A stretch of 64,000 nt of DNA from a virus, in the IMG/VR virus record IMGVR_UViG_3300017769_000001, positions 62,001 to 126,000 of that record. One strand, given 5' to 3'. The notes under the pieces are model-generated. The model searched no databases and had not been told where the DNA came from. It saw nothing but the letters and a program-made list of their open reading frames with translations. Both the position numbers and the translations under genes were made by a program. Position 1 is the first letter of the stretch, and each line of letters begins with the position of its first letter. Positions 1 through 64,000 of the stretch are shown piece after piece.

Positions 1-917
1 GCCGTTGCAAACCGACGGTTGAGAGATTCCTCCATCCCCAGCCGTGTCACCGTTTTTTCAGCTTCCTTGATCATTCCTTTCGTGATCAGAGCAGTCGGAC
101 GGCGATAATTCTCCGGTGCCACTTTGGTCTCGAACGCCTTTACGGCTGTTTCCAGATCAACACCATCACTCAGATCAACCAGAAGCGTTCCGATGACAGT
201 ATTCCGGATCCGAGCAGAGCCGCCCATCTTAACGGCATTCTCCCAAAGGAAGATATCTTTCTTCACTCGTGACCGAAGCTTTCCGTACTCAGCCTGCAAC
301 CGAGACAGGGTTTCCAGAGTCGGCTTGTGCTCTTGACCTCGATACAGAGAATTCTGGTCGATTAATTCAAGAACCAGCTCGACAGATTCTTTGCTGATCT
401 CTTCCAGACTGCGTTTCAGTACAGACTTCGTTTCCCGGACGTTTCCAGTCACAGACCCCGGATCTGCATTCACCAGACGACTTGGCAGTTTGTGACTGAA
501 GTGCGTGAATCGGAATTCAGTACCAGAATCTTCGTCTTTAACGATTGATAATCCGGCAGCGCCGACGATGCTGTCATGGCAGAAGTAAAGGTTCGCAATT
601 GGCTTGCTGAGAACGTACTCGTTCATCTTCTTCGCAACTTCTTCATAGAAATCGCCAGTCTTTACATCCCAGATCGTAAGCAGTTTGCCGTTATCGACAA
701 CAACCATGTCGCCGATGTTTCGAACGAAGTGTTTGCAGCAGTTACAATCGTGTTCGGTGCGTTCACGGAACATCGGATTGGTTCCTTCCGGAAACGCAGA
801 AAGATAAACTTCCCAGAGTTCATCGCGAGTAACGTCAACGCGAAATGCGGTTCCTTTTTTCAGGATATGAGAAACACGTGCGTCGACTGCGTTGCTGAAT
901 CGTTTGAATTGATCCAT
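1..917 (-). CDS. Conserved phage protein of unknown function, 3' end beyond window
   Basis: The frame is open from the ATG at 917 to the left edge, so the C-terminus is missing. The translation begins MDQFKRFSNAVDARV and carries a cysteine/histidine cluster (HDCNCCKHF) at about residues 58-66 inside a segment resembling proteins found in many large phages. CxCC with neighbouring histidines could bind a metal, but this is inference. The C-terminal half is charged and helical. AGAGG lies 7 nt before the start, and a sigma70-like promoter sits just upstream (947-975). It is the last early gene visible on this strand. Function is not known to me. Confidence 0.8.
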   Translation of the reverse strand, partial: MDQFKRFSNAVDARVSHILKKGTAFRVDVTRDELWEVYLSAFPEGTNPMFRERTEHDCNCCKHFVRNIGDMVVVDNGKLLTIWDVKTGDFYEEVAKKMNEYVLSKPIANLYFCHDSIVGAAGLSIVKDEDSGTEFRFTHFSHKLPSRLVNADPGSVTGNVRETKSVLKRSLEEISKESVELVLELIDQNSLYRGQEHKPTLETLSRLQAEYGKLRSRVKKDIFLWENAVKMGGSARIRNTVIGTLLVDLSDGVDLETAVKAFETKVAPENYRRPTALITKGMIKEAEKTVTRLGMEESLNRRFAT

Positions 918-946
918 TGTTATTCCTCTTTATTGAGTGTTCGTGA

Positions 947-975
947 ATGATAATGCAGTTTAAGGTGAAAGTCAA
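947..975 (-). promoter_or_regulatory. Early sigma70-like promoter
   Basis: On the minus strand TTGACT (970-975), a 17-bp spacer and TATCAT (947-952) lie in the 54-bp gap upstream of the gene starting at 917. The -35 context TTGACTTTCACCT is shared with the promoter at 10067-10095. Confidence 0.7.
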
Positions 976-1232
976 AGATCTTTGATCATTTCGTTCACAA
1001 AAGACTCTATAAGATGCTTTTTGAGTTCTTCTGCGTCGATTTCGGAAAGTTCTTTCGCCATTTTGTAAATGAGTTCCATATCGTAATCCCCCATAAACCC
1101 GAACGGATCTACCCGAGATTTCAACTCCAATACAGCCCTACACCGAACGACCCTATCAAACGAACTGGGTTCTACGTAGAATTCTACGCTGCTTTTTGAT
1201 ACATGGATTTTGATTTTATCGTTGTTACTCAT
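972..1232 (-). CDS. Hypothetical early protein, 86 aa
   Basis: Begins MSNNDKIKIHVSKSS and ends in a charged helical segment. I recognise no family. Its ATG overlaps the TGA of the upstream gene (ATGA), a sign of translational coupling, and its stop lies beside the promoter at 947-975. Being the third of three tightly packed small genes supports it as real. Confidence 0.65.
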   Translation of the reverse strand: MSNNDKIKIHVSKSSVEFYVEPSSFDRVVRCRAVLELKSRVDPFGFMGDYDMELIYKMAKELSEIDAEELKKHLIESFVNEMIKDL

Positions 1233-1597
1233 AGCGCAATCTCCGCGTACGCAGCCAGAAACAAGTCACCCAACTCTCTTGGGGATGGTTTTGCATATAA
1301 CGGGCCTTTTCGGTTTTTCAAGTTGATAGTAATAAGGTATGTATTGAGGTTAAAAAGAGACCTCGCCTTATTACCCTTGTAACGCTTCTTTTCCGGGTAT
1401 CCCTTGTCAGAAAGGTCGTACATAGAGTTTATGATCTTTCCGATATAAACAGACAGATCACACGGAGCGTCTTTTATACTGAAGTACGGAGATATTTCTA
1501 TGTAGAATATCAAATCATTATTACTGCACTTGAACGCTGAAGATATTCGTATCTTCGGATTCTCATAGTCGTCTTTCGTCAACCTTAAAGTACCCAC
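1229..1597 (-). CDS. Hypothetical early protein, 122 aa, GTG start
   Basis: The start is a GTG at 1597 (MGTLRLTKDDYENPK), chosen because GGAG lies 8 nt upstream and no in-frame ATG precedes the body of the protein. It overlaps the 3' end of the upstream gene by 13 nt. The sequence alternates strand-like and basic segments (KKRYKGNKAR near residue 72). No recognised domain. Confidence 0.65.
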   Translation of the reverse strand: MGTLRLTKDDYENPKIRISSAFKCSNNDLIFYIEISPYFSIKDAPCDLSVYIGKIINSMYDLSDKGYPEKKRYKGNKARSLFNLNTYLITINLKNRKGPLYAKPSPRELGDLFLAAYAEIAL

Positions 1598-1917
1598 ATT
1601 GCATACTCCGTTCTATCGGCTGTTCTCTCAAACTGAAGCTCTGCTCTTAATTCCACACGACTACACCCTTCAGTTATGTCGTATGGTTTCATCTCACAAA
1701 TTACTACATACGCGTTGACAATATAGCAATCATCGTGGACTTTGATGTAATCCAATCGTAATTTCTTTGACGTCAACGTCCGTATTAGATTTGGATCGGT
1801 TGTTGTTACTTCGCACTTTAACATCAGGTCAATCAATCCGTTTTTGTAATTTGGACTGACCGCCGAGTTTGATTCTGGCATAAATGCCCATTGTGTCTGC
1901 GGGTAACTATAATCCAT
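1585..1917 (-). CDS. Hypothetical early protein, 110 aa
   Basis: The ATG at 1917 (MDYSYPQTQWAFMP) is preferred to an in-frame TTG 15 nt upstream because GAGG lies at the right distance before it. Predicted to be mainly beta, with no recognised family. It is packed against its neighbours on both sides in the same early operon. Confidence 0.65.
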   Translation of the reverse strand: MDYSYPQTQWAFMPESNSAVSPNYKNGLIDLMLKCEVTTTDPNLIRTLTSKKLRLDYIKVHDDCYIVNAYVVICEMKPYDITEGCSRVELRAELQFERTADRTEYAMWVL

Positions 1918-1940
1918 ACCATCCGACCTCAAATCGTTGC

Positions 1941-2114
1941 TTAGTCTGCCTGACTAGAGTGTTCATCTTTATATCGGAATATGGCGTCTCGGATGGCGAG
2001 CATGTGCTTGTACGCATCGCCATCACTGCGATGTGTGTCGAGTACCTTCGACACCGAAAGCCAAAAAATGAGTGAAGGGATGAACAAAGTGAAGATGAAA
2101 AGTAAAAGTGTCAT
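1941..2114 (-). CDS. Small membrane protein, 57 aa
   Basis: Begins MTLLLFIFTLFIPSLIFWLS, a single hydrophobic segment at residues 2-22, followed by a polar cytoplasmic-type tail ending HSSQAD. The ATG at 2114 has AGGA 9 nt upstream, whereas the longer frame reaching 2387 runs antisense-like through the phosphatase gene and lacks such a signal. It fits the gap after the phosphatase. Function unknown. Confidence 0.6.
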   Translation of the reverse strand: MTLLLFIFTLFIPSLIFWLSVSKVLDTHRSDGDAYKHMLAIRDAIFRYKDEHSSQAD

Positions 2115-2184
2115 TTCTGTAAGTCCTCGTTCAATGAGAAAGAATGGAATGCCCGCGATTTCTCTTCTTTGGTTTGTATTCTGA

Positions 2185-2622
2185 TTAGTCTTCCGACATG
2201 ATTGCGTCATGCGCACTAACAAGCATCCTATAAACGTGCTTGTTATAGATCCTGTAACGACCGAGAATCGGGTGCTGCTCTCCGACCCCATAATAGTCAT
2301 TGATGAACTTTGCAACAGCCCCAGACCGGGATATACCGGCGTCACAATGAACGTAGAAGTCTTTAACGTTCTCGTCCACAATCGCATCTACAACCTCCGT
2401 AACTAGGAAGTTCGCGTCCTCTACTGTCATTCCTTCTTCATCATCTTTGAAGACGAGCGTGAACCCTGAAGCGTTTGCGGATGCCATGAGTCCCATCATC
2501 TCATCAGCGTCGTCTTCCGTTGTGTTGATAGAGATGATGATGAGTCGGTCTTGATCGGACAAATCGTTGTCTCGAAGAAGATCGATTGCGCTCCCTCGGC
2601 TATTGAATGTTACGTTAACCAT
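2185..2622 (-). CDS. Dual-specificity / tyrosine phosphatase-like protein
   Basis: At 145 aa it is close to a minimal dual-specificity phosphatase. The signature HCDAGISRSGA lies at residues 92-102, with nucleophile Cys93 and phosphate-binding Arg99 (CX5R). The preceding VKDFYVHC strand is typical of the fold, and a plausible general-acid region (acidic residues 34-40) lies upstream. The family hydrolyses phosphate from protein Tyr/Ser/Thr, and some members act on RNA or phosphoinositides. It overlaps the upstream gene by 8 nt. A role in altering host protein phosphorylation early in infection is inference. Confidence 0.82.
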   Translation of the reverse strand: MVNVTFNSRGSAIDLLRDNDLSDQDRLIIISINTTEDDADEMMGLMASANASGFTLVFKDDEEGMTVEDANFLVTEVVDAIVDENVKDFYVHCDAGISRSGAVAKFINDYYGVGEQHPILGRYRIYNKHVYRMLVSAHDAIMSED

Positions 2623-2833
2623 AATTGCACCGTTTCTCTGTTCTGACTATAGAACCGCGCTTAGAGATCATTTGGACTTTGCCGCCTCCCGCGATTGCAC
2701 ATTTTCGACACTCGTGTTCGAACGTCGCCTTTCCAATCTTCTTCGACTTTCCTTTGTAAACCTGAACGCCGTTACGGTATACAGTAACACGAAATTCAGG
2801 GAAAAGAAACCGAATCAACTTACCAACGAACAT
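2615..2833 (-). CDS. Hypothetical basic early protein, 72 aa
   Basis: The start is set at the ATG at 2833 (MFVGKLIRFLFPEF), which overlaps the upstream gene by 14 nt; an upstream ATG at 2863 would lengthen the overlap. The protein is rich in Lys/Arg (GKSKKIGKATFEHECRKC) with two cysteines spaced as in small treble-clef-like proteins, though metal binding is not established. No family recognised. Confidence 0.55.
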   Translation of the reverse strand: MFVGKLIRFLFPEFRVTVYRNGVQVYKGKSKKIGKATFEHECRKCAIAGGGKVQMISKRGSIVRTEKRCNYG

Positions 2834-3245
2834 TCGCGTACCACTCCCCATCCTTAAATTCATACAAGGCGGTCAGTGGTGCTTGTCCGCCATCAGTTCG
2901 AACCAGTTGGTGTTGAGTTCTGTTCCCGCACCCACGATATCCGAGTTTGTCGGTTATCTCCCAAGCAATTGGGCGACCGCCTTCGGTGTACCCATTACAA
3001 AACAGACTTCCGGTTGGATTGAACGGAAACTCTTTACACCCTTCAATCCTTCCGGTCGACACACCTATGGATATCAGTGTAACTCCGAACGACTTTGCAA
3101 CGTAGAGTATATCTTTGGTTCGGTTGACCGATTCCGTAAATTCCTTGTAAAACTTTGACTCATCTTCGAGAGTCTCCGGTTTCGTCCGCCTGTGTTCAGA
3201 TTCAAACCTTGATTCGAAAAATTCTTGAATAGGAACCAGTTTCAT
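2820..3245 (-). CDS. Hypothetical early protein, 141 aa
   Basis: Begins MKLVPIQEFFESRFESEH. An N-terminal charged helix (about 1-50) precedes a Gly/aromatic-rich beta part ending EFKDGEWYANVRW. It overlaps the upstream gene by 4 nt (ATGA). No recognised domain. Confidence 0.65.
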   Translation of the reverse strand: MKLVPIQEFFESRFESEHRRTKPETLEDESKFYKEFTESVNRTKDILYVAKSFGVTLISIGVSTGRIEGCKEFPFNPTGSLFCNGYTEGGRPIAWEITDKLGYRGCGNRTQHQLVRTDGGQAPLTALYEFKDGEWYANVRW

Positions 3246-4006
3246 TTCTTTTTCCTTTTTGTCGGGGCTTTCTTGAAGCTCATGTCGTCGAATCCCTTAG
3301 CATCCCGCATGTCGGTGTCTGATATTTGGACAGGAGGAATCTGGTTTACACCGAGCACCCCGGTGATGAACATCGAGATATCCTGAAAGGCCGTATACGC
3401 ATCCACAACCTTGTAGAACCCGATATCCTTCAGTGACGGGTTGAGATACACTTCATCAGAAACGTCGCTTGGATGCATTGGAGGGTAGCAGTCTTTCAAC
3501 ATAGCATGGATGGGGGTTCTCTGAGATGGAATCACGAACACCGGAGTTTTTAGCTCATGAAAGATTTCCGGACACTCTTTCGGGAATCGATCAAAGAATC
3601 TCTCGGCGTCTCTTATGATTTCTTTTCTGGAGTGTCGTCTGGTGTTGTACGTGAACTCCGTATTAAGGTAGTCTTTGATCATCGCTTCACTCGGTTCATA
3701 GTGGAATCTCAGATCTCTTCCGTAATCATACACCGCTGTGTACACCGGATATATCTTACCACAGAACCCAACGAGATCGATAGCACCGGCAAATGCGTTC
3801 CGGAAATTCCTTTTATCCATCGATTCACCGATCAGATGTTCCAGCAGCGTTATTCGATTATTCTTGGAGTAGTATTCGTTTCTTGTCGGTAGATCTTTGT
3901 TCGGACGTTCGATCATTTCAAGGTTCCTGACATAGACAATGGTCTCATCAACACCCATCGATGCGCCGATATCGTAATAGTCTCGAAACTTTGAAATGAT
4001 CTTCAT
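3242..4006 (-). CDS. Conserved phage protein of unknown function, 254 aa
   Basis: Begins MKIISKFRDYYDIGASMGVD. An N-terminus of this kind (MKIISKFxDYYD) recurs in an uncharacterised family present in many large phages, to my knowledge without an assigned function. It ends with a lysine-rich tail (APTKRKKK) suggesting nucleic-acid contact. It lies in a head-to-tail run of early genes, 10 nt after the preceding one. The resemblance is from memory of the family. Confidence 0.75.
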   Translation of the reverse strand: MKIISKFRDYYDIGASMGVDETIVYVRNLEMIERPNKDLPTRNEYYSKNNRITLLEHLIGESMDKRNFRNAFAGAIDLVGFCGKIYPVYTAVYDYGRDLRFHYEPSEAMIKDYLNTEFTYNTRRHSRKEIIRDAERFFDRFPKECPEIFHELKTPVFVIPSQRTPIHAMLKDCYPPMHPSDVSDEVYLNPSLKDIGFYKVVDAYTAFQDISMFITGVLGVNQIPPVQISDTDMRDAKGFDDMSFKKAPTKRKKK

Positions 4007-4016
4007 GATTACCTCG

Positions 4017-4364
4017 TCAGATTTTGAACTTTTTTGCGATCTCTTTCATCAGATCTGGGTTGTAGAATTCGCTTCCGATAATCTCATCATGGATTCGAAT
4101 CAAGCAGTCCACAAGAGAACCCGCGAATTTTGTTACTTCTTCGGTCAGACTGTCATCCTCTATAAAAGACATCCCAAAGTCAATCGTCGGCAATGACAAT
4201 GCAATCAATGCCGCGTCTGATGGCGAGATACCTTTCGTTTTTTGAATGATCGCATCTGCAACCGCGTTCGTGAAGATTACGATCTGGGAGCAGTAAAGAG
4301 AATCCAGAATCCGATGATTGGATTCTGTAGCTTCAACCAATTGCTTTTTGATTCCATCAATCAT
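4017..4364 (-). CDS. Hypothetical early protein, 115 aa
   Basis: Begins MIDGIKKQLVEATESNHRIL. Almost entirely alpha-helical by composition, ending KEIAKKFKI. It starts 3 nt after the stop of the upstream gene. No domain recognised. Confidence 0.6.
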   Translation of the reverse strand: MIDGIKKQLVEATESNHRILDSLYCSQIVIFTNAVADAIIQKTKGISPSDAALIALSLPTIDFGMSFIEDDSLTEEVTKFAGSLVDCLIRIHDEIIGSEFYNPDLMKEIAKKFKI

Positions 4365-4366
4365 CT

Positions 4367-4591
4367 TTATCCCCCTCTCTCTTCTTCGATAACTTTTCGA
4401 ATCTCTTCAAACCCACAATCATAAGCAGCCTTTACTTTTTCTGCCTTCTCCAGATCAGACGGAAGTGCAATTGAAGTAGCGACTGTCCACTCGCCCATGT
4501 TTTTCATGAAGGAAAGAACCTCAACCGGGTTCCCATACCAGATAGTCGTAAACACAGAAATCCGGTTTGTACTCCGCTCTACTTGAATCAT
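4367..4591 (-). CDS. Hypothetical early protein, 74 aa
   Basis: Begins MIQVERSTNRISVFTTIW, a short beta segment followed by a charged helix (EKAEKVKAAYDCGFEEIRKVIEE). No family recognised. It lies 8 nt downstream of the metallophosphoesterase and shares its operon. Confidence 0.6.
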   Translation of the reverse strand: MIQVERSTNRISVFTTIWYGNPVEVLSFMKNMGEWTVATSIALPSDLEKAEKVKAAYDCGFEEIRKVIEEERGG

Positions 4592-4598
4592 TTGTCAC

Positions 4599-5192
4599 CT
4601 ACCGATTTTCTCGTCCAAGTGGAATGTTTGCTTCGAGTTTTGAAGCATAACACAGGATGTCATCTTCCGTCCAGAACCGATGGTCTCCGAGCCGCTCTTT
4701 CGAACCGTCAAGACCAACATCGATCACTTTCCCCGGAGCGTGGATTCTTCCATGCTCATGACCATGTATCATGATTGCTCCGCGATGACTTTGGTTGAAA
4801 GTCAGCATCGGGTAGTGGCACATGACAAGTTTCTTGCGGTTCTGTCCTTGTCCGATCTTGATCTCCTTCAAACGATCAACCGAGACAATCTTGCTACTCA
4901 TCTGTTTCAGAGAGTCAAACATACGCTCGTTGTCATGGTTACCGAGAATGCAGCGGATGTTTCCGTTCAGCCGACGGATGACTTTCATTGCCATCTCCAT
5001 TCCAGTTGTGCTGGAGTTGACAAAGAAAAAATCGCCGAGATGCCACACGGTGTCTCCAGAACTAACTTGCGAGTTCCAAAGCTCGATCAGCTTTTCTTCA
5101 TTCTCTTCTTGCTTCCACGGTCTGTCAGTGAACTTGCAGATGTTCTTATGAAAATAGTGGAGGTCTGAAGTGAAAAATGTTTTGTTTTGCAT
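4599..5192 (-). CDS. Calcineurin-like metallophosphoesterase, 197 aa
   Basis: All diagnostic metal-binding blocks are present in order: DLH (Asp10, His12), GD (53-54), GNHD (84-87), CHYP (His126) and GHEH (144-147). Members use two divalent metals to hydrolyse phosphomono- or diesters of nucleotides, RNA or proteins; the substrate cannot be told from sequence. The size fits the small single-domain YfcE-like subgroup found in phages. AGGAG lies 6 nt before the ATG. It is an early gene, downstream of the envelope cassette. Confidence 0.88.
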   Translation of the reverse strand: MQNKTFFTSDLHYFHKNICKFTDRPWKQEENEEKLIELWNSQVSSGDTVWHLGDFFFVNSSTTGMEMAMKVIRRLNGNIRCILGNHDNERMFDSLKQMSSKIVSVDRLKEIKIGQGQNRKKLVMCHYPMLTFNQSHRGAIMIHGHEHGRIHAPGKVIDVGLDGSKERLGDHRFWTEDDILCYASKLEANIPLGRENR

Positions 5193-5200
5193 GGTTGCTC

Positions 5201-5299
5201 CTAAATCATGAACACCAGTGACCAGAGGATACAGAATCCGACGAAAGAGAGAACTGACTTCAACGTTGAAGTCTTACAACTGTTTTTTGTATTTTCCAA
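5201..5299 (-). CDS. Possible 32-aa membrane peptide, TTG start
   Basis: A TTG at 5299 has AAGGAG 7 nt upstream, inside the end of the preceding gene. It opens a 32-aa frame ending FVGFCILWSLVFMI, a clear hydrophobic segment (about residues 15-32). It overlaps the upstream gene by 26 nt and ends just before the metallophosphoesterase ribosome site. Too short to be sure; the support is the signal, the hydrophobic pattern and the packing. Confidence 0.4.
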   Translation of the reverse strand: MENTKNSCKTSTLKSVLSFVGFCILWSLVFMI

Positions 5300-5444
5300 A
5301 ATGCCACTCCTTCATACTTTCGTTGATTTGGATCTTGAAAGCTTCCAGATCTTCCTTCGACTTCTCTTTCCAGTTCCGACGCATGTCTGAATTTTTGAAA
5401 TACCCGCCGTTTGAACACTTCACCCCGATGACGTAAGTCGTCAT
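5274..5444 (-). CDS. Hypothetical early protein, 56 aa
   Basis: Begins MTTYVIGVKCSNGGYF and ends EWHFGKYKKQL. Its ATG overlaps the TGA of the lipoprotein gene (ATGA at 5444-5441), indicating coupling. Small, basic and soluble by composition. Function unknown. Confidence 0.6.
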   Translation of the reverse strand: MTTYVIGVKCSNGGYFKNSDMRRNWKEKSKEDLEAFKIQINESMKEWHFGKYKKQL

Positions 5445-5659
5445 TGTCTGGTTTCGTAGTTCGTTTCTTTATTAGGGGAAAACAACATCCCACCGGAGAA
5501 CGCGTCACTGATAGGAGTAAAAGCAACATCAATGTAAGTCACACCACCGTGAAGCATACAGGTTGATAAGGCTGGTTCAATCTCGCTGAAGTACAGACGG
5601 GAAGAATCAGAACAACCAACCAACATAGCCAGCATTGCGACAACAAGTAACTTTTTCAT
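5441..5659 (-). CDS. Small lipoprotein, 72 aa
   Basis: MKKLLVVAMLAMLVGC is a signal peptide with lipobox LVGC, so Cys16 would be acylated after cleavage by signal peptidase II. Ser or Asp follows (CSDSS), and a mature part of about 57 residues holds one further Cys. The stop of the 29-aa peptide upstream overlaps its GAGGTG ribosome site. An outer-membrane spanin subunit is possible by size, but no matching inner-membrane spanin lies next to it and its early position argues against that. A role in envelope modification or superinfection exclusion is inference. Confidence 0.7.
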   Translation of the reverse strand: MKKLLVVAMLAMLVGCSDSSRLYFSEIEPALSTCMLHGGVTYIDVAFTPISDAFSGGMLFSPNKETNYETRQ

Positions 5660-5668
5660 AACGACACC

Positions 5669-5758
5669 TCAAGCGAAAATGATAACGAGCATGACTGTGT
5701 AGATCACAATCACGGCCAGATAGATACGAATTTCTGTAACTTTTCTGATACGACGCAT
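5669..5758 (-). CDS. 29-aa membrane peptide
   Basis: MRRIRKVTEIRIYLAVIVIY and a further hydrophobic run end in FA. A basic amphipathic N-terminus is followed by one membrane span (about residues 12-29). The ATG comes directly after the TAA of the upstream gene (TAAATG), and the stop leads straight into the lipoprotein ribosome site. Architecture and packing support it despite the length; function unknown. Confidence 0.55.
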   Translation of the reverse strand: MRRIRKVTEIRIYLAVIVIYTVMLVIIFA

Positions 5759-6187
5759 TTAGAACCTCACTTCTGGTGAGAATACGATGGCGTCTCCGAA
5801 AAGCTTTATCGTAGGTTCGATCATATACTTCGTATAACCGATCCCGATATGACCATGCAGACAGGGCGTTTGTTCGTCCCTGAAGTCGCCATAGCATCCA
5901 CGATATCCGTAGTTTACACCAATGGAGGCCGTTACGTCAACGTTCTCCATGATAGTGTAGCGCCAATGTCTTGCAATGAAAAAAGAATCACGTCCGAAAG
6001 AGTTTTTGAAGTATCCAGCGGCTACACTACCGTACTCCACTGCGACGATGTTATGAGTTTCATTCGTAATGTTTTCGCTGACTACATGACGGCTCCAACC
6101 ACCAAGAGCGACGTGAACCTCTTCCCGCTCGAACGCGTTTGCGTTTAGAGCGAAGAAGATCAATGAAACAAAGGCAAAAGCTTTCAT
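5759..6187 (-). CDS. Secreted outer-membrane-like beta-barrel protein, 142 aa
   Basis: A Sec signal peptide (residues 1-18, cleavage after NANA) is followed by alternating beta strands such as HNIVAVEYGSVAAGYFKNSF and a C-terminal aromatic residue (FSPEVRF), the usual mark of an outer-membrane barrel. Small proteins of this kind occur in other phages, sometimes labelled as transporters without proof. It heads the envelope cassette at 5.2-6.2 kb. A lipid-A or receptor-modifying function is conceivable, but no catalytic motif is evident. Location is predicted, function unknown. Confidence 0.65.
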   Translation of the reverse strand: MKAFAFVSLIFFALNANAFEREEVHVALGGWSRHVVSENITNETHNIVAVEYGSVAAGYFKNSFGRDSFFIARHWRYTIMENVDVTASIGVNYGYRGCYGDFRDEQTPCLHGHIGIGYTKYMIEPTIKLFGDAIVFSPEVRF

Positions 6188-6217
6188 ACTTTCTCCTACG
6201 CCCTCAACGAGCGTTTA

Positions 6218-7636
6218 TCAGTTTACTTGAATTACGGTGACTTCGTCTTTCAGCCACTCGGGAATGGAGCCATTCCGAGTAACCACGACAATGAGGGGAA
6301 TCTCATGTTCGTAGACGTTTAGGATGTCGCCGTGCGACAGATATCCGTCAGTGAAGATGACAATGACGTTATAGGCATCATCGCCCCATTCCTGTTGGAA
6401 CAATTCTACCATATGGGACATCACTGTACCACCGCCACCCTTCAGCGATACTGCGGTCGGATCGTCCTCGTTTTCAGATGAAAGTTGCGCCAGCATAAAC
6501 GCCTTGCTGTCACATGAAGCCACGTCGATCTGCCAGTTGCCGATTTGATCAACAATGCCGTGTAGTTCGGTCATTGCTTCGGTCAAATCGGAATCCGACA
6601 TAGAACCAGACGTATCAACACCGAAGCCGACTCGAATCTTTTCACCTTCACGTGAAGGAAACACTACTTCGTCAGTGGATCGACGATTGTAGTACGCATA
6701 TGTCGGCTTATCGTCGCGAGTTCGTTCAAAGAAATTGGCGAACTGATCCCGCCAGTCTACTTTCGGCTCACTCATTTCGAGGAACTTTCGGATGATTCCC
6801 ATTTCAGCATCGCCAACACCCTTACCCATCTGAGCCTGAGTGGCTGCGGCTCGAATGGTTGACGCGATCTCTTGAGACGTTGCAGATGACGATCCGCCAT
6901 CGCCACTGTTGGATTCAGGAGGAAGATCGAAAGCTTGCTGCCCGTTCTTTCCACCGCCAGATCCACCAGATTTCGAACCACCATTTTTCTTCTGTTCTTC
7001 TTCGAGATCCTTATAGATCTCGTCCTCAGTCCATCCATCATACTTGCGATCAAAGCATATCTCAAATACATCCTTCGGAAGCAATTCGACCGATCCGGTT
7101 TTTGCTCCATTACGAATGATCGCATCCATTGACGAATGAATGTAGTAGTCACACGCCACATTGAAAAGCTTCGGGTCATACCCTGCTTCGGCTCCGCGCA
7201 TCCCGTGCTCGTAGAAGATATGCCATACCTCATGAACAATCGCGAAAGACCGATATGCGCCTTTCTGGAGGTATTCCATGAAGAAGATTGGATTGATTAT
7301 CACATAAAAGTTCGTACCGAGAGCCATCGCACCGGCTGTCGGGAGATCCAGAGACCAGTAGAACTTGCACTGAAATGCAAGTGCGCCGAAGAACTGACTG
7401 AATCCAGTAACCCGGAAAAGAACATCAGAAAGCTCTCGCTCCCATTCAGAGGGAACATGCTGCTTCGCGATTGTCTTGAGAGATTCGATTTTGGTGTCTT
7501 TACCGTTAACTTCGATAGTACCACCACCGATAGCCCCAGAAGGAAGATTCCGATACTTTTCGACCAAAGCCGAATATTTGCCGACTTCAGAATCAGGAAC
7601 CCACGAATAAGGCTTTGTGTTGAATGTATCGGACAT
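6218..7636 (-). CDS. Metallopeptidase-like / VWA domain protein (DUF2201 type)
   Basis: The 472-aa protein has a zincin-like motif HEVWH at residues 135-139, a Gly/Ser/Lys-rich linker (about 218-250), and a C-terminal von Willebrand A-like domain with MIDAS DTSGS at 341-345. This order matches bacterial VWA-like metallopeptidase proteins that pair with MoxR-type ATPases. The ATG at 7636 is chosen because TGAGGT precedes it and a consensus promoter lies at 7683-7711. The ATPase gene is next upstream, so the two probably form a remodelling complex. The substrate is unknown. Confidence 0.85.
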   Translation of the reverse strand: MSDTFNTKPYSWVPDSEVGKYSALVEKYRNLPSGAIGGGTIEVNGKDTKIESLKTIAKQHVPSEWERELSDVLFRVTGFSQFFGALAFQCKFYWSLDLPTAGAMALGTNFYVIINPIFFMEYLQKGAYRSFAIVHEVWHIFYEHGMRGAEAGYDPKLFNVACDYYIHSSMDAIIRNGAKTGSVELLPKDVFEICFDRKYDGWTEDEIYKDLEEEQKKNGGSKSGGSGGGKNGQQAFDLPPESNSGDGGSSSATSQEIASTIRAAATQAQMGKGVGDAEMGIIRKFLEMSEPKVDWRDQFANFFERTRDDKPTYAYYNRRSTDEVVFPSREGEKIRVGFGVDTSGSMSDSDLTEAMTELHGIVDQIGNWQIDVASCDSKAFMLAQLSSENEDDPTAVSLKGGGGTVMSHMVELFQQEWGDDAYNVIVIFTDGYLSHGDILNVYEHEIPLIVVVTRNGSIPEWLKDEVTVIQVN

Positions 7637-7682
7637 GATTACCTCACTTGAAACATTGAAACCATTTTTTCTTACGTTCATG

Positions 7683-7711
7683 ATAATACTGACACTCTTT
7701 CCTCGTGTCAA
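7683..7711 (-). promoter_or_regulatory. Consensus early sigma70 promoter
   Basis: On the minus strand TTGACA (7706-7711), a 17-bp spacer and TATTAT (7683-7688) give a near-perfect promoter 47 nt upstream of the VWA gene. Confidence 0.8.
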
Positions 7712-7731
7712 TGATTGTGACCCCAGAATCG

Positions 7732-7765
7732 AGAGCTATGATCCGTTTTTCTGGATCATAGCTCT
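7732..7765 (-). terminator. 13-bp perfect hairpin between MoxR-type and VWA genes
   Basis: Arms at 7732-7744 and 7753-7765 are perfectly complementary around an 8-nt loop. No U-tract follows on either strand. It may be a weak or factor-dependent terminator, an RNA processing site, or a protein-binding site just upstream of the promoter at 7683-7711. Confidence 0.45.
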
Positions 7766-7813
7766 TGACTGTGGACTCAACCCCCGTCCGTGGGTGTCGA
7801 ACCCGGACAAGCA

Positions 7814-8968
7814 TTACTCGCTTGCCATTGCAGAAGTCCGATCCAGAACCTTCTTCAAACTGTCGCGAAGCTTGGAAAGCTTGCTGTTTGTCATGATCTG
7901 CATCAGAGCTTTCGGGTTTGCTCGCTTGATCGAGCGGAAAGCAACACCGGCAGACGAAACGTCGAATTCTTTGAAAATCGCGTTCAGATTGTCGATTGCT
8001 TCGTAGTCCGGGTTGTCTGCTTCCATCATATCAACCATGCGCATAGCGGTGGTGGAAATGATGATGAACATGATGCCGCGATCTGCGTTCGCGTCATTCG
8101 GAGCATTGTAGACGCCAGTCTTCTGAACTTCTTCGTAATCCGGCAACCAGCGTTCATTGCGCAGGAATCCGATGAAGTTGGAGCCAACCGAAGAGCCGAG
8201 GCACGACAAGATGCCCATTTCTTTCTCTGCCGGAGTCAGATACTGGTTAAAAAGAATCCGACTAACAGACTCGTAGTTGGCTGGGCAAGCAAACCCGTAC
8301 TCACCATCCAGAGCCTTTGAAACCAGATCAGAAGGCTTGAAGTTAACCCATCCAGCTACGGCGGGGTGGAGTTTTCTCTTCATCGCATAAGTGATGAAGT
8401 CTTCTGCGGTCGGCTCGATGAGGAAGTGAGCGCAGAAGCGGCGTGCCAGTGCTGGAACGATGCCCTTTGCACCAGTTTTGTCTTCTTTCAGGTTGCCGGC
8501 TGCGAGTACGAGAACACCTTCAGGAAGCTTCGTGCCGTTATGAATCGTGCGATCATGAACCAGACGATAACACGCATGTTGGTTCGGGATCGGGGCGTTT
8601 GCGAGTTCATCCAGAAGCAGAATACCGCACTCACCATCACGCGGGAACCACTGTGGAGTGGAGAACAGCATGTCCTTGATTTCAATACCGTCGACAACAT
8701 CAACAGTCGCCGGGTATGGGATGCCCTGAATGTCCGATTCCTGTTGAGCGCCAACCCGAACGTCCCAAATCTTGAACTTCGCATCGAATGCCTGTTCAAA
8801 CAGGTCTTTGACGTCAGCACCAATCTGATGTGTTACCGCCGACTTACCAACGCCGGGACTGGAGTGGAGCATCACAGCCTCGCCACATTTCTTGGTATCC
8901 GCCATTTCCTTGCAGATTGCCATGATGAAACTTTGCGCTTGGCTCAGGGATACTTTGGTCATTGCCAT
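7814..8968 (-). CDS. MoxR-type AAA+ ATPase, 384 aa
   Basis: Walker A SSPGVGKS at residues 36-43, Walker B LLLDE at 117-121, a sensor-1 Asn near 159 (LAAGN) and an arginine pair near 175-176 (ALARRF) define an AAA+ ATPase of the MoxR/YehL class. These enzymes use ATP to remodel a partner, usually a VWA-domain protein, and here that partner is encoded directly downstream. GAGG lies about 10 nt before the ATG; an in-frame ATG 6 nt later is an alternative. The rest of the protein is helical. Cytoplasmic. Confidence 0.88.
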   Translation of the reverse strand: MAMTKVSLSQAQSFIMAICKEMADTKKCGEAVMLHSSPGVGKSAVTHQIGADVKDLFEQAFDAKFKIWDVRVGAQQESDIQGIPYPATVDVVDGIEIKDMLFSTPQWFPRDGECGILLLDELANAPIPNQHACYRLVHDRTIHNGTKLPEGVLVLAAGNLKEDKTGAKGIVPALARRFCAHFLIEPTAEDFITYAMKRKLHPAVAGWVNFKPSDLVSKALDGEYGFACPANYESVSRILFNQYLTPAEKEMGILSCLGSSVGSNFIGFLRNERWLPDYEEVQKTGVYNAPNDANADRGIMFIIISTTAMRMVDMMEADNPDYEAIDNLNAIFKEFDVSSAGVAFRSIKRANPKALMQIMTNSKLSKLRDSLKKVLDRTSAMASE

Positions 8969-9017
8969 GGGGTGTTACCTCACTTTTTGAATGTAGAACG
9001 AATCTTACCAGAAAGAA

Positions 9018-9048
9018 TTTTAAAAGAAAAGCCTCAATTGAGACTTTT
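9018..9048 (-). terminator. Intrinsic terminator after the 333-aa early gene
   Basis: On the minus strand a 9-bp stem with AATT loop (9027-9048) is followed by a T-rich run at 9020-9026. It overlaps the last codons of the gene ending at 9034. Confidence 0.65.
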
Positions 9049-10035
9049 CAGCTTTTTATCGAACAGCTGGCGAACACGAGTGGTGATCGCTTTGCTGACC
9101 TTATCAGTGTCGCGATGCTGGGCCATTGGAGTGGCGTTACGCGACAAAACGTGCTCACTGATGGTCTTGATCAGGGTGAGACCAGAACCGGCCTTAGAGG
9201 TGTCTACAGACGCCTTGCAGGCACCAGTGATTTCTTCGTTCAGATCTTTCGGAAGTTTGGCGTCTTCCAGAACGTTGGAAAGGAGCGCGTAGATGTCAGT
9301 CTCGCTGAACTCGCCATCGGCGAGGAACTTGACGTATGGAACGATTTGACTGTTCCACGTATTCGCAATCGATGCGACGGCTGCGTTGAAGTTCACGATT
9401 TCAGCTTTCGCGCCGTTCGTATGGCGAACACGGAAGTTGAACCCGCTCTTTCCAGTATCCGTAAACAGCAGTGGTTGCCCATCGGCTGAAACCGGAATAA
9501 CCGACATCGAATGGTTTGAGGATTTGTCCAGAGACGTCTTCAAAACGATTTCCATGTGATAGCCGTCAACAGACTCCAGAGTGGCGGTGTCGATGTCTTC
9601 AACACGAACCCGCAGCTGCTGAGAACCGCCATTATAGGAGTTGTACACATAAGTCGGCTTCGACTTCGTACTCTCCAACATCTTCTGGAGATTCTCGTAG
9701 ATCATAGCCGGGGCGACAGCGGCATAATAGTCGCTACACGGCGTCAGTGCCTTCCACTCGTTGTCGTTGTTGCGGTCGACCATAACCATGTAATACTGGC
9801 CGTCACGACCACTCTCAGTGACGTACGCACCGTGCATGATCTTGTCATCGCCGTATGTCGCAGTGGCGAGTCCGTTGTCGTCGTAAGCTGGCTCGTGCAC
9901 CATGATCGGCGTTACTGCAATGCCCATCTTCACGTGGTTGATTGCTGCTTCCCACGCCTCTTCTCGACTGCAATTTGCAGTGTCGATGACAGTGACGTCC
10001 AGATCAACTTTTTCGAATTTGCGTTCGTAAGCCAT
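9034..10035 (-). CDS. Hypothetical early protein, 333 aa
   Basis: Begins MAYERKFEKVDLDVTVIDT. The ATG at 10035 is chosen because AAGG precedes it and a promoter lies 32-60 nt upstream; longer frames would read through that promoter. Residues 1-230 look mixed alpha/beta, followed by a helical C-terminus (NVLEDAKLPKDLNEEITG and on). No recognised domain. It is a single-gene unit between its own promoter and terminator, so it is probably well expressed early. Confidence 0.75.
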   Translation of the reverse strand: MAYERKFEKVDLDVTVIDTANCSREEAWEAAINHVKMGIAVTPIMVHEPAYDDNGLATATYGDDKIMHGAYVTESGRDGQYYMVMVDRNNDNEWKALTPCSDYYAAVAPAMIYENLQKMLESTKSKPTYVYNSYNGGSQQLRVRVEDIDTATLESVDGYHMEIVLKTSLDKSSNHSMSVIPVSADGQPLLFTDTGKSGFNFRVRHTNGAKAEIVNFNAAVASIANTWNSQIVPYVKFLADGEFSETDIYALLSNVLEDAKLPKDLNEEITGACKASVDTSKAGSGLTLIKTISEHVLSRNATPMAQHRDTDKVSKAITTRVRQLFDKKLKSLN

Positions 10036-10066
10036 GATTCTTACCTTTTTGATGTGTTCGAAGTAA

Positions 10067-10095
10067 ATACTAAAGACTTTCGAGGTGAAAGTCAA
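10067..10095 (-). promoter_or_regulatory. Early sigma70-like promoter
   Basis: On the minus strand TTGACT (10090-10095), 17 bp and TAGTAT (10067-10072), upstream of the gene starting at 10035. It shares TTGACTTTCACCT with the promoter at 947-975. Confidence 0.65.
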
Positions 10096-10144
10096 CTTAC
10101 AAATAAAAAATATCGAAACTTTCGTTTTAAAGTTTACTTTCAAT

Positions 10145-10170
10145 GAAAAGGGGGAATTATCCCCCTTTTC
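10145..10170 (-). terminator. Terminator after rIIB
   Basis: A perfect 10-bp stem (10145-10154 with 10161-10170), G/C-rich in its inner half and ending in four A-T pairs, follows the rIIB stop. The T-run is short because it lies within the stem. Confidence 0.65.
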
Positions 10171-10171
10171 A

Positions 10172-11152
10172 TCAGACCTTGCCAGTTACTTCTTCGATAA
10201 CCTTGTACTTACAGACACGAGCCTTGGCGTTATTGTAATCGACCGGAATCGACACGAAGTCAGCAGGATCGACCAGAACCTTGACCACCCGAGAGCCGTT
10301 GAATTGTGACAGGTAGCTCTTTGCACATACGTGGTATCCGCGAGAGCAAGTCTGATGCTTGTCGGCGTTGACTTCCCAGCGGGGCATGTATGGCTCCTGA
10401 CCGATGGAGTTGTCAACCGTGTTCGAATGGCAATCCTTCCAGTTTTCGCGAATCTTCTTGAAAGCGACAACCATACCGTCGTCGTCGATCTCGATGTCGT
10501 TGTGCTGGAGGAACCCGAACAGCTGCTGTACCGAATCCTTTGAAGGATTTTGGTACAGGCGATCAGTGAACTTAACAAGACGGTTCAGACCACTGTCATC
10601 ATCAGCCCGTGCTGCTTCGATCAGTCGATCCCCCAGATCGGCAGAGATAACACGACCGGAATAGCGAACAACACCAGCTTTAGTGTCGACTTCAACGCGC
10701 CCACGCGTCAGCTTGATGAACTGTTCCTTTTCAGAAATCATTTCAAAAGCAGCCTTCAGCTGATCTTGCGTTGGCTTCCCTTGACTTTTCAGGAGATCGG
10801 TTACGATCTTATCAAACCGAGGATCGGTGTTCTCCAGATTCTCGGTTTCCTTTTCAGAGCCGGTGATCTTGCTGATTGACAGGAAAGAACCGGTCAGGAT
10901 GAAGTTGAACTTTGAACTTTCATCAACAACGACAGGGTCTTTCTTCGCTGGACTCTTCTTTGCACTCTTCCGGTGCTTCTGCTTCTCAGGGGTCTTAACT
11001 GCGATTGCCTGACCGCTTTCACGGTGGTGCTGAAGCGCACGGCGAACCGTACGCTCGGAAGTGTTCAGGATGCCTGCGATTTCAGAAACAGTTTTCCCGT
11101 TCTGAATCTTCAGCTTTGCAGCACGAGCCGCGATGTTTTTGTATACAGCCAT
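10172..11152 (-). CDS. rIIB: RIIB-like protein
   Basis: The C-terminal part (about residues 205-326, containing QLFGFLQHNDIEIDDDGMVV and the conserved GYHVCAKSYL segment) matches the T4 RIIB family. The N-terminus carries a helix-turn-helix segment (GKTVSEIAGILNTSERTVRR, about 19-38) and a Lys-rich linker (about 55-75). At 326 aa it is slightly longer than T4 RIIB. RIIA and RIIB act together at the membrane in T4-type phages, preventing premature lysis in hosts carrying RexAB-like exclusion; the biochemistry is unresolved. It follows rIIA by 33 nt in the same operon and ends at a strong hairpin. Confidence 0.88.
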   Translation of the reverse strand: MAVYKNIAARAAKLKIQNGKTVSEIAGILNTSERTVRRALQHHRESGQAIAVKTPEKQKHRKSAKKSPAKKDPVVVDESSKFNFILTGSFLSISKITGSEKETENLENTDPRFDKIVTDLLKSQGKPTQDQLKAAFEMISEKEQFIKLTRGRVEVDTKAGVVRYSGRVISADLGDRLIEAARADDDSGLNRLVKFTDRLYQNPSKDSVQQLFGFLQHNDIEIDDDGMVVAFKKIRENWKDCHSNTVDNSIGQEPYMPRWEVNADKHQTCSRGYHVCAKSYLSQFNGSRVVKVLVDPADFVSIPVDYNNAKARVCKYKVIEEVTGKV

Positions 11153-11185
11153 GATTTTCTCCTAACTTTGAATTTGGTTCAGTGT

Positions 11186-13309
11186 TCAGACATTAAAGCC
11201 GTTTTTGCGACAGAAGTCAACCATCTTGATGATCTTTTCTTGGTCAGAAGTCAGACCGTAGCTCATGATACAGCTAACCACCAGATTGTTGTAGATTGAT
11301 TCGACCTTTTCAATCGCGTCGACAAAATCCTTAACTTCGTCCGTGCAATGACCTTCCCATTCCGCAAGCAGACCAGTAGTGTCGTCCGAAGGCCGTCCGA
11401 CAATGTAATTGACAATGTCATCGACATTGCGGACGTAATCTCGGTACTTGTCAACTACCTTTTCACATTCCGGGTTGTCACCATATTGTAGGTATTTTTC
11501 GATACTCGAATCACGCAGCTTTGGGTTTGCTTTGTCTGCACGGATAAAGTAACTATCGAGAGCCATCATCTTCATGATGTCAGATTTTTTCGATTGCAAA
11601 AACTGCTTCAAAACAACATCATATCGAGCGAATCCGGCTTTCTTGATTTTGTTCTTGTTGTTTGCGGTTTCAACCACGTATTGGATGTCATCGCCGAAGA
11701 TAGACGGGACGAAGTAGCGATCATAGTCTACCAGATCGGAAGTGATTACCAGAGTCTTTTTGATGTCATAGACTCTGTTATCAGCTCGTGCGACCGATCC
11801 GCTCGTCTGTACAACCCGACCATAGATGGTTTCATCCGACTTCGTGCTGGTGGCTGTTCGGTTCGAACTCACACGAACTTTCTTGACTTCATTCTTGATG
11901 TCGGAAAGCTTGACATGCTTAATGTCTCGCCCGATACGAGCAGACAAGCGGCGAACGAAGTTTTTGCTTACCTCCCCTTCACGCTCACGGATAAGAATCA
12001 TATCCTTCGACAGACTGTGCAGCTTGATGTAACGATTAACGTTCGTCTTAATACCAGACTCACTCAAACCGATATCGTTCTCAACCAAAACTATAGAGTT
12101 GTATTTCTGGTAGCTGCTTTTGCAGAGTTCATTATAAGACAGCCGTTTCAGATATACTGGACTGCGCTTATAAATGCCAGCAGGAGTTGTCCGAGTAACA
12201 CTTGCAGACAGCCCATTCACAGACACGCCGAGGTTCTTGAACTTGTAAACATAAAGTCGCGTTCCGTTATAAGTGAATGTGCTGTACTTGCTGTTTTGTA
12301 GTGACGGAACCTCCGCATCCAAAATGTCCAACGCTTCAGTCCAGTTGGAAGCCGCAGAGATTTTATCCTGAATTTCTTGTTTTACTTTTTCAACAATATC
12401 ATTCACTCGGGCAGTAAGCTTTTCTTCAGTACCTTCAACCATCGAAAGCATTTCACGCGGAGCCGCCGGTTTCAGTTCTCCGTCTTCAAATGGGATGACA
12501 ATGGAGTCATCACCCACAAGCATACGGAAGAACGCACTTTCGCAGTCACGAACGACAGAACTGGGATACGGATAGATGACATTGTTCATCAGCGCGTACA
12601 CCCGATGACCGCTATACAGGCGAGAGTCTGAGAATAGTGACATTCTGGCGTATCCGCGCTCTTCAAACTGATCAAACGCGTCGTTGCAACGCAGGTTGAA
12701 ATCCTCACGACCGTGAATGATTGGGCGAGTCTTGAAGAAAGAAGCGACCGTCATTGTCTCGTGATAGAATTTATCCATGTCCTGTTCTTTAACGGGTACA
12801 CGAACCTCAACCCCATTACCGCGAGTCGTCGGTTGTTCGTGGATCAGTTCGATCACCGGCATCCCATCTTCATTGATCAGGGCAGCATACGTCCGAGTAA
12901 CACCGTCATAGTGAGCAACCACTTCGAAAGCATCGGTATACGCGAATGGAGTTTTACCGCCAATCCCGAAACCACCAGTTAGCTTGGCGGACTTGGTTTT
13001 GGTGGATTTGAACGCAGCCGCGAACACTGTACGAACACCAGTGTCGTCCAGACCAATGCCGTGATCGATGACAGAGAACACTTTGTTGAAGCGGTTTGGC
13101 AGTTGGATTTCAAAAGGAACATCCATCTTTCCGGCGTCGATGTGTGCGTCATTGGCGTTGCAGCAGATTTCGCGAACGATGGCAGCAATCTTGTGTTCAT
13201 AGATGCCGTCGAAAATGATGTTATACGCGGCTGCATTCATTTCTGCATCGAACGCAGTAGCGTTCGTGCCTGAAGTCATTACTTGACGTCCGAATTGGTC
13301 GAGTTTCAT
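11186..13309 (-). CDS. rIIA: RIIA-like protein with GHKL ATPase fold
   Basis: The 707-aa protein begins with a GHKL ATP-binding region: N-box NANDAHID (51-58), DHGIGLD (82-88) and GGFGIGGKT (112-120). This is the known architecture of T4 RIIA, which is of similar length (about 725 aa). The rest is a long, mostly unassigned region with basic segments. It is directly followed by rIIB, as in T4. It probably binds ATP and acts with RIIB at the inner membrane. The upstream gap contains a long inverted repeat (13358-13393). Confidence 0.9.
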   Translation of the reverse strand: MKLDQFGRQVMTSGTNATAFDAEMNAAAYNIIFDGIYEHKIAAIVREICCNANDAHIDAGKMDVPFEIQLPNRFNKVFSVIDHGIGLDDTGVRTVFAAAFKSTKTKSAKLTGGFGIGGKTPFAYTDAFEVVAHYDGVTRTYAALINEDGMPVIELIHEQPTTRGNGVEVRVPVKEQDMDKFYHETMTVASFFKTRPIIHGREDFNLRCNDAFDQFEERGYARMSLFSDSRLYSGHRVYALMNNVIYPYPSSVVRDCESAFFRMLVGDDSIVIPFEDGELKPAAPREMLSMVEGTEEKLTARVNDIVEKVKQEIQDKISAASNWTEALDILDAEVPSLQNSKYSTFTYNGTRLYVYKFKNLGVSVNGLSASVTRTTPAGIYKRSPVYLKRLSYNELCKSSYQKYNSIVLVENDIGLSESGIKTNVNRYIKLHSLSKDMILIREREGEVSKNFVRRLSARIGRDIKHVKLSDIKNEVKKVRVSSNRTATSTKSDETIYGRVVQTSGSVARADNRVYDIKKTLVITSDLVDYDRYFVPSIFGDDIQYVVETANNKNKIKKAGFARYDVVLKQFLQSKKSDIMKMMALDSYFIRADKANPKLRDSSIEKYLQYGDNPECEKVVDKYRDYVRNVDDIVNYIVGRPSDDTTGLLAEWEGHCTDEVKDFVDAIEKVESIYNNLVVSCIMSYGLTSDQEKIIKMVDFCRKNGFNV

Positions 13310-13357
13310 GTTACTTTTCTCCAGTCAGTATGTTACAGGTATTCTTTAACTTTGACT

Positions 13358-13393
13358 CGAAGTGTGCAAGCAGTCGTATCTTTGCACACTTCG
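13358..13393 (-). promoter_or_regulatory. 12-bp inverted repeat upstream of rIIA
   Basis: Perfect 12-bp arms (13358-13369 and 13382-13393) flank a 12-nt loop in the 101-bp gap before rIIA. There is no U-tract. A palindromic operator, or a hairpin ending the methyltransferase transcript, are both possible. I could not place a convincing promoter for rIIA here. Confidence 0.5.
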
Positions 13394-13410
13394 AAGTAAA
13401 TTGCAAACTT

Positions 13411-13941
13411 TTATTTCAGAGTTTCATCCAACCAAACGATACATTTGATGAATTTCACTCCATTGGAGTGTTGGATTGTGACGTCACCAAAGACTTCTCG
13501 ACACTCGTCAAGATACGACTCCAGAGGCATACGATTCTGCCAGCCATCCCGAGTTTCACCCGCTTGGGATGACCCGTCTCCAGCATAAACAGTGATCACG
13601 ACATAACCACCGTTGCGCATCATTTCTCTCGCTTGTTTGAGAACCGAAATTCTCTCTTCACGATCTTTGATGACATTAAGCACGTTGCTGATAGTCGTCA
13701 CGTGCGGTGGATGTCGTTTCAGCAATTCCAGACAAACTTCATTGGTAAGTCTGGGTTGGTTGTGGGGGTCATAACCGAAGTATGCGAATCCATTATCCTC
13801 GCACCACTGCTGGAACTTTGCAGGTTTTCCGCAGCCAAGATCGAATACTCGCGGTTTGGTGACTTCACCAAAATTCAACACTGACAACGCATGGCGAATC
13901 TTGGGTAACTGGTTTCTTGCTGTTTTCTTTGAATCAATCAT
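13411..13941 (-). CDS. Class I SAM-dependent methyltransferase-like protein
   Basis: The 176-aa product has motif I VFDLGCGKP at about residues 32-40, an acidic second strand (YFGYDPH), and a post-I region with NVLNVI similar to DNA/small-molecule methyltransferases of the 7-beta-strand fold. The ATG at 13941 has AGGTG upstream and avoids overlap with the gene before it. The substrate is not evident: no DPPY/NPPF motif is visible, so base methylation is not supported by sequence. Early operon. Confidence 0.75.
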   Translation of the reverse strand: MIDSKKTARNQLPKIRHALSVLNFGEVTKPRVFDLGCGKPAKFQQWCEDNGFAYFGYDPHNQPRLTNEVCLELLKRHPPHVTTISNVLNVIKDREERISVLKQAREMMRNGGYVVITVYAGDGSSQAGETRDGWQNRMPLESYLDECREVFGDVTIQHSNGVKFIKCIVWLDETLK

Positions 13942-13952
13942 GGTAGCACCTG

Positions 13953-14309
13953 TTAACGAATGTCCCAGCAATCTGACGTACTCTTGTCAACTTCCAGAAC
14001 GTATGGCTTCAATTCGGATTGAATGCGTTTCGCTTGCCTGATTCGGCAGCGATCGCTGTCAGTACAAGAAATCAAGCCGCTTCCTAGACGATAGTAGACG
14101 TCCAGCAGCTCGGCGTCATTCCGGATTTCAATGACAGTCTTATTCCGCTCCAGAATCTGATACGTATGGTGTTCTGGACTGATGACATTCGGATGCGTTG
14201 GATCGGCTTTGAACTCGGCAACGGCATCCCAGTATGCCGGTTCTTCGGAATCACTGAAAGTTTCAATGAAATCGGCAGTAGCCTTGACTTTGATAGGATA
14301 GTTGTTCAT
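13953..14309 (-). CDS. Hypothetical early protein, 118 aa
   Basis: Begins MNNYPIKVKATADFIETF and ends DKSTSDCWDIR. Mixed alpha/beta, no recognised domain. Its ATG overlaps the stop of the upstream gene by 4 nt. Confidence 0.65.
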   Translation of the reverse strand: MNNYPIKVKATADFIETFSDSEEPAYWDAVAEFKADPTHPNVISPEHHTYQILERNKTVIEIRNDAELLDVYYRLGSGLISCTDSDRCRIRQAKRIQSELKPYVLEVDKSTSDCWDIR

Positions 14310-14563
14310 ACCTTTTCCCTTTTCTGACGAATGTACTCTTTGATAACAGCAGAAACTGCTTCAGTCACGTCCCTGCCGTCTTTATCTACCGCGTACAGAA
14401 CGGAACCACACTTGTTATCAGCCGGAACCGCACGGATGGCGATGAATGCGCGACCTTTGCTGTTACGGACGTGATCAACACTATATCCGCGAATGACGTT
14501 GATAGTCGCCCTGATAACTTCACGGCGCACTTTCGGATGATTCAGTGACGTTTTAGTGATCAT
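14306..14563 (-). CDS. Hypothetical early protein, 85 aa
   Basis: Begins MITKTSLNHPKVRREVIRAT. The ATG at 14563 is chosen because the same promoter-leader cassette also precedes genes at 16329 and 17694, and in both the cassette ends at the corresponding ATG; the upstream ATG at 14587 lies inside the cassette. Basic and compact, possibly KOW/KH-sized, but no family recognised. Confidence 0.65.
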   Translation of the reverse strand: MITKTSLNHPKVRREVIRATINVIRGYSVDHVRNSKGRAFIAIRAVPADNKCGSVLYAVDKDGRDVTEAVSAVIKEYIRQKREKV

Positions 14564-14642
14564 ACCTTTCCCCTTTCCAACTTTCATTTCAAAACTTCAC
14601 TACGTGTGCCACTGTATCAACAATGGCACCGATAGTCAAGTC
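14561..14642 (-). repeat. Early promoter cassette, copy A
   Basis: About 80 bp nearly identical to 16327-16412 and 17692-17771. On the minus strand it holds TTGACT (14634-14639), a 17-bp spacer and TACAGT (14611-14616). A GTGCCA...TGGCAC palindrome overlaps the spacer and -10, and a GGAAAGGGGAAAGGT ribosome site leads directly into the ATG at 14563. Confidence 0.8.
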
Positions 14643-14647
14643 TCCTG

Positions 14648-14833
14648 TTAAACTTTTCGAGTAATCAGGTTTGCGTTGCGAACCCGCTCACACACGGACT
14701 TGCGACCGTTCTTCATACCCTTTCGGGGGATGACGACGTCAGTATAGCCGTTCGGAGCATTCAGCGGAGAATCCGCATACTTGCCAAGCGGGTACACTTG
14801 TTCACCAGTAGATTTCAGTACGACTTGTTTCAT
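14648..14833 (-). CDS. Hypothetical early protein, 61 aa
   Basis: Begins MKQVVLKSTGEQVYPLGKYA and ends NANLITRKV; basic. Its ATG overlaps the stop of the upstream gene by one base. No family recognised. Confidence 0.55.
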   Translation of the reverse strand: MKQVVLKSTGEQVYPLGKYADSPLNAPNGYTDVVIPRKGMKNGRKSVCERVRNANLITRKV

Positions 14834-15159
14834 TACAGTTTCCCCTTCATTTCTTCATAACGACAGCCGCCATACAGCTGCCCGTTCGCTTTAACGCTGA
14901 TCAGTCGATCAACGCGGAATCGCTTGTGCTTTCCGGTTTCGGAGAATGCTCCGAACTCAGACATTGTAATCGTGTTCTGTTCACGATCATAGTTCAATTT
15001 GGCTCGACCATTGCCAGTTTTTCCTTTCTGGATTGTCTTGTTGCCAAACTGGCCGTTCATCTTTCGGATAGAGCCATCTGAATTGATGAATGTCACAGTG
15101 AACATACGACCACCGCGAATCACATCAAGCACCTGTTCACGAGTTTTAAGAATTTTCAT
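14833..15159 (-). CDS. Small beta-barrel (SH3-like?) early protein, 108 aa
   Basis: Begins MKILKTREQVLDVIRGGRMF. The segment FTVTFINSDGSIRKMNGQFG followed by further basic strands resembles small SH3-like phage proteins (DUF2693 type) that carry a K/R-DGxxRxMNxR pattern; this is a weak resemblance from memory. Strongly basic, so RNA or DNA binding is plausible. Confidence 0.6.
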   Translation of the reverse strand: MKILKTREQVLDVIRGGRMFTVTFINSDGSIRKMNGQFGNKTIQKGKTGNGRAKLNYDREQNTITMSEFGAFSETGKHKRFRVDRLISVKANGQLYGGCRYEEMKGKL

Positions 15160-15173
15160 TCGATTGTCAACTC

Positions 15174-15386
15174 CTATTTCACGATTTTGACATCAATCAC
15201 TGCGCTCGTCGACACTTTTCGAGTTAGTTCAACCAGTCGACCGATGTGGACAGGATGAACATAGTGAACGCCAGTGACGGTTTCGATAGCACCACTATCA
15301 ACGACTTGAAGAGTCGTTTTACGAACAACCCCGGACGAATCACAAACATTACTTTCCGCTATCCGTTTCAATGTTGCGTACTTCAT
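15174..15386 (-). CDS. Hypothetical early protein, 70 aa
   Basis: Begins MKYATLKRIAESNVCDS. The only in-frame ATG lies inside the upstream gene, giving a 38-nt overlap, and its ribosome site is weak. The C-terminal half is beta-rich (TGVHYVHPVHIGRLVEL). No domain recognised. Confidence 0.45.
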   Translation of the reverse strand: MKYATLKRIAESNVCDSSGVVRKTTLQVVDSGAIETVTGVHYVHPVHIGRLVELTRKVSTSAVIDVKIVK

Positions 15387-15621
15387 TCTTGATAGCCTTA
15401 ATCAGTTGATCTTTCAGTCGTTTCCCCATAACAGGGAACCGAACGGTAGTTGAACCATGATACACTACACTGAACACACTGAACAGCTCGTGGTAGTCTT
15501 TCACCACTATAGTACTGAACCGGCGATTCGTGACAGCCTGAACCACCGGCATGTTGAAACCTTCAGCGTCTCTGGCAATCTGATTAACAATCGCTTCACT
15601 AGCTACGAATGACTTTTTCAT
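15349..15621 (-). CDS. Hypothetical early protein, 90 aa
   Basis: Begins MKKSFVASEAIVNQIARDAE. The ATG at 15621 has GAGGT upstream, and the longer open frame has no comparable signal. Basic C-terminus (GKRLKDQLIKAIKNEVRN). No family recognised. Confidence 0.6.
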   Translation of the reverse strand: MKKSFVASEAIVNQIARDAEGFNMPVVQAVTNRRFSTIVVKDYHELFSVFSVVYHGSTTVRFPVMGKRLKDQLIKAIKNEVRNIETDSGK

Positions 15622-15628
15622 GTTAACC

Positions 15629-15943
15629 TCAGTGAAGTAAGCCGTTTCGGCGACGTTGTTTAGCCGCACGGTATGAATCGTAATGGTTGCCGCTGTCACA
15701 CGGCTCTTGATCATAGACGTTGGGTGGCGTTGGGGCGACAACACGCATAACCATGTCGACAGTAATGGCGTCAACTTCAGAAACTTTGTCGGTTTTGCCT
15801 TCACTGGCGTACGCGGCTTTAGCTTTCTTAATGCCGCGTTGGATAGCAGTTTCCAACGTCTGACAGTCTGGGTTGTGTTTAGAAGCCTGCCCAGCGAAAA
15901 ACACAACAGCTTGCATTGGCGGTAAATTTGTAATGAAACTCAT
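15629..15943 (-). CDS. Hypothetical early protein, 104 aa
   Basis: Begins MSFITNLPPMQAVVFFAGQA and ends in a basic tail (RAAKQRRRNGLLH). It overlaps the upstream gene by 4 nt. No family recognised. Confidence 0.6.
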   Translation of the reverse strand: MSFITNLPPMQAVVFFAGQASKHNPDCQTLETAIQRGIKKAKAAYASEGKTDKVSEVDAITVDMVMRVVAPTPPNVYDQEPCDSGNHYDSYRAAKQRRRNGLLH

Positions 15944-16329
15944 TTTGAAATCCCCATGCCGAACTCATTGAAAGGGCGTTTGAGTACAGCGAAGTCAGCA
16001 CACTCATACGTCCGCTCGCCTTCATTAAAGCCACCGAATTCCATTATATGTTTTCCGGTTTCGGCAATAAGAACACTCTCTAATGCATCCAGTGCAGACA
16101 AGCCAGTCAGAACAAAGCATTCTCCGGTGTTCAGATTCATACAGTGAAAGATATTAACCGAATCCTTAAACTCAGCCATACCATCAAACCCCATAACCTC
16201 ACCAGTGAAGCCGGAGTTTACACGGCTCCCGTAATGACATTTCTCTGGGCTCTTAGAAACCAAGTACCCTCGTGGGATATAACCGCCGATGGCACCCATA
16301 ACAATTCTAGTTGTGATCAACAAAGACAT
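15940..16329 (-). CDS. Hypothetical early protein, 129 aa
   Basis: Begins MSLLITTRIVMGAIGGYIPR. Contains four cysteines spread through a beta-rich body. The ATG follows directly on promoter cassette copy B, so this gene heads a transcription unit. Function unknown. Confidence 0.65.
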   Translation of the reverse strand: MSLLITTRIVMGAIGGYIPRGYLVSKSPEKCHYGSRVNSGFTGEVMGFDGMAEFKDSVNIFHCMNLNTGECFVLTGLSALDALESVLIAETGKHIMEFGGFNEGERTYECADFAVLKRPFNEFGMGISK

Positions 16330-16412
16330 ACCTTTTCCCCCTTTCCAACTTTCATTTCAAAACTTCACTACGGGTGCCACTGTATCAACAATGGCACCGA
16401 TAGTCAAGTCTT
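16327..16412 (-). repeat. Early promoter cassette, copy B
   Basis: Second copy of the cassette. On the minus strand TTGACT (16402-16407), 17 bp and TACAGT (16379-16384). The palindrome here is longer, GGTGCCATTGT and ACAGTGGCACC around TGAT, with one mismatch. Confidence 0.8.
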
Positions 16413-16415
16413 GGT

Positions 16416-17177
16416 TTATGCAGTGATCACGAAACCACTGCTATCCTTTCTCGCCTTGCCTTTCGCAGACAAGCCAACAATGACGCCTTTCTTGTCAAGA
16501 AACCGCAGGTCGGATTCATCGCCGTTCTCTACTGTCTTCCCCATCCACATGATGGGGAACAGCTTTTTGCTGAACACTACAGCAAGATTCACGCCATACT
16601 TGTTAGCAGCCGCAACAATCAAGTCACGGTATTTTTCATTGGCTTCACTATAACTGGCGGTGATATGCCAGTTATCGACACCGGCAGCAGCCCTCATGAT
16701 ATTTGGGCGTTTGGTGTAGTCATAAAACTGAATGTGGCTGTACTTGTCGAAAATGGTCTCGCCGTCCTTGTAAACAACATTCATCCAATTGATATCAGAC
16801 GTACCATTCAAACGCAGTACTGGTATCATACCTTTCCGTTCCGCCTTTTTGATCATGGCGTCAATTTCAGCACACAACCATTCAAAGAACAGGTCTCGGT
16901 TCTCTTCAAACAACCGCGTTCTTTCGGCTCTGGCTCGACCGATACCCGGCATGAAAGCAGCCCGACCGGCAGACACCAGACACGGAGTCCGACAACCGGC
17001 TATTTCTGACATTGGGCAGATCTGGTCGTTGGGCATCATGTACAGAACCCCAGTCAAGTAACCAAACTTCTGTCCTTTGATGGTTTTGGAGTCGACACCG
17101 ACTGAAAGCAAAGAACCAACTTCGTATCCGAGCAGGTTCACTTTCCGGATTATCGCAGCTTTTGATTGCTTTTTCAT
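16416..17177 (-). CDS. GP88-type cysteine-motif phage protein, 253 aa
   Basis: Contains GYLTGVLYMMP followed by CPMSEIAGCRTPCLVSAGR at about residues 54-72, the cysteine pattern (CPM...AGC...CL..AGR) of an uncharacterised family common in phages and plasmids. Later segments (LNGTSDINWMNV; ITASYSEANEKYRDL) are also family-like. The three cysteines could hold a metal or Fe-S cluster, which is unproven. The start at 17177 is the first ATG with a plausible upstream region. Directly follows the 117-aa gene. Confidence 0.7.
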   Translation of the reverse strand: MKKQSKAAIIRKVNLLGYEVGSLLSVGVDSKTIKGQKFGYLTGVLYMMPNDQICPMSEIAGCRTPCLVSAGRAAFMPGIGRARAERTRLFEENRDLFFEWLCAEIDAMIKKAERKGMIPVLRLNGTSDINWMNVVYKDGETIFDKYSHIQFYDYTKRPNIMRAAAGVDNWHITASYSEANEKYRDLIVAAANKYGVNLAVVFSKKLFPIMWMGKTVENGDESDLRFLDKKGVIVGLSAKGKARKDSSGFVITA

Positions 17178-17181
17178 GATG

Positions 17182-17535
17182 TTATCCCCAGTATTTCCAA
17201 TCAGTTTCAAAGAAAGAACCACTACCAGTCTTTCGGTCGACATTCAAGCGATATTCGACTTCACCAATGCCGTTGTCGGTTTCCACAAGCAACCGAATAA
17301 ACCCAGTCAGTCGATCACGACCATGCAACTCACCATAACAGTACTCTGGGTATGATGGTTCGACTGAAGTAGAAGTAGAATGCGGTAACTCGATATCAGT
17401 GACTTCAGACAAAACCTTAAAGTCACCATATACTTTGTTGATAATGTCTTGCTGGCTCGCGCCTTTTCTAGTGAACAGCGCAGTACAGAACCGGCCAAGT
17501 TTATCAGTGTATTCAACCTTTACAAACGCTTTCAT
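17182..17535 (-). CDS. Hypothetical early protein, 117 aa
   Basis: Begins MKAFVKVEYTDKLGRFC and ends SFFETDWKYWG. Beta-rich. AGGGGAAAAGGT lies directly before the ATG, as in the cassette-led genes. No domain recognised. Confidence 0.65.
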   Translation of the reverse strand: MKAFVKVEYTDKLGRFCTALFTRKGASQQDIINKVYGDFKVLSEVTDIELPHSTSTSVEPSYPEYCYGELHGRDRLTGFIRLLVETDNGIGEVEYRLNVDRKTGSGSFFETDWKYWG

Positions 17536-17550
17536 ACCTTTTCCCCTCGG

Positions 17551-17694
17551 TCAACCACCGCACATTTTCAAGTCTTTTTGAAGCATTTTCAATTCTGCTT
17601 CAAGTAAATCGCGATCACGCGCAGTAGCCATAATTTTGAGTTTCATCTCAACGAGAGCGATTTTCTTGATCAATGACTTTTTGTAATCGGTCAT
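17551..17694 (-). CDS. Hypothetical early protein, 47 aa
   Basis: Begins MTDYKKSLIKKIALVEMKLK and ends DLKMCGG. Highly charged, a single long helix by composition. GGGGAAAGGT precedes the ATG, which coincides with the end of promoter cassette copy C, so it heads an operon. Function unknown. Confidence 0.65.
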   Translation of the reverse strand: MTDYKKSLIKKIALVEMKLKIMATARDRDLLEAELKMLQKDLKMCGG

Positions 17695-17771
17695 ACCTTT
17701 CCCCTTTCCGACGTTTCAAAACTTCACTACGGGTGCCACTGTATCAACAATGGCACCGATAGTCAAGTCTT
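17692..17771 (-). repeat. Early promoter cassette, copy C
   Basis: Third copy. On the minus strand TTGACT (17761-17766), 17 bp and TACAGT (17738-17743), with the same palindrome as copy B. A few bases near the ribosome site are deleted relative to the other copies. Confidence 0.8.
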
Positions 17772-17783
17772 GTTTTAAAATTG

Positions 17784-18035
17784 TCAGTCGACAATTTCCA
17801 GACCATAGACACCCGGATAGAATTCTTGACGAATCCCAGTATCGATATCTTCAACGAACACGCGACCGGTAGAATTCTCGTGTTTTGGGCGAGAATGTGA
17901 GATCAACTTCGCAGCACCGCCGCGAAAGTCACGCACAGTATCGCCAGCGGAAACAGTCTTACCGGAATGCATGTCAATCACTTTCGAAGTATCCGGCTTT
18001 TGTACCATACCACTCAGAATGATTACAGTTGTCAT
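17784..18035 (-). CDS. Hypothetical early protein, 83 aa
   Basis: Begins MTTVIILSGMVQKPDTSKVI. The ATG at 18035 is preceded by AAGGGGAAAGGTA. The body (GDTVRDFRGGAAKLISH) resembles small beta-barrel early proteins, but I assign no family. Confidence 0.6.
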   Translation of the reverse strand: MTTVIILSGMVQKPDTSKVIDMHSGKTVSAGDTVRDFRGGAAKLISHSRPKHENSTGRVFVEDIDTGIRQEFYPGVYGLEIVD

Positions 18036-18046
18036 TACCTTTCCCC

Positions 18047-18238
18047 TTAAAACGGATTCGACCAATTGTCGTACTGCTGCTGCGTGATTAGACCATCCTT
18101 ACACAGACCATCGGTAAAGACAGACCATGCCTCACGTTTGGCGATAGAGTCGCCGTTAAAGTTTGTGCAACGCACACACTCACGAAACATAGTCAACGCT
18201 TCATCCTTACGGACTCGAACCTTTCGCACACCTTTCAT
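18047..18238 (-). CDS. Hypothetical early protein, 63 aa
   Basis: Begins MKGVRKVRVRKDEALTMF and ends DNWSNPF. The ATG at 18238 has GAGGTG upstream. Basic N-terminus, helical. Proteins with a C-terminal QQYDNW-like end are common among small phage ORFs, with unknown role. Confidence 0.6.
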   Translation of the reverse strand: MKGVRKVRVRKDEALTMFRECVRCTNFNGDSIAKREAWSVFTDGLCKDGLITQQQYDNWSNPF

Positions 18239-18246
18239 AGCACACC

Positions 18247-18732
18247 TCAATAACAAAAGTCAACACTTACAACCTTAGCAGGAATGTCTCCATACTCTCC
18301 GACATTTATCGCATCGGACATGTAGTAGTCGACAATACCATCAACCGTCCCGCTGATATCAGTATCGAACGACATGAGCCCACATGACTCCCCGATTGGT
18401 CGGTAGTTGACTTTTACGCTGTGCGGTTTTGGTGTGGATTTTTCCCGCCGAATGGCTTTAGCACTCGCTTTCAGAATACAAACCAGCTCCGACTTAGTGA
18501 GTGCGGTGGTTCCAAAGGCATCCTTGTGCTTTTTGGATATAACCACAAACATAGAATCCCACTCTCGAAGTGGAATGTCGTTGAAATTCGGACAGATAGA
18601 GTCGACAATTCTCGACTCCCCAATCCCACTGGCAACTAACTGTTTCATACCATCAGTTACAAACTGACCATAGAATTGGTCATGTGTGAAATGACCAGCC
18701 ATGTATTCTTTGCGCGTTATCAAAGTGTCCAT
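18247..18732 (-). CDS. Hypothetical early protein, 161 aa
   Basis: Begins MDTLITRKEYMAGHFTHDQF. An N-terminal helical half and a beta-rich C-terminal half (KVNYRPIGESCGLM and on). GGGGAAAAGTT precedes the ATG. No recognised domain. Confidence 0.6.
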   Translation of the reverse strand: MDTLITRKEYMAGHFTHDQFYGQFVTDGMKQLVASGIGESRIVDSICPNFNDIPLREWDSMFVVISKKHKDAFGTTALTKSELVCILKASAKAIRREKSTPKPHSVKVNYRPIGESCGLMSFDTDISGTVDGIVDYYMSDAINVGEYGDIPAKVVSVDFCY

Positions 18733-18751
18733 AACTTTTCCCCTATACTAT

Positions 18752-19027
18752 TCACACACTACGCATGATTACAAGATTGATTACGACACAATCGCCCGCC
18801 ATGCCGTCGACGTCGTTTGTGTGACAGAATTCTGATTCCGCGCCCTCGCTGACAGACCAGTGATAGTGTGTACCTCCAAAGGCGTCTCTAAGACTTTCGG
18901 CGCGTTCTTCCAATGCGTCGACCGATTCAATTTCATCGTCGGTCATACCTGTTTCGTCTCCGTTTACGATACTGCAAAGAGCATACGAAGGCACAGTAAA
19001 CTCGATATTTTCCAGTACTTCTGTCAT
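18752..19027 (-). CDS. Hypothetical early protein, 91 aa (DUF6926-like?)
   Basis: Begins MTEVLENIEFTVPSYALCSI. The C-terminal segment FCHTNDVDGMAGDCVVINLV resembles a small uncharacterised phage family; this is a weak recollection. AAGGGGAAAAGTT precedes the ATG. It is the first gene downstream of the structured leader, so it should be among the earliest proteins made. Confidence 0.6.
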   Translation of the reverse strand: MTEVLENIEFTVPSYALCSIVNGDETGMTDDEIESVDALEERAESLRDAFGGTHYHWSVSEGAESEFCHTNDVDGMAGDCVVINLVIMRSV

Positions 19028-19057
19028 AACTTTTCCCCTTTCCAACATTGACAGCAC

Positions 19058-19686
19058 ACTTCGGAGAGCTGCCGCCTAACATAAGCGGCAACCCGAAATC
19101 AACTGTTTTGGCTAACTTGCTCGTTAACAGCTTGCCACACTGACACTATTTCCCGCCTATGAGATACACCAGACTGCCAGCGGGAATAGCCGATATAGTG
19201 ACAGTCTGGCTGAATTCCGCGTTTCAGCCTTCAGCGGATAGTCTCGAACCGGTTTTGTGTGTTAGGTCATTTACAAGGACACACGAACCCCTTGAACGTA
19301 AATTTACAGTTTGGGTGCATTGAAATCATACACTTACACTGAAGGCTGTTACCGCCTGAGAGTGACATTCTCCGGTTAAGAGACTATCCGCCAGCATGTA
19401 AGATCGACACCTTTTCAGGCGCAACTGTGCCACGCTAACACATTTGCCTTTACTCCGTTCCAGTTTGTTACCGGTGGCCGCAACTATAACAGAGCCAGAA
19501 TCATTAGGTTACTAAAAGCGCCAAAAACTCACTTTCACTTTCGCCGACATTCATGGCCTAGCAAGTACTAGCCGCACGTTCTGAGTGCGATACAGTCCTA
19601 GACGTAACTCCCCTTCGGGAATGGGATTCCACCGTAGTGATACCCGTTGTCTCCAAATTTTTAAAGAACGTTGGCGTTTCAGCCTG
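19058..19686 (-). ncRNA. Candidate structured leader RNA of the early transcripts
   Basis: About 630 nt without a plausible gene, downstream of the consensus promoter at 19693-19720. It is full of long complementary arms: 19225-19234 with 19339-19348 (10 bp perfect), 19234-19245 with 19380-19391 (12 bp perfect) extended by 19247-19252 with 19372-19377, 19169-19176 with 19202-19209 (8 bp), 19150-19156 with 19180-19186 and 19144-19149 with 19195-19200. The first and second, and the third and fourth, are interleaved, implying pseudoknots or alternative folds. A leader that controls antitermination or translation, or a stable RNA, are both possible. I recognise no known RNA family. Confidence 0.55.
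19653..19670 (-). promoter_or_regulatory. rRNA-type boxA, copy 1
   Basis: On the minus strand CGTTCTTTAAAAATTTGG, about 16 nt into the transcript from the promoter at 19693-19720. It resembles the boxA of bacterial rRNA leaders (CTCTTTAACAATTT in E. coli), the binding site of NusB/NusE in antitermination complexes. Confidence 0.65.
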
Positions 19687-19692
19687 TGAACC

Positions 19693-19720
19693 ATTATACA
19701 GCGTTGGTTCCCGTTGTCAA
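19693..19720 (-). promoter_or_regulatory. Consensus early promoter nearest the leader
   Basis: On the minus strand TTGACA (19715-19720), a 16-bp spacer and TATAAT (19693-19698): both hexamers are perfect. Confidence 0.85.
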
Positions 19721-19778
19721 GTTTCGTTTTAAAGTTTTTTCGGTTTCCCGAAAAATCGAATCTTGATTTTGCCGTTTC

Positions 19779-19808
19779 AGTCTATCAGACTTGATCTGTC
19801 GTCGTCAA
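19779..19808 (-). promoter_or_regulatory. Sigma70-like promoter in the early array
   Basis: On the minus strand TTGACG (19803-19808), 18 bp and TAGACT (19779-19784). Weaker than its neighbours. Confidence 0.45.
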
Positions 19809-19942
19809 TGCTTTTTTTGCCTTTTTGCGCGGTCTGTCGTTTGGATAACATGCCGAAACAGTACCCTATCCTAACCTGCCACCTGATAACTATTATGTAT
19901 TGTCAGGTAGTGCAAAACGACTGGCATTGATAATTTAAGCCT

Positions 19943-19971
19943 AGTCTAATCGAATGATCTGGCTATGTCAA
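19943..19971 (-). promoter_or_regulatory. Sigma70-like promoter in the early array
   Basis: On the minus strand TTGACA (19966-19971), 17 bp and TAGACT (19943-19948), the same -10 as the promoter at 19779. Confidence 0.6.
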
Positions 19972-19986
19972 GATCAAAACGAAACT

Positions 19987-20002
19987 CAATTTTTAAAGAA
20001 CG
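19987..20002 (-). promoter_or_regulatory. rRNA-type boxA, copy 2
   Basis: On the minus strand CGTTCTTTAAAAATTG, about 15 nt after the expected start of the promoter at 20024-20052, the same spacing as for copy 1. Confidence 0.6.
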
Positions 20003-20023
20003 GTGCCGTATTGGCATGGCTTC

Positions 20024-20052
20024 ACTTTACTGAAAGCCGTTTCCCTTGTCAA
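20024..20052 (-). promoter_or_regulatory. Sigma70-like promoter feeding boxA copy 2
   Basis: On the minus strand TTGACA (20047-20052), 17 bp and TAAAGT (20024-20029). Confidence 0.65.
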
Positions 20053-20105
20053 GCGATTTTTTGCTTAACTCCGCTGGCGTTGTTTGCCGCGTTTCCATGG
20101 TTCCC

Positions 20106-20133
20106 ATGATACGGATTTCAAAACGAAAGTCAA
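20106..20133 (-). promoter_or_regulatory. Most upstream promoter of the early array
   Basis: On the minus strand TTGACT (20128-20133), 16 bp and TATCAT (20106-20111). The -35 context TTGACTTTC matches the promoters at 947 and 10067. Confidence 0.6.
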
Positions 20134-20500
20134 AATTTTTATTTCCCTTTCAAATCAACAACTTACAACGATACGTCACGTAACTTATTGATTTTCTTAG
20201 AAAAAATAATTTTAAAATTTTGCGTTTTTTCTGTCCGGGGTTCTTGCTTCATTTATATGCAAATCGTGGGCGCGATTTTCTCAAAATTTTGTTTGGTGGT
20301 CAAATTAATTTTAGTTAATTTTTGTTAAGTCTTTGTTTTTATTAGGGATTTTCTTTTTCCTGTGGGTTATCCACTGGGGTAAATCTTGGTGTGTGGATAA
20401 GTGTGTAACTGTGGAAACCCTGTGTATAAGTGTGTTTTCGCGGGGGTTTCACACTACACTTCACACTACACTTCACACCACACTTCACACGAGAAGATTC
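20134..20500. other. Candidate replication origin: AT-rich DNA, DnaA boxes, iterons
   Basis: A stretch of about 200 bp very rich in A/T (20134-20345) adjoins a cluster of DnaA-box-like 9-mers: TTATCCACT (20367-20375), TTATCCACA on the minus strand (20392-20400) and TTATACACA on the minus strand (20421-20429). Three tandem 12-bp units of the TTCACACTACAC type plus a partial fourth follow (20448-20490). It lies between divergent transcription units. This is the layout of DnaA-dependent origins; the function is inference. Confidence 0.5.
20448..20490. repeat. 12-bp direct repeats (iteron-like)
   Basis: Units at 20448-20459, 20460-20471, 20472-20483 (one change) and a partial unit 20484-20490, beside the DnaA-like boxes. 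Confidence 0.75.
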
Positions 20501-20578
20501 CTCGAATAATCGGCGCTTCGCGCCGACCTCAAATCGTTGCACAGATGTCCTTCATGTGTCAGCAAAATGACGCTTCCT

Positions 20579-20586
20579 ACTAAATA
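20579..20586 (+). promoter_or_regulatory. T4-type late promoter
   Basis: ACTAAATA, 30 nt before the ATG at 20616. The window holds 22 such sites with core TAAATA, matching the T4 late consensus TATAAATA read by gp55. Confidence 0.65.
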
Positions 20587-20615
20587 AAGGGTATCAAACT
20601 AATACAAATTTTGCT

Positions 20616-21014
20616 ATGACTGATACGATAAAAGACGAATCACTCAAAGAGCGACTGATCATGGTGGAGCAACAACAAAGCCACCAGAAAGAAGTACTAC
20701 TTGAGATCAACGATACTCTCAGAGAAGTCGTCAAGACTCAGCACGTCTTGGCGAACCAGAGGAAAGATATTGACAGGTTGACGAAAGAGAACGAAGTCAT
20801 TCTCAAAAAGTTTCATGCTGCGGATATCGAGAATGCTGCTAGGAGTTCTCGTGATGAGTATACAACAAAGCTTGTGGAGTCTCTCAATAAAAAGGTAACT
20901 AACGATATCGAACCCCAGCAACAAAAAGTAAAGACTTACTTGAAGATTGCTGGAGTCGTATCTGGTGCTGGCTGGGCTCTTTTCTTGGCTACTTTGAAGT
21001 ATTGGGTTGGTTAG
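20616..21014 (+). CDS. Coiled-coil protein with C-terminal membrane anchor, 132 aa
   Basis: Begins MTDTIKDESLKERLIMVEQQ. Residues 8-100 are a charged coiled coil and residues 109-130 (LKIAGVVSGAGWALFLATLK) form one membrane span. This topology recalls XhlA-like small phage membrane proteins that assist holins, so a lysis role is possible but unproven. It has a late promoter but no clear Shine-Dalgarno sequence. Its stop overlaps a hairpin shared with the convergent gene. Confidence 0.65.
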   Translation: MTDTIKDESLKERLIMVEQQQSHQKEVLLEINDTLREVVKTQHVLANQRKDIDRLTKENEVILKKFHAADIENAARSSRDEYTTKLVESLNKKVTNDIEPQQQKVKTYLKIAGVVSGAGWALFLATLKYWVG

Positions 21015-21032
21015 GGGTTAACGCACCCCTAA
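21011..21032. terminator. Convergent hairpin, no U-tract
   Basis: An 8-bp stem (21011-21018 with 21025-21032) around TAACGC contains the stop codons of both converging genes. Terminator activity is uncertain. Confidence 0.4.
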
Positions 21033-21560
21033 CTGCCTGCGACGTCTCATAGCCTTCTTACGCTTCTTGACAGCACGACGTGTTGCTCCCACATCCCTTC
21101 TACGAGTCCTTGCTGCTTTTCTTGCTCTACGCTTCAAAGCGGTCTTACTCATCCCTGTAGTTCGAACGGCTTGGCGGGATCTTACTTGACGGGATCTTAC
21201 GCGGGAAACCTTACCAGAAGAAGATACTCGGCGTTTCAACTGCTCTTCAAGCTGTTCACACTCAGCTACAAGCAATTCTTCAAACCAACCCGACTCAGAC
21301 ACCAGATCACTGATATCATCGCCGTACGCTTCGCTGAGAGCCTCCTGAACCTCATCTTCACACACTTCGATAGAGAGGTCTTCGTTTACATAATGCCATA
21401 CGACTTCGCCCTCTTCTACGGTGGTCACATAATCAACCACATCGTCAGAAGTTTTTTCAAACTCGACGATGTGGTTTTTGATTTCAGAGTACTTCTCAAT
21501 CTCTACTTGGAAGAGTGGGTCATACTCACTCTCACTATAGAACATAACTTGTTGTGTCAT
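21018..21560 (-). CDS. Late protein with acidic N-terminus and very basic C-terminus, 180 aa
   Basis: Residues 1-110 are strongly acidic, residues 111-180 almost all Arg/Lys with short repeats (RVRSRQ / QVRSRQ, RRRDVGATRRAVKKRKK). A late promoter lies 27 nt upstream. Separate acidic and basic halves suggest a DNA-packing or head-internal protein, possibly processed during maturation, but no family is recognised. Its stop codon is within the convergent hairpin at 21011-21032. Confidence 0.65.
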   Translation of the reverse strand: MTQQVMFYSESEYDPLFQVEIEKYSEIKNHIVEFEKTSDDVVDYVTTVEEGEVVWHYVNEDLSIEVCEDEVQEALSEAYGDDISDLVSESGWFEELLVAECEQLEEQLKRRVSSSGKVSRVRSRQVRSRQAVRTTGMSKTALKRRARKAARTRRRDVGATRRAVKKRKKAMRRRRQLGVR

Positions 21561-21586
21561 TTCAAAACATCCACGGCTATGTTCTT

Positions 21587-21594
21587 TATTTACT
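21587..21594 (-). promoter_or_regulatory. Late promoter
   Basis: AGTAAATA on the minus strand, 27 nt before the ATG at 21560, overlapping the end of dda. Confidence 0.65.
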
Positions 21595-22820
21595 CAAGGA
21601 ACAACAACCAATAGAGATTCTGAAGGTCTGGTGCAGCCGGTGTAACGGTATCGCTTCTGATCGATAAAGAAAGACACATCCTCATCATAGAAGATCACAT
21701 TGGGCATACTACTTCCCTGCATCTTATGGCAAGTCAATGCGTACCCGAACGTGAAGTCGTGCAAGTTCCTATCACCGAAGTTCTCTGGAGATCGAACACT
21801 CTCATCCCACATATTGTTGTCGACCCGAACGGTCAGGAGTGGCCCACATTTCTGCATGTCAGCTCCGATTTTCTGGATCTGGAACTGCGATGTCTTGTCA
21901 CCGATATACGAGGTCAGAACTTCAAACAACTCACCGTTATTGATCTTTGATCCTGCTACCACACTATTCGATAGACATACGACCCGATCTCCGGGTTCCG
22001 GATACTCGGAAGTTTTACCAATAGCCGCACGAACGAGCATGTTATACTTCGCTCTCGTTCTGTTTGTGCCACAGATTATGACATCCCAATCTTTCCAGTT
22101 TTCACGGAGCCACTTCATATTGAAGTCTTTCTTTCGAAGTTTCTTCACGTCATCGCCTGCCGACTTGAAGCTCAATCTCCCCGTTGTTCGAATATCCTGA
22201 GCAAACATGTTTATAGACGACCCATCAGCGGTTCTCTTGACTTCTTCCAGAAAGATTATCGGCATGTTGTCAAACAGATGTGCGTACTTCTCACTCTGGT
22301 TCGATATAGCAGTGAAAACACTCTCACCGTCGATACAGTCAAGCTGTTCGTCATCGCCGACAAACAAAACGAACGCACCAGTATCAAGAACCTTTGAGAT
22401 AAGATCAAGCGGCATCATCGATGCTTCTTCAACGATTACGTAATCTCCGATCTCGTCCCGTATAGTCTGTACGTCTTTCTGCTTGAAGTACAGGAGATTG
22501 CCATTGTGATCAAGAACTGGTTCGTAGAACAGGGAATGTGACGTCGAACATGGAACGCCACGATCATTCAAGTTTTCACATGCTCGCCCTGTAAAGGATG
22601 TAACACATCCACGGATTCCGTATCGTGTCTCAGCTATCACCAACTCACTCCACAGAGACGATATGACAGCCGATTTACCAGTTCCTGCATATCCACTGAT
22701 ACACGCAAACTGAGTCTTACTATCGGCGATCCCGCTTCTTCTGAGTACGGTGTGGAGCATTATTGAGTTGTATGCAGTCAAGAATGCCATTTGCTGCATT
22801 TCTGTTAACTTGTTTGTCAT
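21594..22820 (-). CDS. dda: Dda-like DNA helicase (SF1B)
   Basis: Walker A GYAGTGKS at residues 43-50, Walker B-type VEEAS at 130-134, GDDEQLD at 155-161 and the helicase motif YALTCHKMQGSS near 366-377 identify a RecD/Dda-type superfamily 1B helicase. At 408 aa it is near T4 Dda (439 aa). Dda unwinds DNA 5' to 3' and clears proteins during replication start and recombination. The ATG at 22820 has GGGAGA upstream. A UUCG hairpin separates it from the gene before. Confidence 0.9.
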   Translation of the reverse strand: MTNKLTEMQQMAFLTAYNSIMLHTVLRRSGIADSKTQFACISGYAGTGKSAVISSLWSELVIAETRYGIRGCVTSFTGRACENLNDRGVPCSTSHSLFYEPVLDHNGNLLYFKQKDVQTIRDEIGDYVIVEEASMMPLDLISKVLDTGAFVLFVGDDEQLDCIDGESVFTAISNQSEKYAHLFDNMPIIFLEEVKRTADGSSINMFAQDIRTTGRLSFKSAGDDVKKLRKKDFNMKWLRENWKDWDVIICGTNRTRAKYNMLVRAAIGKTSEYPEPGDRVVCLSNSVVAGSKINNGELFEVLTSYIGDKTSQFQIQKIGADMQKCGPLLTVRVDNNMWDESVRSPENFGDRNLHDFTFGYALTCHKMQGSSMPNVIFYDEDVSFFIDQKRYRYTGCTRPSESLLVVVP

Positions 22821-22869
22821 TGCTCTCCCCAAGATTCATGACGTATCCGTGCATTATGGCACGTAAAGG

Positions 22870-22900
22870 AGAAAAAGAAAACCCTGCCGAAGCAGGGTTT
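22870..22900 (-). terminator. UUCG-type terminator
   Basis: On the minus strand a 9-bp stem closed by TTCG (22879-22900) is followed by TTCTTTTTC. It ends the AT-hook gene transcript. Confidence 0.85.
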
Positions 22901-22907
22901 GTGTGGG

Positions 22908-23324
22908 TCAGTCTTTTTTCTTCGGTGGTCGACCGGGGCCGCGACGTTTTGGAGCGTCTTCAGAAGATTTGGCTTCAGATTTCTCCGAATCCTCAGAACT
23001 TTCAGGCCCACGAAGAATCGGATCTTCTTCCTTTTCTTTCTTTTCAACCGGTTTGTTGTGAACTTGAATCAGATTCTTGTACACAACCAGTGCGTTTCGA
23101 CCGTTATCCAGCTGGAAGTCCCGCATGGCGGTCAGAAGGTCAACTTCACTTCGGCTGTGCAGGTCTCTCAGCCGATTGTAGTCAACACGAGCAATGCCGT
23201 TCAGAGGAATGTGAACAGTTGCAGACTCGTTGTCACTCAAAACGATAACGCGCTTTTTGCGACGACCGGTTACGGTTTCTACGATGATATCCGTCAGAAA
23301 CGGATTGGGGTTTTTACTAGCCAT
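22908..23324 (-). CDS. Late AT-hook protein, 138 aa
   Basis: Residues 1-95 form an unassigned beta-rich domain. A long acidic linker (VEKKEKEEDPILRGPESSED) leads to a C-terminal AT-hook RRGPGRPPKKK (127-137), which binds the minor groove of AT-rich DNA. AAGGAG precedes the ATG, and a late promoter lies at 23357-23364. Next to RNase H, T4 carries DNA-binding transcription accessory genes, but homology to those is not visible. Confidence 0.7.
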   Translation of the reverse strand: MASKNPNPFLTDIIVETVTGRRKKRVIVLSDNESATVHIPLNGIARVDYNRLRDLHSRSEVDLLTAMRDFQLDNGRNALVVYKNLIQVHNKPVEKKEKEEDPILRGPESSEDSEKSEAKSSEDAPKRRGPGRPPKKKD

Positions 23325-23356
23325 ATGTGCTCCTTTGATTTGTTGGCTTGAATCTC

Positions 23357-23364
23357 TATTTAGT
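23357..23364 (-). promoter_or_regulatory. Late promoter
   Basis: ACTAAATA on the minus strand, 33 nt before the ATG at 23324, overlapping the stop of the RNase H gene. Confidence 0.65.
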
Positions 23365-24238
23365 TCAGAAATTTAGCATTAAACAGCTTTGTGTACTTTC
23401 CGCTCATACAACCTTCAATCATCTTCATCAGATTATGGTCTCTGGCGTACTTCATTACAGCTCCCTGATTGTACTTACCCGGAATGTAAGAGGAAATCGA
23501 ATTTGAGATCGCATCGCGTACATACTGAGGTTGTTTCGACAGATCGATCAGTAACCGATTCTCAGCGTACCGATCCCCAACCTTGGTTCCATCCTTGTTG
23601 ATGGTCTCCATCAGGTTCAGCCAAGATAGAGAATCACCATAGAATGCTTCCTCCAGCTTGGTCTTCCACACTTTCGGGTATGCGGAATAGATGTTGTCAG
23701 AAGGATCACCGCGAATGCATTTCAGGAATAACTCAAACTCTGCATCGTCACAGGTTCTTTCTACGTTCTGCTGTGGAGAGAACAAAGTAACGCCGTCGAA
23801 TCTGAGAAGCTGAACAAAGTCTTTGTCTGAAGAAATGATGACGACTTCTGTGTCAGGGTCTTTCTCTTGACAGACCATAGCAATGACGTCATCTGCTTCG
23901 GCGTGTTTTACCGACATCGCATAAATTGACGTATGGGTTTCAAGAAACTCTCGCAACATGACAATCGCTTCTTGAACATCCTCATAGTAGATGTCATCAA
24001 TTTCCTTGTTCTTGTAGTCAGAGTAAACCTTCTTCCGCCAGTTTCCCTTCCCTTCGAACGCACACATAACCCCAGTACACTGATACTTCTTGAACATCGC
24101 ATTCATTTCATCAATGAATCTGATGAACAGAATCTGAGGAACATATGCCTCTTTCTTCCGCTTGTTCAGTTTCAGGATATGTCGGGTTTTCCAGAGGACG
24201 TTATTGACGTCCATAACCAGATTACGCTTCGTCGTCAT
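23360..24238 (-). CDS. rnh: T4-type RNase H (5' nuclease, FEN-1 family)
   Basis: Residues 1-20 (MTTKRNLVMDVNNVLWKTRH) hold the first catalytic Asp (Asp10). HAEADDVIAM and ISSDKDFVQLL are the second acidic cluster of the 5' nuclease fold, followed by a region with GDPSDN of the helix-hairpin-helix DNA-binding part. The 292 aa fit T4 RNase H (305 aa). The enzyme removes RNA primers from Okazaki fragments. The ATG at 24238 has GGAGGG upstream and overlaps the preceding gene by 17 nt. Confidence 0.9.
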   Translation of the reverse strand: MTTKRNLVMDVNNVLWKTRHILKLNKRKKEAYVPQILFIRFIDEMNAMFKKYQCTGVMCAFEGKGNWRKKVYSDYKNKEIDDIYYEDVQEAIVMLREFLETHTSIYAMSVKHAEADDVIAMVCQEKDPDTEVVIISSDKDFVQLLRFDGVTLFSPQQNVERTCDDAEFELFLKCIRGDPSDNIYSAYPKVWKTKLEEAFYGDSLSWLNLMETINKDGTKVGDRYAENRLLIDLSKQPQYVRDAISNSISSYIPGKYNQGAVMKYARDHNLMKMIEGCMSGKYTKLFNAKFLN

Positions 24239-24683
24239 CGCCAGAGCCCTCCATAGCAACACCATCACGTAATGCTTCTTCGAACGTGAATACGAGTTGC
24301 TCCATCCCTTCATTAGCAACAAGCAGTGCCGCGAGGTTGATTGCAAACTCGTTGTCGCGCTTGTTAAATGGAAGGTAACCGTGCTCTACCAGCTTATTGA
24401 CCGTCGAAGACTTCACTTTCGTAACTGGCGTGATGCTGGACAGATCGTCGGAGATCTTCAGAGTGATAGATGTCGACTCTTGGTCTTTCAAGAGATTAGA
24501 CTCCAGCTCTTCGGATTTTTTAATTGCGGAGAGCATATCAGATCTGATAGATTCAACCGCTTCCATGAGTTCTTCGATCTTCTCGTTAGCTTCTACGTTT
24601 TTCTCAAGAAGTTCGGTGCACTCTTGGTCGAGTAATTCATATTTCCTATGAAGTTCCTCATATGTCCGTTTACGTACGAACAT
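24222..24683 (-). CDS. Coiled-coil hypothetical protein, 153 aa
   Basis: Begins MFVRKRTYEELHRKYELLDQ. Residues 5-70 form a coiled coil; the C-terminal part (VKSSTVNKLVEHGYLPFNK) looks like a small helical domain, and the end is acidic (GSGDDDEA). GGAGG precedes the ATG, with a late-type motif 26 nt upstream. It is coupled to RNase H by overlap. Function unknown. Confidence 0.6.
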   Translation of the reverse strand: MFVRKRTYEELHRKYELLDQECTELLEKNVEANEKIEELMEAVESIRSDMLSAIKKSEELESNLLKDQESTSITLKISDDLSSITPVTKVKSSTVNKLVEHGYLPFNKRDNEFAINLAALLVANEGMEQLVFTFEEALRDGVAMEGSGDDDEA

Positions 24684-24708
24684 AACAATGCCTCCAATGT
24701 TATGAAGG

Positions 24709-24716
24709 TATTTAAT
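24709..24716 (-). promoter_or_regulatory. Late promoter (weaker match)
   Basis: ATTAAATA on the minus strand, 26 nt before the ATG at 24683. Confidence 0.5.
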
Positions 24717-24746
24717 CACTTATCATGGCGGCTGTCAATCAGGCAA

Positions 24747-24776
24747 TAAAAAACCCCGCCGAAGCGAGGTTTTTCA
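24747..24776 (-). terminator. UUCG-type terminator after the capsid gene
   Basis: On the minus strand an AACCTCGC-TTCG-GCGGGGTT hairpin with one G-U pair is followed by T's. Confidence 0.85.
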
Positions 24777-24791
24777 TCAGTTCCGTATCCG

Positions 24792-26021
24792 TTACGGAGT
24801 AACTGCGTTGCTGAAGCCAAGCTCCAGATTTGCGATTGTAGCACGAGCCAGATGGTCGGCAGAATCGGCAAGATCGGTAGCCGGATCTTCGAAAGCAGTC
24901 AGGGCGTAGCGAGTACGCAGACCCATACCCTTGTCCAGAGTCTCTGGGTTCACAACGATACCAGAGCTTGACAGTGGGATGTAGCTGCTGTAGATCAGCG
25001 GTGCGTCAACTTCAGAGCCTTTACGACCCATGATCACCTGATCACCTTCCATGTGCACGTCAACGTAAACGCTGATATTGCCATCGAAAGTACCTACGTA
25101 CAGGGTTTCAGAAGCGCGGAACGCGTTTGCTTCAGCCGGTACGAAAGTGCTGTTAGAAGCGTTTTTCAGACCAGTCAGAACGCGAGGGGAAACAACCATC
25201 CAAGTTGCACCTGAACGCTTAGTCGCCAGAGCGATGTCAGAAGACATGTCGCTGAACGCGATAGTCATTGCAGACAGTTTCTCACCAGCGTAACGACCGT
25301 CGACGTTAGCGAAGTCCAGAGTACGGACAGAACCAGCCAGACGAGACAGTTCACCGATCAGTTCGCGATCCAGTTCACGACGGATTTCGTCGGACAGAGT
25401 TGCGATCAGTTCGTTTTCCATGCTCAGACCGTCAAGGTTTTGCAGGTCATCGTCAGATTCCAGAGACCAGCGAGCAGACAGCTTGCGGCTCTTGGTTTCG
25501 ACTTGCTTCATGGTCACGTCGAGGCTCATCGGCTTACCACGGTTGCCTTCCAGATATTGAGTCTGAGCAAACGGATCCATGGCGTCGGTTGCGTTATAAT
25601 CGGCTTCGCCGTTCTGAAGCAGTGAGTACTTCTCGTACAGGTTCTGCGCAGATGCTTCGTCGCCAGCTGTTACACTTCCGTTAGTCAGTGCGTCTTCGCT
25701 GTAACGCTTACGCAGGGTACGAATTACACCGCGAGGGCCGGGGATGGTTTGAACACCAACCAGATCCATAGCCAGCAGGTTCGGCATAGTACGACGAATC
25801 AGCGGCATGAAGATTTGGTCATAGCGAGTGATGTCGCCGGTTACTGTTGATCCAGTAGCAGTAGATTCGAAAATCTTTTCCTGCTCCTGCTTACCACTTC
25901 CGCTGATGTTAACAGCGTGGGTGTTGTCCATGAACTTTTCGATCAGCTCACGACGAGATCCTTTCAGACCGTCGAGAAGGCTCTCTTTCAGTTCACTGTA
26001 TTGCATGTTTTCGGTAGTCAT
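24792..26021 (-). CDS. 23: Major capsid protein gp23-like
   Basis: The 409-aa protein matches the T4-type capsid family through the segment FMPLIRRTMPNLLAMDLVGV (about 81-100) and the later EIRRELDRELIGEL region. The N-terminus is probably removed by the prohead protease: IFE at residues 50-52 followed by Ser53 fits the T4 rule of cleavage after (I/L)xE. At 409 aa it is shorter than T4 gp23 (521 aa), suggesting a leaner insertion domain. It follows scaffold and protease in the standard head order and has its own late promoter and terminator. Confidence 0.92.
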   Translation of the reverse strand: MTTENMQYSELKESLLDGLKGSRRELIEKFMDNTHAVNISGSGKQEQEKIFESTATGSTVTGDITRYDQIFMPLIRRTMPNLLAMDLVGVQTIPGPRGVIRTLRKRYSEDALTNGSVTAGDEASAQNLYEKYSLLQNGEADYNATDAMDPFAQTQYLEGNRGKPMSLDVTMKQVETKSRKLSARWSLESDDDLQNLDGLSMENELIATLSDEIRRELDRELIGELSRLAGSVRTLDFANVDGRYAGEKLSAMTIAFSDMSSDIALATKRSGATWMVVSPRVLTGLKNASNSTFVPAEANAFRASETLYVGTFDGNISVYVDVHMEGDQVIMGRKGSEVDAPLIYSSYIPLSSSGIVVNPETLDKGMGLRTRYALTAFEDPATDLADSADHLARATIANLELGFSNAVTP

Positions 26022-26048
26022 TTGACAAACTCCTGATTTCTTTCCTGT

Positions 26049-26056
26049 TATTTATG
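26049..26056 (-). promoter_or_regulatory. Late promoter of the capsid gene
   Basis: CATAAATA on the minus strand, 28 nt before the ATG at 26021. Confidence 0.7.
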
Positions 26057-26071
26057 CTTGAAAAATTTTTA

Positions 26072-26914
26072 TCAATCTTCGACGCCAGCTAGACGACGAG
26101 CATGTTTCAGCCAAGCTTTGGTATTTGGCTTTGCATCGCCATCCTGATCCTGATTTTCAATAACGACGGTTCCTTTCGGAGTTTTGTCGTCGACATTTTC
26201 ATTCAGGTTGTCCTTATCTTTGCCTTCGCCGTCACCTTCGTCGTCGCCGGATCCTTCGCCTTCACTCAGAACGACACTTTTAGCCAGTTCTTCGTATCGT
26301 GATTCCAGCTTATCCAGAGCAACGCCTTCCAGAAGAGTTGCCATGATTGCACGCTTACGGCCAGTCAGACCTTCCAGCAGTTCATTGGTTTTCTTCTCGA
26401 CGCGAAGTGTTTGCAGCTCATTGGTTGCTTCTTCCAGCTTGGCAGTCAGTTCTTCTGACTTGTCGTCTTCAGCTTTAACAAGACTTGCATATGAAGTCTG
26501 GAAAGCTTCAAACATTCGCTGACCAACCAGATTCTTGCGAGATTCTTCCAGAGACTCTTTCAGCTCTCCGAGTTCTTCCGCAATGATGGCATCGACAGAT
26601 TCTTTGATCTCTGCGTCTTTCTTCTGAGCGTACTGCTCTTTGAATTCTTCAAGCTTGGATGCGTAGCGAACATCAAGAGTGCGTGCCTCTACGATTTCGT
26701 CTTGCAGAGCTTTGAATTCTTCGGTAACTGCTTCTTCGATCATTTCGACCGCAGATTGAGCCAGTTCTTTCTTGCTGTTTTCGAATTTCTCAGCAAGTTC
26801 GACTTCACGAGCAGCAACCTTTTCGTTTACTTGTGATTCGAAAGCTTCTTGCAGTTTGGTTTTAACCTCATCTGTAAGAACAGAGCTTTCAAGGATCTCT
26901 TTCAGTTCGTTCAT
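26072..26914 (-). CDS. 22: Prohead scaffolding core protein gp22-like
   Basis: The 280-aa product is Glu/Lys-rich and almost wholly coiled coil (residues 1-225), ending in an acidic stretch (SGDDEGDGEGKDKDN) and a basic tail (KAWLKHARRLAG). Composition, length (T4 gp22 269 aa) and position between protease and capsid identify the scaffold. It would fill the prohead and be degraded by gp21 before packaging. Confidence 0.88.
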   Translation of the reverse strand: MNELKEILESSVLTDEVKTKLQEAFESQVNEKVAAREVELAEKFENSKKELAQSAVEMIEEAVTEEFKALQDEIVEARTLDVRYASKLEEFKEQYAQKKDAEIKESVDAIIAEELGELKESLEESRKNLVGQRMFEAFQTSYASLVKAEDDKSEELTAKLEEATNELQTLRVEKKTNELLEGLTGRKRAIMATLLEGVALDKLESRYEELAKSVVLSEGEGSGDDEGDGEGKDKDNLNENVDDKTPKGTVVIENQDQDGDAKPNTKAWLKHARRLAGVED

Positions 26915-26951
26915 TTCATTTCTCCTGAAATCTTTAACGATAGTTTGAATT

Positions 26952-26959
26952 TATTTAGG
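26952..26959 (-). promoter_or_regulatory. Late promoter of the scaffold gene
   Basis: CCTAAATA on the minus strand, 38 nt before the ATG at 26914. Confidence 0.7.
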
Positions 26960-26970
26960 CTCTGCATCAC

Positions 26971-27588
26971 TTAGCGCAGATTCATTGCCTTGATGAATTT
27001 GCACATTTCTTCAAGAAAGTACTTCTGGGCAGCTGCGTCGTAAATTACCGCTTCCGCCAAGTCATTCACGATCTCGCCGCGCTTATAAGCTTCAAGGGAT
27101 TCCATGATGCTTTCGGGATACGCGTTCTGAGCAGAAGGCATCGCAACGGCATCAATAGTCACCAGATGAAAGTTGGAAACGCCGCCAGACTCATTCAGTT
27201 GACCCTTACCACGTGAAGAAACCCCAACACGAACACCAGAGTCGACAAGACCTTTCAGGATTGACCCGGCTTGTGTCTTCTCAAGAATTTCGGCAGTTCC
27301 GATTACTTGGTTGCCCTGCATCTTCAGCTCGGTGATTTTGTGTGAAACGTTCTTCAGGGAAACATCGAGACGGCCACTCGGGTGGTCAAGTTCGCCAAGC
27401 ATGTGATTGCCTTGGGCAAACATTGCGTTATGGCGGTCGACTTCTTTCTGCATTTCTTCCAGAAGGTAAGTTCTGCCGTTTCGGTTTTTCTTCTCGGCTT
27501 CCATGAAGACACCTTTCAGGTAGAGTTTCTTGCCATCTTGGGCAGATTCTGTGATAATGCCTTCTAAGTTTTGTTCGGTGAGAATCAT
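26971..27588 (-). CDS. 21: Prohead core protease gp21-like
   Basis: The 205-aa protein has the family blocks GVFMEAEKKNRNGRTY (26-41), GELDHPSG (65-72, catalytic His69) and GVSSRGKG (122-129, catalytic Ser124 or Ser125), as in the T4 gp21 serine protease. It cuts scaffold, core proteins and the capsid N-terminus during head maturation. Its ATG overlaps the small core gene upstream by 4 nt. Length matches T4 gp21 (212 aa). Confidence 0.92.
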   Translation of the reverse strand: MILTEQNLEGIITESAQDGKKLYLKGVFMEAEKKNRNGRTYLLEEMQKEVDRHNAMFAQGNHMLGELDHPSGRLDVSLKNVSHKITELKMQGNQVIGTAEILEKTQAGSILKGLVDSGVRVGVSSRGKGQLNESGGVSNFHLVTIDAVAMPSAQNAYPESIMESLEAYKRGEIVNDLAEAVIYDAAAQKYFLEEMCKFIKAMNLR

Positions 27589-27788
27589 TTGACGATCTCC
27601 TTCATCTGTCCGGACTCGGTGATCTCAAACCGAACATCAGTTCCGGGTTTTTTCGCAATCGGATTGTCGGATTCACCTTCAGTGATTTCCCAATCCATAG
27701 AAGCAAGGTCTTTAACAACTCGCTTCTGTTCTTTTGTCATCTTTAGAGAGCGGATCTCGCTTTCTACGAGTGTGATAAATGACATCAT
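27585..27788 (-). CDS. Small prohead core protein (gp68 position), 67 aa
   Basis: Begins MMSFITLVESEIRSLKMTKE. The ATG at 27788 has AAGGAA upstream, whereas the frame extends to a TTG at 27806 without such a signal. It lies between the acidic core protein and the protease, where T4 has gene 68. Assignment rests on position; sequence similarity is not visible. Confidence 0.6.
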   Translation of the reverse strand: MMSFITLVESEIRSLKMTKEQKRVVKDLASMDWEITEGESDNPIAKKPGTDVRFEITESGQMKEIVK

Positions 27789-27812
27789 GAATTCCTTCAA
27801 TATCAATGACCT

Positions 27813-27820
27813 TATTTAGA
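27813..27820 (-). promoter_or_regulatory. Late promoter
   Basis: TCTAAATA on the minus strand, 25 nt before the ATG at 27788. Confidence 0.7.
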
Positions 27821-27822
27821 AA

Positions 27823-27846
27823 TAAAAAAGCCCCTACTTGAGGGGC
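27823..27846 (-). terminator. Intrinsic terminator after the acidic core gene
   Basis: On the minus strand a GCCCCT/AGGGGC stem with 5-nt loop is followed by TTTTTTA. Confidence 0.85.
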
Positions 27847-27870
27847 AAGGAGATGTACACGACTATGAAA

Positions 27871-28323
27871 TTACATCTCAACGAGGTTTCCTTGCGGATC
27901 TACCGTGTAATCAGTCTCATCGCCGTTGTTCTTCTTGACGATCATGTATTCGTATTGACGTGACTTTGCGAGCTTCTTCAGATCAGACATCCGGTTGATC
28001 GTGAATTCATCGACGCCTCTTTTAGGCCCACCAGTTCTCGTAGCGGTAACCTTGATGGCTTCTTCGAGAGCATCGCGATTTCCTTCTTCGGACTCACTGA
28101 CTTCTTCTTCATTGACATTGTCTTCGTCGTCCTTGTCTTCGTCGTCCTTGTCTTCGTCGTCCTTGTCTTCGTCGTCCTTGTCTTCGTCGTCCTCGTCAGT
28201 ACCATACTTTTCTTCGATGGCAGCTTTAGCAGCTTCCTGAATCTTCTGACGGATCGCTTCCCGAAGGGCCGTAACTCCGTCTTCCTTGCTCATACCTTCA
28301 TCAAAAATTTTTTCAATGCTCAT
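27871..28323 (-). CDS. Acidic prohead core protein (gp67 position), 150 aa
   Basis: An N-terminal helix (MSIEKIFDEGMSKEDG) is followed by tandem copies of DEDKD (about residues 44-67), an acidic segment, and a C-terminal domain with NRMSDLKKLAKSRQYEYMIV. Position between portal and protease and high acidity match T4 gp67, which shapes the scaffold core. The DEDKD array is encoded by five exact 15-bp repeats and could vary in length between isolates. It has its own late promoter and terminator. Confidence 0.65.
   Translation of the reverse strand: MSIEKIFDEGMSKEDGVTALREAIRQKIQEAAKAAIEEKYGTDEDDEDKDDEDKDDEDKDDEDKDDEDNVNEEEVSESEEGNRDALEEAIKVTATRTGGPKRGVDEFTINRMSDLKKLAKSRQYEYMIVKKNNGDETDYTVDPQGNLVEM
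28118..28192 (-). repeat. 15-bp tandem repeat, five units
   Basis: Five consecutive units TTGTCTTCGTCGTCC (plus-strand reading) inside the acidic core gene, encoding the DEDKD array. In frame, so copy changes would leave the protein open. Confidence 0.9.
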
Positions 28324-28347
28324 AGAATTTCTCCAAGCGTTTTGTTC

Positions 28348-28355
28348 TATTTACC
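28348..28355 (-). promoter_or_regulatory. Late promoter of the acidic core gene
   Basis: GGTAAATA on the minus strand, 25 nt before the ATG at 28323, overlapping the portal stop. Confidence 0.65.
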
Positions 28356-29895
28356 ACCCGCGACCAAGACCACCTTCTTCAGCTTGTGGTAGCCCATACT
28401 CAGAACCAAGCCTACCGTCGCCATAAACGATGTTGGCAATTGCCTCTTGTGGCATTTCTGCGATCTGTTCTTCAGTCAAACCCTTCTCCATCAGAATCAT
28501 GACTTCGTTGTCAACCATTTCTTCTTTCGACAGGTTTAGATATTTGGTCAAAGCCAGTTGTTTTGAAATAGTCTTAGCCTGCATTGTGCTCTGGAACAGG
28601 TTAAGGAGACTCTGATACGTCTCAATGTTCTTGTACAGCGCAAAATTATGTGATGGGGTGATTCGAAGTTGCATTTCTTCCGGTACTTCGATATCACGTT
28701 CCTCGCAGAACCATTTGAAATGTTTCTCAAATTCACACTCAACACGACGCTTGTCTCTGTTTACAAATCCAAGATAACGCATCTCTACTTGGTAAACCTG
28801 ACCAACTCGCATATCAGAATACGTATCTCTGTCGTTCCCTTCGTTCTGAGTATCAGTCATCGAAGGCGGAACGCGCATCGCTGCTGCAAGTTTCCTTGCA
28901 AGGTACGTCATATCATTGAGGTCGCCAGAACTCGGGCTTCCCTGTACACTCTCAATTCGAGAACTTCTTCCCTGTGACGTAACCGGGAGGTAGAAATCCT
29001 CTGTCATCGAATGGGGATCGAACTCAGTGTTGACATCACCATCTTTCTTGACGATGGCTTTTTGTTTCATCTGCAAACGGTATTTGTCAATTACTTCTTT
29101 GTGCTTCTTCGGAGGAAGACGCCCAACATCAATGTAGAATACCCTGCGATCAATACTTCTGGTGAATCGGTGGATGACCACGGCGGTTTCGAGAAGATCG
29201 AGTTTTCTCCATATTGGGTATGCACGTTCAAGCAGAGATTCCCCAAAAGGAGTATTACCTCGTTTCACAACAACCATATCTTCAACAGAAATGTGATCTA
29301 TTGAACGTTTCTGGTTGGAGTGGTTAATCGTTTCGATTTTCCGGAACGTTTCTTTGATATTGAGAAACGGGGCATTCCAATCCACGAGATAGTGAGTTAC
29401 GATGTTGTCGTCGTCCGGAGAGAGAACGTACCCGACCAATTTCTCAGGAGAAATCTTCTTCAAAGACCCATCTGGCTTCTTGACGAAAAATATACCACCA
29501 TACTTTTCAAGCTCCCGAGAATAGTCGAAAAGCTTGATCTCTAGGTTGTTCCTACCGAACCACGTATCCATCAAGTAGTTCAAAGACTTGATGTGGGTTT
29601 TTCTCAGCTTGCTGTCATCCGGGAATTCCAGAATCATGATAGGCTCGTCGTCGGCATTGCAGCTACTGATATCTTCAGCAATAATGTCCAACGCCCGAGA
29701 AACTTCGACAGACTGTCGATCCATAATGTCAAGCTTGGTTAGAATGCTTCTGCGGTCTCCTTCGAGGGATACATAGTTGTTATACCAGCTAAGACCCTCC
29801 CCCTTTGTAGATTCCGGAGCAGTGTTGTGGGTGGCATTGGCACCTAAGCGGACAGTACTCCACTGGTGTTCATAAAGCTTTTGCTCTGTTGCCAT
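28351..29895 (-). CDS. 20: Portal vertex protein gp20-like
   Basis: At 514 aa it equals T4 gp20 (524 aa) in size. Family segments include DNIVTHYLVDWNAPF, RRVFYIDVGRLPPKKHKEVI and DDxNDMTYLARKLAAAMRVP-type wing/stem sequence. The portal is the dodecameric DNA gate to which the terminase docks. The ATG at 29895 is preceded by GAGG and a late promoter 27 nt upstream; the longer frame runs through that promoter. Confidence 0.92.
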   Translation of the reverse strand: MATEQKLYEHQWSTVRLGANATHNTAPESTKGEGLSWYNNYVSLEGDRRSILTKLDIMDRQSVEVSRALDIIAEDISSCNADDEPIMILEFPDDSKLRKTHIKSLNYLMDTWFGRNNLEIKLFDYSRELEKYGGIFFVKKPDGSLKKISPEKLVGYVLSPDDDNIVTHYLVDWNAPFLNIKETFRKIETINHSNQKRSIDHISVEDMVVVKRGNTPFGESLLERAYPIWRKLDLLETAVVIHRFTRSIDRRVFYIDVGRLPPKKHKEVIDKYRLQMKQKAIVKKDGDVNTEFDPHSMTEDFYLPVTSQGRSSRIESVQGSPSSGDLNDMTYLARKLAAAMRVPPSMTDTQNEGNDRDTYSDMRVGQVYQVEMRYLGFVNRDKRRVECEFEKHFKWFCEERDIEVPEEMQLRITPSHNFALYKNIETYQSLLNLFQSTMQAKTISKQLALTKYLNLSKEEMVDNEVMILMEKGLTEEQIAEMPQEAIANIVYGDGRLGSEYGLPQAEEGGLGRGW

Positions 29896-29921
29896 TGTTA
29901 AACCTCTTTGATTCGTGCCAT

Positions 29922-29929
29922 TATTTAGA
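29922..29929 (-). promoter_or_regulatory. Late promoter of the portal gene
   Basis: TCTAAATA on the minus strand, 27 nt before the ATG at 29895. Confidence 0.7.
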
Positions 29930-29939
29930 CCACCTACAG

Positions 29940-30446
29940 TCACATGAACTTCTTATAGTGATTTGACCACCGATTTGAAGTGGTTTTTGCTTTATCTTCC
30001 CACTCCATCAAAGGAACCAACTCGGATACCCGGATCAATGGTAGTTTGTAAAGACGGGTGGCTCCTGATACTTTTGGAACCGCTCTTTTGAGAGCGTGCC
30101 AATCTACCATGATAGGCAAACCGTCCCTTATCCGGTTCCTGTTAGACTCAAGAACATACCGGATGACGGCAATGCGATCACGGACTGGAATGTAGTGGAG
30201 ATTGCAGACGAGCACACAGTTGTAAATGGATACGTGCCTTAGAGTGATCGCCAATGGATTTGGATCATGCTCAAACCCGGCATAATACAGATCTGCCATC
30301 GCCCCAATGTACAACTCCTGTACTTTGGATGCTGCGTATGCAGGTGACGCATACATATCCGGATCTGTCCCAGCGCCAACGTTGAGAGTGTTGAATCCTC
30401 GATATGTTTGGAAGTATTCTTCGTCTGCTGGTTTTATTAGTGCCAT
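29940..30446 (-). CDS. Hypothetical late protein upstream of portal, 168 aa
   Basis: Begins MALIKPADEEYFQTYRGFNT. No domain is recognised. A late promoter and its place directly before the portal suggest a structural, connector or assembly part. Its central region (RHVSIYNCVLVCNLHYIP) is beta-rich and the C-terminus basic. T4 carries no equivalent at this point. Confidence 0.65.
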   Translation of the reverse strand: MALIKPADEEYFQTYRGFNTLNVGAGTDPDMYASPAYAASKVQELYIGAMADLYYAGFEHDPNPLAITLRHVSIYNCVLVCNLHYIPVRDRIAVIRYVLESNRNRIRDGLPIMVDWHALKRAVPKVSGATRLYKLPLIRVSELVPLMEWEDKAKTTSNRWSNHYKKFM

Positions 30447-30470
30447 ACCTTAAACTCTTCAGTATGACTC

Positions 30471-30478
30471 TATTTAGA
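30471..30478 (-). promoter_or_regulatory. Late promoter
   Basis: TCTAAATA on the minus strand, 25 nt before the ATG at 30446. Confidence 0.7.
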
Positions 30479-30562
30479 AGGGGTGCCGCCCACGGATGGT
30501 AAGTCCCGACGGCTCTTGTGATGATTGGGGTGAGGTGCGGAGAGAGCCACCACAAGCAAACT

Positions 30563-30570
30563 TATTTACT
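30563..30570 (-). promoter_or_regulatory. Possible second late promoter
   Basis: AGTAAATA on the minus strand, 117 nt before the ATG at 30446, overlapping the stop of the upstream gene. The 84 bases between the two sites contain no gene that I can support. Confidence 0.4.
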
Positions 30571-31099
30571 CTTCTGGAACTTCGTCATAACCAAGCATAA
30601 TAGCATTAGTTTCCCGGTCGTCGTAAAGTCCCGATATATCGCCAGACGTCGTCAGATATGGAGCGTATCTGTTCAGATGGTAACTCAGATTTTCCAAGTC
30701 ATGATCACCTTCATAATGGTGTGCTATCACAAGATCAAATGAAGGATCGTGATCAACGGCTTCGTAGAGGTCTGCAATCATTTCGAAGTACTTCTCCATT
30801 GTCGGAGATTCATACTCGGCGATTAGACACCGCACACCGTCGACATCCTCAGAACGAAGTTTGAATCCAGAAAGGCGAACTGGCCCTTTGAATATCTTCA
30901 TCACTCCTTGTGGTTCATTTTCGTACACTTCGTCAACAACAGCAACAGGTACAGACAAATATTTGTCTTCTACAACTTCAGTAATCCCGTAATCTTCACA
31001 GAAGTTCCTGATAATCTCCTTGTCCTTCGTCTCCAAGTCCATCCCGTACACCAAGTACACTGGGAACGGGATTGCGTTCTCTTTCTCTGTATTTTTCAC
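30566..31099 (-). CDS. Hypothetical protein, 177 aa
   Basis: The GTG at 31099 is preferred because it overlaps the TGA of the preceding gene (GTGA) and has GGAGAC 6-7 nt upstream; an ATG at 31114 has no such site. The sequence (PFPVYLVYGMDLETKD; YEAVDHDPSFDLVIAHHYEG) looks alpha/beta and acidic. A 2H-phosphoesterase was considered, but the paired HxT/S motifs are missing. Function unknown. Confidence 0.65.
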   Translation of the reverse strand: MKNTEKENAIPFPVYLVYGMDLETKDKEIIRNFCEDYGITEVVEDKYLSVPVAVVDEVYENEPQGVMKIFKGPVRLSGFKLRSEDVDGVRCLIAEYESPTMEKYFEMIADLYEAVDHDPSFDLVIAHHYEGDHDLENLSYHLNRYAPYLTTSGDISGLYDDRETNAIMLGYDEVPEE

Positions 31100-32691
31100 G
31101 AACTGTCTCCACATGATCGTCGCCGAGCCATAACTGGCGATACTTTTTCTGATATCCCTTTATTTACTGGGAGTGTTGTATCGGATGGTGATTGTTTTCG
31201 ACTACCAAGTTTCTTCCGCCCATTGGTGGATTTACGCTTGGATTCGCTGTTAACCGCAGTAATAAGCTCTCGAATGTTTCTGATCTCTTCGCGCTTAACA
31301 ACACCAGATCCGAGCCGGAACAAGGGAGTTCGCATCGCACCTTCACCATGCATTTCTCCGGTCTTTTCCATAAGCCCAAACTTGATGGCTGCTGCTTTCA
31401 TCTTGTTAACCGTTTCTGTGGACACTCCAGTCCATGCTGCTGCAAACTTCTGCGAGTAGCAGGTACAGACTTCCTCCGTAGACCAAGTGGATTTCAAGCC
31501 AACCAGATCCAAGAACCCCTGTGCGGCTTTCTTTTGCCCTTTCGTCATATGAGTTATTTCTGATTTCAGTTCTGGTCTCTCAAAGTCAATGACACCAGCT
31601 TCAGACATCAACTTCATAGTCCATACGACAAACTCGGTCGGAGAAGGCTTTCTGTAGTTCTTTCCGTACCGAACGTTCATAAAGATTCTTGTCAGGTTAT
31701 AGTCGATCTTCTCGTCTGAGTTATGGTCTGAGAAATCTCTGACAATGAGACCCCAACCACCACCTTCGCGTCTGACCCAGCGGGATGACATCGAAGGATT
31801 GTTGTCAGTGTGGCCGGGGAGTAGTGACCTGAACGGGCGACCAAACATTTCCCCGTTCTTCGGTAGCGCGACTCCAACGTAAGATGCCAGTCGCTTCTGA
31901 ACGTCTTTGTTGAACAGAATACTGTTGAACATCTTTCCAGTCATTTCTCCACGACCGATGAAGATTGGATCCCCGGTGTATGTGATGTCTTCATAGCCGT
32001 GATTGGCTCCAATACCCTCGTACACACGCGAAAGAGAAGCAGAGGTCTCTGCTTCGATTACAGCAGACACATCGTCACCGGGTTCTTCCGGGATCTCTTC
32101 GTTCTTCTTTGCTGTTGATTTTGAACGTTTCGGTGTTGTCTGTTCCCTGTACTGACTAAGGCTTTCGATTTCCCGGACACCAGTCAAATGATTTTTCAGT
32201 TCCGACGGCAGTTCCGGTAATTTGTTGTCTCGTATTTGAGAAATGAAAGAGTCTAGGGAACCGCGCTGCATGTAGCGATTCCCGTCAGGAAGTATTGCGT
32301 ACCCCCCAACACCCAGAGAATCTATGGCATAAATGAAACCAACTTTTCGAACTACCTCGTTGTCTGGCTTGAAGTAGTAATGATGACCGTTGTTTAACGT
32401 TGACGCCGTCGCCTTTGTCTGGCACGTGTACTCATGAATTTTCCCAAAAGAAGCAAATGCTTGTTGGCCTTTGCTCAAATCGACATCGATTACGCTAAAT
32501 TGTCCTTCACAAGGAGCACCAATGAGCGCGTCCGGATTCTTCTTCCACCATCGCTTGACAAGACCAACATCAGAAGATGCGTTCTTGAAACCGTTCTTCG
32601 TTAATGGACTCTTGTCGCTTGGCTTGCACGGAAAAATCTTGATCCCAGCTTTGGCGTATTTTACTGCTATGTCGATGTATGATTCACTCAC
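31096..32691 (-). CDS. Primase-polymerase (PrimPol/AEP) domain protein
   Basis: The N-terminal 190 residues match the bifunctional DNA primase/polymerase family: AKAGIKIFPCKPSDKSPL, the metal-binding pair in VIDVDLSKG and the nucleotide-binding GHHYYFK. A charged linker and a second half of about 300 aa, with a helix-turn-helix-like region (AWTGVSTETVNKMKAAAIKF) and a basic tail, follow. These enzymes make primers and can extend DNA. The GTG at 32691 overlaps the stop before it; a TTG at 32721 is the alternative. Such a primase is unlike T4, which uses gp41/gp61. Confidence 0.8.
   Translation of the reverse strand: MSESYIDIAVKYAKAGIKIFPCKPSDKSPLTKNGFKNASSDVGLVKRWWKKNPDALIGAPCEGQFSVIDVDLSKGQQAFASFGKIHEYTCQTKATASTLNNGHHYYFKPDNEVVRKVGFIYAIDSLGVGGYAILPDGNRYMQRGSLDSFISQIRDNKLPELPSELKNHLTGVREIESLSQYREQTTPKRSKSTAKKNEEIPEEPGDDVSAVIEAETSASLSRVYEGIGANHGYEDITYTGDPIFIGRGEMTGKMFNSILFNKDVQKRLASYVGVALPKNGEMFGRPFRSLLPGHTDNNPSMSSRWVRREGGGWGLIVRDFSDHNSDEKIDYNLTRIFMNVRYGKNYRKPSPTEFVVWTMKLMSEAGVIDFERPELKSEITHMTKGQKKAAQGFLDLVGLKSTWSTEEVCTCYSQKFAAAWTGVSTETVNKMKAAAIKFGLMEKTGEMHGEGAMRTPLFRLGSGVVKREEIRNIRELITAVNSESKRKSTNGRKKLGSRKQSPSDTTLPVNKGISEKVSPVMARRRSCGDSS
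31161..31168 (-). promoter_or_regulatory. Late promoter inside the PrimPol 3' end
   Basis: AGTAAATA on the minus strand, 62 nt before the GTG at 31099. Confidence 0.45.
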
Positions 32692-32963
32692 CCCAGATAA
32701 CCATCCTTCGCATTGTTCCAAGCCTGCTTGTCAGTAAGGTAATAAAGACAGTTCGTTGACAAAGAACTGCCCACTTTCTTACGAAGCCTGCTCACTTCTA
32801 CTCTGATTATTTCCCGCGCTTCATTCTTATCTTCATCACTCCCGAATCTATAATCGATTGAATGATAAAGATTAATGAGATCGATCATTTTAGCAGTAGC
32901 CTGACCTATGGTCAATTTGTTTGATGGCTTCTGTAATCGATCTCTCATCCTGTCAGGACGCAT
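32688..32963 (-). CDS. Hypothetical protein, 91 aa
   Basis: Begins MRPDRMRDRLQKPSNKLTIG. Helical and basic, ending KQAWNNAKDGYLG. It overlaps both neighbours (RuvC-like upstream by 11 nt, PrimPol downstream by 4 nt), tying it to this DNA-metabolism operon. No domain recognised. Confidence 0.65.
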   Translation of the reverse strand: MRPDRMRDRLQKPSNKLTIGQATAKMIDLINLYHSIDYRFGSDEDKNEAREIIRVEVSRLRKKVGSSLSTNCLYYLTDKQAWNNAKDGYLG

Positions 32964-33630
32964 CGCACAACCCTCTAAGTACAAATCCGTACTGACTCAA
33001 CCAATATGCGTCAGTGAGGTCATACCGGCCTTTCGTCTTAGGTATCTTCGAGAACTGATCCTTTACTGTCTTGGGGAGTGCGTCGAACATTTCATCTTTC
33101 GTCGCTTTTCCGGATCCAGTTGCAAACTTCTTCACGGTTGTTGGCGTTGCGATATCAACGAACGAGTCTTCAAATTTCACAGTAAACTCATCGTTGATCG
33201 CGTTTTTGAAACCATCAATCAGAAGGAACTGAAGCCCCGCCAATGATCTTGCCGCGTCTCCGGTTGCGCCAAATCCCAATCCTTCCATACAGACGTGCAA
33301 TGGTGCATTTTCCGACATAGTTAGAGCGTTGGTCTTCAAATACAGATTCGTCATGACGTTCCTAACGGCAGCTGCCATGTAATACTGCTGCATCGGTTTG
33401 TTCTGTTTAAGCCACTCTTCCCCACCACCAACAAGAACATCAAGAGCAGGATGGAGGACAGGTATATCTCTCTTTTTGTTATTCGGATCTGATGCTGGGC
33501 TTACTTGCACAAGGTCATATGCAATCAGGTTGCCGTCCACATCGGTGATACACCATCCAGTACTTGCAAGTGATTGATCGACCCCGATTATTAACGGCTT
33601 TTCATGTCTTACTTGATTGCAAGAATTCAT
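32953..33630 (-). CDS. RuvC-like Holliday-junction nuclease
   Basis: An RNase H-fold nuclease: IIGVDQSLASTGWCI (Asp18), MEGLGFG (Glu116), KATKDEM, and DLTDAYWL (Asp204/Asp207) give the RuvC acidic set in the expected order. At 225 aa it is a little longer than bacterial RuvC (about 173). It would cut branched DNA made by phage recombination before packaging, the job done in T4 by the unrelated gp49. It heads the PrimPol operon. Confidence 0.85.
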   Translation of the reverse strand: MNSCNQVRHEKPLIIGVDQSLASTGWCITDVDGNLIAYDLVQVSPASDPNNKKRDIPVLHPALDVLVGGGEEWLKQNKPMQQYYMAAAVRNVMTNLYLKTNALTMSENAPLHVCMEGLGFGATGDAARSLAGLQFLLIDGFKNAINDEFTVKFEDSFVDIATPTTVKKFATGSGKATKDEMFDALPKTVKDQFSKIPKTKGRYDLTDAYWLSQYGFVLRGLCDAS

Positions 33631-33643
33631 AATTTACTCTCTC

Positions 33644-33651
33644 CATAAATA
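33644..33651 (+). promoter_or_regulatory. Late promoter
   Basis: CATAAATA, 23 nt before the ATG at 33674, in the divergent gap after the RuvC-like start. Confidence 0.6.
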
Positions 33652-33673
33652 TAAGGGATTGGAGACTGTATTT

Positions 33674-33856
33674 ATGAGTAAAAAAGCCGTGCCAGTTAAA
33701 ACCGAAGACCTGAAAGAAGAAGACCGCATTTACTTGTCAATGGTCAAAATAAACCGGCTCGTGCAGAACGAGATTCGAAGATGCGAATACTTAGAATCCT
33801 GTCTGACGAGCCTTAGTAAGAATATTGACGAGTCTAACCAAAGGAAATCTGGCTGA
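33674..33856 (+). CDS. Small late protein on the opposite strand, 60 aa
   Basis: Begins MSKKAVPVKTEDLKEEDR, wholly helical and charged. It is the only plus-strand gene within 31-37.8 kb. It has its own late promoter and GGAG before the ATG, and its last 23 bases overlap the 3' end of gene 46. Function unknown. Confidence 0.6.
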   Translation: MSKKAVPVKTEDLKEEDRIYLSMVKINRLVQNEIRRCEYLESCLTSLSKNIDESNQRKSG

Positions 33857-36101
33857 ATCCGTTACTCTTCGTAACAGTCCATACCATATCACACTTATCG
33901 TCAAACTCTCCGCTGTGGCTTACCAGCAGCACTTTATCGAAGCGATCAGAAATCAATCTGAATACGTTTCTCTTCGATTGTCCGTCCAAGGCAGAATCGA
34001 ATACTTCGTCGACTATCAGGAAATCACTTCTGGTTCCCAACATGCCCATTAGATCCCGAAGGGCAACAGCAACACTGATGTCCAGCTTCAGCTTCTCACC
34101 AGCAGACAGGTTGTGATAACTGACCGAACGGTTCATGTACTCAATAGACACGCTCAGATCGTCTTCAATACTGCAAATATGTGGCGAGTCCAGCTGATCG
34201 GCGTACTTATTGATCATCTTATTCAGATACGGTACGTACTTGCCGATAATGTTTCTCCGAATGAAACTCTTTGAATCAGTCAGCAGCTTCACAAGATAGT
34301 TGCAGTGTCTGATGTCGATGCCAAGATCAGAGATCTTCTTCTCAAGCTCGTCAGTATCCTTCAGGTTCATCTTTGATTCATCCGGATCATCAAACGGACA
34401 TTCTTCGGCGTTCAAGCGATGAACCTCTTCCAAGGCAGTCTTTGCCTTGTTGATGAGATTCTCAAACTCAACTTCGTTTCCTGAGAGATTCATCGCTTTC
34501 AGTTCCGCAACAATCTCATTAATCTTGGACTCAGACTCTGCGACCTTTTGATTCAGAGAATCGAGATTCTTCTCTTTCTGACTGCGAGTACCTTTCAAGT
34601 CTTCCAACTTCTTCGAAATCTCAGAGACATCAAGACTCGCAATTTCGTCCAACTTGCGATTGGTTTCTTCGAGTTGCCTGTCATAGGAGTCGATCAGAGT
34701 TTCTGACTTACGGATAGACGCTTCAACGTTCTTGAATTCTTCACGGATCCGGTCTCCATCGTCAATGACTTCGTCTGGGATGTCAGTGACCTCTTTCTCA
34801 ATCCGAGACATTTCTTCATTAATCTCGGAGATCTTTTCTCTAACAGATTGCTTTATTTGATTTTTTTCTTTTATTGCGTCCTCGTATTCTTTGATTTTTT
34901 CAACATATTCTTCACCAACCCACTGCTGTCGACACGTCGGACACTGGCTTTTTGAAAGATGGTCAAGTTTCTTTTGAAGTTCAGCAATCTCACGATCAGT
35001 GAGACTAATCACAGATTCTTCAGTCACCAGCTGAGAGTCCAATTCTTCAAACTCCTTGTTCAAAGAATCAAACTTATCAGCGTGCAACACCTTTGGTTGA
35101 AGTTCTTTTAGGTCTGACTTACGAGACTCTATATCCCTTACCAGCTCCAAGCGATCCTGCTGTAGTGATTCCAGTCTGGATTCCAGTGAACGCCTGTCTC
35201 CTTCTCCGGAGTTCAAAGAAATCTCGGCAGCATGGATCTCCCGGTCGATCTTTCGGATCTCGTCAATACCGGTATTGATATCCGAGGAAACATTGGATTT
35301 GAATGCCTTGAGATCAGAAAGATTGGAGAAGAGTGACCGGATCTTTTCTTCCGACTCAAGAACAGAAGAAGAACTCTTGATGATATCATTAAGCTCAGAA
35401 ATCCTCTGTTTTTGGTTTCTGAAGTACTGGTCGTACTTTTCTTTGTTGTTCTGAAAGATCTGGATCTCGCGAGCATTGATTTCCTCCGCATTCTCAAGAT
35501 CCTTCCGAACTAACTTCAAATCAACCTCATACTCATCCCTCAACGCCTTTACAGACTTGGCTCTCTCAGTGAGCTTTGACATGCCAAGGAATTCTTCCAT
35601 GAAGTTGCGCTGCTCCGCAGGCTTCCTTTTGAGAAGCGGAGGTACAGACGTTGTCATAAGGAAACTGAATACGAATGTGTCGTAGTTGACACCAATGTAT
35701 TCTTCGATCAGCTTCGATGTGTTTTGAAGAGAATCACGAGTCAAATCTACAGAATCCACGACAAACTTCAGTGAGTTTGGCTTTCTTGTTCTGGTGATGA
35801 CTGCATGTTTACCATCAACCTTCATATGGAGTTCAACGAACATTCCCTTGCCGTTTACCATGTTTATGAAGTCGTCCTGCTTGATGTCCGGATCGACACC
35901 CTTTCCATAAAGCGCATACGTCAGAGCTTGGTTTATGGTGCTCTTACCACTGCCGTTGGATGATCCATTCTCTTTCCCGGCATCTACGTCGAGGTTCTTT
36001 CCTTTGATGTTGGCAATACCATCTTTGAATTCGATCTCAGTCTGAACGTTGCCAAACGACAGGAAATTTTTAATCAAAAGTTTTTCAAACTCAAGCTTCA
36101 T
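33834..36101 (-). CDS. 46: gp46-like recombination nuclease subunit (Rad50/SbcC family)
   Basis: An SMC-like ATPase of 755 aa: N-terminal P-loop NGSGKST near residues 48-54, long coiled-coil arms, a zinc hook QCPTCRQQW in the middle, and a C-terminal signature/Walker B region (NLSAGEKLKLDIS; DFLIVDEVFD). With gp47 it resects DNA ends for recombination-dependent replication and degrades host DNA. It overlaps gene 47 by 11 nt. T4 gp46 is 560 aa, so the arms here are longer. Confidence 0.93.
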   Translation of the reverse strand: MKLEFEKLLIKNFLSFGNVQTEIEFKDGIANIKGKNLDVDAGKENGSSNGSGKSTINQALTYALYGKGVDPDIKQDDFINMVNGKGMFVELHMKVDGKHAVITRTRKPNSLKFVVDSVDLTRDSLQNTSKLIEEYIGVNYDTFVFSFLMTTSVPPLLKRKPAEQRNFMEEFLGMSKLTERAKSVKALRDEYEVDLKLVRKDLENAEEINAREIQIFQNNKEKYDQYFRNQKQRISELNDIIKSSSSVLESEEKIRSLFSNLSDLKAFKSNVSSDINTGIDEIRKIDREIHAAEISLNSGEGDRRSLESRLESLQQDRLELVRDIESRKSDLKELQPKVLHADKFDSLNKEFEELDSQLVTEESVISLTDREIAELQKKLDHLSKSQCPTCRQQWVGEEYVEKIKEYEDAIKEKNQIKQSVREKISEINEEMSRIEKEVTDIPDEVIDDGDRIREEFKNVEASIRKSETLIDSYDRQLEETNRKLDEIASLDVSEISKKLEDLKGTRSQKEKNLDSLNQKVAESESKINEIVAELKAMNLSGNEVEFENLINKAKTALEEVHRLNAEECPFDDPDESKMNLKDTDELEKKISDLGIDIRHCNYLVKLLTDSKSFIRRNIIGKYVPYLNKMINKYADQLDSPHICSIEDDLSVSIEYMNRSVSYHNLSAGEKLKLDISVAVALRDLMGMLGTRSDFLIVDEVFDSALDGQSKRNVFRLISDRFDKVLLVSHSGEFDDKCDMVWTVTKSNGFSQISFG

Positions 36102-37134
36102 TGTGGTGCCCTTTGCATTTCTTAAAGATGTCCACCAGACGTTCAATTTCTACATCTGCGGGTGGCTCTGTGATGGCTTCGATTGATGCGACGATACTTT
36201 CATCGATGTCGTCAACAGCTTCGACGTCTACTGTGGATTCGATAAGCTCTTTGGCTTTGTTCCCCTTGTAATTTATCTTCGAATTAGTGGTTTCCAGCTG
36301 CGCAACCACCTTCGAAGCATCGTCGATCAGTTCATCTGTCGCGTCATCTGGGAGATTGATTCTGACGCTAGTGTGTTCGTCAATCAACCCCTCGTCGTTG
36401 AATTCGATGAAATCTTCGTAAGACAAACTGAAGATTTTGACTTTCATCCAATCAACCCACTCGATCTCGTCAGTCTCCAGATCGAGAACCAAGAACCCGC
36501 GCTCAAGGTCATTCGCATCGTTGTAATCAAATGGGAACGGACTGCCAACATAAATCACGTTATCTTTGATCTGACGCTTATGGTAGTGGCCGGTGATGAC
36601 TCGCTTACAGTGACGAAGTTCCCTATGTGAAAGACCGTGCTCCATCACATAGTTCTCGTTCATCATGAAATTTTTGAACTCAAAATGTCCAAAAACGTAG
36701 TCACAATCTTCAGATTTTTCGATCAATGCATCCCACTGCTCTCCGTCACATACCCAAGGAGATACCAGAATTCTCTTACCGTTGATAATCTGAACGACAT
36801 CATCTGCTATCAGATTTGCGTATTGTCCGAGACAACGGGTCGAACTTACATCCAGCCGATTCTTGTAGAACATGTCATGGTTTCCGGTGAGTACTGAGAA
36901 CGGGATCCCGGACTTATGTACTCGGTGAGCGCCATCGATTGCGTAGTTCAAAGTCTCCACTGATACCTTTGATCGGTTGTCAAAGTAGTCTCCCAGCTGG
37001 TAGATGTGAGAGATCCCATTTGACTTGGCGTAGTCTACCATAAATTCTATGAAATCAATAAGATACTGATTATGTTTTGGGGAGTCGTTATCACGCCCGA
37101 AATGCCAGTCGCCGGTTAAGATGACTTTGCTCAT
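36091..37134 (-). CDS. 47: gp47-like recombination nuclease subunit (Mre11/SbcD family)
   Basis: The 347-aa protein shows the Mre11 phosphoesterase blocks: TGDWHFGRD (7-15), LGDYFDNR (46-53), LTGNHDMF (82-89), FGHFEFKN and TGHYHKRQ. Length matches T4 gp47 (339 aa). It is the nuclease partner of gp46 and uses manganese to cut DNA ends. Its ATG overlaps the stop of the sigma factor gene by one base. Confidence 0.94.
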   Translation of the reverse strand: MSKVILTGDWHFGRDNDSPKHNQYLIDFIEFMVDYAKSNGISHIYQLGDYFDNRSKVSVETLNYAIDGAHRVHKSGIPFSVLTGNHDMFYKNRLDVSSTRCLGQYANLIADDVVQIINGKRILVSPWVCDGEQWDALIEKSEDCDYVFGHFEFKNFMMNENYVMEHGLSHRELRHCKRVITGHYHKRQIKDNVIYVGSPFPFDYNDANDLERGFLVLDLETDEIEWVDWMKVKIFSLSYEDFIEFNDEGLIDEHTSVRINLPDDATDELIDDASKVVAQLETTNSKINYKGNKAKELIESTVDVEAVDDIDESIVASIEAITEPPADVEIERLVDIFKKCKGHHNEA

Positions 37135-37799
37135 TATTTCACTCCGAATGTTTTTCCGATGTAATCATTGAAACTGATTTCGGATTTATTTTCCTCTTCT
37201 TCGTCGCCCCAGAGAGTCATATGTTCAAGGTGGTCGTAAACTACCCTCGATGATTTCTTCTGTGGCGTAGTGTCAGATTCAGAGCCGTCTTCCATTCCGA
37301 ATTCGTCCGTATCGCGACCTTCTTCATCCTCATCATCGTCTTCGTCACGAGCGGCTATCGCTTCTTCGGCAATGGCTTCCTCGTCCTCGACTTTCTGTGC
37401 CTCTTCCTGTTCCTTGATCATTTCTTCGTATCCGTAATCGCCACGAAGACCTTGATCTACCTTCAGGGCGTTCTTGGTGTTCATGTATCCGTATTCTTTC
37501 TTCAGGTAACCGATATAAGCTCGAAACAGACAGGTAGTGAAATAACCGAAAGGATTATCCGACTCTTCTGGATTGAACTTGGGGGCTGCTTTGATGCAAG
37601 CATGGAGACCTGTTGCGATCAGATCTTCTTTGAAGGCACGTCCGTATCGTCGTTCGTATTCACGGAACTTCCGGTCGTGGGAGTAGTTCTCTGCCAATGT
37701 CATGAACATCTGGCCTAGCTTTTCAGTGACCCGTCCTTGCTCTCTTGTCTTGATCACTTCTTCGTACATTTCTTTCTTGTCGATGTAGTGTTTGCTCAT
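37134..37799 (-). CDS. 55: Late transcription sigma factor gp55-like
   Basis: The N-terminal 120 aa match the T4-type late sigma: YGRAFKEDLIATGLHACIKA and NPFGYFTTCLFRAYIGYLKK correspond to conserved region 2, which binds polymerase and the late -10 element. A long acidic insert (residues 135-175) precedes the C-terminus DYIGKTFGVK, which would contact the sliding clamp. It directs polymerase to the TAAATA promoters in this window. It is read from a sigma70 promoter at 37826-37854, before the recombination genes 47 and 46. Confidence 0.88.
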   Translation of the reverse strand: MSKHYIDKKEMYEEVIKTREQGRVTEKLGQMFMTLAENYSHDRKFREYERRYGRAFKEDLIATGLHACIKAAPKFNPEESDNPFGYFTTCLFRAYIGYLKKEYGYMNTKNALKVDQGLRGDYGYEEMIKEQEEAQKVEDEEAIAEEAIAARDEDDDEDEEGRDTDEFGMEDGSESDTTPQKKSSRVVYDHLEHMTLWGDEEEENKSEISFNDYIGKTFGVK

Positions 37800-37825
37800 A
37801 CTGCCTCTGTTTCTACGATATTGAC

Positions 37826-37854
37826 ATTCTATACCATTTACGTTATGTGGTCAA
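37826..37854 (-). promoter_or_regulatory. Sigma70-like promoter of the 55-47-46 operon
   Basis: On the minus strand TTGACC (37849-37854), 17 bp and TAGAAT (37826-37831), 27 nt before the start of gene 55. Confidence 0.7.
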
Positions 37855-37935
37855 GTTTGTAAACACCAACCAAGCAATATTTCTCAATCCCCCTGCAACC
37901 CCCGTCATCACTGCATTCCACTTCAAAACAAGCCA

Positions 37936-37989
37936 TTTCCTACACAGGAATATATATCTGTGTAGGCGAGCGTGGTTAAACTTAAAGGT
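37936..37989. repeat. 54-bp direct repeat with inverted core, copy 1
   Basis: Nearly identical to 38074-38126. It contains CTACACAG and CTGTGTAG around an AT-rich GAATATATAT, then GAGCGTGGTTAAACTTAAAGGT. The gap 37800-38226 otherwise holds only the promoter at 37826 and the late promoter at 38187. Confidence 0.8.
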
Positions 37990-38073
37990 GCATGAGAATA
38001 AATTTCATTTGAGAATTGTTTCTAAGGATAATCCGGATCCTTCTGGAGCCCAGTAATAGCAAGGAATGTGGCG

Positions 38074-38126
38074 TTTCCTACACAGGAATATATATCTGTG
38101 TAGAGAGCGTGGTTAAACTTAAAGGT
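38074..38126. repeat. Direct repeat with inverted core, copy 2
   Basis: Second copy, 138 bp further on. The inverted core is at 38078-38085 and 38096-38103. A further hairpin TTGAGA/TCTCAA follows near 38129-38144. Confidence 0.8.
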
Positions 38127-38186
38127 TGTTGAGATAGATTCTCAAATGACATCAGAACATCCGTTTAGCTTCGATGGTAGGTTTTT

Positions 38187-38194
38187 GCTAAATA
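38187..38194 (+). promoter_or_regulatory. Late promoter ahead of the sheath operon
   Basis: GCTAAATA, 33 nt before the ATG at 38227. Confidence 0.7.
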
Positions 38195-38226
38195 AGATAA
38201 AACCGTAAGTACATGGGAGTTAACGA

Positions 38227-38442
38227 ATGAAAACTTATGTTAACAAGACACGTACCATGAAGCGTCTCGTTCTCGTAACTGACAAAAAGTCAGGGAAAAC
38301 TGAGACTAAGTTTCTTGGTAAAGGTCAAGAAGTAACCACTTCAAGCGAAGCATCTTTCGTTGAAGATGGAATCAAGATTCGGGAAACAGCGTCAAAGCAG
38401 CCTGCGTCTAAAAAAGCCGAAACCAAAGAAGATAAGGAGTAA
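38227..38442 (+). CDS. Small basic late protein, 71 aa
   Basis: Begins MKTYVNKTRTMKRLVLVTDK, a short beta segment followed by a Lys/Glu-rich disordered tail (SKQPASKKAETKEDKE). GGGAG precedes the ATG. It lies 6 nt before the sheath gene and shares its late promoter. A structural or assembly role is inferred from position. Confidence 0.65.
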   Translation: MKTYVNKTRTMKRLVLVTDKKSGKTETKFLGKGQEVTTSSEASFVEDGIKIRETASKQPASKKAETKEDKE

Positions 38443-38448
38443 TAACCA

Positions 38449-39894
38449 ATGACTTTTCCTATTTCCGCTGGGGTTTACGGTCGTGAGATTCTCGGTGATG
38501 CTGTTGCAGCACCACAGATCGGCTTCACTGGTGCTGCTGTAATCAGTGCGCTTAAAGGGCCAGTCGAACCGACCCTTATTACCTCTGAACGCCAATTCTA
38601 TGAGCTGTATGGCAAGCCTACAATGGATCGTCCATCAATGCACTGTGTTGCTCGATTCCTGCGTCAAGGTAATGCGGCAACCGTTCGTCGGGTGATTGTT
38701 GATGCTACTGCTGCTTCTGGCGAGATCGCTGGTGCAGTGGATCCGTACATCACCATCGAAGCAGCCAACCCCGGTGCTTGGGGTAATGACCTGACCGTCA
38801 CTTTCAATGAAAACGAAGACAACACTTCACTTTGGGATCTGACGGTGACTTATGATGGTGAGGTTGTTGAAACCTTCACTGTTTCTATGGTCGAAGGTGC
38901 TGTTGACGGATTCGGTCAGCCTCAGTACATCGAAGACCGCGTCAATGAGCGCAGCCAGTACGTTCGCATTACTGTGGACGAAACCGAAACAGCAACCATC
39001 ACTGATGGTGATGACGTTGTTCTTGGTGCTGGTACAGACGACAGCACACCGGTTGGTGACGCTGAAATCGTTCTGGCTCTTGAAGACTTCCGCAACACCG
39101 ACGAAGTTGAAGCAAACTACATGATCAACGCAGGTTGGATCTCAGCCGCTGTTCACGCAGCTATGGTTGATGTGATGGAAGACCGTAAAGACGGTATCGT
39201 CATCCTTGATATGCCAGACTCCAAAGTTGCAGCTGATCTGGTTACTTTCCGTAAAACAGAAAGCAACATCAACTCATCTTTCGCAGCGTACTACGCTGGT
39301 TGGGTTCGCATCATTGAAACCGAAACTGGCAAGGAAGTATCTATCCCGGCATCTGGTGATGTAGCAGCGATCTTCTCTGCTTCTCAGCAAGGAACCGTTT
39401 GGGATGCTCCTGCTGGTCTTCGTCGCGGTGTGATCAACGGCATTCTGGGAACCAACAAGATCTGGTCTGAACTTGAGCGCGATGCCCTGTACAAGGCAGG
39501 TATCAACCCAATCCAGACATTCGCAGGTCAAGGTACTGTGATCTGGGGTCAGAAGACTGCATACGCAATTGCTTCTTCATTCGACCGCATCAACGTAAGA
39601 TTCCTGCTGAACTATGTTCGCACAACTGCGATTGCTTCCCTGAAGCCATTCGTATTCCAAGCGAACACTGAGTTCACTCGAAACTCGATCTTCACTCTGC
39701 TTGACAACTTCATGGCAGGTGTTCAGGCGAATGATGGTGTGTACGGATACAAGATTGAAATCGGAACTGATCTGAACACTGCTCAGGTTATTTCGAACAA
39801 CCAGCTGCTGGTTAACATTCTTGTTCAACCGACTCGCACTGCCGAGTTCATCCGTGTTGACACAATCACAGTTCCACTTTCTCAGGATCTGTGA
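38449..39894 (+). CDS. 18: Tail sheath protein gp18-like
   Basis: The 481-aa protein starts MTFPISAGVYGREILGDAVA, close to T4-type sheath N-termini, and its C-terminal 150 aa (GINPIQTFAGQGTVIWGQKT, then FVFQANTEFTRNSIFTLLDN) carry the family core that forms the contractile lattice. T4 gp18 is 659 aa, so the outer protrusion domain is smaller here. A UUCG terminator follows. Confidence 0.94.
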   Translation: MTFPISAGVYGREILGDAVAAPQIGFTGAAVISALKGPVEPTLITSERQFYELYGKPTMDRPSMHCVARFLRQGNAATVRRVIVDATAASGEIAGAVDPYITIEAANPGAWGNDLTVTFNENEDNTSLWDLTVTYDGEVVETFTVSMVEGAVDGFGQPQYIEDRVNERSQYVRITVDETETATITDGDDVVLGAGTDDSTPVGDAEIVLALEDFRNTDEVEANYMINAGWISAAVHAAMVDVMEDRKDGIVILDMPDSKVAADLVTFRKTESNINSSFAAYYAGWVRIIETETGKEVSIPASGDVAAIFSASQQGTVWDAPAGLRRGVINGILGTNKIWSELERDALYKAGINPIQTFAGQGTVIWGQKTAYAIASSFDRINVRFLLNYVRTTAIASLKPFVFQANTEFTRNSIFTLLDNFMAGVQANDGVYGYKIEIGTDLNTAQVISNNQLLVNILVQPTRTAEFIRVDTITVPLSQDL

Positions 39895-39935
39895 TAACCG
39901 GTTAAAACGACAAGAAATTTCGCTACCAAATATTC

Positions 39936-39959
39936 AGCCCCTTTCGAGGGGCTTTTTTA
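39936..39959 (+). terminator. UUCG terminator after sheath
   Basis: AGCCCCT-TTCG-AGGGGCT followed by TTTTTAT on the plus strand. Confidence 0.92.
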
Positions 39960-39976
39960 TTCTTGGTCAATAAGTT

Positions 39977-39984
39977 CCTAAATA
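39977..39984 (+). promoter_or_regulatory. Late promoter of the tube genes
   Basis: CCTAAATA, 39 nt before the ATG at 40023. Confidence 0.7.
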
Positions 39985-40022
39985 ATGGAACAGAAACATC
40001 CTTTGCAATGGAGAAATAAAAC

Positions 40023-40520
40023 ATGAGTATTGAACAAACCCGCGCAATCGACCGTCCACAGAAGTCATACGAGTGGGAAATCGAAATCGTCGGCCCATCT
40101 ACCGGCGGTCTTGAAGGTCTAAAGGCGTATGCCCAGACAGCGAACATTCCTGAAGAAAGCATTGAAGAAATCGTGATCAACCACAAGTCTGAACGTTCTG
40201 TTCATGCTGGCCGTGTTGCTTCTGCCCGAACTTCAACGATTAACTTCATGGATGACGAAGCACTTACCGTATTCCGGTATATCCGTCAGTGGCAGGAAAT
40301 CATCAAGAACTCGCAAACCGGTGGTGGTGTTCCTCGTTCACTGTACGTTGCTGATATCATCGTCCGCCAGTTCAACTCTGACAGTCAGACTGTAAGCGCA
40401 GAGCATCGCCTGCGTGGTGCCTTCCCGACTTCTCGTGGGGAGATCAGCATGTCTTATGACGCGTCAGAAGTAATGAACTTCGATGTGACATTCAGTTACG
40501 AACGCCTTGATCTGGAATAA
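40023..40520 (+). CDS. 19: Tail tube protein gp19-like
   Basis: At 165 aa it equals T4 gp19 (163 aa). Segments NIPEESIEEIVINHKSERSV and FPTSRGEISMSYDASEVMNF are typical of the tube fold, in which hexameric rings stack into the channel. The gene follows the sheath gene after a terminator and a new late promoter, which would allow separate dosage. Confidence 0.93.
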   Translation: MSIEQTRAIDRPQKSYEWEIEIVGPSTGGLEGLKAYAQTANIPEESIEEIVINHKSERSVHAGRVASARTSTINFMDDEALTVFRYIRQWQEIIKNSQTGGGVPRSLYVADIIVRQFNSDSQTVSAEHRLRGAFPTSRGEISMSYDASEVMNFDVTFSYERLDLE

Positions 40521-40526
40521 TAACTG

Positions 40527-41213
40527 ATGATTAACACCCGACTGAAAGACTTGGTTCCAGCTGGCGGTGAGCTGTTAGGTGACATCATCACCAATCAGCT
40601 CGATCCCCAACTCGGATACATGTGGGAGGTTCGGGTAGAAAGTGCGGATGCTCCGAGAGACTACGAACGGAGCATTCAGCTTTTCGCGAGAAACGTGACT
40701 CTCCCCCAACGATCAGTTGAACCGATTCGCCGTGAGTACATGGGAGAGTCTGTTGTCCATGCCGGATACTCTTCGGATCCAAAACAGATTCGAGTGACTT
40801 TCTGGGATGACAAGCGACTTATCGGCTACCGATATTTCAACGACTGGATAAACCAGTTGTCGGATCCGATGTATGGTCGTCAAGGACGCCAGACAATGAC
40901 TCGGAAGAAAGTCGTAATGAAACTCAAAGACAGGACTGACTTCTTCGTGGGTGTTGAGATTGAGTTCACTGGGGCATTCGTTTTCAACATTGGGGATGTT
41001 ACTCTGAGTTACGATGAAAGTATTCCTTTCTTGTTTAACGTCGGTATCCAATACGATGACATGTTGATGAACGGAACTCGTTACAGCATGGAAGAAATTA
41101 AGAATGCTTCTGGTAATTCTGATTTCTTTTCTAAGATAAACAAACAGTTAAACGACAGAATCAGCGCAGCGAAAAACAAGGCATCCGATTTCATTGGCGG
41201 GTTAGGAGACTGA
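40527..41213 (+). CDS. Tube-fold baseplate protein (gp48/gp54-like), 228 aa
   Basis: Residues 25-190 repeat the tube pattern (FARNVTLPQRSVEPIRREYM; FNIGDVTLSYDESIPFLFNV), with a helical C-terminal extension. In T4 gp48 and gp54 are tube-like proteins that start tube growth on the baseplate; this gene and the next are the natural candidates. It lies 6 nt after gp19. Confidence 0.75.
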   Translation: MINTRLKDLVPAGGELLGDIITNQLDPQLGYMWEVRVESADAPRDYERSIQLFARNVTLPQRSVEPIRREYMGESVVHAGYSSDPKQIRVTFWDDKRLIGYRYFNDWINQLSDPMYGRQGRQTMTRKKVVMKLKDRTDFFVGVEIEFTGAFVFNIGDVTLSYDESIPFLFNVGIQYDDMLMNGTRYSMEEIKNASGNSDFFSKINKQLNDRISAAKNKASDFIGGLGD

Positions 41214-41214
41214 A

Positions 41215-41958
41215 TTGAGCTACGAACAATTTGAAACGTATGAGAAGAATCTACACAAGCGCAGGGTTTCAGAACCTGCTCGCGCTTATCTGTGGGCGGT
41301 CGAACTTCCTGACCTGACTGTCGATCCTTCTAACGGGTCAAAGTCTGAAAGCTTCTCTAAAGCATCCTCGGATCTAAAAAGCAGATTCCTCCCCGTTGAT
41401 ATGCAGTTGGTGAATACGCTTGTGACATCAATCACCACGCCGTTCTTCACATTTGATACTGACAAGGTAACGAGTGGTAGTACGTTCTGGTACAAAGCCA
41501 CACATAACGACATTTCAAACATCTCCATGACTCTCGAAGAGCAGGAGAATGGTGTTGTCTGGAATTACATCAACAACTGGAAGAATCTGATGCTTGCTTC
41601 AAACGGCGGACAAAACCCTCCGGCGTTCTACAAGCGAGATATTACTTTTCTTCGTCTCGACCTGATGAAGATGCAGTTTCAAAAATTTGTTTACAGCAAC
41701 TATTTTATCAGTGAAGTATCTCAGATCACAAATGACTATACATCAAATGCAGCAGTGCAGTATAATCTGACGTTTACTGGTGATAGTCTACTTCCGGTAT
41801 ATACCCTTGAAGGTGCTGCGCTTGAGGCTAGATTGGAGAGAGCATCTCAGCTTCTTGGCGGTGTCGAGATTCCTTACGATCCATTTGCGTACTCCGGAGT
41901 TCCTGCACCGGCAATTTCCAATTTACTTGGAACCATCGCCTCAAGGGCTCTGACTTAA
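41215..41958 (+). CDS. Third tube-fold baseplate protein, 247 aa, TTG start
   Basis: The start is TTG at 41215, with GGAG placed correctly and no usable ATG. The body (MQLVNTLVTSITTPFFTFDT, then YTSNAAVQYNLTFTGDSLLP) follows the same tube layout as the two genes before it. Probably the other of the gp48/gp54 pair, capping the hub or the tail end. Assignment between the two is not possible by eye. Confidence 0.65.
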   Translation: MSYEQFETYEKNLHKRRVSEPARAYLWAVELPDLTVDPSNGSKSESFSKASSDLKSRFLPVDMQLVNTLVTSITTPFFTFDTDKVTSGSTFWYKATHNDISNISMTLEEQENGVVWNYINNWKNLMLASNGGQNPPAFYKRDITFLRLDLMKMQFQKFVYSNYFISEVSQITNDYTSNAAVQYNLTFTGDSLLPVYTLEGAALEARLERASQLLGGVEIPYDPFAYSGVPAPAISNLLGTIASRALT

Positions 41959-41960
41959 CG

Positions 41961-41968
41961 CGTAAATA
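41961..41968 (+). promoter_or_regulatory. Late promoter
   Basis: CGTAAATA, 25 nt before the ATG at 41993. Confidence 0.65.
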
Positions 41969-41992
41969 GTAATATCAAAAAGGAGCGGAACA

Positions 41993-42856
41993 ATGGGAAA
42001 CCCTACCCCTGATAAGATGTTCATGGATAATCCCCCTGAACAGCCAAAAGAAAAAGTCGACCTATCACCAAAGGTATATGAGCCAGTCGAACAACCAATT
42101 GATGCACACGTGGATTCCCCCGTTGGCAACGTTGTAGATCTTCCTTCAAAGGGTCTGCTTGGTTACCCGGCTTCGATCACCCACCGTGAGATTATGGCTG
42201 GCGACGAAGAGATTCTGAAATCTTCGACGAACAAAAACTTCAGTCGAACCGTCAACAAAGTTCTGAAGTCCATCTGCAACAACGCAGAATTCTTCGATGA
42301 CATGTATGTTGGCGACCGGGATTATGTGATGATCCATATCTGGGCAAACACATACGACTCTGAGAAAGAGTTTGAAGTGAAGTGTCGCCACTGCCAACAC
42401 AAAGACGACATGAAGATCGATATCTTCAGATTGGATTCAATCGACCCGAAAGATAACATGCCGTCAAGACTTCCGATGCGAGTATCAAAAACCGGTGACA
42501 CAATCAAACTTCGATTGGTTACTGTTCGCGATGACAACAACGCAGAAGAGTACATGGCGAAGAACCCGAACGCCGAAGTTTCTACGGAGACCCTGCACTA
42601 CGCTCTGGCGATTGAGTTTGGGCGTCCGATGAGCATTGCTGAACGGATTCAATATGTCCATGAGAACATCACGGCGAAAGAACTGGCGACGATTCGGGAA
42701 TTCCATCGTCATTTCAGCTTTGGTCTGGATACAAGCTTTGAACATACGTGCTCAGAGTGTCAGGGGGTCACTCGTGGAAATATTCCCTTTCTCCCCGAGG
42801 ACATTATCAATCCTCAAGTACGAACAGATCTTGAGCAGCTACTACGATCTCAGTAA
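41993..42856 (+). CDS. gp26-like baseplate/tail assembly protein with zinc-finger cysteines
   Basis: The 287-aa protein contains DLPSKGLLGYPASITHREIM (about 49-68), a pattern of the T4 gp26-type baseplate family, and two CxxC pairs (CRHC near 137-140, CSEC near 257-260) that could bind zinc. In T4 gp26 and gp51 act in hub assembly and may serve as tape-measure chaperones. Its last 83 bases overlap a second coding frame (42774-42989), as in lambda-type G/T chaperone pairs. Confidence 0.65.
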   Translation: MGNPTPDKMFMDNPPEQPKEKVDLSPKVYEPVEQPIDAHVDSPVGNVVDLPSKGLLGYPASITHREIMAGDEEILKSSTNKNFSRTVNKVLKSICNNAEFFDDMYVGDRDYVMIHIWANTYDSEKEFEVKCRHCQHKDDMKIDIFRLDSIDPKDNMPSRLPMRVSKTGDTIKLRLVTVRDDNNAEEYMAKNPNAEVSTETLHYALAIEFGRPMSIAERIQYVHENITAKELATIREFHRHFSFGLDTSFEHTCSECQGVTRGNIPFLPEDIINPQVRTDLEQLLRSQ

Positions 42857-42989
42857 GGTTCTTGGCGGGGATCCTGTGAGCTATAGACAAATGCCTATGG
42901 CTCATATGATTTACTTTAACCGAAGGTTGAGTAAAGATATCAAAGATAAAGATCCGTTTATCTATCCACACCCTCCGATATCCCTCTGA
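42774..42989 (+). CDS. Overlapping small ORF or frameshift extension, up to 71 aa
   Basis: The frame reads LKYEQILSSYYDLSKVLGGD and then PVSYRQMPMAHMIYFNRRLS, protein-like well beyond the end of the 287-aa gene. It may start at GTG 42774, with AGGGGG upstream, or be reached from the longer frame by a +1 shift near the CCC-G at 42794-42797. Position before the tape measure fits a second tail chaperone, like T4 gp51 or lambda gpGT. Which route is used cannot be told from sequence. Confidence 0.6.
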   Translation: MEIFPFSPRTLSILKYEQILSSYYDLSKVLGGDPVSYRQMPMAHMIYFNRRLSKDIKDKDPFIYPHPPISL

Positions 42990-43003
42990 CTGACATGGCA
43001 AGC

Positions 43004-43011
43004 CCTAAATA
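43004..43011 (+). promoter_or_regulatory. Late promoter
   Basis: CCTAAATA, 38 nt before the ATG at 43049. Confidence 0.7.
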
Positions 43012-43048
43012 ACCTCATATCTACAAAAGGTTTATTTGGAGCTTGCCA

Positions 43049-45316
43049 ATGTCTAATCGCAACTACCGTCCAATCGAAAGTATCAGACTTGAAGCTGAAC
43101 TGTCACTAGCAGATTTTCTTTTCGATCAAGAAATTATTTCAGAAAGTGCCTATGCAATTGAGTACATGGGAACCAAAACTTTCGACCTGATGGAGTCTGC
43201 GTCTCGAAGCAATTCTCCCGGTTACTACTACGGAAAGGGAAAGGACGCAATTTACTATGTTGATTTCAGAAACATCTGGAACAACGTAAAAGACTATCCG
43301 TCAACAGAAGACGTTTATCGAGTATTTCACCCATCTGTCCAAAACGTAGAGGCGAATACAGCCACTACATGGTCGTCAAGGGTTCTTAACAAGTTTCTGG
43401 GCGGAAATAAAGGCGATCCCGGAGTACCGGAGGCTCGAACTGAACTCGTCGCTAAGACGACCAGAGAGCGCACAGATCTCGAAAAGAAAATCCGTGCTGG
43501 TGAAGCAGAAGAGCTTGCCGATGACTTTGGCGAATATTCAATTGACGGTGGGTATCAGCGAAAGTCGTCTCGTTCTGGAAACATTGAACGAGCATCTACC
43601 CTGTTCCCCGGTGAGCTTTACAGCGACCAGTCTCGGATTCCGAAGCGTCGTTGGGGTTCATGGTGGAAGCGGTTCCTGAGAGCAAGAACCAGCGTAGCAG
43701 ACCCAGAAAGCGGATTGCTGGCTATGCGCAAATGGTCGAAGCACTTCATTATGGGGTATCAGATCACTCCGAATCTTTTATTCGAAATCTGGTACAACAA
43801 CATGGACAGTACATTCAGCGTCCATGACAAATACGGGAACGTGGTTCAGCGTGGCGACAGTATTCCTTTGATTCGCGATGCTCTTAACGTTCTGTTCCAT
43901 AATGTGGCAGATGCAAGTCCCAAAGACGCAGAAATCCTCAACATGAGAACTCCGAGCCTGCGTCGTGTGAATCAGGACATTGAAGCAGCACTGTCTGGCA
44001 GCGTTGATTCCGCACGGTCATACGCGGAACGTGTTCGTGATCGTAAAGAAAAGACAATCCAACAACAGGAAGCTGAACGCAAACGTCGTCAGGAAAAGGA
44101 AGAGCGCGGTATTGAGCTTGGTGCTGACATCCGAGGCGAAGAAACTCGCAAATCTGAAGAAGAGACAGTTCAAAGTTTCCGTGACCGCGTGAAGAACGCT
44201 GTGAAAGACAAAGCGAAAGAAGCTGCAAAACAGGCTGCTGACAACTATAAGCAATCTACTCAATCTGGTGTTGCTTCTCCTTCCTATGCGAAGAACACAA
44301 AGCAGACAGATGATGTTTCTGATGAAGCTGCTCGTCGCCGTGAGGCTCGTCAGGCAGAAGCCATGCGTCGTGAAGAAACACGTGATGCTGAACGCAAGCG
44401 TAAGATGGAGACCGAAAAACTGAAAGCCCAGAGTGAGCTTGCAGCGAAAATCGACGATCTGTCTCAAGAGCTTGAAGACATGCGTTCTGATCCTGCTTAC
44501 TTCGACGATGAAGCTACTCGTCAGGAAGAGATCAGAAAGGCTGAACAGGAACTTGCTGATGTCCAGAAAGCTGTTGCTGAATATGAAGACGACGATTTCG
44601 ATTCTCGTCTGAAGGCCGAGTTTGAAAAGCTGAACAAAAAGATCGAAGCAAGTAACAAGCGTCGTGAGAAAAAGAAATCAGATGATTCACCTTCACTGGA
44701 TGACTATGTGAACTCCGGGAAGAACAAGAAAAAGAAATCTGTGAATGAGTCTGCGATTGATGACCTCCTTGGCGGTCAAGCCGACAATGATGCTGAGTTC
44801 GATCTTCAGGATTACGATATGAATCCTCTGTACCGTCCAGAGGTTAATCGAGAAGTCGAACAAACCAGACAGAAGGCTGAGAACAGTCCGTTCACAAAGC
44901 AGCTGATCAATAGCATGTTCTTGGAAGGGTTCGTTCAGGTATACGATCAGACTCGTGTGAAAGACAACCGTACGTTCATTCGTCGTATTTTCGACCGACT
45001 GAAGATCTTCCGTGGAAGGGTTGAACCTATCGCACTCCCGTCTCGAATCGTTTCCAGCTACATGAAAGTGAAAGGATTTTTTGCTGGGGCGCAGGCGCGT
45101 GCGGATTTCATCATCGGCTACACCATAAATGATGTTGCCAACTTTGAGATCTGGTATGTGCAGGAGATCAGCGCGGATGGAACCCAGCAGTATGCGAGTT
45201 TCTATCTGTATGATGTCACTGCAATGAAAATCATTCAGAAGAACATCCCGCATTACAGAAACGCAGTTCAACTTCTGATCCTGAAGATCGGATCTGAGGA
45301 TACAAAGGGAGCTTAA
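43049..45316 (+). CDS. Large late protein: duplicated domain flanking a charged coiled coil, 755 aa
   Basis: Residues 230-300 (FIMGYQITPNLLFEIWYNNM and on) and the C-terminal 90 residues (FIIGYTINDVANFEIWYVQE and on) look like copies of one alpha/beta domain. Between them about 300 residues of Glu/Arg/Lys-rich coiled coil hold many ERKRR-type segments. GGAG precedes the ATG at 43049. It lies between the chaperone genes and the tape measure. A tail or hub structural role is inferred; no family is recognised. Confidence 0.65.
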   Translation: MSNRNYRPIESIRLEAELSLADFLFDQEIISESAYAIEYMGTKTFDLMESASRSNSPGYYYGKGKDAIYYVDFRNIWNNVKDYPSTEDVYRVFHPSVQNVEANTATTWSSRVLNKFLGGNKGDPGVPEARTELVAKTTRERTDLEKKIRAGEAEELADDFGEYSIDGGYQRKSSRSGNIERASTLFPGELYSDQSRIPKRRWGSWWKRFLRARTSVADPESGLLAMRKWSKHFIMGYQITPNLLFEIWYNNMDSTFSVHDKYGNVVQRGDSIPLIRDALNVLFHNVADASPKDAEILNMRTPSLRRVNQDIEAALSGSVDSARSYAERVRDRKEKTIQQQEAERKRRQEKEERGIELGADIRGEETRKSEEETVQSFRDRVKNAVKDKAKEAAKQAADNYKQSTQSGVASPSYAKNTKQTDDVSDEAARRREARQAEAMRREETRDAERKRKMETEKLKAQSELAAKIDDLSQELEDMRSDPAYFDDEATRQEEIRKAEQELADVQKAVAEYEDDDFDSRLKAEFEKLNKKIEASNKRREKKKSDDSPSLDDYVNSGKNKKKKSVNESAIDDLLGGQADNDAEFDLQDYDMNPLYRPEVNREVEQTRQKAENSPFTKQLINSMFLEGFVQVYDQTRVKDNRTFIRRIFDRLKIFRGRVEPIALPSRIVSSYMKVKGFFAGAQARADFIIGYTINDVANFEIWYVQEISADGTQQYASFYLYDVTAMKIIQKNIPHYRNAVQLLILKIGSEDTKGA

Positions 45317-45319
45317 TAG

Positions 45320-47734
45320 ATGCTCATTGAAAGAGAAGCAATTGACAATTGGGATCCATCCGAGCCACGAACCAACGGAAGACCTGCTGGTTCTGGTCTT
45401 GATATCGTTTCTCTGTCAAAAATCGGGATTGATGTAAATGTAAAGGAAATTGAAGACTCGACTGTCAATAATCTGACGATGGCGATGACTCAGAACCAGT
45501 TCAAAGTTCGTGTCATGAACCTGAAGTCTGGAATTATCACACCGTTGACGGATTACTTCAACTTCCGATTCCAGCAGCAGGATTCTGTGGAGACCCAACG
45601 CCATAAAGAGTCTATTCTTTATAGTGCAGACTTAAAGCGTACAATCGAGCGAGTGAACGCCCGTAGCGATTTCGCTCTCGTGAACAGTTTCCGAGAAACG
45701 TATTATGGCTTGACAAAATCAATCACGTCCGCCATTGGGACGGTGATTACCCCTGTTCTGAAAGGGATCGGATTCGTTCTCTTCGGGACAAAGGATAAGG
45801 GGAAGACGGTCGTTCAGGCGATTGAAGAACAAACTCAGTTCCTGAGAACTGGCAAAATCTTCGAAAGCAGCAACATGTTCTCTCGCTTCATGCGACGTGG
45901 TCTTGTTGGTAGTGCTGTTGCAGGTGCTGCTGATCTTGTTGGATTGGGGAGACAAGCAGCCCAGAGAGCAGAAAGAAAGCGTGCTGCTGGAGAAGACCGC
46001 ACAATTCGTGAGAATATTGTCACACAGATGGGCATCTGGTGGGGTACGTTTGGGGATATTGAGAAATTCGACACCAGACGGAACTTCGCCCCGGATTCTT
46101 CTGAGTTCCGACAGGAGTCTCTGTTGGATCGCATTCGCTTGTCATCTGAGGCGTTCTTAGAGTTCTTCCGGGACTACAGTGGTAAGATGTTTGATGAAGT
46201 TCGAATGATTAACATCAACCTTGCCAATTACTTGAAGAAATCTCCGGATACATCTGAAGCTGCGAACGAAGAAAATTACGAAGTTGAAGAGAAGCTCTTC
46301 AGTCGGGTGACCCAAGCAATCCATCAAGCAAACGATAGCTCAATCGTTGCCATGGCTGCTGGGTACGATAACATCGTCAGAAATGACAACGAGAACATGC
46401 GGGAATCAATACGCATGTCTTCTTTTGACAACTTCAGAAATTCTCAAATCCTCAGAAATATCAACGAGGAAATGAAGCAAACAAACAGTCCGGTTCTGAC
46501 TCCGTTCGAGAACCGTATGCTCGAATCAAGCAATGCACAGTACGAGCAGCTGCTTGAAGCAAATGAGCTGGCTCGTATTCGTGAAGAAAGAAGAAAAGAA
46601 TCAATCGAAGGTTCCGGTGGTCTTCTCGGTGCTATTACTGGGCTTCTGTCTGGTGCCGCTGGGCCTCTTGCTTCCCTTGGTAAGAAGTTCATTATTACAC
46701 CTATTATGGGTGCTATTAAAGCAGGCGGTGCTTGGATTGCCAAGAACGGATTTAAAGTATTGCTTCGTGCTCCATTCGCCAAGGTGTTTGCCGTTGGTAT
46801 GGTTTCAAAACTGTTATACGACCATATTCTTCGCCCTACTGTATCTTGGTTCGATAACACATTCGATACTGAAATTGGAGCGAAGCTTGATTCGATTACT
46901 GGGTGGTTCTCTGAAAAATTCGGAAACATGGTCGATTGGATTAAAGAAAAACTCCAAGGCGTTCCTGTGATCGGAAGACTGTTCAAGGAAGATAATGTCT
47001 CTGTTCCTGAAGTAGAAGAACCAGCAAAACGAAAAGAAGATTCAGTCAGCGCAGTAGACACCGCGAAGAATTTCGGTAAATGGTATGGAAAGCAGTTTAC
47101 TGAAATGGTTAGAACTGGTTCTACTGCCCTTGGTGGTATTCTGGATCGCGGTCGTGGATTTGTTCGGGATTGGTTCAGTTCTGATGAGAGCAATGTTAAT
47201 GGGGTCGTAAAAAGACCTTCATCATCAGATGTCTTTAGCTTTGCGAGGGACACTGCAAACAGAGCGTATTCCGGAATCACTACAGCCGCAAAGAATACTC
47301 TGAAGATCAGTCAGGCGTTTGTTGGAGAACTGTCAGATTCAATTCCGAAAGCGATTGAAGAAGGTATCGACAGGCTTCGTGGATATGACTACGACGCATT
47401 TGAGAAAATGCGAGCATTAGGACTATCGCCGCTGTCTATTGCAGATAGTGCGATGAGTTCAGTAATAAATCCTCTGTCTCCAAATACGTCAGATCTGGTT
47501 TCTGAACAGATGGTACTCGCTGCGTCCGAAAGTAAGCGAATGGCGTTCGAACAGGTTGAACTAATGAAACGCCAGAGAGAAGAAGCAGCCGCATTCAATC
47601 GCAGGTTTCTTGAAGTTATGCAGGCCGTTGCCGGGAATACTGAAGCGACTGCTGGTGCAACCATGGCTGGCGTTCGTGCGACAACCGAAATGCAGCGAAG
47701 AAAAGACACATTAGACGTACCGAAGGATATGTAA
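45320..47734 (+). CDS. Tail length tape measure protein
   Basis: At 804 aa it is the longest protein of the tail operon. Mostly helical, with a hydrophobic middle part (SGGLLGAITGLLSGAAGPLA; KVFAVGMVSKLLYD) near residues 430-510, as in tape measures that later insert into the host membrane. It lies between the tail assembly genes and the hub genes. Sequence similarity to T4 gp29 is not obvious; assignment is by position, length and composition. Confidence 0.75.
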   Translation: MLIEREAIDNWDPSEPRTNGRPAGSGLDIVSLSKIGIDVNVKEIEDSTVNNLTMAMTQNQFKVRVMNLKSGIITPLTDYFNFRFQQQDSVETQRHKESILYSADLKRTIERVNARSDFALVNSFRETYYGLTKSITSAIGTVITPVLKGIGFVLFGTKDKGKTVVQAIEEQTQFLRTGKIFESSNMFSRFMRRGLVGSAVAGAADLVGLGRQAAQRAERKRAAGEDRTIRENIVTQMGIWWGTFGDIEKFDTRRNFAPDSSEFRQESLLDRIRLSSEAFLEFFRDYSGKMFDEVRMININLANYLKKSPDTSEAANEENYEVEEKLFSRVTQAIHQANDSSIVAMAAGYDNIVRNDNENMRESIRMSSFDNFRNSQILRNINEEMKQTNSPVLTPFENRMLESSNAQYEQLLEANELARIREERRKESIEGSGGLLGAITGLLSGAAGPLASLGKKFIITPIMGAIKAGGAWIAKNGFKVLLRAPFAKVFAVGMVSKLLYDHILRPTVSWFDNTFDTEIGAKLDSITGWFSEKFGNMVDWIKEKLQGVPVIGRLFKEDNVSVPEVEEPAKRKEDSVSAVDTAKNFGKWYGKQFTEMVRTGSTALGGILDRGRGFVRDWFSSDESNVNGVVKRPSSSDVFSFARDTANRAYSGITTAAKNTLKISQAFVGELSDSIPKAIEEGIDRLRGYDYDAFEKMRALGLSPLSIADSAMSSVINPLSPNTSDLVSEQMVLAASESKRMAFEQVELMKRQREEAAAFNRRFLEVMQAVAGNTEATAGATMAGVRATTEMQRRKDTLDVPKDM

Positions 47735-48453
47735 TGTCAACAACACTCAATAAAATCGAAGAGCTTTATCTTAGCAACCCGGAGTCGGTGCTGACAATTA
47801 TCCAGAAGGATGATGAGGGAAGATATCTGAGGAAAGTGAGGGCACCACTTCCAGACGGGTTTGGTATGTCTGTTGGGTCGGCTTTCACTGACCCTCAGAA
47901 TATTGACCTTGCAGCACACACAGGAGCTGGCAGATTCGGCCAAATCCTTTCTGTGGCAATGCGTGGTGCTTCTGCTTTAACAGGTTTCTCTACACGAGCG
48001 GTTCAGAACAGTAACACATTCTATGCTGGGCCTGAACCTACTGAAATTTCATTTGAGATCCGATTTGATTCTTTCTACTCTGCGTACCACGAAGTCGTGG
48101 TTCCCGCTGCTCGTCTTATGATGATGAGCGTTGGTACAGAAAGAACCCTGAAAGATCTCAATGAAGTCGTTAAGGGAGAACTGAAAACAGAAGAGCTGGC
48201 AGCAACGAATGAGGAAGTCGATTCAATCATGACTAATTTCGGTTTGATCAAGTCTGCTGGGGAATGCATCATAAAATTCGGGAAGACGATGACAATACCT
48301 CGTGCGTATGTCTCTAGTGTTGGGACTAAATTTTCGAACGTCGTCGATAACCAAGGCTACCCGATTTCATGTGATTGTTCTGTAACCATCAAAGTGATCA
48401 GAAACCCAACCCAGACAGAGGTTGGTGCCAAGTACTTTGGAGGTATAAGATAA
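47734..48453 (+). CDS. Baseplate/tail hub-proximal protein, 239 aa
   Basis: Residues 95-239 (FYAGPEPTEISFEIRFDSFY; IPRAYVSSVGTKFSNVVDNQ; CSVTIKVIRNPTQTE) resemble the tube-like adaptor proteins that sit after the tape measure in contractile tails. The ATG overlaps the stop of the tape measure gene by one base. The next gene encodes a LysM-like protein, the common partner of such adaptors. The exact T4 equivalent is uncertain. Confidence 0.6.
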   Translation: MSTTLNKIEELYLSNPESVLTIIQKDDEGRYLRKVRAPLPDGFGMSVGSAFTDPQNIDLAAHTGAGRFGQILSVAMRGASALTGFSTRAVQNSNTFYAGPEPTEISFEIRFDSFYSAYHEVVVPAARLMMMSVGTERTLKDLNEVVKGELKTEELAATNEEVDSIMTNFGLIKSAGECIIKFGKTMTIPRAYVSSVGTKFSNVVDNQGYPISCDCSVTIKVIRNPTQTEVGAKYFGGIR

Positions 48454-48779
48454 TGATTTATAAGAGAAAATTCCTCTACAAACGTGAGACGGTCGGGGGA
48501 ATTCGAGAGCTTGACTACCTACAGACTGAGTTATTCAACCAGCAAATGGATACTGCTTTCGAGTTCACTATCACAGCATCAACTGCGTTTCGTCCGGATC
48601 TGATATCGAAACAAACCCTGAGCAGCTATCATTATGGATGGTTGATTATGGATTACAACGACATTCTGGATCCGTACGAAGAGCTTTATGTTGGTCGTGT
48701 CTTGAGAATTCCTAAATTAGACGACTACTTCCAGTTTTATAATGAAAACAGTGTCGTCAATAAGGAAGACCGTCAATGA
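48453..48779 (+). CDS. LysM-like / gp53-like baseplate protein, 108 aa
   Basis: The segment YHYGWLIMDYNDILDPYEEL followed by YVGRVLRIP is the pattern of the small LysM-like domain found in T4 gp53 and in Mu-type baseplates, where it ties hub and wedges together. The ATG overlaps the stop before it (TAATG) and the gene overlaps the hub gene by 4 nt. Confidence 0.7.
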   Translation: MIYKRKFLYKRETVGGIRELDYLQTELFNQQMDTAFEFTITASTAFRPDLISKQTLSSYHYGWLIMDYNDILDPYEELYVGRVLRIPKLDDYFQFYNENSVVNKEDRQ

Positions 48780-50056
48780 GTGAACTTGTTCTGATCGATG
48801 AAATTACTCTCCAAAATGGTGAGTCGGATCCTGCGTACTCTACGTATTTTGTCCGACTGACCGCAGAGAGTTCTTCAGAAATTACACTTGGTGCATTTAA
48901 ACCGATATCTCTCATAATCGAAGAGGGGTTTGGTAAGACTGTTGTTGATTGTAAAATTGTTCTGGAGGATTTGGTTGGAACATTCGTCAATGTGAAACCA
49001 GTCGAAGGTAGTTTCATTTTCAATCTGTATATCGGTCGGTCTCCCGAATCTACCGTGAATTACAAAATGAGATTGAAAGCAGTAAGAAACGAAAACATGC
49101 AGCTGGGAGAATCTGCTGGATATCGTGTAGAGCTTCACCTGACATCCAGTCACTGGCAGTCAACCACTCATGACAGGCAATTTAAATCATGGCGTAATGT
49201 TCCTTATTCCCAAGCAGTTACCGATATGATCAATGATTCTGGTTTGGTTCCTATTTTTGTTTCTCCTACTGAGGGAAGCAAAAGACACATCATGAATCCG
49301 AACTGGACTCGCAAGCAGATGATGGACTGGATCCGGGAACGTTGCAAAGGAACCAATGGGGATACGTTCTTTACGTACGCAGCACTTCCGAACAACATGT
49401 TCTTTTATTCGACATTCAGTGATCTGATAAAGGGAAACATCAACAACACTATCGATTTTGAGCCACTGGATCCGAGGGAATTTGTCGTTTCTGGGGAAGG
49501 GATCAATGGTGATAATTCTCGACGTCGCTTGTATGACTTCAAAGTCGAGTCGAACTACGTTCAGGAACTCCGTAGCGGAGCTTCTGGGGTGTCTTACGGA
49601 TACTACGACTATGACACCAGATCGTATGTGAAAGGCTCGCACACGTTCTCTGAGAGCCAAGAAGCACAATTATCTGACTGGGCGATGATCTCAGAGGATC
49701 AGGAAACGGTTGGAACGTTCCATTTCGGACATAGAAATAAGGAAGAAACTGAACAAATTGCAAAGGCAAAGGTTAGCTTGGAAATAAACAAGATCCACGA
49801 CGTCATTACTTCAACGATGGGCTACTGTGATGTTCAGGTTGGTGAGCTTGTTGATGTACTAATCCCCATCAATCCAGAATTCCTTGATACGAAATTCAAT
49901 GAATTTTTCTCTGGGGAATACGTTGTCTCATACAAGCGAACCTATTGCAACCTCGAATCTTCAATGGCGAATACCGTATTTCGTATGACCCGTCAGGGAA
50001 TTAATAGTCCCAACGTAAATACGCTGGCACAAAGCCAAAGGGGGAAAGTAGTTTGA
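48776..50056 (+). CDS. Baseplate hub protein (gp27 / P2 gpD-like)
   Basis: The 426-aa product has the size and order of gp27-type hubs: tube-like N-terminal domains (1-120), then a middle region (SWRNVPYSQAVTDMINDSGL, NWTRKQMMDWIRER) typical of the phage late control D family, and a C-terminal tube domain (GELVDVLIPINPEF). The trimer joins tube to spike. It is translationally coupled to genes on both sides. Confidence 0.8.
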   Translation: MSELVLIDEITLQNGESDPAYSTYFVRLTAESSSEITLGAFKPISLIIEEGFGKTVVDCKIVLEDLVGTFVNVKPVEGSFIFNLYIGRSPESTVNYKMRLKAVRNENMQLGESAGYRVELHLTSSHWQSTTHDRQFKSWRNVPYSQAVTDMINDSGLVPIFVSPTEGSKRHIMNPNWTRKQMMDWIRERCKGTNGDTFFTYAALPNNMFFYSTFSDLIKGNINNTIDFEPLDPREFVVSGEGINGDNSRRRLYDFKVESNYVQELRSGASGVSYGYYDYDTRSYVKGSHTFSESQEAQLSDWAMISEDQETVGTFHFGHRNKEETEQIAKAKVSLEINKIHDVITSTMGYCDVQVGELVDVLIPINPEFLDTKFNEFFSGEYVVSYKRTYCNLESSMANTVFRMTRQGINSPNVNTLAQSQRGKVV

Positions 50057-50754
50057 ATCAATTTTTTGGAAATTATCGCGGCGAGGTAATTCGCACCGAC
50101 GATCCTCTTAAAGCTGGCCGTGTGAAAGTCAATATTTTCGGTGTTTATGATGGTTTCAAGGAAGAAGACATTCCATGGGCAATATACGCAGATTCTTTTA
50201 TGGGAGGATCGACAAAGGCTGGTGGAATTATTGTTCCGGAAGTAGGAGCGCATATCTGGTGTTTCTTTGAAGGCGGAAATCATCATTACCCTGTTTACTG
50301 GGCTGGTGCTCCCGCAATGAAAGATAAAACTCCTGATATCCCTGCTGAAAGTAGCGCCAAGGAAAATCAATACCCGTTCAATAAGGTATTCAAGACGGGT
50401 GCCGGGTTTGTTGTTGAAGTTGATGATATGGCAGGCGACACGCGGTTCAGATTCTACCAACCATCCGGAAATGAATTGATTGTTGACCATGGAGGTAATG
50501 TTCAGGAAACTGTTGTCGGGACTACTGAACAAACAAAAACCGGTGACGTAACAGAGAATTACGAAGCAAACCATACAACGAATACTGGCGGAAATAAAAC
50601 AGAGGACGTTGCTGGCGATATAACTATCACTTCAGGAGGCACTATCACAATAGATTCAGGTGGTAGTACCATTACAATATCAAACGGGGGCGATATTGAG
50701 ATTGTTTCGGCTGGACAGGTTAATGTCACCGGAGTGATGATCAATCTGAACTGA
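50053..50754 (+). CDS. Baseplate central spike (gp5/gpV-like), no lysozyme domain, TTG start
   Basis: The TTG at 50053 overlaps the hub stop (TTGA) and has GGGGGAAAG upstream. Residues 5-100 form an OB-fold (GRVKVNIFGVYDGFKEEDIP; HYPVYWAG). The C-terminal 90 residues are Thr/Gly-rich repeats (DITITSGGTITIDSGGSTIT) of a triple-stranded beta-helix needle. T4 gp5 has a lysozyme domain between these parts, which is missing here. Confidence 0.85.
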   Translation: MNQFFGNYRGEVIRTDDPLKAGRVKVNIFGVYDGFKEEDIPWAIYADSFMGGSTKAGGIIVPEVGAHIWCFFEGGNHHYPVYWAGAPAMKDKTPDIPAESSAKENQYPFNKVFKTGAGFVVEVDDMAGDTRFRFYQPSGNELIVDHGGNVQETVVGTTEQTKTGDVTENYEANHTTNTGGNKTEDVAGDITITSGGTITIDSGGSTITISNGGDIEIVSAGQVNVTGVMINLN

Positions 50755-50756
50755 TT

Positions 50757-51422
50757 ATGAAAGTATTCGAATATCAAACATGGCGTGCGGCTGCTGTTGC
50801 ATACTGGGAAGCAAAAATCGATCAAGAAGTTGATGACGCAGGTCATACTGGACTTGGGTTTAAGGATCAGCTAAAGACTGAGCTTTATGCCTTTATGGAT
50901 ACTCTGGATCCAGTATTCAACGCATATGCGAATGATGACACTCGTCGTGGGCCTTTCATCGACGTTTTGCTGGCTCTCTACAATTATGCTGTGTCTGCGT
51001 ATCTGATGGTAACCCCGGAAGTTCCGGTTCCTAGCCTGTCAATACTCCCCAACGGGGTTGTGACTGACTTGTTCGCATGGTTTACGGAAGATCTACCTCC
51101 GTATGAAAACTTGTTTGAGGTCGTGTTTACGGAAGATCCAATGGCGGTTCCTCCTACAGTAACAGCAGAACTGGTTGACGTGGAGTTCTCCGGAGTGGTC
51201 GCCACCGTCGGAAATTACCTGTCGGATGATATGGCTAATATCGAGGGGATAACTAATCAGATCGTTGCTGCGGTTCGCGAACGAGCTGCATACATTGTAT
51301 TTGCCGATGATGCAAACATTGTTCGAAATGATGGGACTGCAAAAGAAATCCTGCTGAATGATTTCCGTCTATTAGACGTCTTGAATGAGTTCGGATGGAC
51401 TGTTAAAGGGATAAACGCGTAA
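50757..51422 (+). CDS. Hypothetical baseplate-region protein, 221 aa
   Basis: Begins MKVFEYQTWRAAAVAYWEAK. Aromatic, acidic, alpha/beta. It sits between spike and spike tip and overlaps the PAAR gene by one base. Co-location suggests a hub or wedge part or a spike-loading factor; no family is recognised. Confidence 0.65.
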   Translation: MKVFEYQTWRAAAVAYWEAKIDQEVDDAGHTGLGFKDQLKTELYAFMDTLDPVFNAYANDDTRRGPFIDVLLALYNYAVSAYLMVTPEVPVPSLSILPNGVVTDLFAWFTEDLPPYENLFEVVFTEDPMAVPPTVTAELVDVEFSGVVATVGNYLSDDMANIEGITNQIVAAVRERAAYIVFADDANIVRNDGTAKEILLNDFRLLDVLNEFGWTVKGINA

Positions 51423-51724
51423 TGCCACAAGTAGCAAACCTGAATCAACTGTGTGTCGGAATTTGTTGTGCCCACCCACCAGTACCATGCATTCCAATGA
51501 CCGGATTAATATCAACTGGAGCTGCGACTGTCAACGCAGAGGGGCTTCCTGTTGCTCGCATCGGTGATCTTGTCGTGTTGGCGTGTGGGCATACGTCGAT
51601 TGTCATAAGCGGATCTCCTACGGTGACTGCTGAAAAGATCCCGCTATCCCGCGTCGGAGATCTTGTCGGTGGCGTATTCACTGGTTCGATTGCAACCGGA
51701 ACACCGACAGTCAATTCAAACTGA
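51422..51724 (+). CDS. PAAR-type spike tip protein, 100 aa
   Basis: Two half-repeats (INAEG/VTAEK-LP(L/V)xRIGD pattern: GLPVARIGDLVVLACGH and KIPLSRVGDLVGG) with Cys/His residues suited to one metal ion give the PAAR cone that sharpens the spike, the counterpart of T4 gp5.4. The length is normal for a single PAAR domain. It follows the spike gene in the same operon. Confidence 0.85.
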   Translation: MPQVANLNQLCVGICCAHPPVPCIPMTGLISTGAATVNAEGLPVARIGDLVVLACGHTSIVISGSPTVTAEKIPLSRVGDLVGGVFTGSIATGTPTVNSN

Positions 51725-51738
51725 TCCCTATAGACCTT

Positions 51739-51746
51739 CCTAAATA
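51739..51746 (+). promoter_or_regulatory. Late promoter of the wedge genes
   Basis: CCTAAATA, 27 nt before the ATG at 51773. Confidence 0.7.
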
Positions 51747-51772
51747 ATCACCAAGAATTAACGGAAGGTCTC

Positions 51773-52162
51773 ATGTCAAAATTCGTCGATTGGTCTGACA
51801 TTGATTTCCGGTTTACAAAATCAAAAACCGGGAACATCAAAATCGTTGAAGGCGAAGACGCCATCAATCAGTCAATAAAACTCATTCTCTCCATTATGCG
51901 TGGTGAGAAAGTCCGTTCTGATATGGGGAGCAGCCTGTATGCTCTTCTTTTCAACCCGATTTCCGATGAGACCGCTGAAGAAATCCAGAGCGTTATCCAG
52001 ACAAACATTTCGAGATTCGATAATCGGATCTTTGTCGAAGAGGTTAGCGTTATACCGAATCTGAATCAGAAGTACTACGAAATTGTTATCTCATACAGAA
52101 TCAGACCCTCTATGAGTAAGAAGAATCTGACGACATACATGCCAGCCATGGGAGGTTTGTGA
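51773..52162 (+). CDS. 25: Baseplate wedge protein gp25-like
   Basis: At 129 aa it equals T4 gp25 (132 aa). The segment GEDAINQSIKLILSIMRGEK plus VRSDMGSSLYALLFNPI matches the conserved gp25/lysozyme-like wedge family (Mu gp46, P2 gpW), which starts sheath polymerisation. The wedge protein gp6 gene follows directly, as in Mu and P2. Confidence 0.9.
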   Translation: MSKFVDWSDIDFRFTKSKTGNIKIVEGEDAINQSIKLILSIMRGEKVRSDMGSSLYALLFNPISDETAEEIQSVIQTNISRFDNRIFVEEVSVIPNLNQKYYEIVISYRIRPSMSKKNLTTYMPAMGGL

Positions 52163-52163
52163 A

Positions 52164-54371
52164 GTGGCAACAAATAACGTAACAAATTATGATTATCAAG
52201 ACCTGAGATCAAGAATTCAGGAAAAGCTGAAAAATAAACAGGGCTGGGGTGATGGTTATGAGTCTACTGTTGGTCAGATCCTGATCGATACACTCGCAGA
52301 TGCGGCTGATAACCTCTCATATATGCTTGAGCGTCGTTCTCAGGAGAGTTTTCAGACAACCGCACGCCTCCGTTCCTCTGTTGCTTCACGTGCCTCTGAG
52401 CTTGGCTACAGAAGCCGTAGAGCATCAGCAGCAAACGGGTATGTCACACTTCGTCTTGTTGACGAAAGCGGTGTTGCCAAGCCTGTAGCCGCTGGTGGTG
52501 AGGTTGTTATACCCGAAGGCACTCCGATGACATTCGATGATGAAGCATTTTATACGACTGCTGAATATATCATCGAAGAAGGCATGTCAGAAATTGAGAT
52601 GGCTGTTTCTCAGGGTGTTGTTGAGACATTGACATTCAACCCGGCTACTGAAGAAACGTTCACTTCCAGTCAGTACATTCTGATTCCGGATTATGAATAC
52701 ATCGACGAAAACAGCATTGTGGTTATTTCCGAGGGTATTGAATACCGGGACGTAAAAGAACTCGACCAGCAGGATGGTATTGGGATTGGTGCTTTGTCGT
52801 TCGCCGGGGTTCGCACCCAAGACGGATCCAGTGCTTACTATGACATCCGATACGCACATGACGGTATGCGTATCCAATTTGGTGATGATCTCTTCGGTAG
52901 AACACCGGAAGCCGCCATCACAGTAACCATCGTTCGTACGAAGGGTGAGCAGGTTCGTGTTCTGTCGGTCAACAACGAATTCAGATTCGGGTTTGACACA
53001 TTCAGTGATGGTATTAACGTAACACCACCGAACGAATACGAATACCTGATGACTAACAACACACAGATTGTTGGTGGTCGTGCTCCAGAGACGCTGGAAG
53101 AGATTCGTACGAATGCTCCGCTGTTCATCACAACCAACAACCGAGCTGTTTCACTTGATGGTTACGGTTACTGGGCACGTCGTTCGAATATCGGTGGTAT
53201 TATCGACTCACGTGCGTTCGCAGAGAGTGAAATTGATACCCTGCTGTACAATATCAACAACGTTTACATCGCATACCTAACAGAAACCGGTGTTGAACTT
53301 TCTGTCCAACAGAAACAGGATCTGATTGATTTCATCAAAGAGCGCGACGTTGCACTGGCGCATATCGTCCCTCGCCCTGCTTCTGAAATTCAGCTGGGGA
53401 TGGATTTATCTGTAAAAAGAAATGCAGAGCTTCAAATTGCACCGGAAGATCTCTACCTGATTATCCGTGCATATATCATGGAGTACTACAAGCGTCGTGA
53501 AGGATCCATCGGTATCGAATACCAGAAGTCCGATTTTATCAGGGATGCATATAATTTGCAGACTCGGGTTGCCGGTGTTGATTATAACGTCGTCGATTTT
53601 ATTGACGTCGATATTTTCGCGTACCAGATTGCCGAATACCCACTGGAAGTGAACGACTGCTTGATTCGTCTGAGAAACGACGGAGCTACTGCGCAGGTTG
53701 GTGATGAATTCACTCTGCTGATTGATAACACCCCATACACAGTAACCGTTGAAGCAGATGACCTCAACACCGGGGAATTCTACGTAAACATGCTGTTCAA
53801 AATGCGCGATTACCTGTACACGGTAACCGAGCTGATCTCTGCGGTTAATGTGACCACTGATGGTGTGAATAACGAATTCATTCTTCAGATCAAAACTCGT
53901 GATGGTCTGGGTGGATTCAGAATTGATACAAACGCCGGGGATTTTGCAGCAGACACCATCGTAAACTTCAAGCTGCAAATCCATCCGAAGATCTTCAACA
54001 ACGAGTTTGAGGATATTCTTCTCCGTAACGGTGTGTACATCACAGATTCCAATGGCGATGTTCTGTATTACGACAACGGGGAAGGTTTCTGGGTTGATGC
54101 AGATACTGGCGACATTATCAATCTCGATCCTCAGAATACCGGTGGTGGTTCTGGTGGTGAAGCAGAAATCCCAACTCAGATGATCGACTACATTACTGCG
54201 AACCTTACTCTGCCGACATTGCCTACTGGCACGTATTACGTGAAATACCGTCAGGATAAGTATGAGAACTTCAAAGCAAACAGTGCGACGGCGGTTACAC
54301 TGATTCCACCGAAGGAAGAATACGATGATGTTGCAGAGACATTCACGAAAATCAATCTGATTCCGGTGTAA
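52164..54371 (+). CDS. 6: Baseplate wedge protein gp6-like (gpJ family)
   Basis: The GTG at 52164 has GGAGG upstream. The 735-aa protein begins with the gpJ/gp6 pattern: QILIDTLADAADNLSYMLER followed by a Ser/Arg-rich stretch. The middle part (RIQFGDDLFGRTPEAAITVT; QIVGGRAPETLEEIRTNAPL) is typical of the family that forms the inner baseplate ring. T4 gp6 is 660 aa. Confidence 0.88.
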   Translation: MATNNVTNYDYQDLRSRIQEKLKNKQGWGDGYESTVGQILIDTLADAADNLSYMLERRSQESFQTTARLRSSVASRASELGYRSRRASAANGYVTLRLVDESGVAKPVAAGGEVVIPEGTPMTFDDEAFYTTAEYIIEEGMSEIEMAVSQGVVETLTFNPATEETFTSSQYILIPDYEYIDENSIVVISEGIEYRDVKELDQQDGIGIGALSFAGVRTQDGSSAYYDIRYAHDGMRIQFGDDLFGRTPEAAITVTIVRTKGEQVRVLSVNNEFRFGFDTFSDGINVTPPNEYEYLMTNNTQIVGGRAPETLEEIRTNAPLFITTNNRAVSLDGYGYWARRSNIGGIIDSRAFAESEIDTLLYNINNVYIAYLTETGVELSVQQKQDLIDFIKERDVALAHIVPRPASEIQLGMDLSVKRNAELQIAPEDLYLIIRAYIMEYYKRREGSIGIEYQKSDFIRDAYNLQTRVAGVDYNVVDFIDVDIFAYQIAEYPLEVNDCLIRLRNDGATAQVGDEFTLLIDNTPYTVTVEADDLNTGEFYVNMLFKMRDYLYTVTELISAVNVTTDGVNNEFILQIKTRDGLGGFRIDTNAGDFAADTIVNFKLQIHPKIFNNEFEDILLRNGVYITDSNGDVLYYDNGEGFWVDADTGDIINLDPQNTGGGSGGEAEIPTQMIDYITANLTLPTLPTGTYYVKYRQDKYENFKANSATAVTLIPPKEEYDDVAETFTKINLIPV

Positions 54372-54380
54372 GGATAGGTT

Positions 54381-55874
54381 ATGGCTGAAGAAACAAAAGA
54401 CATGATTGAGGCGGTTAAGGATAACACGCCTGCTGCCTTGAAGAATAATGATCTGATCGATCAATATCTCGATGTGGTGGGTGAGGTATTCGAAGAAATC
54501 CGTCAAGATATCAGGTACAAGTCATTCGAGACTGATTATGCGAATGCCAAGCCTGAGACACTCGTTCGGGTTGCTGCTGACCTTGGGTTCAATCTATCCC
54601 CAAAACTCCGCCCATCTGTCCTGAGACGGATTATACGGGACGCTCAGGAAGTGTTCAGTCGAATGGGTACAAGGGAGTCTCTTGTATGGGCTTTGAAGAC
54701 TGTAGGCTACCGAAGCTACGATATCGACGAAGTCTGGATCCCTAACCCGGATCTACTTCGAATTGGTTACTTCCGTGAACTGAATTCAACTTCAGACCCC
54801 CGTCGATATGAAGTTCGGAAGGGTAGCTATAGTGATTTTGTCGTCGGTGAAGAATATGTAACTGCCCAAGGTACATTCTTCCAAGGGTATGTTTACAACG
54901 ACTTCGAAAAAGGAGAACCGATCAACAATATTCCGATTTACGGTGAGCGGTATTCCACTTACACTGGGCTATCTTTCAAGGATATGGTTAGTAAAACCCC
55001 GTATATCCTCGTTCGCTTGTATGATCCCCCAGAGTATGACGACGTTATTGCTGACACTGATCCGGTGACTGGTGATCCTGTATTTGTTGATATTCAGGAA
55101 AAACAGAGAATCGTAATTAACACGATCAGAACTCTGATTCAGGAATTACAGAGAACGGCAACCACAAAGGTAATTCTGGTTACAGACCTACTTATTTTTG
55201 ATGATCTGATTACTCGGGTTATTGATCAAATCGAATTCACAACATCCACATTTGGATTTGAGTGGGTTGATGAAATTCCTTCTGTGTCTGACACACTGTC
55301 ATTCACCTCCGTTGGCGATCCTCTGAATTTCGTTGATGTTGTTGATGAAATTCTGGATAACTTCCAGCTGACATCCCAGTACGGGGATATTAACTGGTCA
55401 GATGCCGTTGATGTGACGCTTGACAATTATCTGCAAGACGGATCGATCATTTCGGCATACGATTCCCCGTATCTGACTGTTGGCAATAAACTGCCAATCG
55501 GATCTGGATACCCTGTACCTGCAACTGGAGAATACACCGGGTATTTCAAGGTTGGGATTGTTGATAGCTCTGTCAGAGAAATAAATGATGGTGTCCGTGG
55601 TGTTAACGAATCCCATGAAGTTGTTAAACCACCTGCCGGATATGAACACATCGTTTATCTGGACTACAATGCAAATGTCCAATTCACAGCACCATCAGAC
55701 TCGGCTGTTGTTGTGAGAAGAGTCGACAATTACCAATACAGTACGGGTAGTACGACGATAACTACTGTTAACGCAGGTTCGTCGTTCAACCAGAATATCA
55801 CCGACAGTCACGCGCTGATTCTGGAATTCCAGAGTGAGAGTGTTGAAAAGACGGCAATCACAGTTTCTTACTAA
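54381..55874 (+). CDS. Baseplate wedge protein (gpI/gp7-side), 497 aa
   Basis: The N-terminal 150 residues (LDVVGEVFEEIRQDIRYKSF; FSRMGTRESLVWALKTVGYR) resemble tail protein I of P2 and Mu gp48, partner of the gpJ/gp6 wedge. The C-terminal 250 residues are beta-rich with acidic repeats (VDVVDEILDNFQL) and could carry fibre attachment. The position after gp6 is the same as in P2. Confidence 0.7.
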   Translation: MAEETKDMIEAVKDNTPAALKNNDLIDQYLDVVGEVFEEIRQDIRYKSFETDYANAKPETLVRVAADLGFNLSPKLRPSVLRRIIRDAQEVFSRMGTRESLVWALKTVGYRSYDIDEVWIPNPDLLRIGYFRELNSTSDPRRYEVRKGSYSDFVVGEEYVTAQGTFFQGYVYNDFEKGEPINNIPIYGERYSTYTGLSFKDMVSKTPYILVRLYDPPEYDDVIADTDPVTGDPVFVDIQEKQRIVINTIRTLIQELQRTATTKVILVTDLLIFDDLITRVIDQIEFTTSTFGFEWVDEIPSVSDTLSFTSVGDPLNFVDVVDEILDNFQLTSQYGDINWSDAVDVTLDNYLQDGSIISAYDSPYLTVGNKLPIGSGYPVPATGEYTGYFKVGIVDSSVREINDGVRGVNESHEVVKPPAGYEHIVYLDYNANVQFTAPSDSAVVVRRVDNYQYSTGSTTITTVNAGSSFNQNITDSHALILEFQSESVEKTAITVSY

Positions 55875-55886
55875 GAGAGTAACGCA

Positions 55887-56417
55887 ATGAGCAAATTTGA
55901 CGAAACAATGAAACCGATGAAAGGCAAGCTTCAGCTTATTTTCAGAGATCGAAACACTGGTGAAATTCTTGACGTGGAAGACGACAATAACATCTTCCTG
56001 AACCTCGGAATGTCTCAGATGCTTCGTGCAATTACCACACCGGCTCCTTCTGGTGGCGCGGTTCAATACATTCTTCAGGAATTTTCAATCGGTGATGATA
56101 TCGGTAGTGGTTCGCTTCTGAACCCTGAACCAGCACAAGCAACATACACCGCTGCGAACCAGAACGTAGTATATACTGTTCCTTATGCTGATCTGACGAT
56201 CAACTACCCGAACTACTACACTACTGAGATTTCTCTGGTTCTGGATGGTAACGCTGTGATGGCACAATATCCTTCACAAGTCGATCTTCGATTCTCAAGT
56301 GCTGCACTGTACAGCGGTGGTGGCGATCCATTCGCATATCGTCGTTTCCAAACACGTACGATAACTCGTGAGATCACCATCGACGTTAAATGGACACTGT
56401 ACTTCGACGGTCAGTAA
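55887..56417 (+). CDS. Late structural protein at end of the wedge operon, 176 aa
   Basis: Begins MSKFDETMKPMKGKLQLIFR, beta-rich throughout, with aromatic and Thr-rich strands ending TIDVKWTLYFDGQ. Likely a baseplate or fibre connector, because it closes the wedge operon. No named family recognised. A hairpin just after its stop lies inside the convergent terminase gene. Confidence 0.6.
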   Translation: MSKFDETMKPMKGKLQLIFRDRNTGEILDVEDDNNIFLNLGMSQMLRAITTPAPSGGAVQYILQEFSIGDDIGSGSLLNPEPAQATYTAANQNVVYTVPYADLTINYPNYYTTEISLVLDGNAVMAQYPSQVDLRFSSAALYSGGGDPFAYRRFQTRTITREITIDVKWTLYFDGQ

Positions 56418-56426
56418 ACCAAACGA

Positions 56427-57953
56427 TCAGACAAAGATGCCTACCTCGTAGGCATCTTGTTCTTGATCATAGCTCACTTCACTCATCTTTTCGTACGCAC
56501 TTTCTTCATAGTCGCCAATCTGTTCAAGCAACAGCATCATCAGAACAGCAGCCATACACAAGTCATCCGTTTTACCGGATTCAGCGGCAAAGCTCCCTTT
56601 GTTCTTCACGAAGAATTTCAGCTCGTTTATCAGGTATGAACTTTTAATTGTGTATTTCTCAAGCTCAACCATATCCTTCAGACGCTGACACCCGTGTGGT
56701 TTTGTTTTGGTATTGGTTGGCATACCGAGCTTATTCGGATAATCAACGTGAGAAATAAACGTGGCACTGTCCAGAGCTTCTGAATCTGTGTTCTGAAGCA
56801 GGTTGATGACACCCATACCGATACTGTTATTCTCAACCGTGTAATAAACTTCAGCTGCACCCATACGGAAGCAGAGGTCGATTACGCTGATGATTGCTTT
56901 CACATAATGAGTTTGCGTCAGTGTGTTATTCCGATATTCGCCAACCTGAACGAAATTATCAACGTCGGTTATATGCATTGCGTGGTAGTCTTTACCAATA
57001 CCTTCGGATACGTCGATACTGATCGCAATATTCTTCCCTTTGAGATCCTTTTCCCACATGTAAAGGGAATCGTCAGGATAGAATATCGGGTCTTCTGATT
57101 TCATATCCTCCAGTATCTGGGAATTAATCAGAGTTCCCTTGTCGGAAATAAAATGGTTGCAGAATTCCTGAAGGAATTTCGTTAAACCGAATTTGGAAAT
57201 CATATCCTTTTTGAATTTTTCTGTACGTCCGGGAACTTCGTCGTATTTCACTTCAACAGGGAAGAAACCGTTTGTACCAGCCACAGCACCAAACCAGATA
57301 GACGAGAACAGGTCTCCAGAACCGTTCGGGGTTGATGTGATGATCAGTTTTACGTCGGCATCCTCACCTTCGGCAGTCAACGATGGCAACAGACCACCCC
57401 AGAACTCTTCAGCAACAGAAGGCTTTACGAACGCAAGCTCGTCGATGTAGATGATCTTTGGTGTGTTACCACGGAAGGTATTTTCTCGGGTCACCTGAGC
57501 TTCGATAGAACTGCCGTTCGTAAATGCCACAGAATACCTGTTGTACTCGATTACAGGAGGTTTTAGCCAGAAGGGAAGGTTCTCATAGGCAAACTTAAAA
57601 CGAGCCATGAGGTCTTTACAGTTAGCCAGCTTGTACGAAGTCACACCAACCTTCATATCCTGATTGAAGATCATTTCATGCAGCAGGTAACCAACCGTAC
57701 TGGTCGACTTACCAGTCTGACGCCCAGAAAGCAGACAGACGAAATCGTTGTTCTCGATCCCACGATAGAATCTCTTCTGGTATGGGCGGGGGTTAAATAA
57801 AACACGGCCACGCTGACCTTGCGTGTAAACGTAAGTCTTCAGGAAGTAATCAAGGTTATCTGCACAGCGAATCCATTCTTTCTCTTGGTCTTCTGTCAGA
57901 TCTTGATCGTCCTTCGGCTTCTTCACCGATAGTTGTTCGTGATCGTAATTCAT
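56427..57953 (-). CDS. 17: Terminase large subunit gp17-like
   Basis: The 508-aa protein has Walker A SGRQTGKST (76-84), Walker B IIYIDE (167-172), a coupling motif ITSTPNGSG, and an RNase H-fold nuclease with AISIDVSEG, YYTVENN and SGKTDDL acidic positions, as in T4 gp17 (610 aa). It packages DNA through the portal. GGAGG precedes the ATG at 57953. It is inverted relative to the tail genes on both sides and has its own late promoter. Confidence 0.94.
   Translation of the reverse strand: MNYDHEQLSVKKPKDDQDLTEDQEKEWIRCADNLDYFLKTYVYTQGQRGRVLFNPRPYQKRFYRGIENNDFVCLLSGRQTGKSTSTVGYLLHEMIFNQDMKVGVTSYKLANCKDLMARFKFAYENLPFWLKPPVIEYNRYSVAFTNGSSIEAQVTRENTFRGNTPKIIYIDELAFVKPSVAEEFWGGLLPSLTAEGEDADVKLIITSTPNGSGDLFSSIWFGAVAGTNGFFPVEVKYDEVPGRTEKFKKDMISKFGLTKFLQEFCNHFISDKGTLINSQILEDMKSEDPIFYPDDSLYMWEKDLKGKNIAISIDVSEGIGKDYHAMHITDVDNFVQVGEYRNNTLTQTHYVKAIISVIDLCFRMGAAEVYYTVENNSIGMGVINLLQNTDSEALDSATFISHVDYPNKLGMPTNTKTKPHGCQRLKDMVELEKYTIKSSYLINELKFFVKNKGSFAAESGKTDDLCMAAVLMMLLLEQIGDYEESAYEKMSEVSYDQEQDAYEVGIFV
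56434..56458. terminator. Bidirectional hairpin between the wedge operon and terminase
   Basis: Perfect 11-bp arms (56434-56444 and 56448-56458) around CTC, with AA and TT at the outer ends. It overlaps the last codons of the terminase gene, so it would act on both converging transcripts. Confidence 0.7.
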
Positions 57954-57977
57954 TTTCTTATAGCCTCCGATAAACAA

Positions 57978-57985
57978 TATTTATC
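57978..57985 (-). promoter_or_regulatory. Late promoter of terminase
   Basis: GATAAATA on the minus strand, 25 nt before the ATG at 57953. Confidence 0.7.
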
Positions 57986-57997
57986 GTCAGATCAGGG

Positions 57998-58005
57998 GCT
58001 AAATA
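57998..58005 (+). promoter_or_regulatory. Late promoter of the fibre operon
   Basis: GCTAAATA, 41 nt before the ATG at 58046 and only 12 bp from the divergent terminase promoter. Confidence 0.7.
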
Positions 58006-58045
58006 AAGGCACAATAATCCAGTCAAAATTTCACAGGATAGGTAT

Positions 58046-60181
58046 ATGAGCGTTTCAGACAACATTGATTACATTCAGAACGGCGAAAACATTGATGAGG
58101 TTGTTCTGAATCGTCCTTCACAGCAACTAGCGGAGGCACTTGACAGTCTTTCTCTGGCAGATGCCATCAAGAAAGAATCCACTATGATGTTGGACTTCGC
58201 AAACAATGAATATCGTTTGTACGAAGGTGATGATGGGCAGACGTGGCTACCGTTTGAAGAAGTCATGGAAGTTAACCGTGCTTCAGTGGCAACTTATATC
58301 GATGGTACTGGGAGACTACGGTATGCAGGCATCAATGAGAAACGCATTGCTTATGACGGTAAAGATCCGGTTGGCATTCTTGCTGAAGAGCAGCGTACGA
58401 ATTATCTGAGAAACTCCGAAAACTTTCTCGCCAATTGGGGTGCTGGACGCGCATCAATTGAACCATACGCAGCTATCGCGCCAGATGGTCGAAAAACTGC
58501 TGCAAAAATTACCGCAACCGAAAATAACGCATCTGGTTACTATATCTACCAATCTGTGTCATCTCCAAGCCCCGGATCCGACTTCTGTTTTTCTTTCTTT
58601 GTTAAGCCGCAACCGTCTTCAAATTATTGCTTGGCGATTGTTTATGATGGTGGTTCAAATGGTTGCCGTCAGTGGTTTGATCTTGAAAATGGAGTTCCAG
58701 CCACCACAAACGTTTTTGGTGCAGGGTTTTCTGTTATTTCTTCAGACGTTGAATCACTTGATGACGGGTGGTATCGATGCAGTATGGTTGTTACTACAAG
58801 CGGCAGTACAATTCGCCCCCAAATATATCCAACTTCTGGTACATCTCAAGGGCAATATAACGCAGTTGCTGGGGATTATGGTTATGTATGGGGTGCTCAG
58901 TTGGAAGCCGGATCCATCCCAACCAGCTACATCCCATCAACTGATACATTCACCAGCAGGGCATCAGCAGCGACGTATTTTGATTCTGAAGGCATTCTTC
59001 GTACTGCTGGGTACAATGTCGCTCGTGATAATGCTTACGGATTTGATAACCGTGGTCGTATTGTTCCTATTGGACTATTGCTGGAGCCACAAAGAGCTAA
59101 CTTGTTTACGTGGAGTGAAGATGCCACCACCGGCACTGGTACTGTAACCACAATCAATACAAACTCTGCAATAGCTCCAGACGGAACCATGACTGCTGAC
59201 GATATCGTCGACAATTCGACTGGAGAATCTCTATACTGGCAGAAAACACGGTTCGGTGCTACGGCTACAGAATATGCTGCTGGTTCTTATTCTGGATCTC
59301 TTTTCCTCAAAAAGAAAGATGAGAGATATGTTCGGGTAAACTTCCAGATTTATGGGACATCAACTTTCGCCGCAAACCTTGATATTGACTTCGACGAAAA
59401 AACAGTAACTCCAATCGCCGATGCCAAGATCGACTACGAATGGCTTCCGGGTGATTGGGTTCGGGTGTCATTGTTAGTAACAACTACGACAACAAACCAA
59501 TATTGTCGTTTGCTTGTATACCCGGCAATGTCATCTGGAGGATATAACGCGGCTCTGACAGGAGGGGTTTATGTCTGGGGTGCACAGTTTGAAGCTGGAG
59601 AATATGCAACTTCTTACATTCCAACCGAAGATGCCGAGACTACTCGGTCTGCCGACATCGCGAACTCGGCACAGAGCACTCGTATTGTTGATGATGTGAA
59701 GCGTAAACTGACTTCCGAATTTTCTGATAGTTCTGATGCTACCATTATTCTGGAGTTCAAATATTACGGAGTTGATGCTGGTTCATCAGCTTATGGTATT
59801 TTCACTATCGGCGGCGAAGACCCATCTGTAGCCGATGACAGATTCTTCGAAGTTATTGTTGCCGGTAATACGAAACTTCTGAGAATTCAAATGCCCGGTG
59901 CAACACCAGCTTCATACGACATCAGAAATATTCTGTTTGGAGAAACGGTTCGTCTTGCGGTTACTTGGAATTCTCAGGGGTCTGCTGTTTCTATAAACGG
60001 CGAACCAGTGATTACATCAACCGCAACTCCACAATCAATTCAGAAATCGAAATACACTTACATGCGGTTTACTGATCTGATCGGAGAGGCGATTCGTCGT
60101 ACAAACATCGGAATGAAGACTGTGATGTACACTCCAAAGTATACGGATCCTTCAAAACTGAGTGGACTATCGGCGGTGTAA
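58046..60181 (+). CDS. Tail fibre/adhesin with tandem lectin-like modules, 711 aa
   Basis: After a helical N-terminus of about 50 aa come two related beta-sandwich modules. Each opens with a YLRNSE/LFTWSE-type line and closes with VWGAQLEAGSIPTSYIPS (about 283-300) or VWGAQFEAGEYATSYIPT (about 511-528), a signature of carbohydrate-binding modules in phage adhesins. A third sandwich (about 555-711, EFKYYGVDAGSSAYGIFTIG) looks concanavalin/LamG-like. Surface glycan recognition is probable; the ligand is unknown. Confidence 0.75.
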   Translation: MSVSDNIDYIQNGENIDEVVLNRPSQQLAEALDSLSLADAIKKESTMMLDFANNEYRLYEGDDGQTWLPFEEVMEVNRASVATYIDGTGRLRYAGINEKRIAYDGKDPVGILAEEQRTNYLRNSENFLANWGAGRASIEPYAAIAPDGRKTAAKITATENNASGYYIYQSVSSPSPGSDFCFSFFVKPQPSSNYCLAIVYDGGSNGCRQWFDLENGVPATTNVFGAGFSVISSDVESLDDGWYRCSMVVTTSGSTIRPQIYPTSGTSQGQYNAVAGDYGYVWGAQLEAGSIPTSYIPSTDTFTSRASAATYFDSEGILRTAGYNVARDNAYGFDNRGRIVPIGLLLEPQRANLFTWSEDATTGTGTVTTINTNSAIAPDGTMTADDIVDNSTGESLYWQKTRFGATATEYAAGSYSGSLFLKKKDERYVRVNFQIYGTSTFAANLDIDFDEKTVTPIADAKIDYEWLPGDWVRVSLLVTTTTTNQYCRLLVYPAMSSGGYNAALTGGVYVWGAQFEAGEYATSYIPTEDAETTRSADIANSAQSTRIVDDVKRKLTSEFSDSSDATIILEFKYYGVDAGSSAYGIFTIGGEDPSVADDRFFEVIVAGNTKLLRIQMPGATPASYDIRNILFGETVRLAVTWNSQGSAVSINGEPVITSTATPQSIQKSKYTYMRFTDLIGEAIRRTNIGMKTVMYTPKYTDPSKLSGLSAV

Positions 60182-60184
60182 TCT

Positions 60185-60322
60185 ATGAAATACGTAGCAG
60201 CAGAAATCTCAAAAAAGAGTAAGGCAACGGTTCAGGATATCATTGATAAGGTTCCTGACAAATATGTTGATGCTAAAACGCTTTACGAATATCTCGAACT
60301 GAAGCGTACAGGGCAAATCTAA
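60185..60322 (+). CDS. Stand-alone 45-aa copy of the tail-protein N-domain
   Basis: Begins MKYVAAEISKKSKATVQDII and ends LELKRTGQI. It aligns with the first 45 residues of the next two genes (MAKYIVHKLSKNIKATTQDI; MTKYIGSDLTEKIKATTEDV). It comes 4 nt after the fibre gene stop, and its stop overlaps the late promoter of the next gene. It could be a cut-down paralogue or a working attachment peptide. Confidence 0.6.
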   Translation: MKYVAAEISKKSKATVQDIIDKVPDKYVDAKTLYEYLELKRTGQI

Positions 60323-60325
60323 ATA
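60318..60325 (+). promoter_or_regulatory. Late promoter
   Basis: TCTAAATA, 33 nt before the ATG at 60358. Confidence 0.7.
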
Positions 60326-60357
60326 GCTGAGAATCAAAAAAAGGCACCAGTAGCATT

Positions 60358-61653
60358 ATGGCAAAGTATATCGTTCACAAGTTATCGAAGAATATCAAGG
60401 CAACAACTCAGGACATCGAAAATGGTGTTTCTGGTAAGTTTGCTGATGCTTCTGTTATTGGTGCCTATTTTGAAAATGTTTCAACAGCTGCTCTCGAAGG
60501 CATTGGCGATATTGTCATGCTACGAACAAATCAGAATGCAACGGGTTATCTGAAATGCGATGGTTCCTTATTTCTTGACTCCGAGTACCCGGAACTTGCA
60601 GATCTCTTGAAGAGTAGAGTTGAACAAGGCGTCCACAATCCTTTCACAAGCCAATTGGTATCTGTATCGAATGCAACTGCATCCGACGCTGGAAAGCATA
60701 TTGCAATATCCCGAAACGACGAGTTTGTCGCAGTGACCAACGCGTTTGGCGGCGACCTTCTAGTTTATCAGACATCGGATTGGACATTGTTAAGTTCTAC
60801 GTTAGAGCCTGTTAATGCTGCTGTCAACGCCGTCGAGTTTTCTCCCACGCAGGATATCATGGTGTCAACCAGAAATGGACAGGACGTCACAACTTCAGGA
60901 TTCGCTGTTTACGACACAAACACATGGGCGAGAACCGTCTATAACTTCCCATCGGGATACGAAACAGCTGTTCCTATATATTCGTCGTTCAGTGGCGATG
61001 GTCGCTATCTTGCAATCACCATGGCACTTAACGATACCCTGATCTATGAGACTGAAAATTGGACGTTGGTTCACACATTAACGTCTGGCATCGTATCCCA
61101 GAGAGAATGTTCATACTCTCCAAATGGAATTTATCTGGCAGTCTGCGGCACTAACCCTAACTCCGTAGAAATATACGAAACCTCAGAGTGGACTTTGGTG
61201 GCTTCCGAGACTTACGCCAACGCGGTCGATGCTATTTCATTCTCTCCTGACGGAAGGGAGATCTTCGTATGCTATGGTAACTTACTACAACAATACAGGA
61301 TGGATGAGGGGGCATTTATTCCAGCAAGAATTTACACGGGGAATTACCCAAATTCCGTATCATACGCTCCGGATTCTTCGTATGTATTCACGTCATCAAC
61401 CACAGCACCTTATCTCAATGTGCTGTCGAATCAGGAATACTCCAATTCACTGCCGCAACCGCCAGCCGCTGCTCGTTATGTGAGGGTGTCTCCGAAAGGA
61501 AAGTACGTTGCTTATATCGAGAGTAATTACGGATTGCGAGTTCGTATGATTCAAGAAGACGTTCCTGCTGGTTATACCCGACTGCCAGACTTCCCGATAC
61601 AGAAGCAAGGAACAATAACATTACATCCGATGATCAAAGCCTCCCTGCAATAG
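60358..61653 (+). CDS. Collar plus beta-propeller tail protein, copy 1, 431 aa
   Basis: Residues 1-45 are the short N-domain shared with neighbours. Residues 50-85 (IGDIVMLRTNQNATGYLKCD...YPELADLL) resemble the phage tail collar motif GDI...CDG...YPEL. Residues 95-400 hold WD40-like blades, each with a YETxxWTL strand and an FSPDGR turn (SFSPDGREIFV, ECSYSPNGIYLAVC). The C-terminus (GTITLHPMIKA) returns to a collar-like strand. A receptor-binding or decorating tail part is likely. Confidence 0.7.
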   Translation: MAKYIVHKLSKNIKATTQDIENGVSGKFADASVIGAYFENVSTAALEGIGDIVMLRTNQNATGYLKCDGSLFLDSEYPELADLLKSRVEQGVHNPFTSQLVSVSNATASDAGKHIAISRNDEFVAVTNAFGGDLLVYQTSDWTLLSSTLEPVNAAVNAVEFSPTQDIMVSTRNGQDVTTSGFAVYDTNTWARTVYNFPSGYETAVPIYSSFSGDGRYLAITMALNDTLIYETENWTLVHTLTSGIVSQRECSYSPNGIYLAVCGTNPNSVEIYETSEWTLVASETYANAVDAISFSPDGREIFVCYGNLLQQYRMDEGAFIPARIYTGNYPNSVSYAPDSSYVFTSSTTAPYLNVLSNQEYSNSLPQPPAAARYVRVSPKGKYVAYIESNYGLRVRMIQEDVPAGYTRLPDFPIQKQGTITLHPMIKASLQ

Positions 61654-61654
61654 G

Positions 61655-61662
61655 AGTAAATA
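61655..61662 (+). promoter_or_regulatory. Late promoter
   Basis: AGTAAATA, 28 nt before the ATG at 61690, overlapping the ribosome-site-like AGGAG after copy 1. Confidence 0.65.
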
Positions 61663-61689
61663 GTTTCGTCACGATAAAGTAATGGTGTT

Positions 61690-63027
61690 ATGACGAAATA
61701 TATTGGTTCTGATTTAACCGAAAAAATCAAAGCAACAACAGAAGACGTTCAAAACGCCGTTGAGGATAAATACCCGGACGCTTCTGTTGTTCTTGATTAT
61801 TTCAACAGCGTTCCGAAGAGTCGCCCTGAACAGGTGGGCGATATATTCCTGAATCGGCTTGATAAGTCGACTCCGGGCATGATGCCTTGCGATGGCCGAC
61901 TGCTTCAGAAAAGTCAATACCCGGAACTTGCAGAAATTCTCAAGGACAAGACTCAGACATCATTCCAGTTCAATAACCTAGATGCAATCGCAGGATCATC
62001 CTCTGTGAACGCAGAGGTTCTTTCTATCTCCGAGCGCAGCAACGGTGAATTGGTTGTCTTGTACTCAGCATCTCCGTATATCCGAGTCTTTACTGGTTTT
62101 AACGGGACTGATCTGAACGTTCCTTCACTTCCGGGTATCGGCAGAGGTGGTGCATTCTCTCCAGACGAGAGTATCTTCATTGCTGTTCATAGCGGGTCTC
62201 CTTTCATGACTGTTTATGAAACAGAGAACTGGACAAAGCTAACAGGAACTCCGACACTCCCGCTAACCGGGTACAACGTTTCATTCAATCCAGACGGGAG
62301 TAAGGTCGCAATCGGACATGCCGGTTCCGCTCGAAGAATGTCCGTTTACCTGACAGACAGCTGGACTCTTGATCCGGATGCTCCCATTGTAACCGCTGGT
62401 ACGACTGGGTGGTGTGCCGAATTCTCACCAAATGGTAAGTATCTGGTGGTTGGTTTTGCTGGATCCCCATATTCAGCACTTTATGACGCAGAGACTTGGG
62501 AATTGAAGAGCGAATACACACCGCCTAACGTTGGGTTCGCCGTTTACACTGCAAAATTCAGTAATGATTCTAATGTCCTTTACCTTGGATCCAATTCCGG
62601 AACGAGAGAAGTATTGACAAGACATCTTAAAAATGGTGACCGTCAGGTGACTGGATCTTCGGACGAAGTTTACAGTATTTCTATACACCCGAACGGAGAG
62701 GGGTTTTCATATGGTACTAACTCGGCTCCTTTTACGGCGACCAGATTGTCGTACATGAAAGTTTACGAATTATCGTCGTTGACCCAATCATTTGATGGCC
62801 CAGCACTACCAGACTCGGCTAACATCAACTGGGTTAAGGCAGTAACTGTAAGTAAGGACGGAAATTACCTTTATTACGGACTGTCGAATACTGCTACTGG
62901 GCCTTTCTTCGGAAGGATTACGCTTTACACACCACCTCCGATTGGCACATTCGCGTTGCCGAGGCTACCGGCGGTTCGGTATGGCGACATTTTAGTACAG
63001 CCTATGATCAGAGTGGAGCCTATTTAA
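61690..63027 (+). CDS. Collar plus beta-propeller tail protein, copy 2, 445 aa
   Basis: Same layout as copy 1: N-domain (1-45), collar-like part (VGDIFLNRLDKSTPGMMPCD...YPELAEIL) and repeated blades (AFSPDESIFIAV; FNPDGSKVAIG; FSPNGKYLVVG; FSNDSNVLYLG) with YxxxxWxL strands. It ends GDILVQPMIRVEPI, as copy 1 ends HPMIKASLQ. The copies differ strongly outside the scaffold, as expected for diversifying receptor-binding surfaces. Confidence 0.7.
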   Translation: MTKYIGSDLTEKIKATTEDVQNAVEDKYPDASVVLDYFNSVPKSRPEQVGDIFLNRLDKSTPGMMPCDGRLLQKSQYPELAEILKDKTQTSFQFNNLDAIAGSSSVNAEVLSISERSNGELVVLYSASPYIRVFTGFNGTDLNVPSLPGIGRGGAFSPDESIFIAVHSGSPFMTVYETENWTKLTGTPTLPLTGYNVSFNPDGSKVAIGHAGSARRMSVYLTDSWTLDPDAPIVTAGTTGWCAEFSPNGKYLVVGFAGSPYSALYDAETWELKSEYTPPNVGFAVYTAKFSNDSNVLYLGSNSGTREVLTRHLKNGDRQVTGSSDEVYSISIHPNGEGFSYGTNSAPFTATRLSYMKVYELSSLTQSFDGPALPDSANINWVKAVTVSKDGNYLYYGLSNTATGPFFGRITLYTPPPIGTFALPRLPAVRYGDILVQPMIRVEPI

Positions 63028-64000
63028 TGATTGGCGATATTGTATATAATAGTTTAAACACAAAGAACCGTCTGAAGTGTGATGGTTCTTTACATCGGAT
63101 TTCGGACTACCCGGAACTGGCGTCTTATTTGAGCGACGTAAAGTCATCTTCAATTGATGTGAGTTTTAATGACACCCCGTCTTCTCTATCGCCGAATATC
63201 GGGGTTCCATGGTGTATTGAATTCTCTCCAGATGGAAGTCTTATGGCTGTCGGGGGTGATGCGAACTCAAACTTGAAGATTTATGACACGGCGACTTGGT
63301 CAGTTGTCTCCGGAACTCCAACGCTGGCAAGTGAAGTCCGTGATATTTCTTTCTCCCCCGATGGGAAATATATGGCCGTTGCCATGTATTACTCGCCGTT
63401 CCTTTTCGTGTGCGACACTGAAACTTGGACGGAGATTGACGTAAAGGAGCTATCAAATCAACCAGCATACGTTAGGGGCGAAGGGGTGAACTTCTCTCCG
63501 GATGGCAAATGGTTGATTTACATAGATATAGATTACGTCTTTCAAATCAGAACAGATACATGGACGCATCATGGACTGCTTTCATTGGGGGCAGCTGGTG
63601 ATACATATCGAGGCGCGTTTAGTAATGATGGAAAGAAGTTCGCCGTGTGCGGTAGAAGTACCGCATTGGATCAAGCAGTAATTCACATGTACGACTACAT
63701 TGAAGATGGCGGTTATTTGGAATTCACCCATATGAAAACAAGTTCTACTACCATTCCATTTTGGGGTGACGTCTGCTTTGCGAATGATGACCTTCGCGTC
63801 ATGGCAGTTTACGACAAGTACATCGGTTTTTATGAAACCACGAAACTCACTTACGCTGATGTTGTCGAGGCATTAGGTGCCGTTACATTTGCCAGATTGG
63901 CTCCATTGAATGAAACGATGGTTGCTGTTTCTGCTGCTGTTGATGCGACCGATGATAACTCTGCGGTCATAGCATCAACGATTTCATATTTTGGTGATTC
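63027..64000 (+). CDS. Collar plus beta-propeller tail protein, copy 3, partial
   Basis: The ATG overlaps the stop of copy 2 and has GGAG upstream. The protein starts directly at the collar part (MIGDIVYNSLNTKNRLKCDG), so the N-domain is missing. At least four blades follow (FSPDGSLMAVGG, FSPDGKYMAVAM, FSPDGKWLIYID, FSNDGKKFAVCG). The frame runs off the right edge. Confidence 0.7.
   Translation, partial: MIGDIVYNSLNTKNRLKCDGSLHRISDYPELASYLSDVKSSSIDVSFNDTPSSLSPNIGVPWCIEFSPDGSLMAVGGDANSNLKIYDTATWSVVSGTPTLASEVRDISFSPDGKYMAVAMYYSPFLFVCDTETWTEIDVKELSNQPAYVRGEGVNFSPDGKWLIYIDIDYVFQIRTDTWTHHGLLSLGAAGDTYRGAFSNDGKKFAVCGRSTALDQAVIHMYDYIEDGGYLEFTHMKTSSTTIPFWGDVCFANDDLRVMAVYDKYIGFYETTKLTYADVVEALGAVTFARLAPLNETMVAVSAAVDATDDNSAVIASTISYFGD

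Follow-up and report, generated by a model that had tools for sequence, protein, structure and literature searches.

The origin oriE of phage T4 has 12-nt iterons and appears to depend on an early promoter (PMC3016281). The promoter is of the early type, similar repeats have been reported in syntenic regions of relatives, and the iterons have no proven role (PMC3016281). Replication in T4-like phages is to a large extent primed by transcripts and by recombination (PMC3016281). In the early leader of phage T7, the A-promoters are followed by a boxA, which is functional (PMC3709561). The consensus for boxA is GYTCTTTAANA (PMC5725501). Bacterial rRNA operons have a strong promoter, a boxA, and a long leader–trailer helix between the sequences that flank the insert (PMC10250234). 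Finally, bacterial oriC and other DnaA-box origins have DnaA boxes beside A/T-rich DNA.

The window that we analyzed (64,000 nucleotides) is bases 62001–126000 of a 148,739-bp (148.7-kb) IMG/VR virus record. Its capsid gene is nearest to that of Alishewanella phage Slicko01 (56% identity), and next nearest to those of T4-like phages. The record has 22 predicted tRNA genes and encodes its own DnaB/gp41-type helicase. Among its other genes, window positions 31096–32721 encode a Prim-Pol domain protein (PF09250, E 4.5e-21); 60358–61653 encode a protein that matches both Phage Tail Collar and a WD40-like beta-propeller; and two adjoining leftward ORFs (6218–7711 and 7814–8968) look by their sequences like a VWA-type and ATPase-type pair. 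Single-protein searches of IMG/VR did not find any relatives, and alignments were required to find them: we gathered relatives via capsid, exonuclease, and scaffold alignments. We then compared nine phages, namely the window phage, Slicko01, and seven IMG/VR contigs (G007, G008, G009, G011, G014, G019, and G022). The phage collection that we searched contained no direct DNA relatives of the region with the repeat array (at ~82.4 kb of the record).

The first-pass annotation had pointed to a large gene-free region, and there is indeed a gap at 19058–20615. It had also placed this gap between divergent transcription units, which is incorrect: the predicted genes on both sides are leftward, and the sole rightward boundary gene is a 132-aa ORF. 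The annotation missed a leftward leader at 19.0–20.1 kb, in which there are consensus promoters in tandem, a pair of boxA elements, and a helix. In the direction of transcription, its features are:

20106..20133, − strand: promoter-like TTGACT-16-TATCAT
20024..20052, − strand: promoter-like TTGACA-17-TAAAGT
19991..20001, − strand: boxA GTTCTTTAAAA, a perfect GYTCTTTAANA
19976..19986, − strand: 5' arm of the boxA-proximal helix, with core AGTTTCGTTTT
19943..19971, − strand: promoter-like TTGACA-17-TAGACT
19779..19808, − strand: promoter-like TTGACG-18-TAGACT
19720..19730, − strand: 3' helix arm, which runs up to the next promoter
19693..19720, − strand: promoter with perfect hexamers, TTGACA-16-TATAAT
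19656..19673, − strand: second boxA, an 18-mer (CGTTCTTTAAAAATTTGG) that is identical to the boxA of Pseudomonas 16S–23S spacers
19030..19690, − strand: strongly folded untranslated leader RNA of 661 nt, upstream of early genes (MFE −225 kcal/mol; z −3.8 on 20 shuffles)
19234..19391, − strand: perfect 12-bp inner stem, GAGACTATCCGC / GCGGATAGTCTC (arms at 19234–19245 and 19380–19391)

There are thus five promoter-like sites leftward of the array, one of them with perfect hexamers. All of the promoter-like sites with exact TTGACA point in the early direction, both in the window phage and in the four scanned relatives. A perfect GYTCTTTAANA occurs twice in the leader, versus about 0.5 expected in the whole record, and it lies downstream of a strong promoter, as in rRNA-type leaders. 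In bacterial genomes, most of the listed matches to CGTTCTTTAAAAATTTGG are in 16S–23S spacers of Pseudomonas or Stutzerimonas, and the listed spacer matches lie about 170–190 nt before the start of the 23S gene. The 18-mer was present in all six of the Pseudomonas-group genomes that we searched, although these genomes were themselves reached through the 18-mer. Its identity to Pseudomonas rRNA spacers suggests a Pseudomonas-like host, and we think that the host is probably Pseudomonas or a close relative. Such boxes also occur beyond this clade. Among the listed matches to GYTCTTTAAMAATYTGG in IMG/VR contigs, 35 of 81 have a strong promoter at most 160 bp upstream, versus 2.8% of random positions. 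A third perfect boxA lies at 57615 of the G000 record (L004 17615, − strand); it sits in a 19-gene tRNA cluster, with tRNA-Gly and tRNA-Met on either side. Upstream of that cluster (L004 17750–18600, − strand), there are words that resemble tRNA T-arms but no tRNA call; these might be degenerate tRNAs or another RNA.

In four phages, complementary arms lie directly after boxA and directly before the next TTGACA. The arms are different in each phage but self-complementary (AGTTTCGTTTT in the window, GTTTTAGTTTTCTGAAATAA in Slicko01, GGTTTGAGTTTTCTGAAATAAG in G007, and AGTCTTTTTTAGTGT in G011), and every 5' arm finds its best partner in the 3' arm of the same phage. The flanking helix has compensatory differences between these phages. 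The helix has p ≤ 0.0025 in each of the four; among 3000 random genomic pairs, 0.13% score 11 or more and none score 15 or more. Taken by itself, the duplex of the window's arms (−19.2 kcal/mol) falls among the values obtained with shuffled arms; the RNA from the window's boxA to the next promoter folds with z −5.55. A simple helix test gave no clear helix in four other phages that were checked, two of which are truncated. We also considered that the leader might contain a known RNA family, but searching Rfam with the leader RNA gave no match at the gathering score, and the matches below that score were at chance level.

The leader is similar to that of a bacterial rRNA operon in its strong promoter, its boxA (with the 18-mer shared with Pseudomonas), and its long helix between insert-flanking sequences. 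It differs in that there is no rRNA: the insert is a small ORF in three relatives and is untranslated in the window. Also, the arm of the phage helix begins a few nucleotides after boxA. The leader is similar to that of T7 (and of the T7-like contig L271) in that strong sigma-70 promoters in tandem lead into a boxA and from there into the early genes. It differs from the T7 leader in its two boxA units, in the helix that closes ahead of the next promoter, in being long and structured, and in the repeat array upstream of it; also, the window phage is T4-like.

The array and its surroundings, from the scaffold-family gene to the first promoter, are:

21018..21560, − strand: head-scaffold-family gene (phrog_1049, E 2.7e-16), the conserved landmark upstream of the array
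20616..21014, + strand: 132-aa ORF between the landmark gene and the array, with no family match
20448..20490, − strand: three 12-bp-spaced iterons, GTGTGAAGTGTA, plus a fourth GTGTGAA (repeat excess p about 0.001)
20421–20429, − strand: DnaA-like box TTATACACA, inside the second repeat unit, TGTGTATAAGTGTGT (20421..20435, + strand)
20410–20418, − strand: fourth near match to the DnaA box, GTTTCCACA, with two mismatches
20392–20400, − strand: consensus DnaA box TTATCCACA, inside the first repeat unit, TGTGGATAAGTGTGT (20392..20406, + strand)
20367..20375, + strand: DnaA-like 9-mer TTATCCACT, with one mismatch
20134..20360, no strand: A/T-rich segment (71.8% A+T), a candidate unwinding or UP-element region

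The three 12-bp iterons of the first-pass annotation are present, as 12-bp-spaced TTCACACTACACTTCACAC at 20448–20490. Its A/T-rich flank is stronger than had been stated, with 71.8% A+T versus 54.5% for the record, and 20134–20360 overlaps the 227 bp with the highest A+T content in the whole record. The array includes evenly spaced short direct repeats, as in T4 oriE, together with inverted copies.

All nine phages share a common order: a scaffold-family gene, a repeat array, A/T-rich DNA, and then sigma-70 promoters. A scaffold-family homologue precedes the array in nine of nine, and the arrays have copies in both orientations. The repeat word differs by phage: AAGTGTG in the window, TGTCCCAA in G007, AACGTCCT in G022, ACAAGACA in Slicko01, ATCTTGTC in G008, CGTAAC in G009, and ATACGTCA in G019. 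The arrays exceed dinucleotide shuffles in most of the nine phages, often with a spacing of 11–12 bp. As with oriE, repeats occupy the syntenic place in relatives, although the excess is marginal in G011 and G014. (The window genome also has further repetitive windows outside the array.) The A/T peak that adjoins the array is a local maximum in several of the relatives' loci; it is in the top 0.4% in Slicko01 but only the top 3.4% in G007. A TTRTCC core is found in most of the gaps of the compared phages, but we rejected it as a universal iteron because it is missing from some. Two other shared words were noticed. The palindrome ACTGGTCTGACCAGT (with one central base) lies between the array and the first promoter in Slicko01 (L012 7944–7958) and G007 (L037 16790–16804), and was not seen in the window. 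And CAAAGACTTA(A)CAAAAA lies just downstream of the arrays of the window (20319–20335, − strand) and of G022 (L042 2350–2365). Because the layout is kept in related phages with different repeats, the array region is probably an early-control region, and it is a possible replication origin.

The first-pass annotation had proposed that this is a DnaA-type phage origin, with three DnaA-box-like 9-mers within 63 bp. All three 9-mers are there, with at most one mismatch to TTATCCACA. This is the sole three-box cluster in the record, out of 38 matches at that threshold, and such a cluster arose in none of the 150 order-3 Markov genomes and none of the 2000 local simulations. The stricter motif TTWTNCACA occurs five times in the record, and two of these are in the array; two such matches within 30 bp arose in 1 of 150 order-3 Markov genomes. 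The clustering exceeds chance. It could still be argued that the resemblances are accidental, in a spacer that is biased toward G and T, as the boxes are embedded in a local low-complexity GTGTG run. Given the simulations and the position-conserved arrays in relatives, we consider this to be very improbable.

If the proposal of a DnaA-dependent origin were correct, then host DnaA would bind the boxes and open the A/T-rich flank. The two strong boxes match the DnaA consensus, so they could bind host DnaA, and they adjoin the A/T maximum of the record, much as the DnaA boxes of bacterial origins adjoin A/T-rich DNA. Furthermore, arrays of TTATCCACA, again with the CAC extension, occur in other, unidentified viral contigs. 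However, no DnaA box (with at most one mismatch) is found in the equivalent gap of any of the other eight phages, while a DnaA origin would be expected to have conserved boxes across hosts with similar DnaA. There are only two strong boxes, and they do not count as independent sites because each is a copy of the same 15-nt repeat (TGTGKATAAGTGTGT), at a distance of 29 bp from the other. The phage has its own replicative helicase, and the record has no DnaA gene. Unlike a bacterial oriC, the array has no oriC homology, and its boxes are not conserved in relatives. There is no skew signal either: in the GC-skew check suggested by the annotation, the cumulative extremes fell at about 46 and 99 kb, whereas the array is at 82.4 kb of the record, and third-position skew to the left and right of the array did not differ significantly (the intervals overlap). 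Because skew tracks gene direction here, it is weak evidence either way. Overall, the DnaA-origin reading is weakly supported, and we consider it improbable; DnaA use at the array is unlikely. What survives of the annotation's proposal is the origin-like layout, which is real and position-conserved in relatives that have other repeats; DnaA dependence is not supported.

We also rejected several more specific explanations. Against a captured host oriC, there was no homology to Pseudomonas oriC, and there were only chance-level matches in six Pseudomonas-group genomes. A phage DnaA or a plasmid-type Rep_3 initiator is absent from the record. The product of the scaffold gene belongs to a head-scaffold family, so we rejected it as the initiator. 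Elsewhere, a second DnaA-like pair at 34.56 kb of the record is inside an open reading frame, and two unidentified viral contigs (L211 138–208 and L206 703–790) have arrays of several CACTTATCCACA-type DnaA boxes.

Among described systems, T4 oriE is the nearest counterpart of the array. We liken them by layout, not by homology: a host-type early promoter adjoins the array, as at oriE. In contrast to oriE, the window's array follows a head-scaffold-family gene, has direct and inverted copies, and comes with DnaA-like 9-mers and rrn-type boxA leaders. A purely regulatory role is a tentative alternative. In that case, a phage or host regulator would bind the array as its operators and tune the early promoters, the A/T-rich DNA would serve as an UP element, and replication would begin elsewhere or by recombination. 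In favor of this, the array is always upstream of early promoters and the site gives no skew signal, and it fits with the reliance of T4-like phages on transcript- and recombination-primed replication (PMC3016281). However, the window's array is about 235–260 bp from the nearest promoter-like site, and direct and inverted repeats adjoining the genome's A/T maximum are more typical of an origin.

We propose instead that a T4-like phage has its early-control region here, with an rrn-like leader that uses antitermination and with the array and A/T-rich DNA as a T4-oriE-type origin. We give this combined proposal an even chance of being correct; of its two parts, the rrn-like leader is the better-supported finding. 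Host polymerase would initiate at the rrn-like promoters, and boxA would recruit the host NusB/S10 (Nus) complex. Rho would then not terminate transcription of the untranslated leader and the short early genes, just as in rRNA operons and in the early leader of T7, and the helix may shield or process the leader. With less certainty, a phage-specific protein would bind DNA at the array, and the array, the A/T-rich DNA, and the early promoter would jointly form the oriE-type origin. The resemblance to DnaA boxes would be the window lineage's version of the repeat rather than a sign of DnaA use.

More speculatively, this T4-like clade may imitate the host's rRNA operon in its early region, with rrn-type promoters, a host-identical boxA, and a boxA-anchored leader–trailer helix around small genes or untranslated RNA. 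In this doubtful but possible scenario, a rapidly diverging iteron-type replication origin lies immediately upstream of the imitation, and one site would couple Nus-modified polymerase to the initiation of replication.

In the literature that we searched, which covered few subscription papers, we found no report of a boxA–helix module in T4-like phages, or of an iteron array with such a setting. Arrays that are conserved in position but divergent in sequence, beside an A/T maximum, offer a comparative system for testing the role of oriE-type iterons. As for the leader, it suggests that T4-like phages, like T7, can use the antitermination machinery of the host's rRNA operons, and that they add a helix to it. 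If so, this would be a lytic phage's way of keeping host polymerase processive on untranslated early RNA.

Follow-up and report, generated by a model that had tools for sequence, protein, structure and literature searches.

The four consecutive genes described here probably encode host-recognition proteins of the short-tail-fibre type, in which a collar of the T4 gp12 kind carries an inserted propeller head, several such heads being present in one phage and the distal parts being subject to exchange. The DNA examined, referred to below as the window, is a stretch of 64,000 nucleotides spanning positions 62001-126000 in a virus record of 148,739 bp (G000); reading was extended past the window edge. 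Sequence or a structural model supports each of the following: the propeller fold and its placement inside the collar, the arrangement in tandem next to tail genes, the exchange of distal parts seen in a relative, and a divergence that is greater in the propellers than in the collars. Together they provide a concrete modular picture of alternative phage host-recognition heads, made of a conserved collar frame, an exchangeable nested propeller and tandem copies.

The initial annotation had identified three tandem paralogues, each with a collar-like part and WD40-like blades. The family and its domains were borne out by Pfam and by a blade HMM, and the (I/V)GDI...CDG...YPEL signature together with WD40-like blades is present in all three window ORFs. 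The number had to be raised to four, the last paralogue lying past the window edge (Table 1). All four genes follow one another on the + strand, with starts and stops that almost touch or overlap. The collar of copy 3 begins with the very first residues of the protein, without an N-terminal domain, and the start of this gene overlaps the copy 2 stop. Neither copy 3 nor copy 4 has its own stem or anchor, and both may be mounted on the virion via copies 1 and 2 or via another tail protein. The 45-aa ORF that precedes copy 1 resembles the N-terminal domains of copies 1 and 2 (z 8.9-10.6) and could be either the remnant of another copy or a small protein in its own right.

Table 1. The array genes, their parts and their upstream neighbours (window coordinates unless otherwise stated)
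Feature	Position	Strand	Basis or remark
Baseplate wedge / baseplate J-type protein (phrog_219)	52164..54371	+	Synteny marker upstream
497-aa and 176-aa tail genes	54381..56417	+	Counterparts, by position and size, of the two genes directly 5' of the G001 array
711-aa tail protein (phrog_5939; LamG-like C-terminus)	58046..60181	+	Opens the fibre array
45-aa ORF	60185..60322	+	Only the N-terminal domain common to copies 1 and 2; ends where the collar would start
Copy 1 (P0001, 431 aa): N-terminal domain and split collar with predicted nested 7-blade WD40-type propeller	60358..61653	+
Copy 1 collar, first half (IGDIV...CDGSLFLDSEYPELADLLKS)	60502..60615	+	Pfam Collar, E 7e-6
Copy 1 predicted propeller insert, 7 blades	60631..61551	+	Boundaries approximate
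Copy 1 collar, putative closing half (VPAGYTRLPDFPIQKQGTITLHPMIKASLQ)	61561..61650	+	Alignment to uninterrupted collars; splice test negative for copy 1
Copy 2 (P0002, 445 aa): layout as copy 1	61690..63027	+
Copy 2 collar, first half	61834..61947	+	Pfam and alignment; pLDDT 74-90 in model
Copy 2 collar, putative closing half (PPIGTFALPRLPAVRYGDILVQPMIRVEPI)	62935..63024	+	Alignment and splice test; pLDDT 72-81 in model
Copy 3 (P0005, 400 aa)	63027..64000 in window	+	End at window-equivalent 64229
Copy 4 (P0006, 387 aa)	G000:C1 126231-127394	+	Window-equivalent 64231-65394, outside window

The Pfam Collar profile (PF07484) matches all four copies (E 7e-6, 3e-4, 3e-3 and 0.03), with copy 1 alone passing the curated cut-off of 24 bits (26.3 bits) and copies 2-4 falling below it. 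The matches cover the whole or part of the first ~36 of the 57 profile positions, that is, the half that contains GDI..CDG..Y(P)xL. WD40/PD40 models gave E-values down to about 1e-9, three of the four copies scoring over the cut-off, and models of complete propellers gave values down to 1e-15. A single-blade HMM, trained on other phages without any G000 sequence, recovered all four copies (E 1e-6 to 1e-26). Each copy contains seven blades, whose similarity within a copy lies 6-21 sd over that of shuffled blades. The structure prediction advocated in the initial annotation upheld the propeller fold: an AlphaFold2 model of copy 4, built on an alignment of the paralogues and two relatives, had a mean pLDDT of 70 and a pTM of 0.74, with propeller blocks at about 70-95 and the collar below 50, and its best Foldseek matches in the PDB were 5yzv (PkwA, WD40; TMt 0.89) and 7big, a 7-bladed WRAP design. 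Each copy is thus predicted to bear a seven-bladed WD40-type β-propeller, a closed ring of four-strand blades with FSPDG turns. One could envision that these propellers are enzymes degrading or modifying a surface polymer, in the manner of an endosialidase, a lactonase or a depolymerase; endosialidases do occur among the propellers of phage tail proteins (PMC4901313), and a weak similarity to the 7-bladed Lactonase family (PF10282) was detected. However, the best matches are to binding propellers of the WD40/THOC3/PkwA type, no conserved catalytic residues are evident between copies, and the invariant columns correspond to the collar and to structural blade residues, all of which makes an enzymatic role improbable.

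Contrary to the original description of a collar followed by a propeller, the alignments indicate that the propeller is an insert within the collar, lying between CDG..YPEL and the closing LP segment rather than C-terminal to the domain. In ordinary collars, CDG...YPEL...F.LPD is contained within about 50 residues (80 motif-bearing loci were fetched, most of them uninterrupted). In the G000 copies, F.LP or its equivalent forms the extreme C-terminus, past some 320 propeller residues, and a MAFFT alignment with six uninterrupted collars brings the F.LPD of the latter into register with the C-terminal closure in each of the four copies. The arrangement is plainest in an isolate, Salicola phage CGphi29, where the collar of SLPG_00037 is filled by a propeller and the adjoining SLPG_00038 has the same stem and collar, empty. 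The latter reads YPELYNVLGTGGSNPPFDPNTEFAVP...YIR, and the former PELFAIYGIGQKPV, then the propeller, then PFDPQTEFRIP...YIR; the two proteins match at 2e-12 overall by BLASTP, and their closing pieces are identical at 18 of 34 positions (E 4e-8). Like G000, CGphi29 has a WD40-type propeller within a collar, but it differs in carrying a single filled copy, annotated as hypothetical, on a long N-terminal stem. A splice test based on window ranks favoured the nesting in copies 2 and 4 and in several relatives, gave a weak signal in copy 3 and went against it in copy 1; corrected for the freedom to choose among C-terminal windows, it is no more than suggestive on its own. Hmmscan scores rose only slightly when collars were artificially spliced. 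When six uninterrupted collar segments were added to the alignment, the AlphaFold2 model of copy 2 reached a pLDDT of 74-90 for residues 50-80 and of 72-81 for the last 35, so that both collar halves became reasonably confident once collar rows were present, as judged by pLDDT.

The T4 gp12-type short tail fibre is a trimer that is attached to the baseplate via its N-terminus and binds its receptor irreversibly. A profile of uninterrupted collars finds T4 gp12 (PDB 1ocy) at 7.6e-9, the array proteins share the same collar domain (PF07484), and their ends, HPMIKA and YPVLIQA, recall the terminal YIIKV of gp12. Unlike the array proteins, gp12 goes straight from the equivalent of YPEL to LPDMRG through an ordinary short loop with no propeller; its extra sequence comes after the LP point, whereas that of the G000 copies comes before the LP strand, with a short segment behind. 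In the arrangement that we propose, a whole seven-bladed WD40-type propeller would sit in the collar loop between the YPEL helix and the LP strand, its two ends exiting side by side so that the collar could still close behind the insert. The collar, along with the N-terminal domain in copies 1 and 2, would act as a conserved mount at the tail tip, and the propeller as an exposed, fast-diverging binding head. We infer that the proteins are located in the virion, assemble as gp12-like trimers and bind a cell-surface glycan or protein, with different ligands for different copies. Several heads with different surfaces would be borne together and exchanged over time, and the array probably represents a set of interchangeable grips for host-cell recognition.

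The surroundings of the array are consistent with such a function. Upstream lies a contractile-tail gene set (sheath, baseplate wedge), with the terminase on the opposite strand; downstream, a candidate permuted papain-like amidase gene is followed by more fibre-like genes. The tail-operon setting proposed at the outset was supported: in G000, as in the syntenic relative G001 (IMG/VR 3300000351_000043), the array occupies the tail-fibre position 3' of the baseplate wedge genes. The two share the order of their baseplate genes, the baseplate J proteins being 37% identical and the following genes of like size. In G001, at least three tandem collar-propeller genes come directly after the baseplate genes; the first two encode 443 and 506 aa, and the third is truncated where the contig ends. 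Conceivably, the proteins could be intracellular WD40 scaffolds, with a role in counter-defence for example, whose genes came to lie beside tail genes by chance: WD40 propellers are common protein-binding scaffolds, and an anchor is lacking in copies 3 and 4. This explanation appears most improbable, however, given the collar domain, the exchange with a tail fibre described below and a position behind the baseplate genes that two syntenic lineages share.

Relatives of G000 in IMG/VR were sought through baseplate J; none came up with the G000 sequence alone, and they were found with an alignment as query. With single proteins as tblastn queries, copies 1 and 3 gave no matches in the phage collection and copy 4 none in IMG/VR; the only match of copy 4 in the phage collection was a free WD40 protein. 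No bacterial carrier was found among the genome contigs searched with a single-protein query, and no such propellers were seen in the examined 45-kb stretch of Slickus01, one of the two Alishewanella phages (Slickus01 and Slicko01) that are the nearest isolates by terminase.

Comparison between related phages, as the initial annotation had suggested, revealed that the set of heads varies. At the DNA level, a second contig, L075, is 99.6-99.9% identical to G001 from the baseplate genes through the first collar-propeller gene and into the second, as far as codon ~50. Beyond this point, the second gene encodes a collar-propeller protein in G001 and a KSGDTMTG fibre with a glycine-rich head in L075 (Gly_rich_2, 2.7e-14). 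Both are metagenome contigs, in which an assembly error at the breakpoint is possible, and the swap concerns relatives of G001 and not a sister of G000. An N-terminal anchor of ~40 aa is common to G001 genes 2 and 3, the LamG tail protein of G000 (z 5.5) and one gene of L078, with z-scores from 5.5 to 9 overall. Judged from these alignments, the difference between G001 and L075 is an exchange of domains C-terminal to an unchanged anchor, which is what receptor-binding fibres would be expected to show, and lineages would trade entire distal parts, propeller for glycine-rich fibre, behind a conserved mount. This swap, together with the homology of the collar to T4 gp12, supports the identification of the array proteins as receptor-binding tail fibres. 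The modular-head idea lends itself to direct testing, given the filled and empty collars of CGphi29 and the natural swap seen in phages that are otherwise almost identical.

The suggestion that strong divergence reflects a diversified receptor-binding set could be sustained in part. Pairwise identity among the four G000 copies is 44-56% in the collar half and 28-31% in the propellers. However, the G000 propellers are about 25-29% identical to those of G001 (first copy), nearly the same distance as among themselves, and diversification driven by selection is therefore not distinguished from ancient divergence or independent acquisition. The divergence of the propellers fits diversified heads and, equally well, either of these histories. 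Diversification by a DGR was considered and set aside, there being no RVT_1 match in the 148.7-kb record, which may be incomplete.

The occurrence of bacterial or eukaryotic-type propellers in a row at the end of a tail operon had been deemed unusual. Going by the examples gathered in PMC4901313 (phi11, PRD1 P2, PhiKZ gp131), propellers are not unusual per se in phage receptor-binding proteins. In Staphylococcus aureus phage phi11, a β-propeller is the presumed receptor-binding part of the baseplate protein Gp45 (PMC4901313); this propeller differs from those of G000 in having five blades, in having a coiled-coil stem on one side and a tower domain on the other, and in being non-WD40, encoded by a single gene and without a collar. 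The same article cites propellers in the putative receptor-binding proteins PRD1 P2 and PhiKZ gp131 (C-terminal domain, 4GBF), the latter with seven blades and at the baseplate periphery; as described there, neither shows collar nesting or tandem paralogues, and it is by this description that they are set apart. By sequence, the array propellers belong to the same family as the WD40-family recently amplified propellers (WRAP), whose designs 7bie and 7big are among the top PDB matches. WRAPs are defined by a median internal blade identity >60% (PMC9218822); in G000 this value is 23-28%, so the blades were not recently amplified. Propeller receptor-binding proteins and the collar fibre domain were already known; the tandem WD40-type propeller-in-collar is apparently new, no description of it having been found in the open-access literature to which the search was confined (subscription papers fell outside its scope).

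Propellers of the same family turn up in other phage tail proteins. In L007, a related phage, tail tubular protein A is interrupted by a WD40-type propeller, and its two flanks, when joined, match 126 phage records as an unbroken piece. A phrog_376 tail protein of L007 is interrupted twice; another phrog_376 protein contains a propeller in L063, as does a tail-tip J-like protein in L013. Insertion into several unrelated virion proteins is the behavior of a promiscuous add-on domain. Its presence in tail tubular protein A, in other tail proteins and at the tail tip points to an accessory module of the virion with habits like those of the Ig-like domains of phages. By extension, the array heads might be surface modules that adhere in a weak and general way to glycans, mucus or particles, with the tandem copies serving avidity and not host range. 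We consider this unlikely, since in G000, G001 and CGphi29 the propeller occupies the fibre position, within a collar known from receptor-binding tail fibres, and is traded for a glycine-rich fibre at a fixed anchor. Host recognition by short-tail-fibre-type proteins remains our preferred reading of the array.

It is tempting to speculate, with the balance about even, that the collar is a general socket whose YPEL-LP loop takes whole propeller-like modules belonging to several families, those of G000, G001 and CGphi29 being of the WD40 type, and that phages, independently of this, plug WD40-type propellers as promiscuous modules into exposed loops of many tail proteins, sometimes with near-identical, fresh blades. 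The L007 propellers, with a median blade identity of 86%, are freshly amplified. Other long inserts are found at the same collar site in L114, where short repeats look by eye BNR/Asp-box-like, and, with other repeat-like sequences, in L109, L117, L138, L144 and L093, the last a 247-kb phage with three tandem genes of this kind.

Within one tail-fibre gene that they share, two near-identical phages (L075, a metagenome contig, and L073) part abruptly past codon ~50; beyond the breakpoint L073 encodes a collar-propeller and L075 a KSGDTMTG plus Gly-rich fibre. In another phage (L007), three WD40-type propellers are inserted in two adjoining tail genes, of which one encodes tail tubular protein A and the other a phrog_376 tail protein. 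The blades of these propellers are near-identical (median 86%), and the insertion site in the tail tubular protein is uninterrupted in 126 phage records.

The collar loop between the YPEL helix and the closing LP strand holds different long inserts in L114, L093, L109, L117, L138 and L144, and those of L109, L117, L138 and L144 are ~400 aa long with the closure WLPxIxSDGxPAYIKA. In the Salicola phage CGphi29, SLPG_00039, the product of the gene adjoining the filled and empty collar genes (SLPG_00037 and SLPG_00038), shows weak similarity to the FGE-sulfatase/C-type-lectin-like fold, which occurs in phage receptor-binding proteins too.

In the source virus (G000), a short ORF stops at the collar boundary; it may be what is left of a fifth copy, or it may encode a separate small protein. 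Two further adjacent paralogues sharing the N-terminus MA(S/N)TS(E/Q)SP.S.TQNYTIPV probably make up an additional family of fibres on this tail. Elsewhere in this genome, an intein-like insert of ~300 aa seemingly interrupts the P-loop (GESG...TGKT) of a UvsX/RecA-like recombinase. This region of the protein has a match to a PhoH family profile, which probably itself contains a similar insert.

Coordinates of the features discussed
Feature	Locus	Position	Strand	Remark
SLPG_00039, CGphi29	L177	9016-10083		
UvsX/RecA-like recombinase	L003	5312-7252		G000 about 139311-141251
Propeller-bearing tail genes	L007	9800-11284 and 11466-15002		IMG/VR 3300009134_000007
Compared tail-fibre gene	L075	15696-16799		
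Compared tail-fibre gene	L073	375-1895		
Short ORF	window	60185-60322		45 aa; consists solely of the N-terminal domain that copies 1 and 2 share
Adjacent paralogues (2)	L002	13682-14971 and 14996-16309		
Collar with insert	L114	2835-5672	(-)	Many BNR/Asp-box-like repeats
Collars with long inserts	L093	7452-12389	(-)	3 genes in tandem; 247-kb phage
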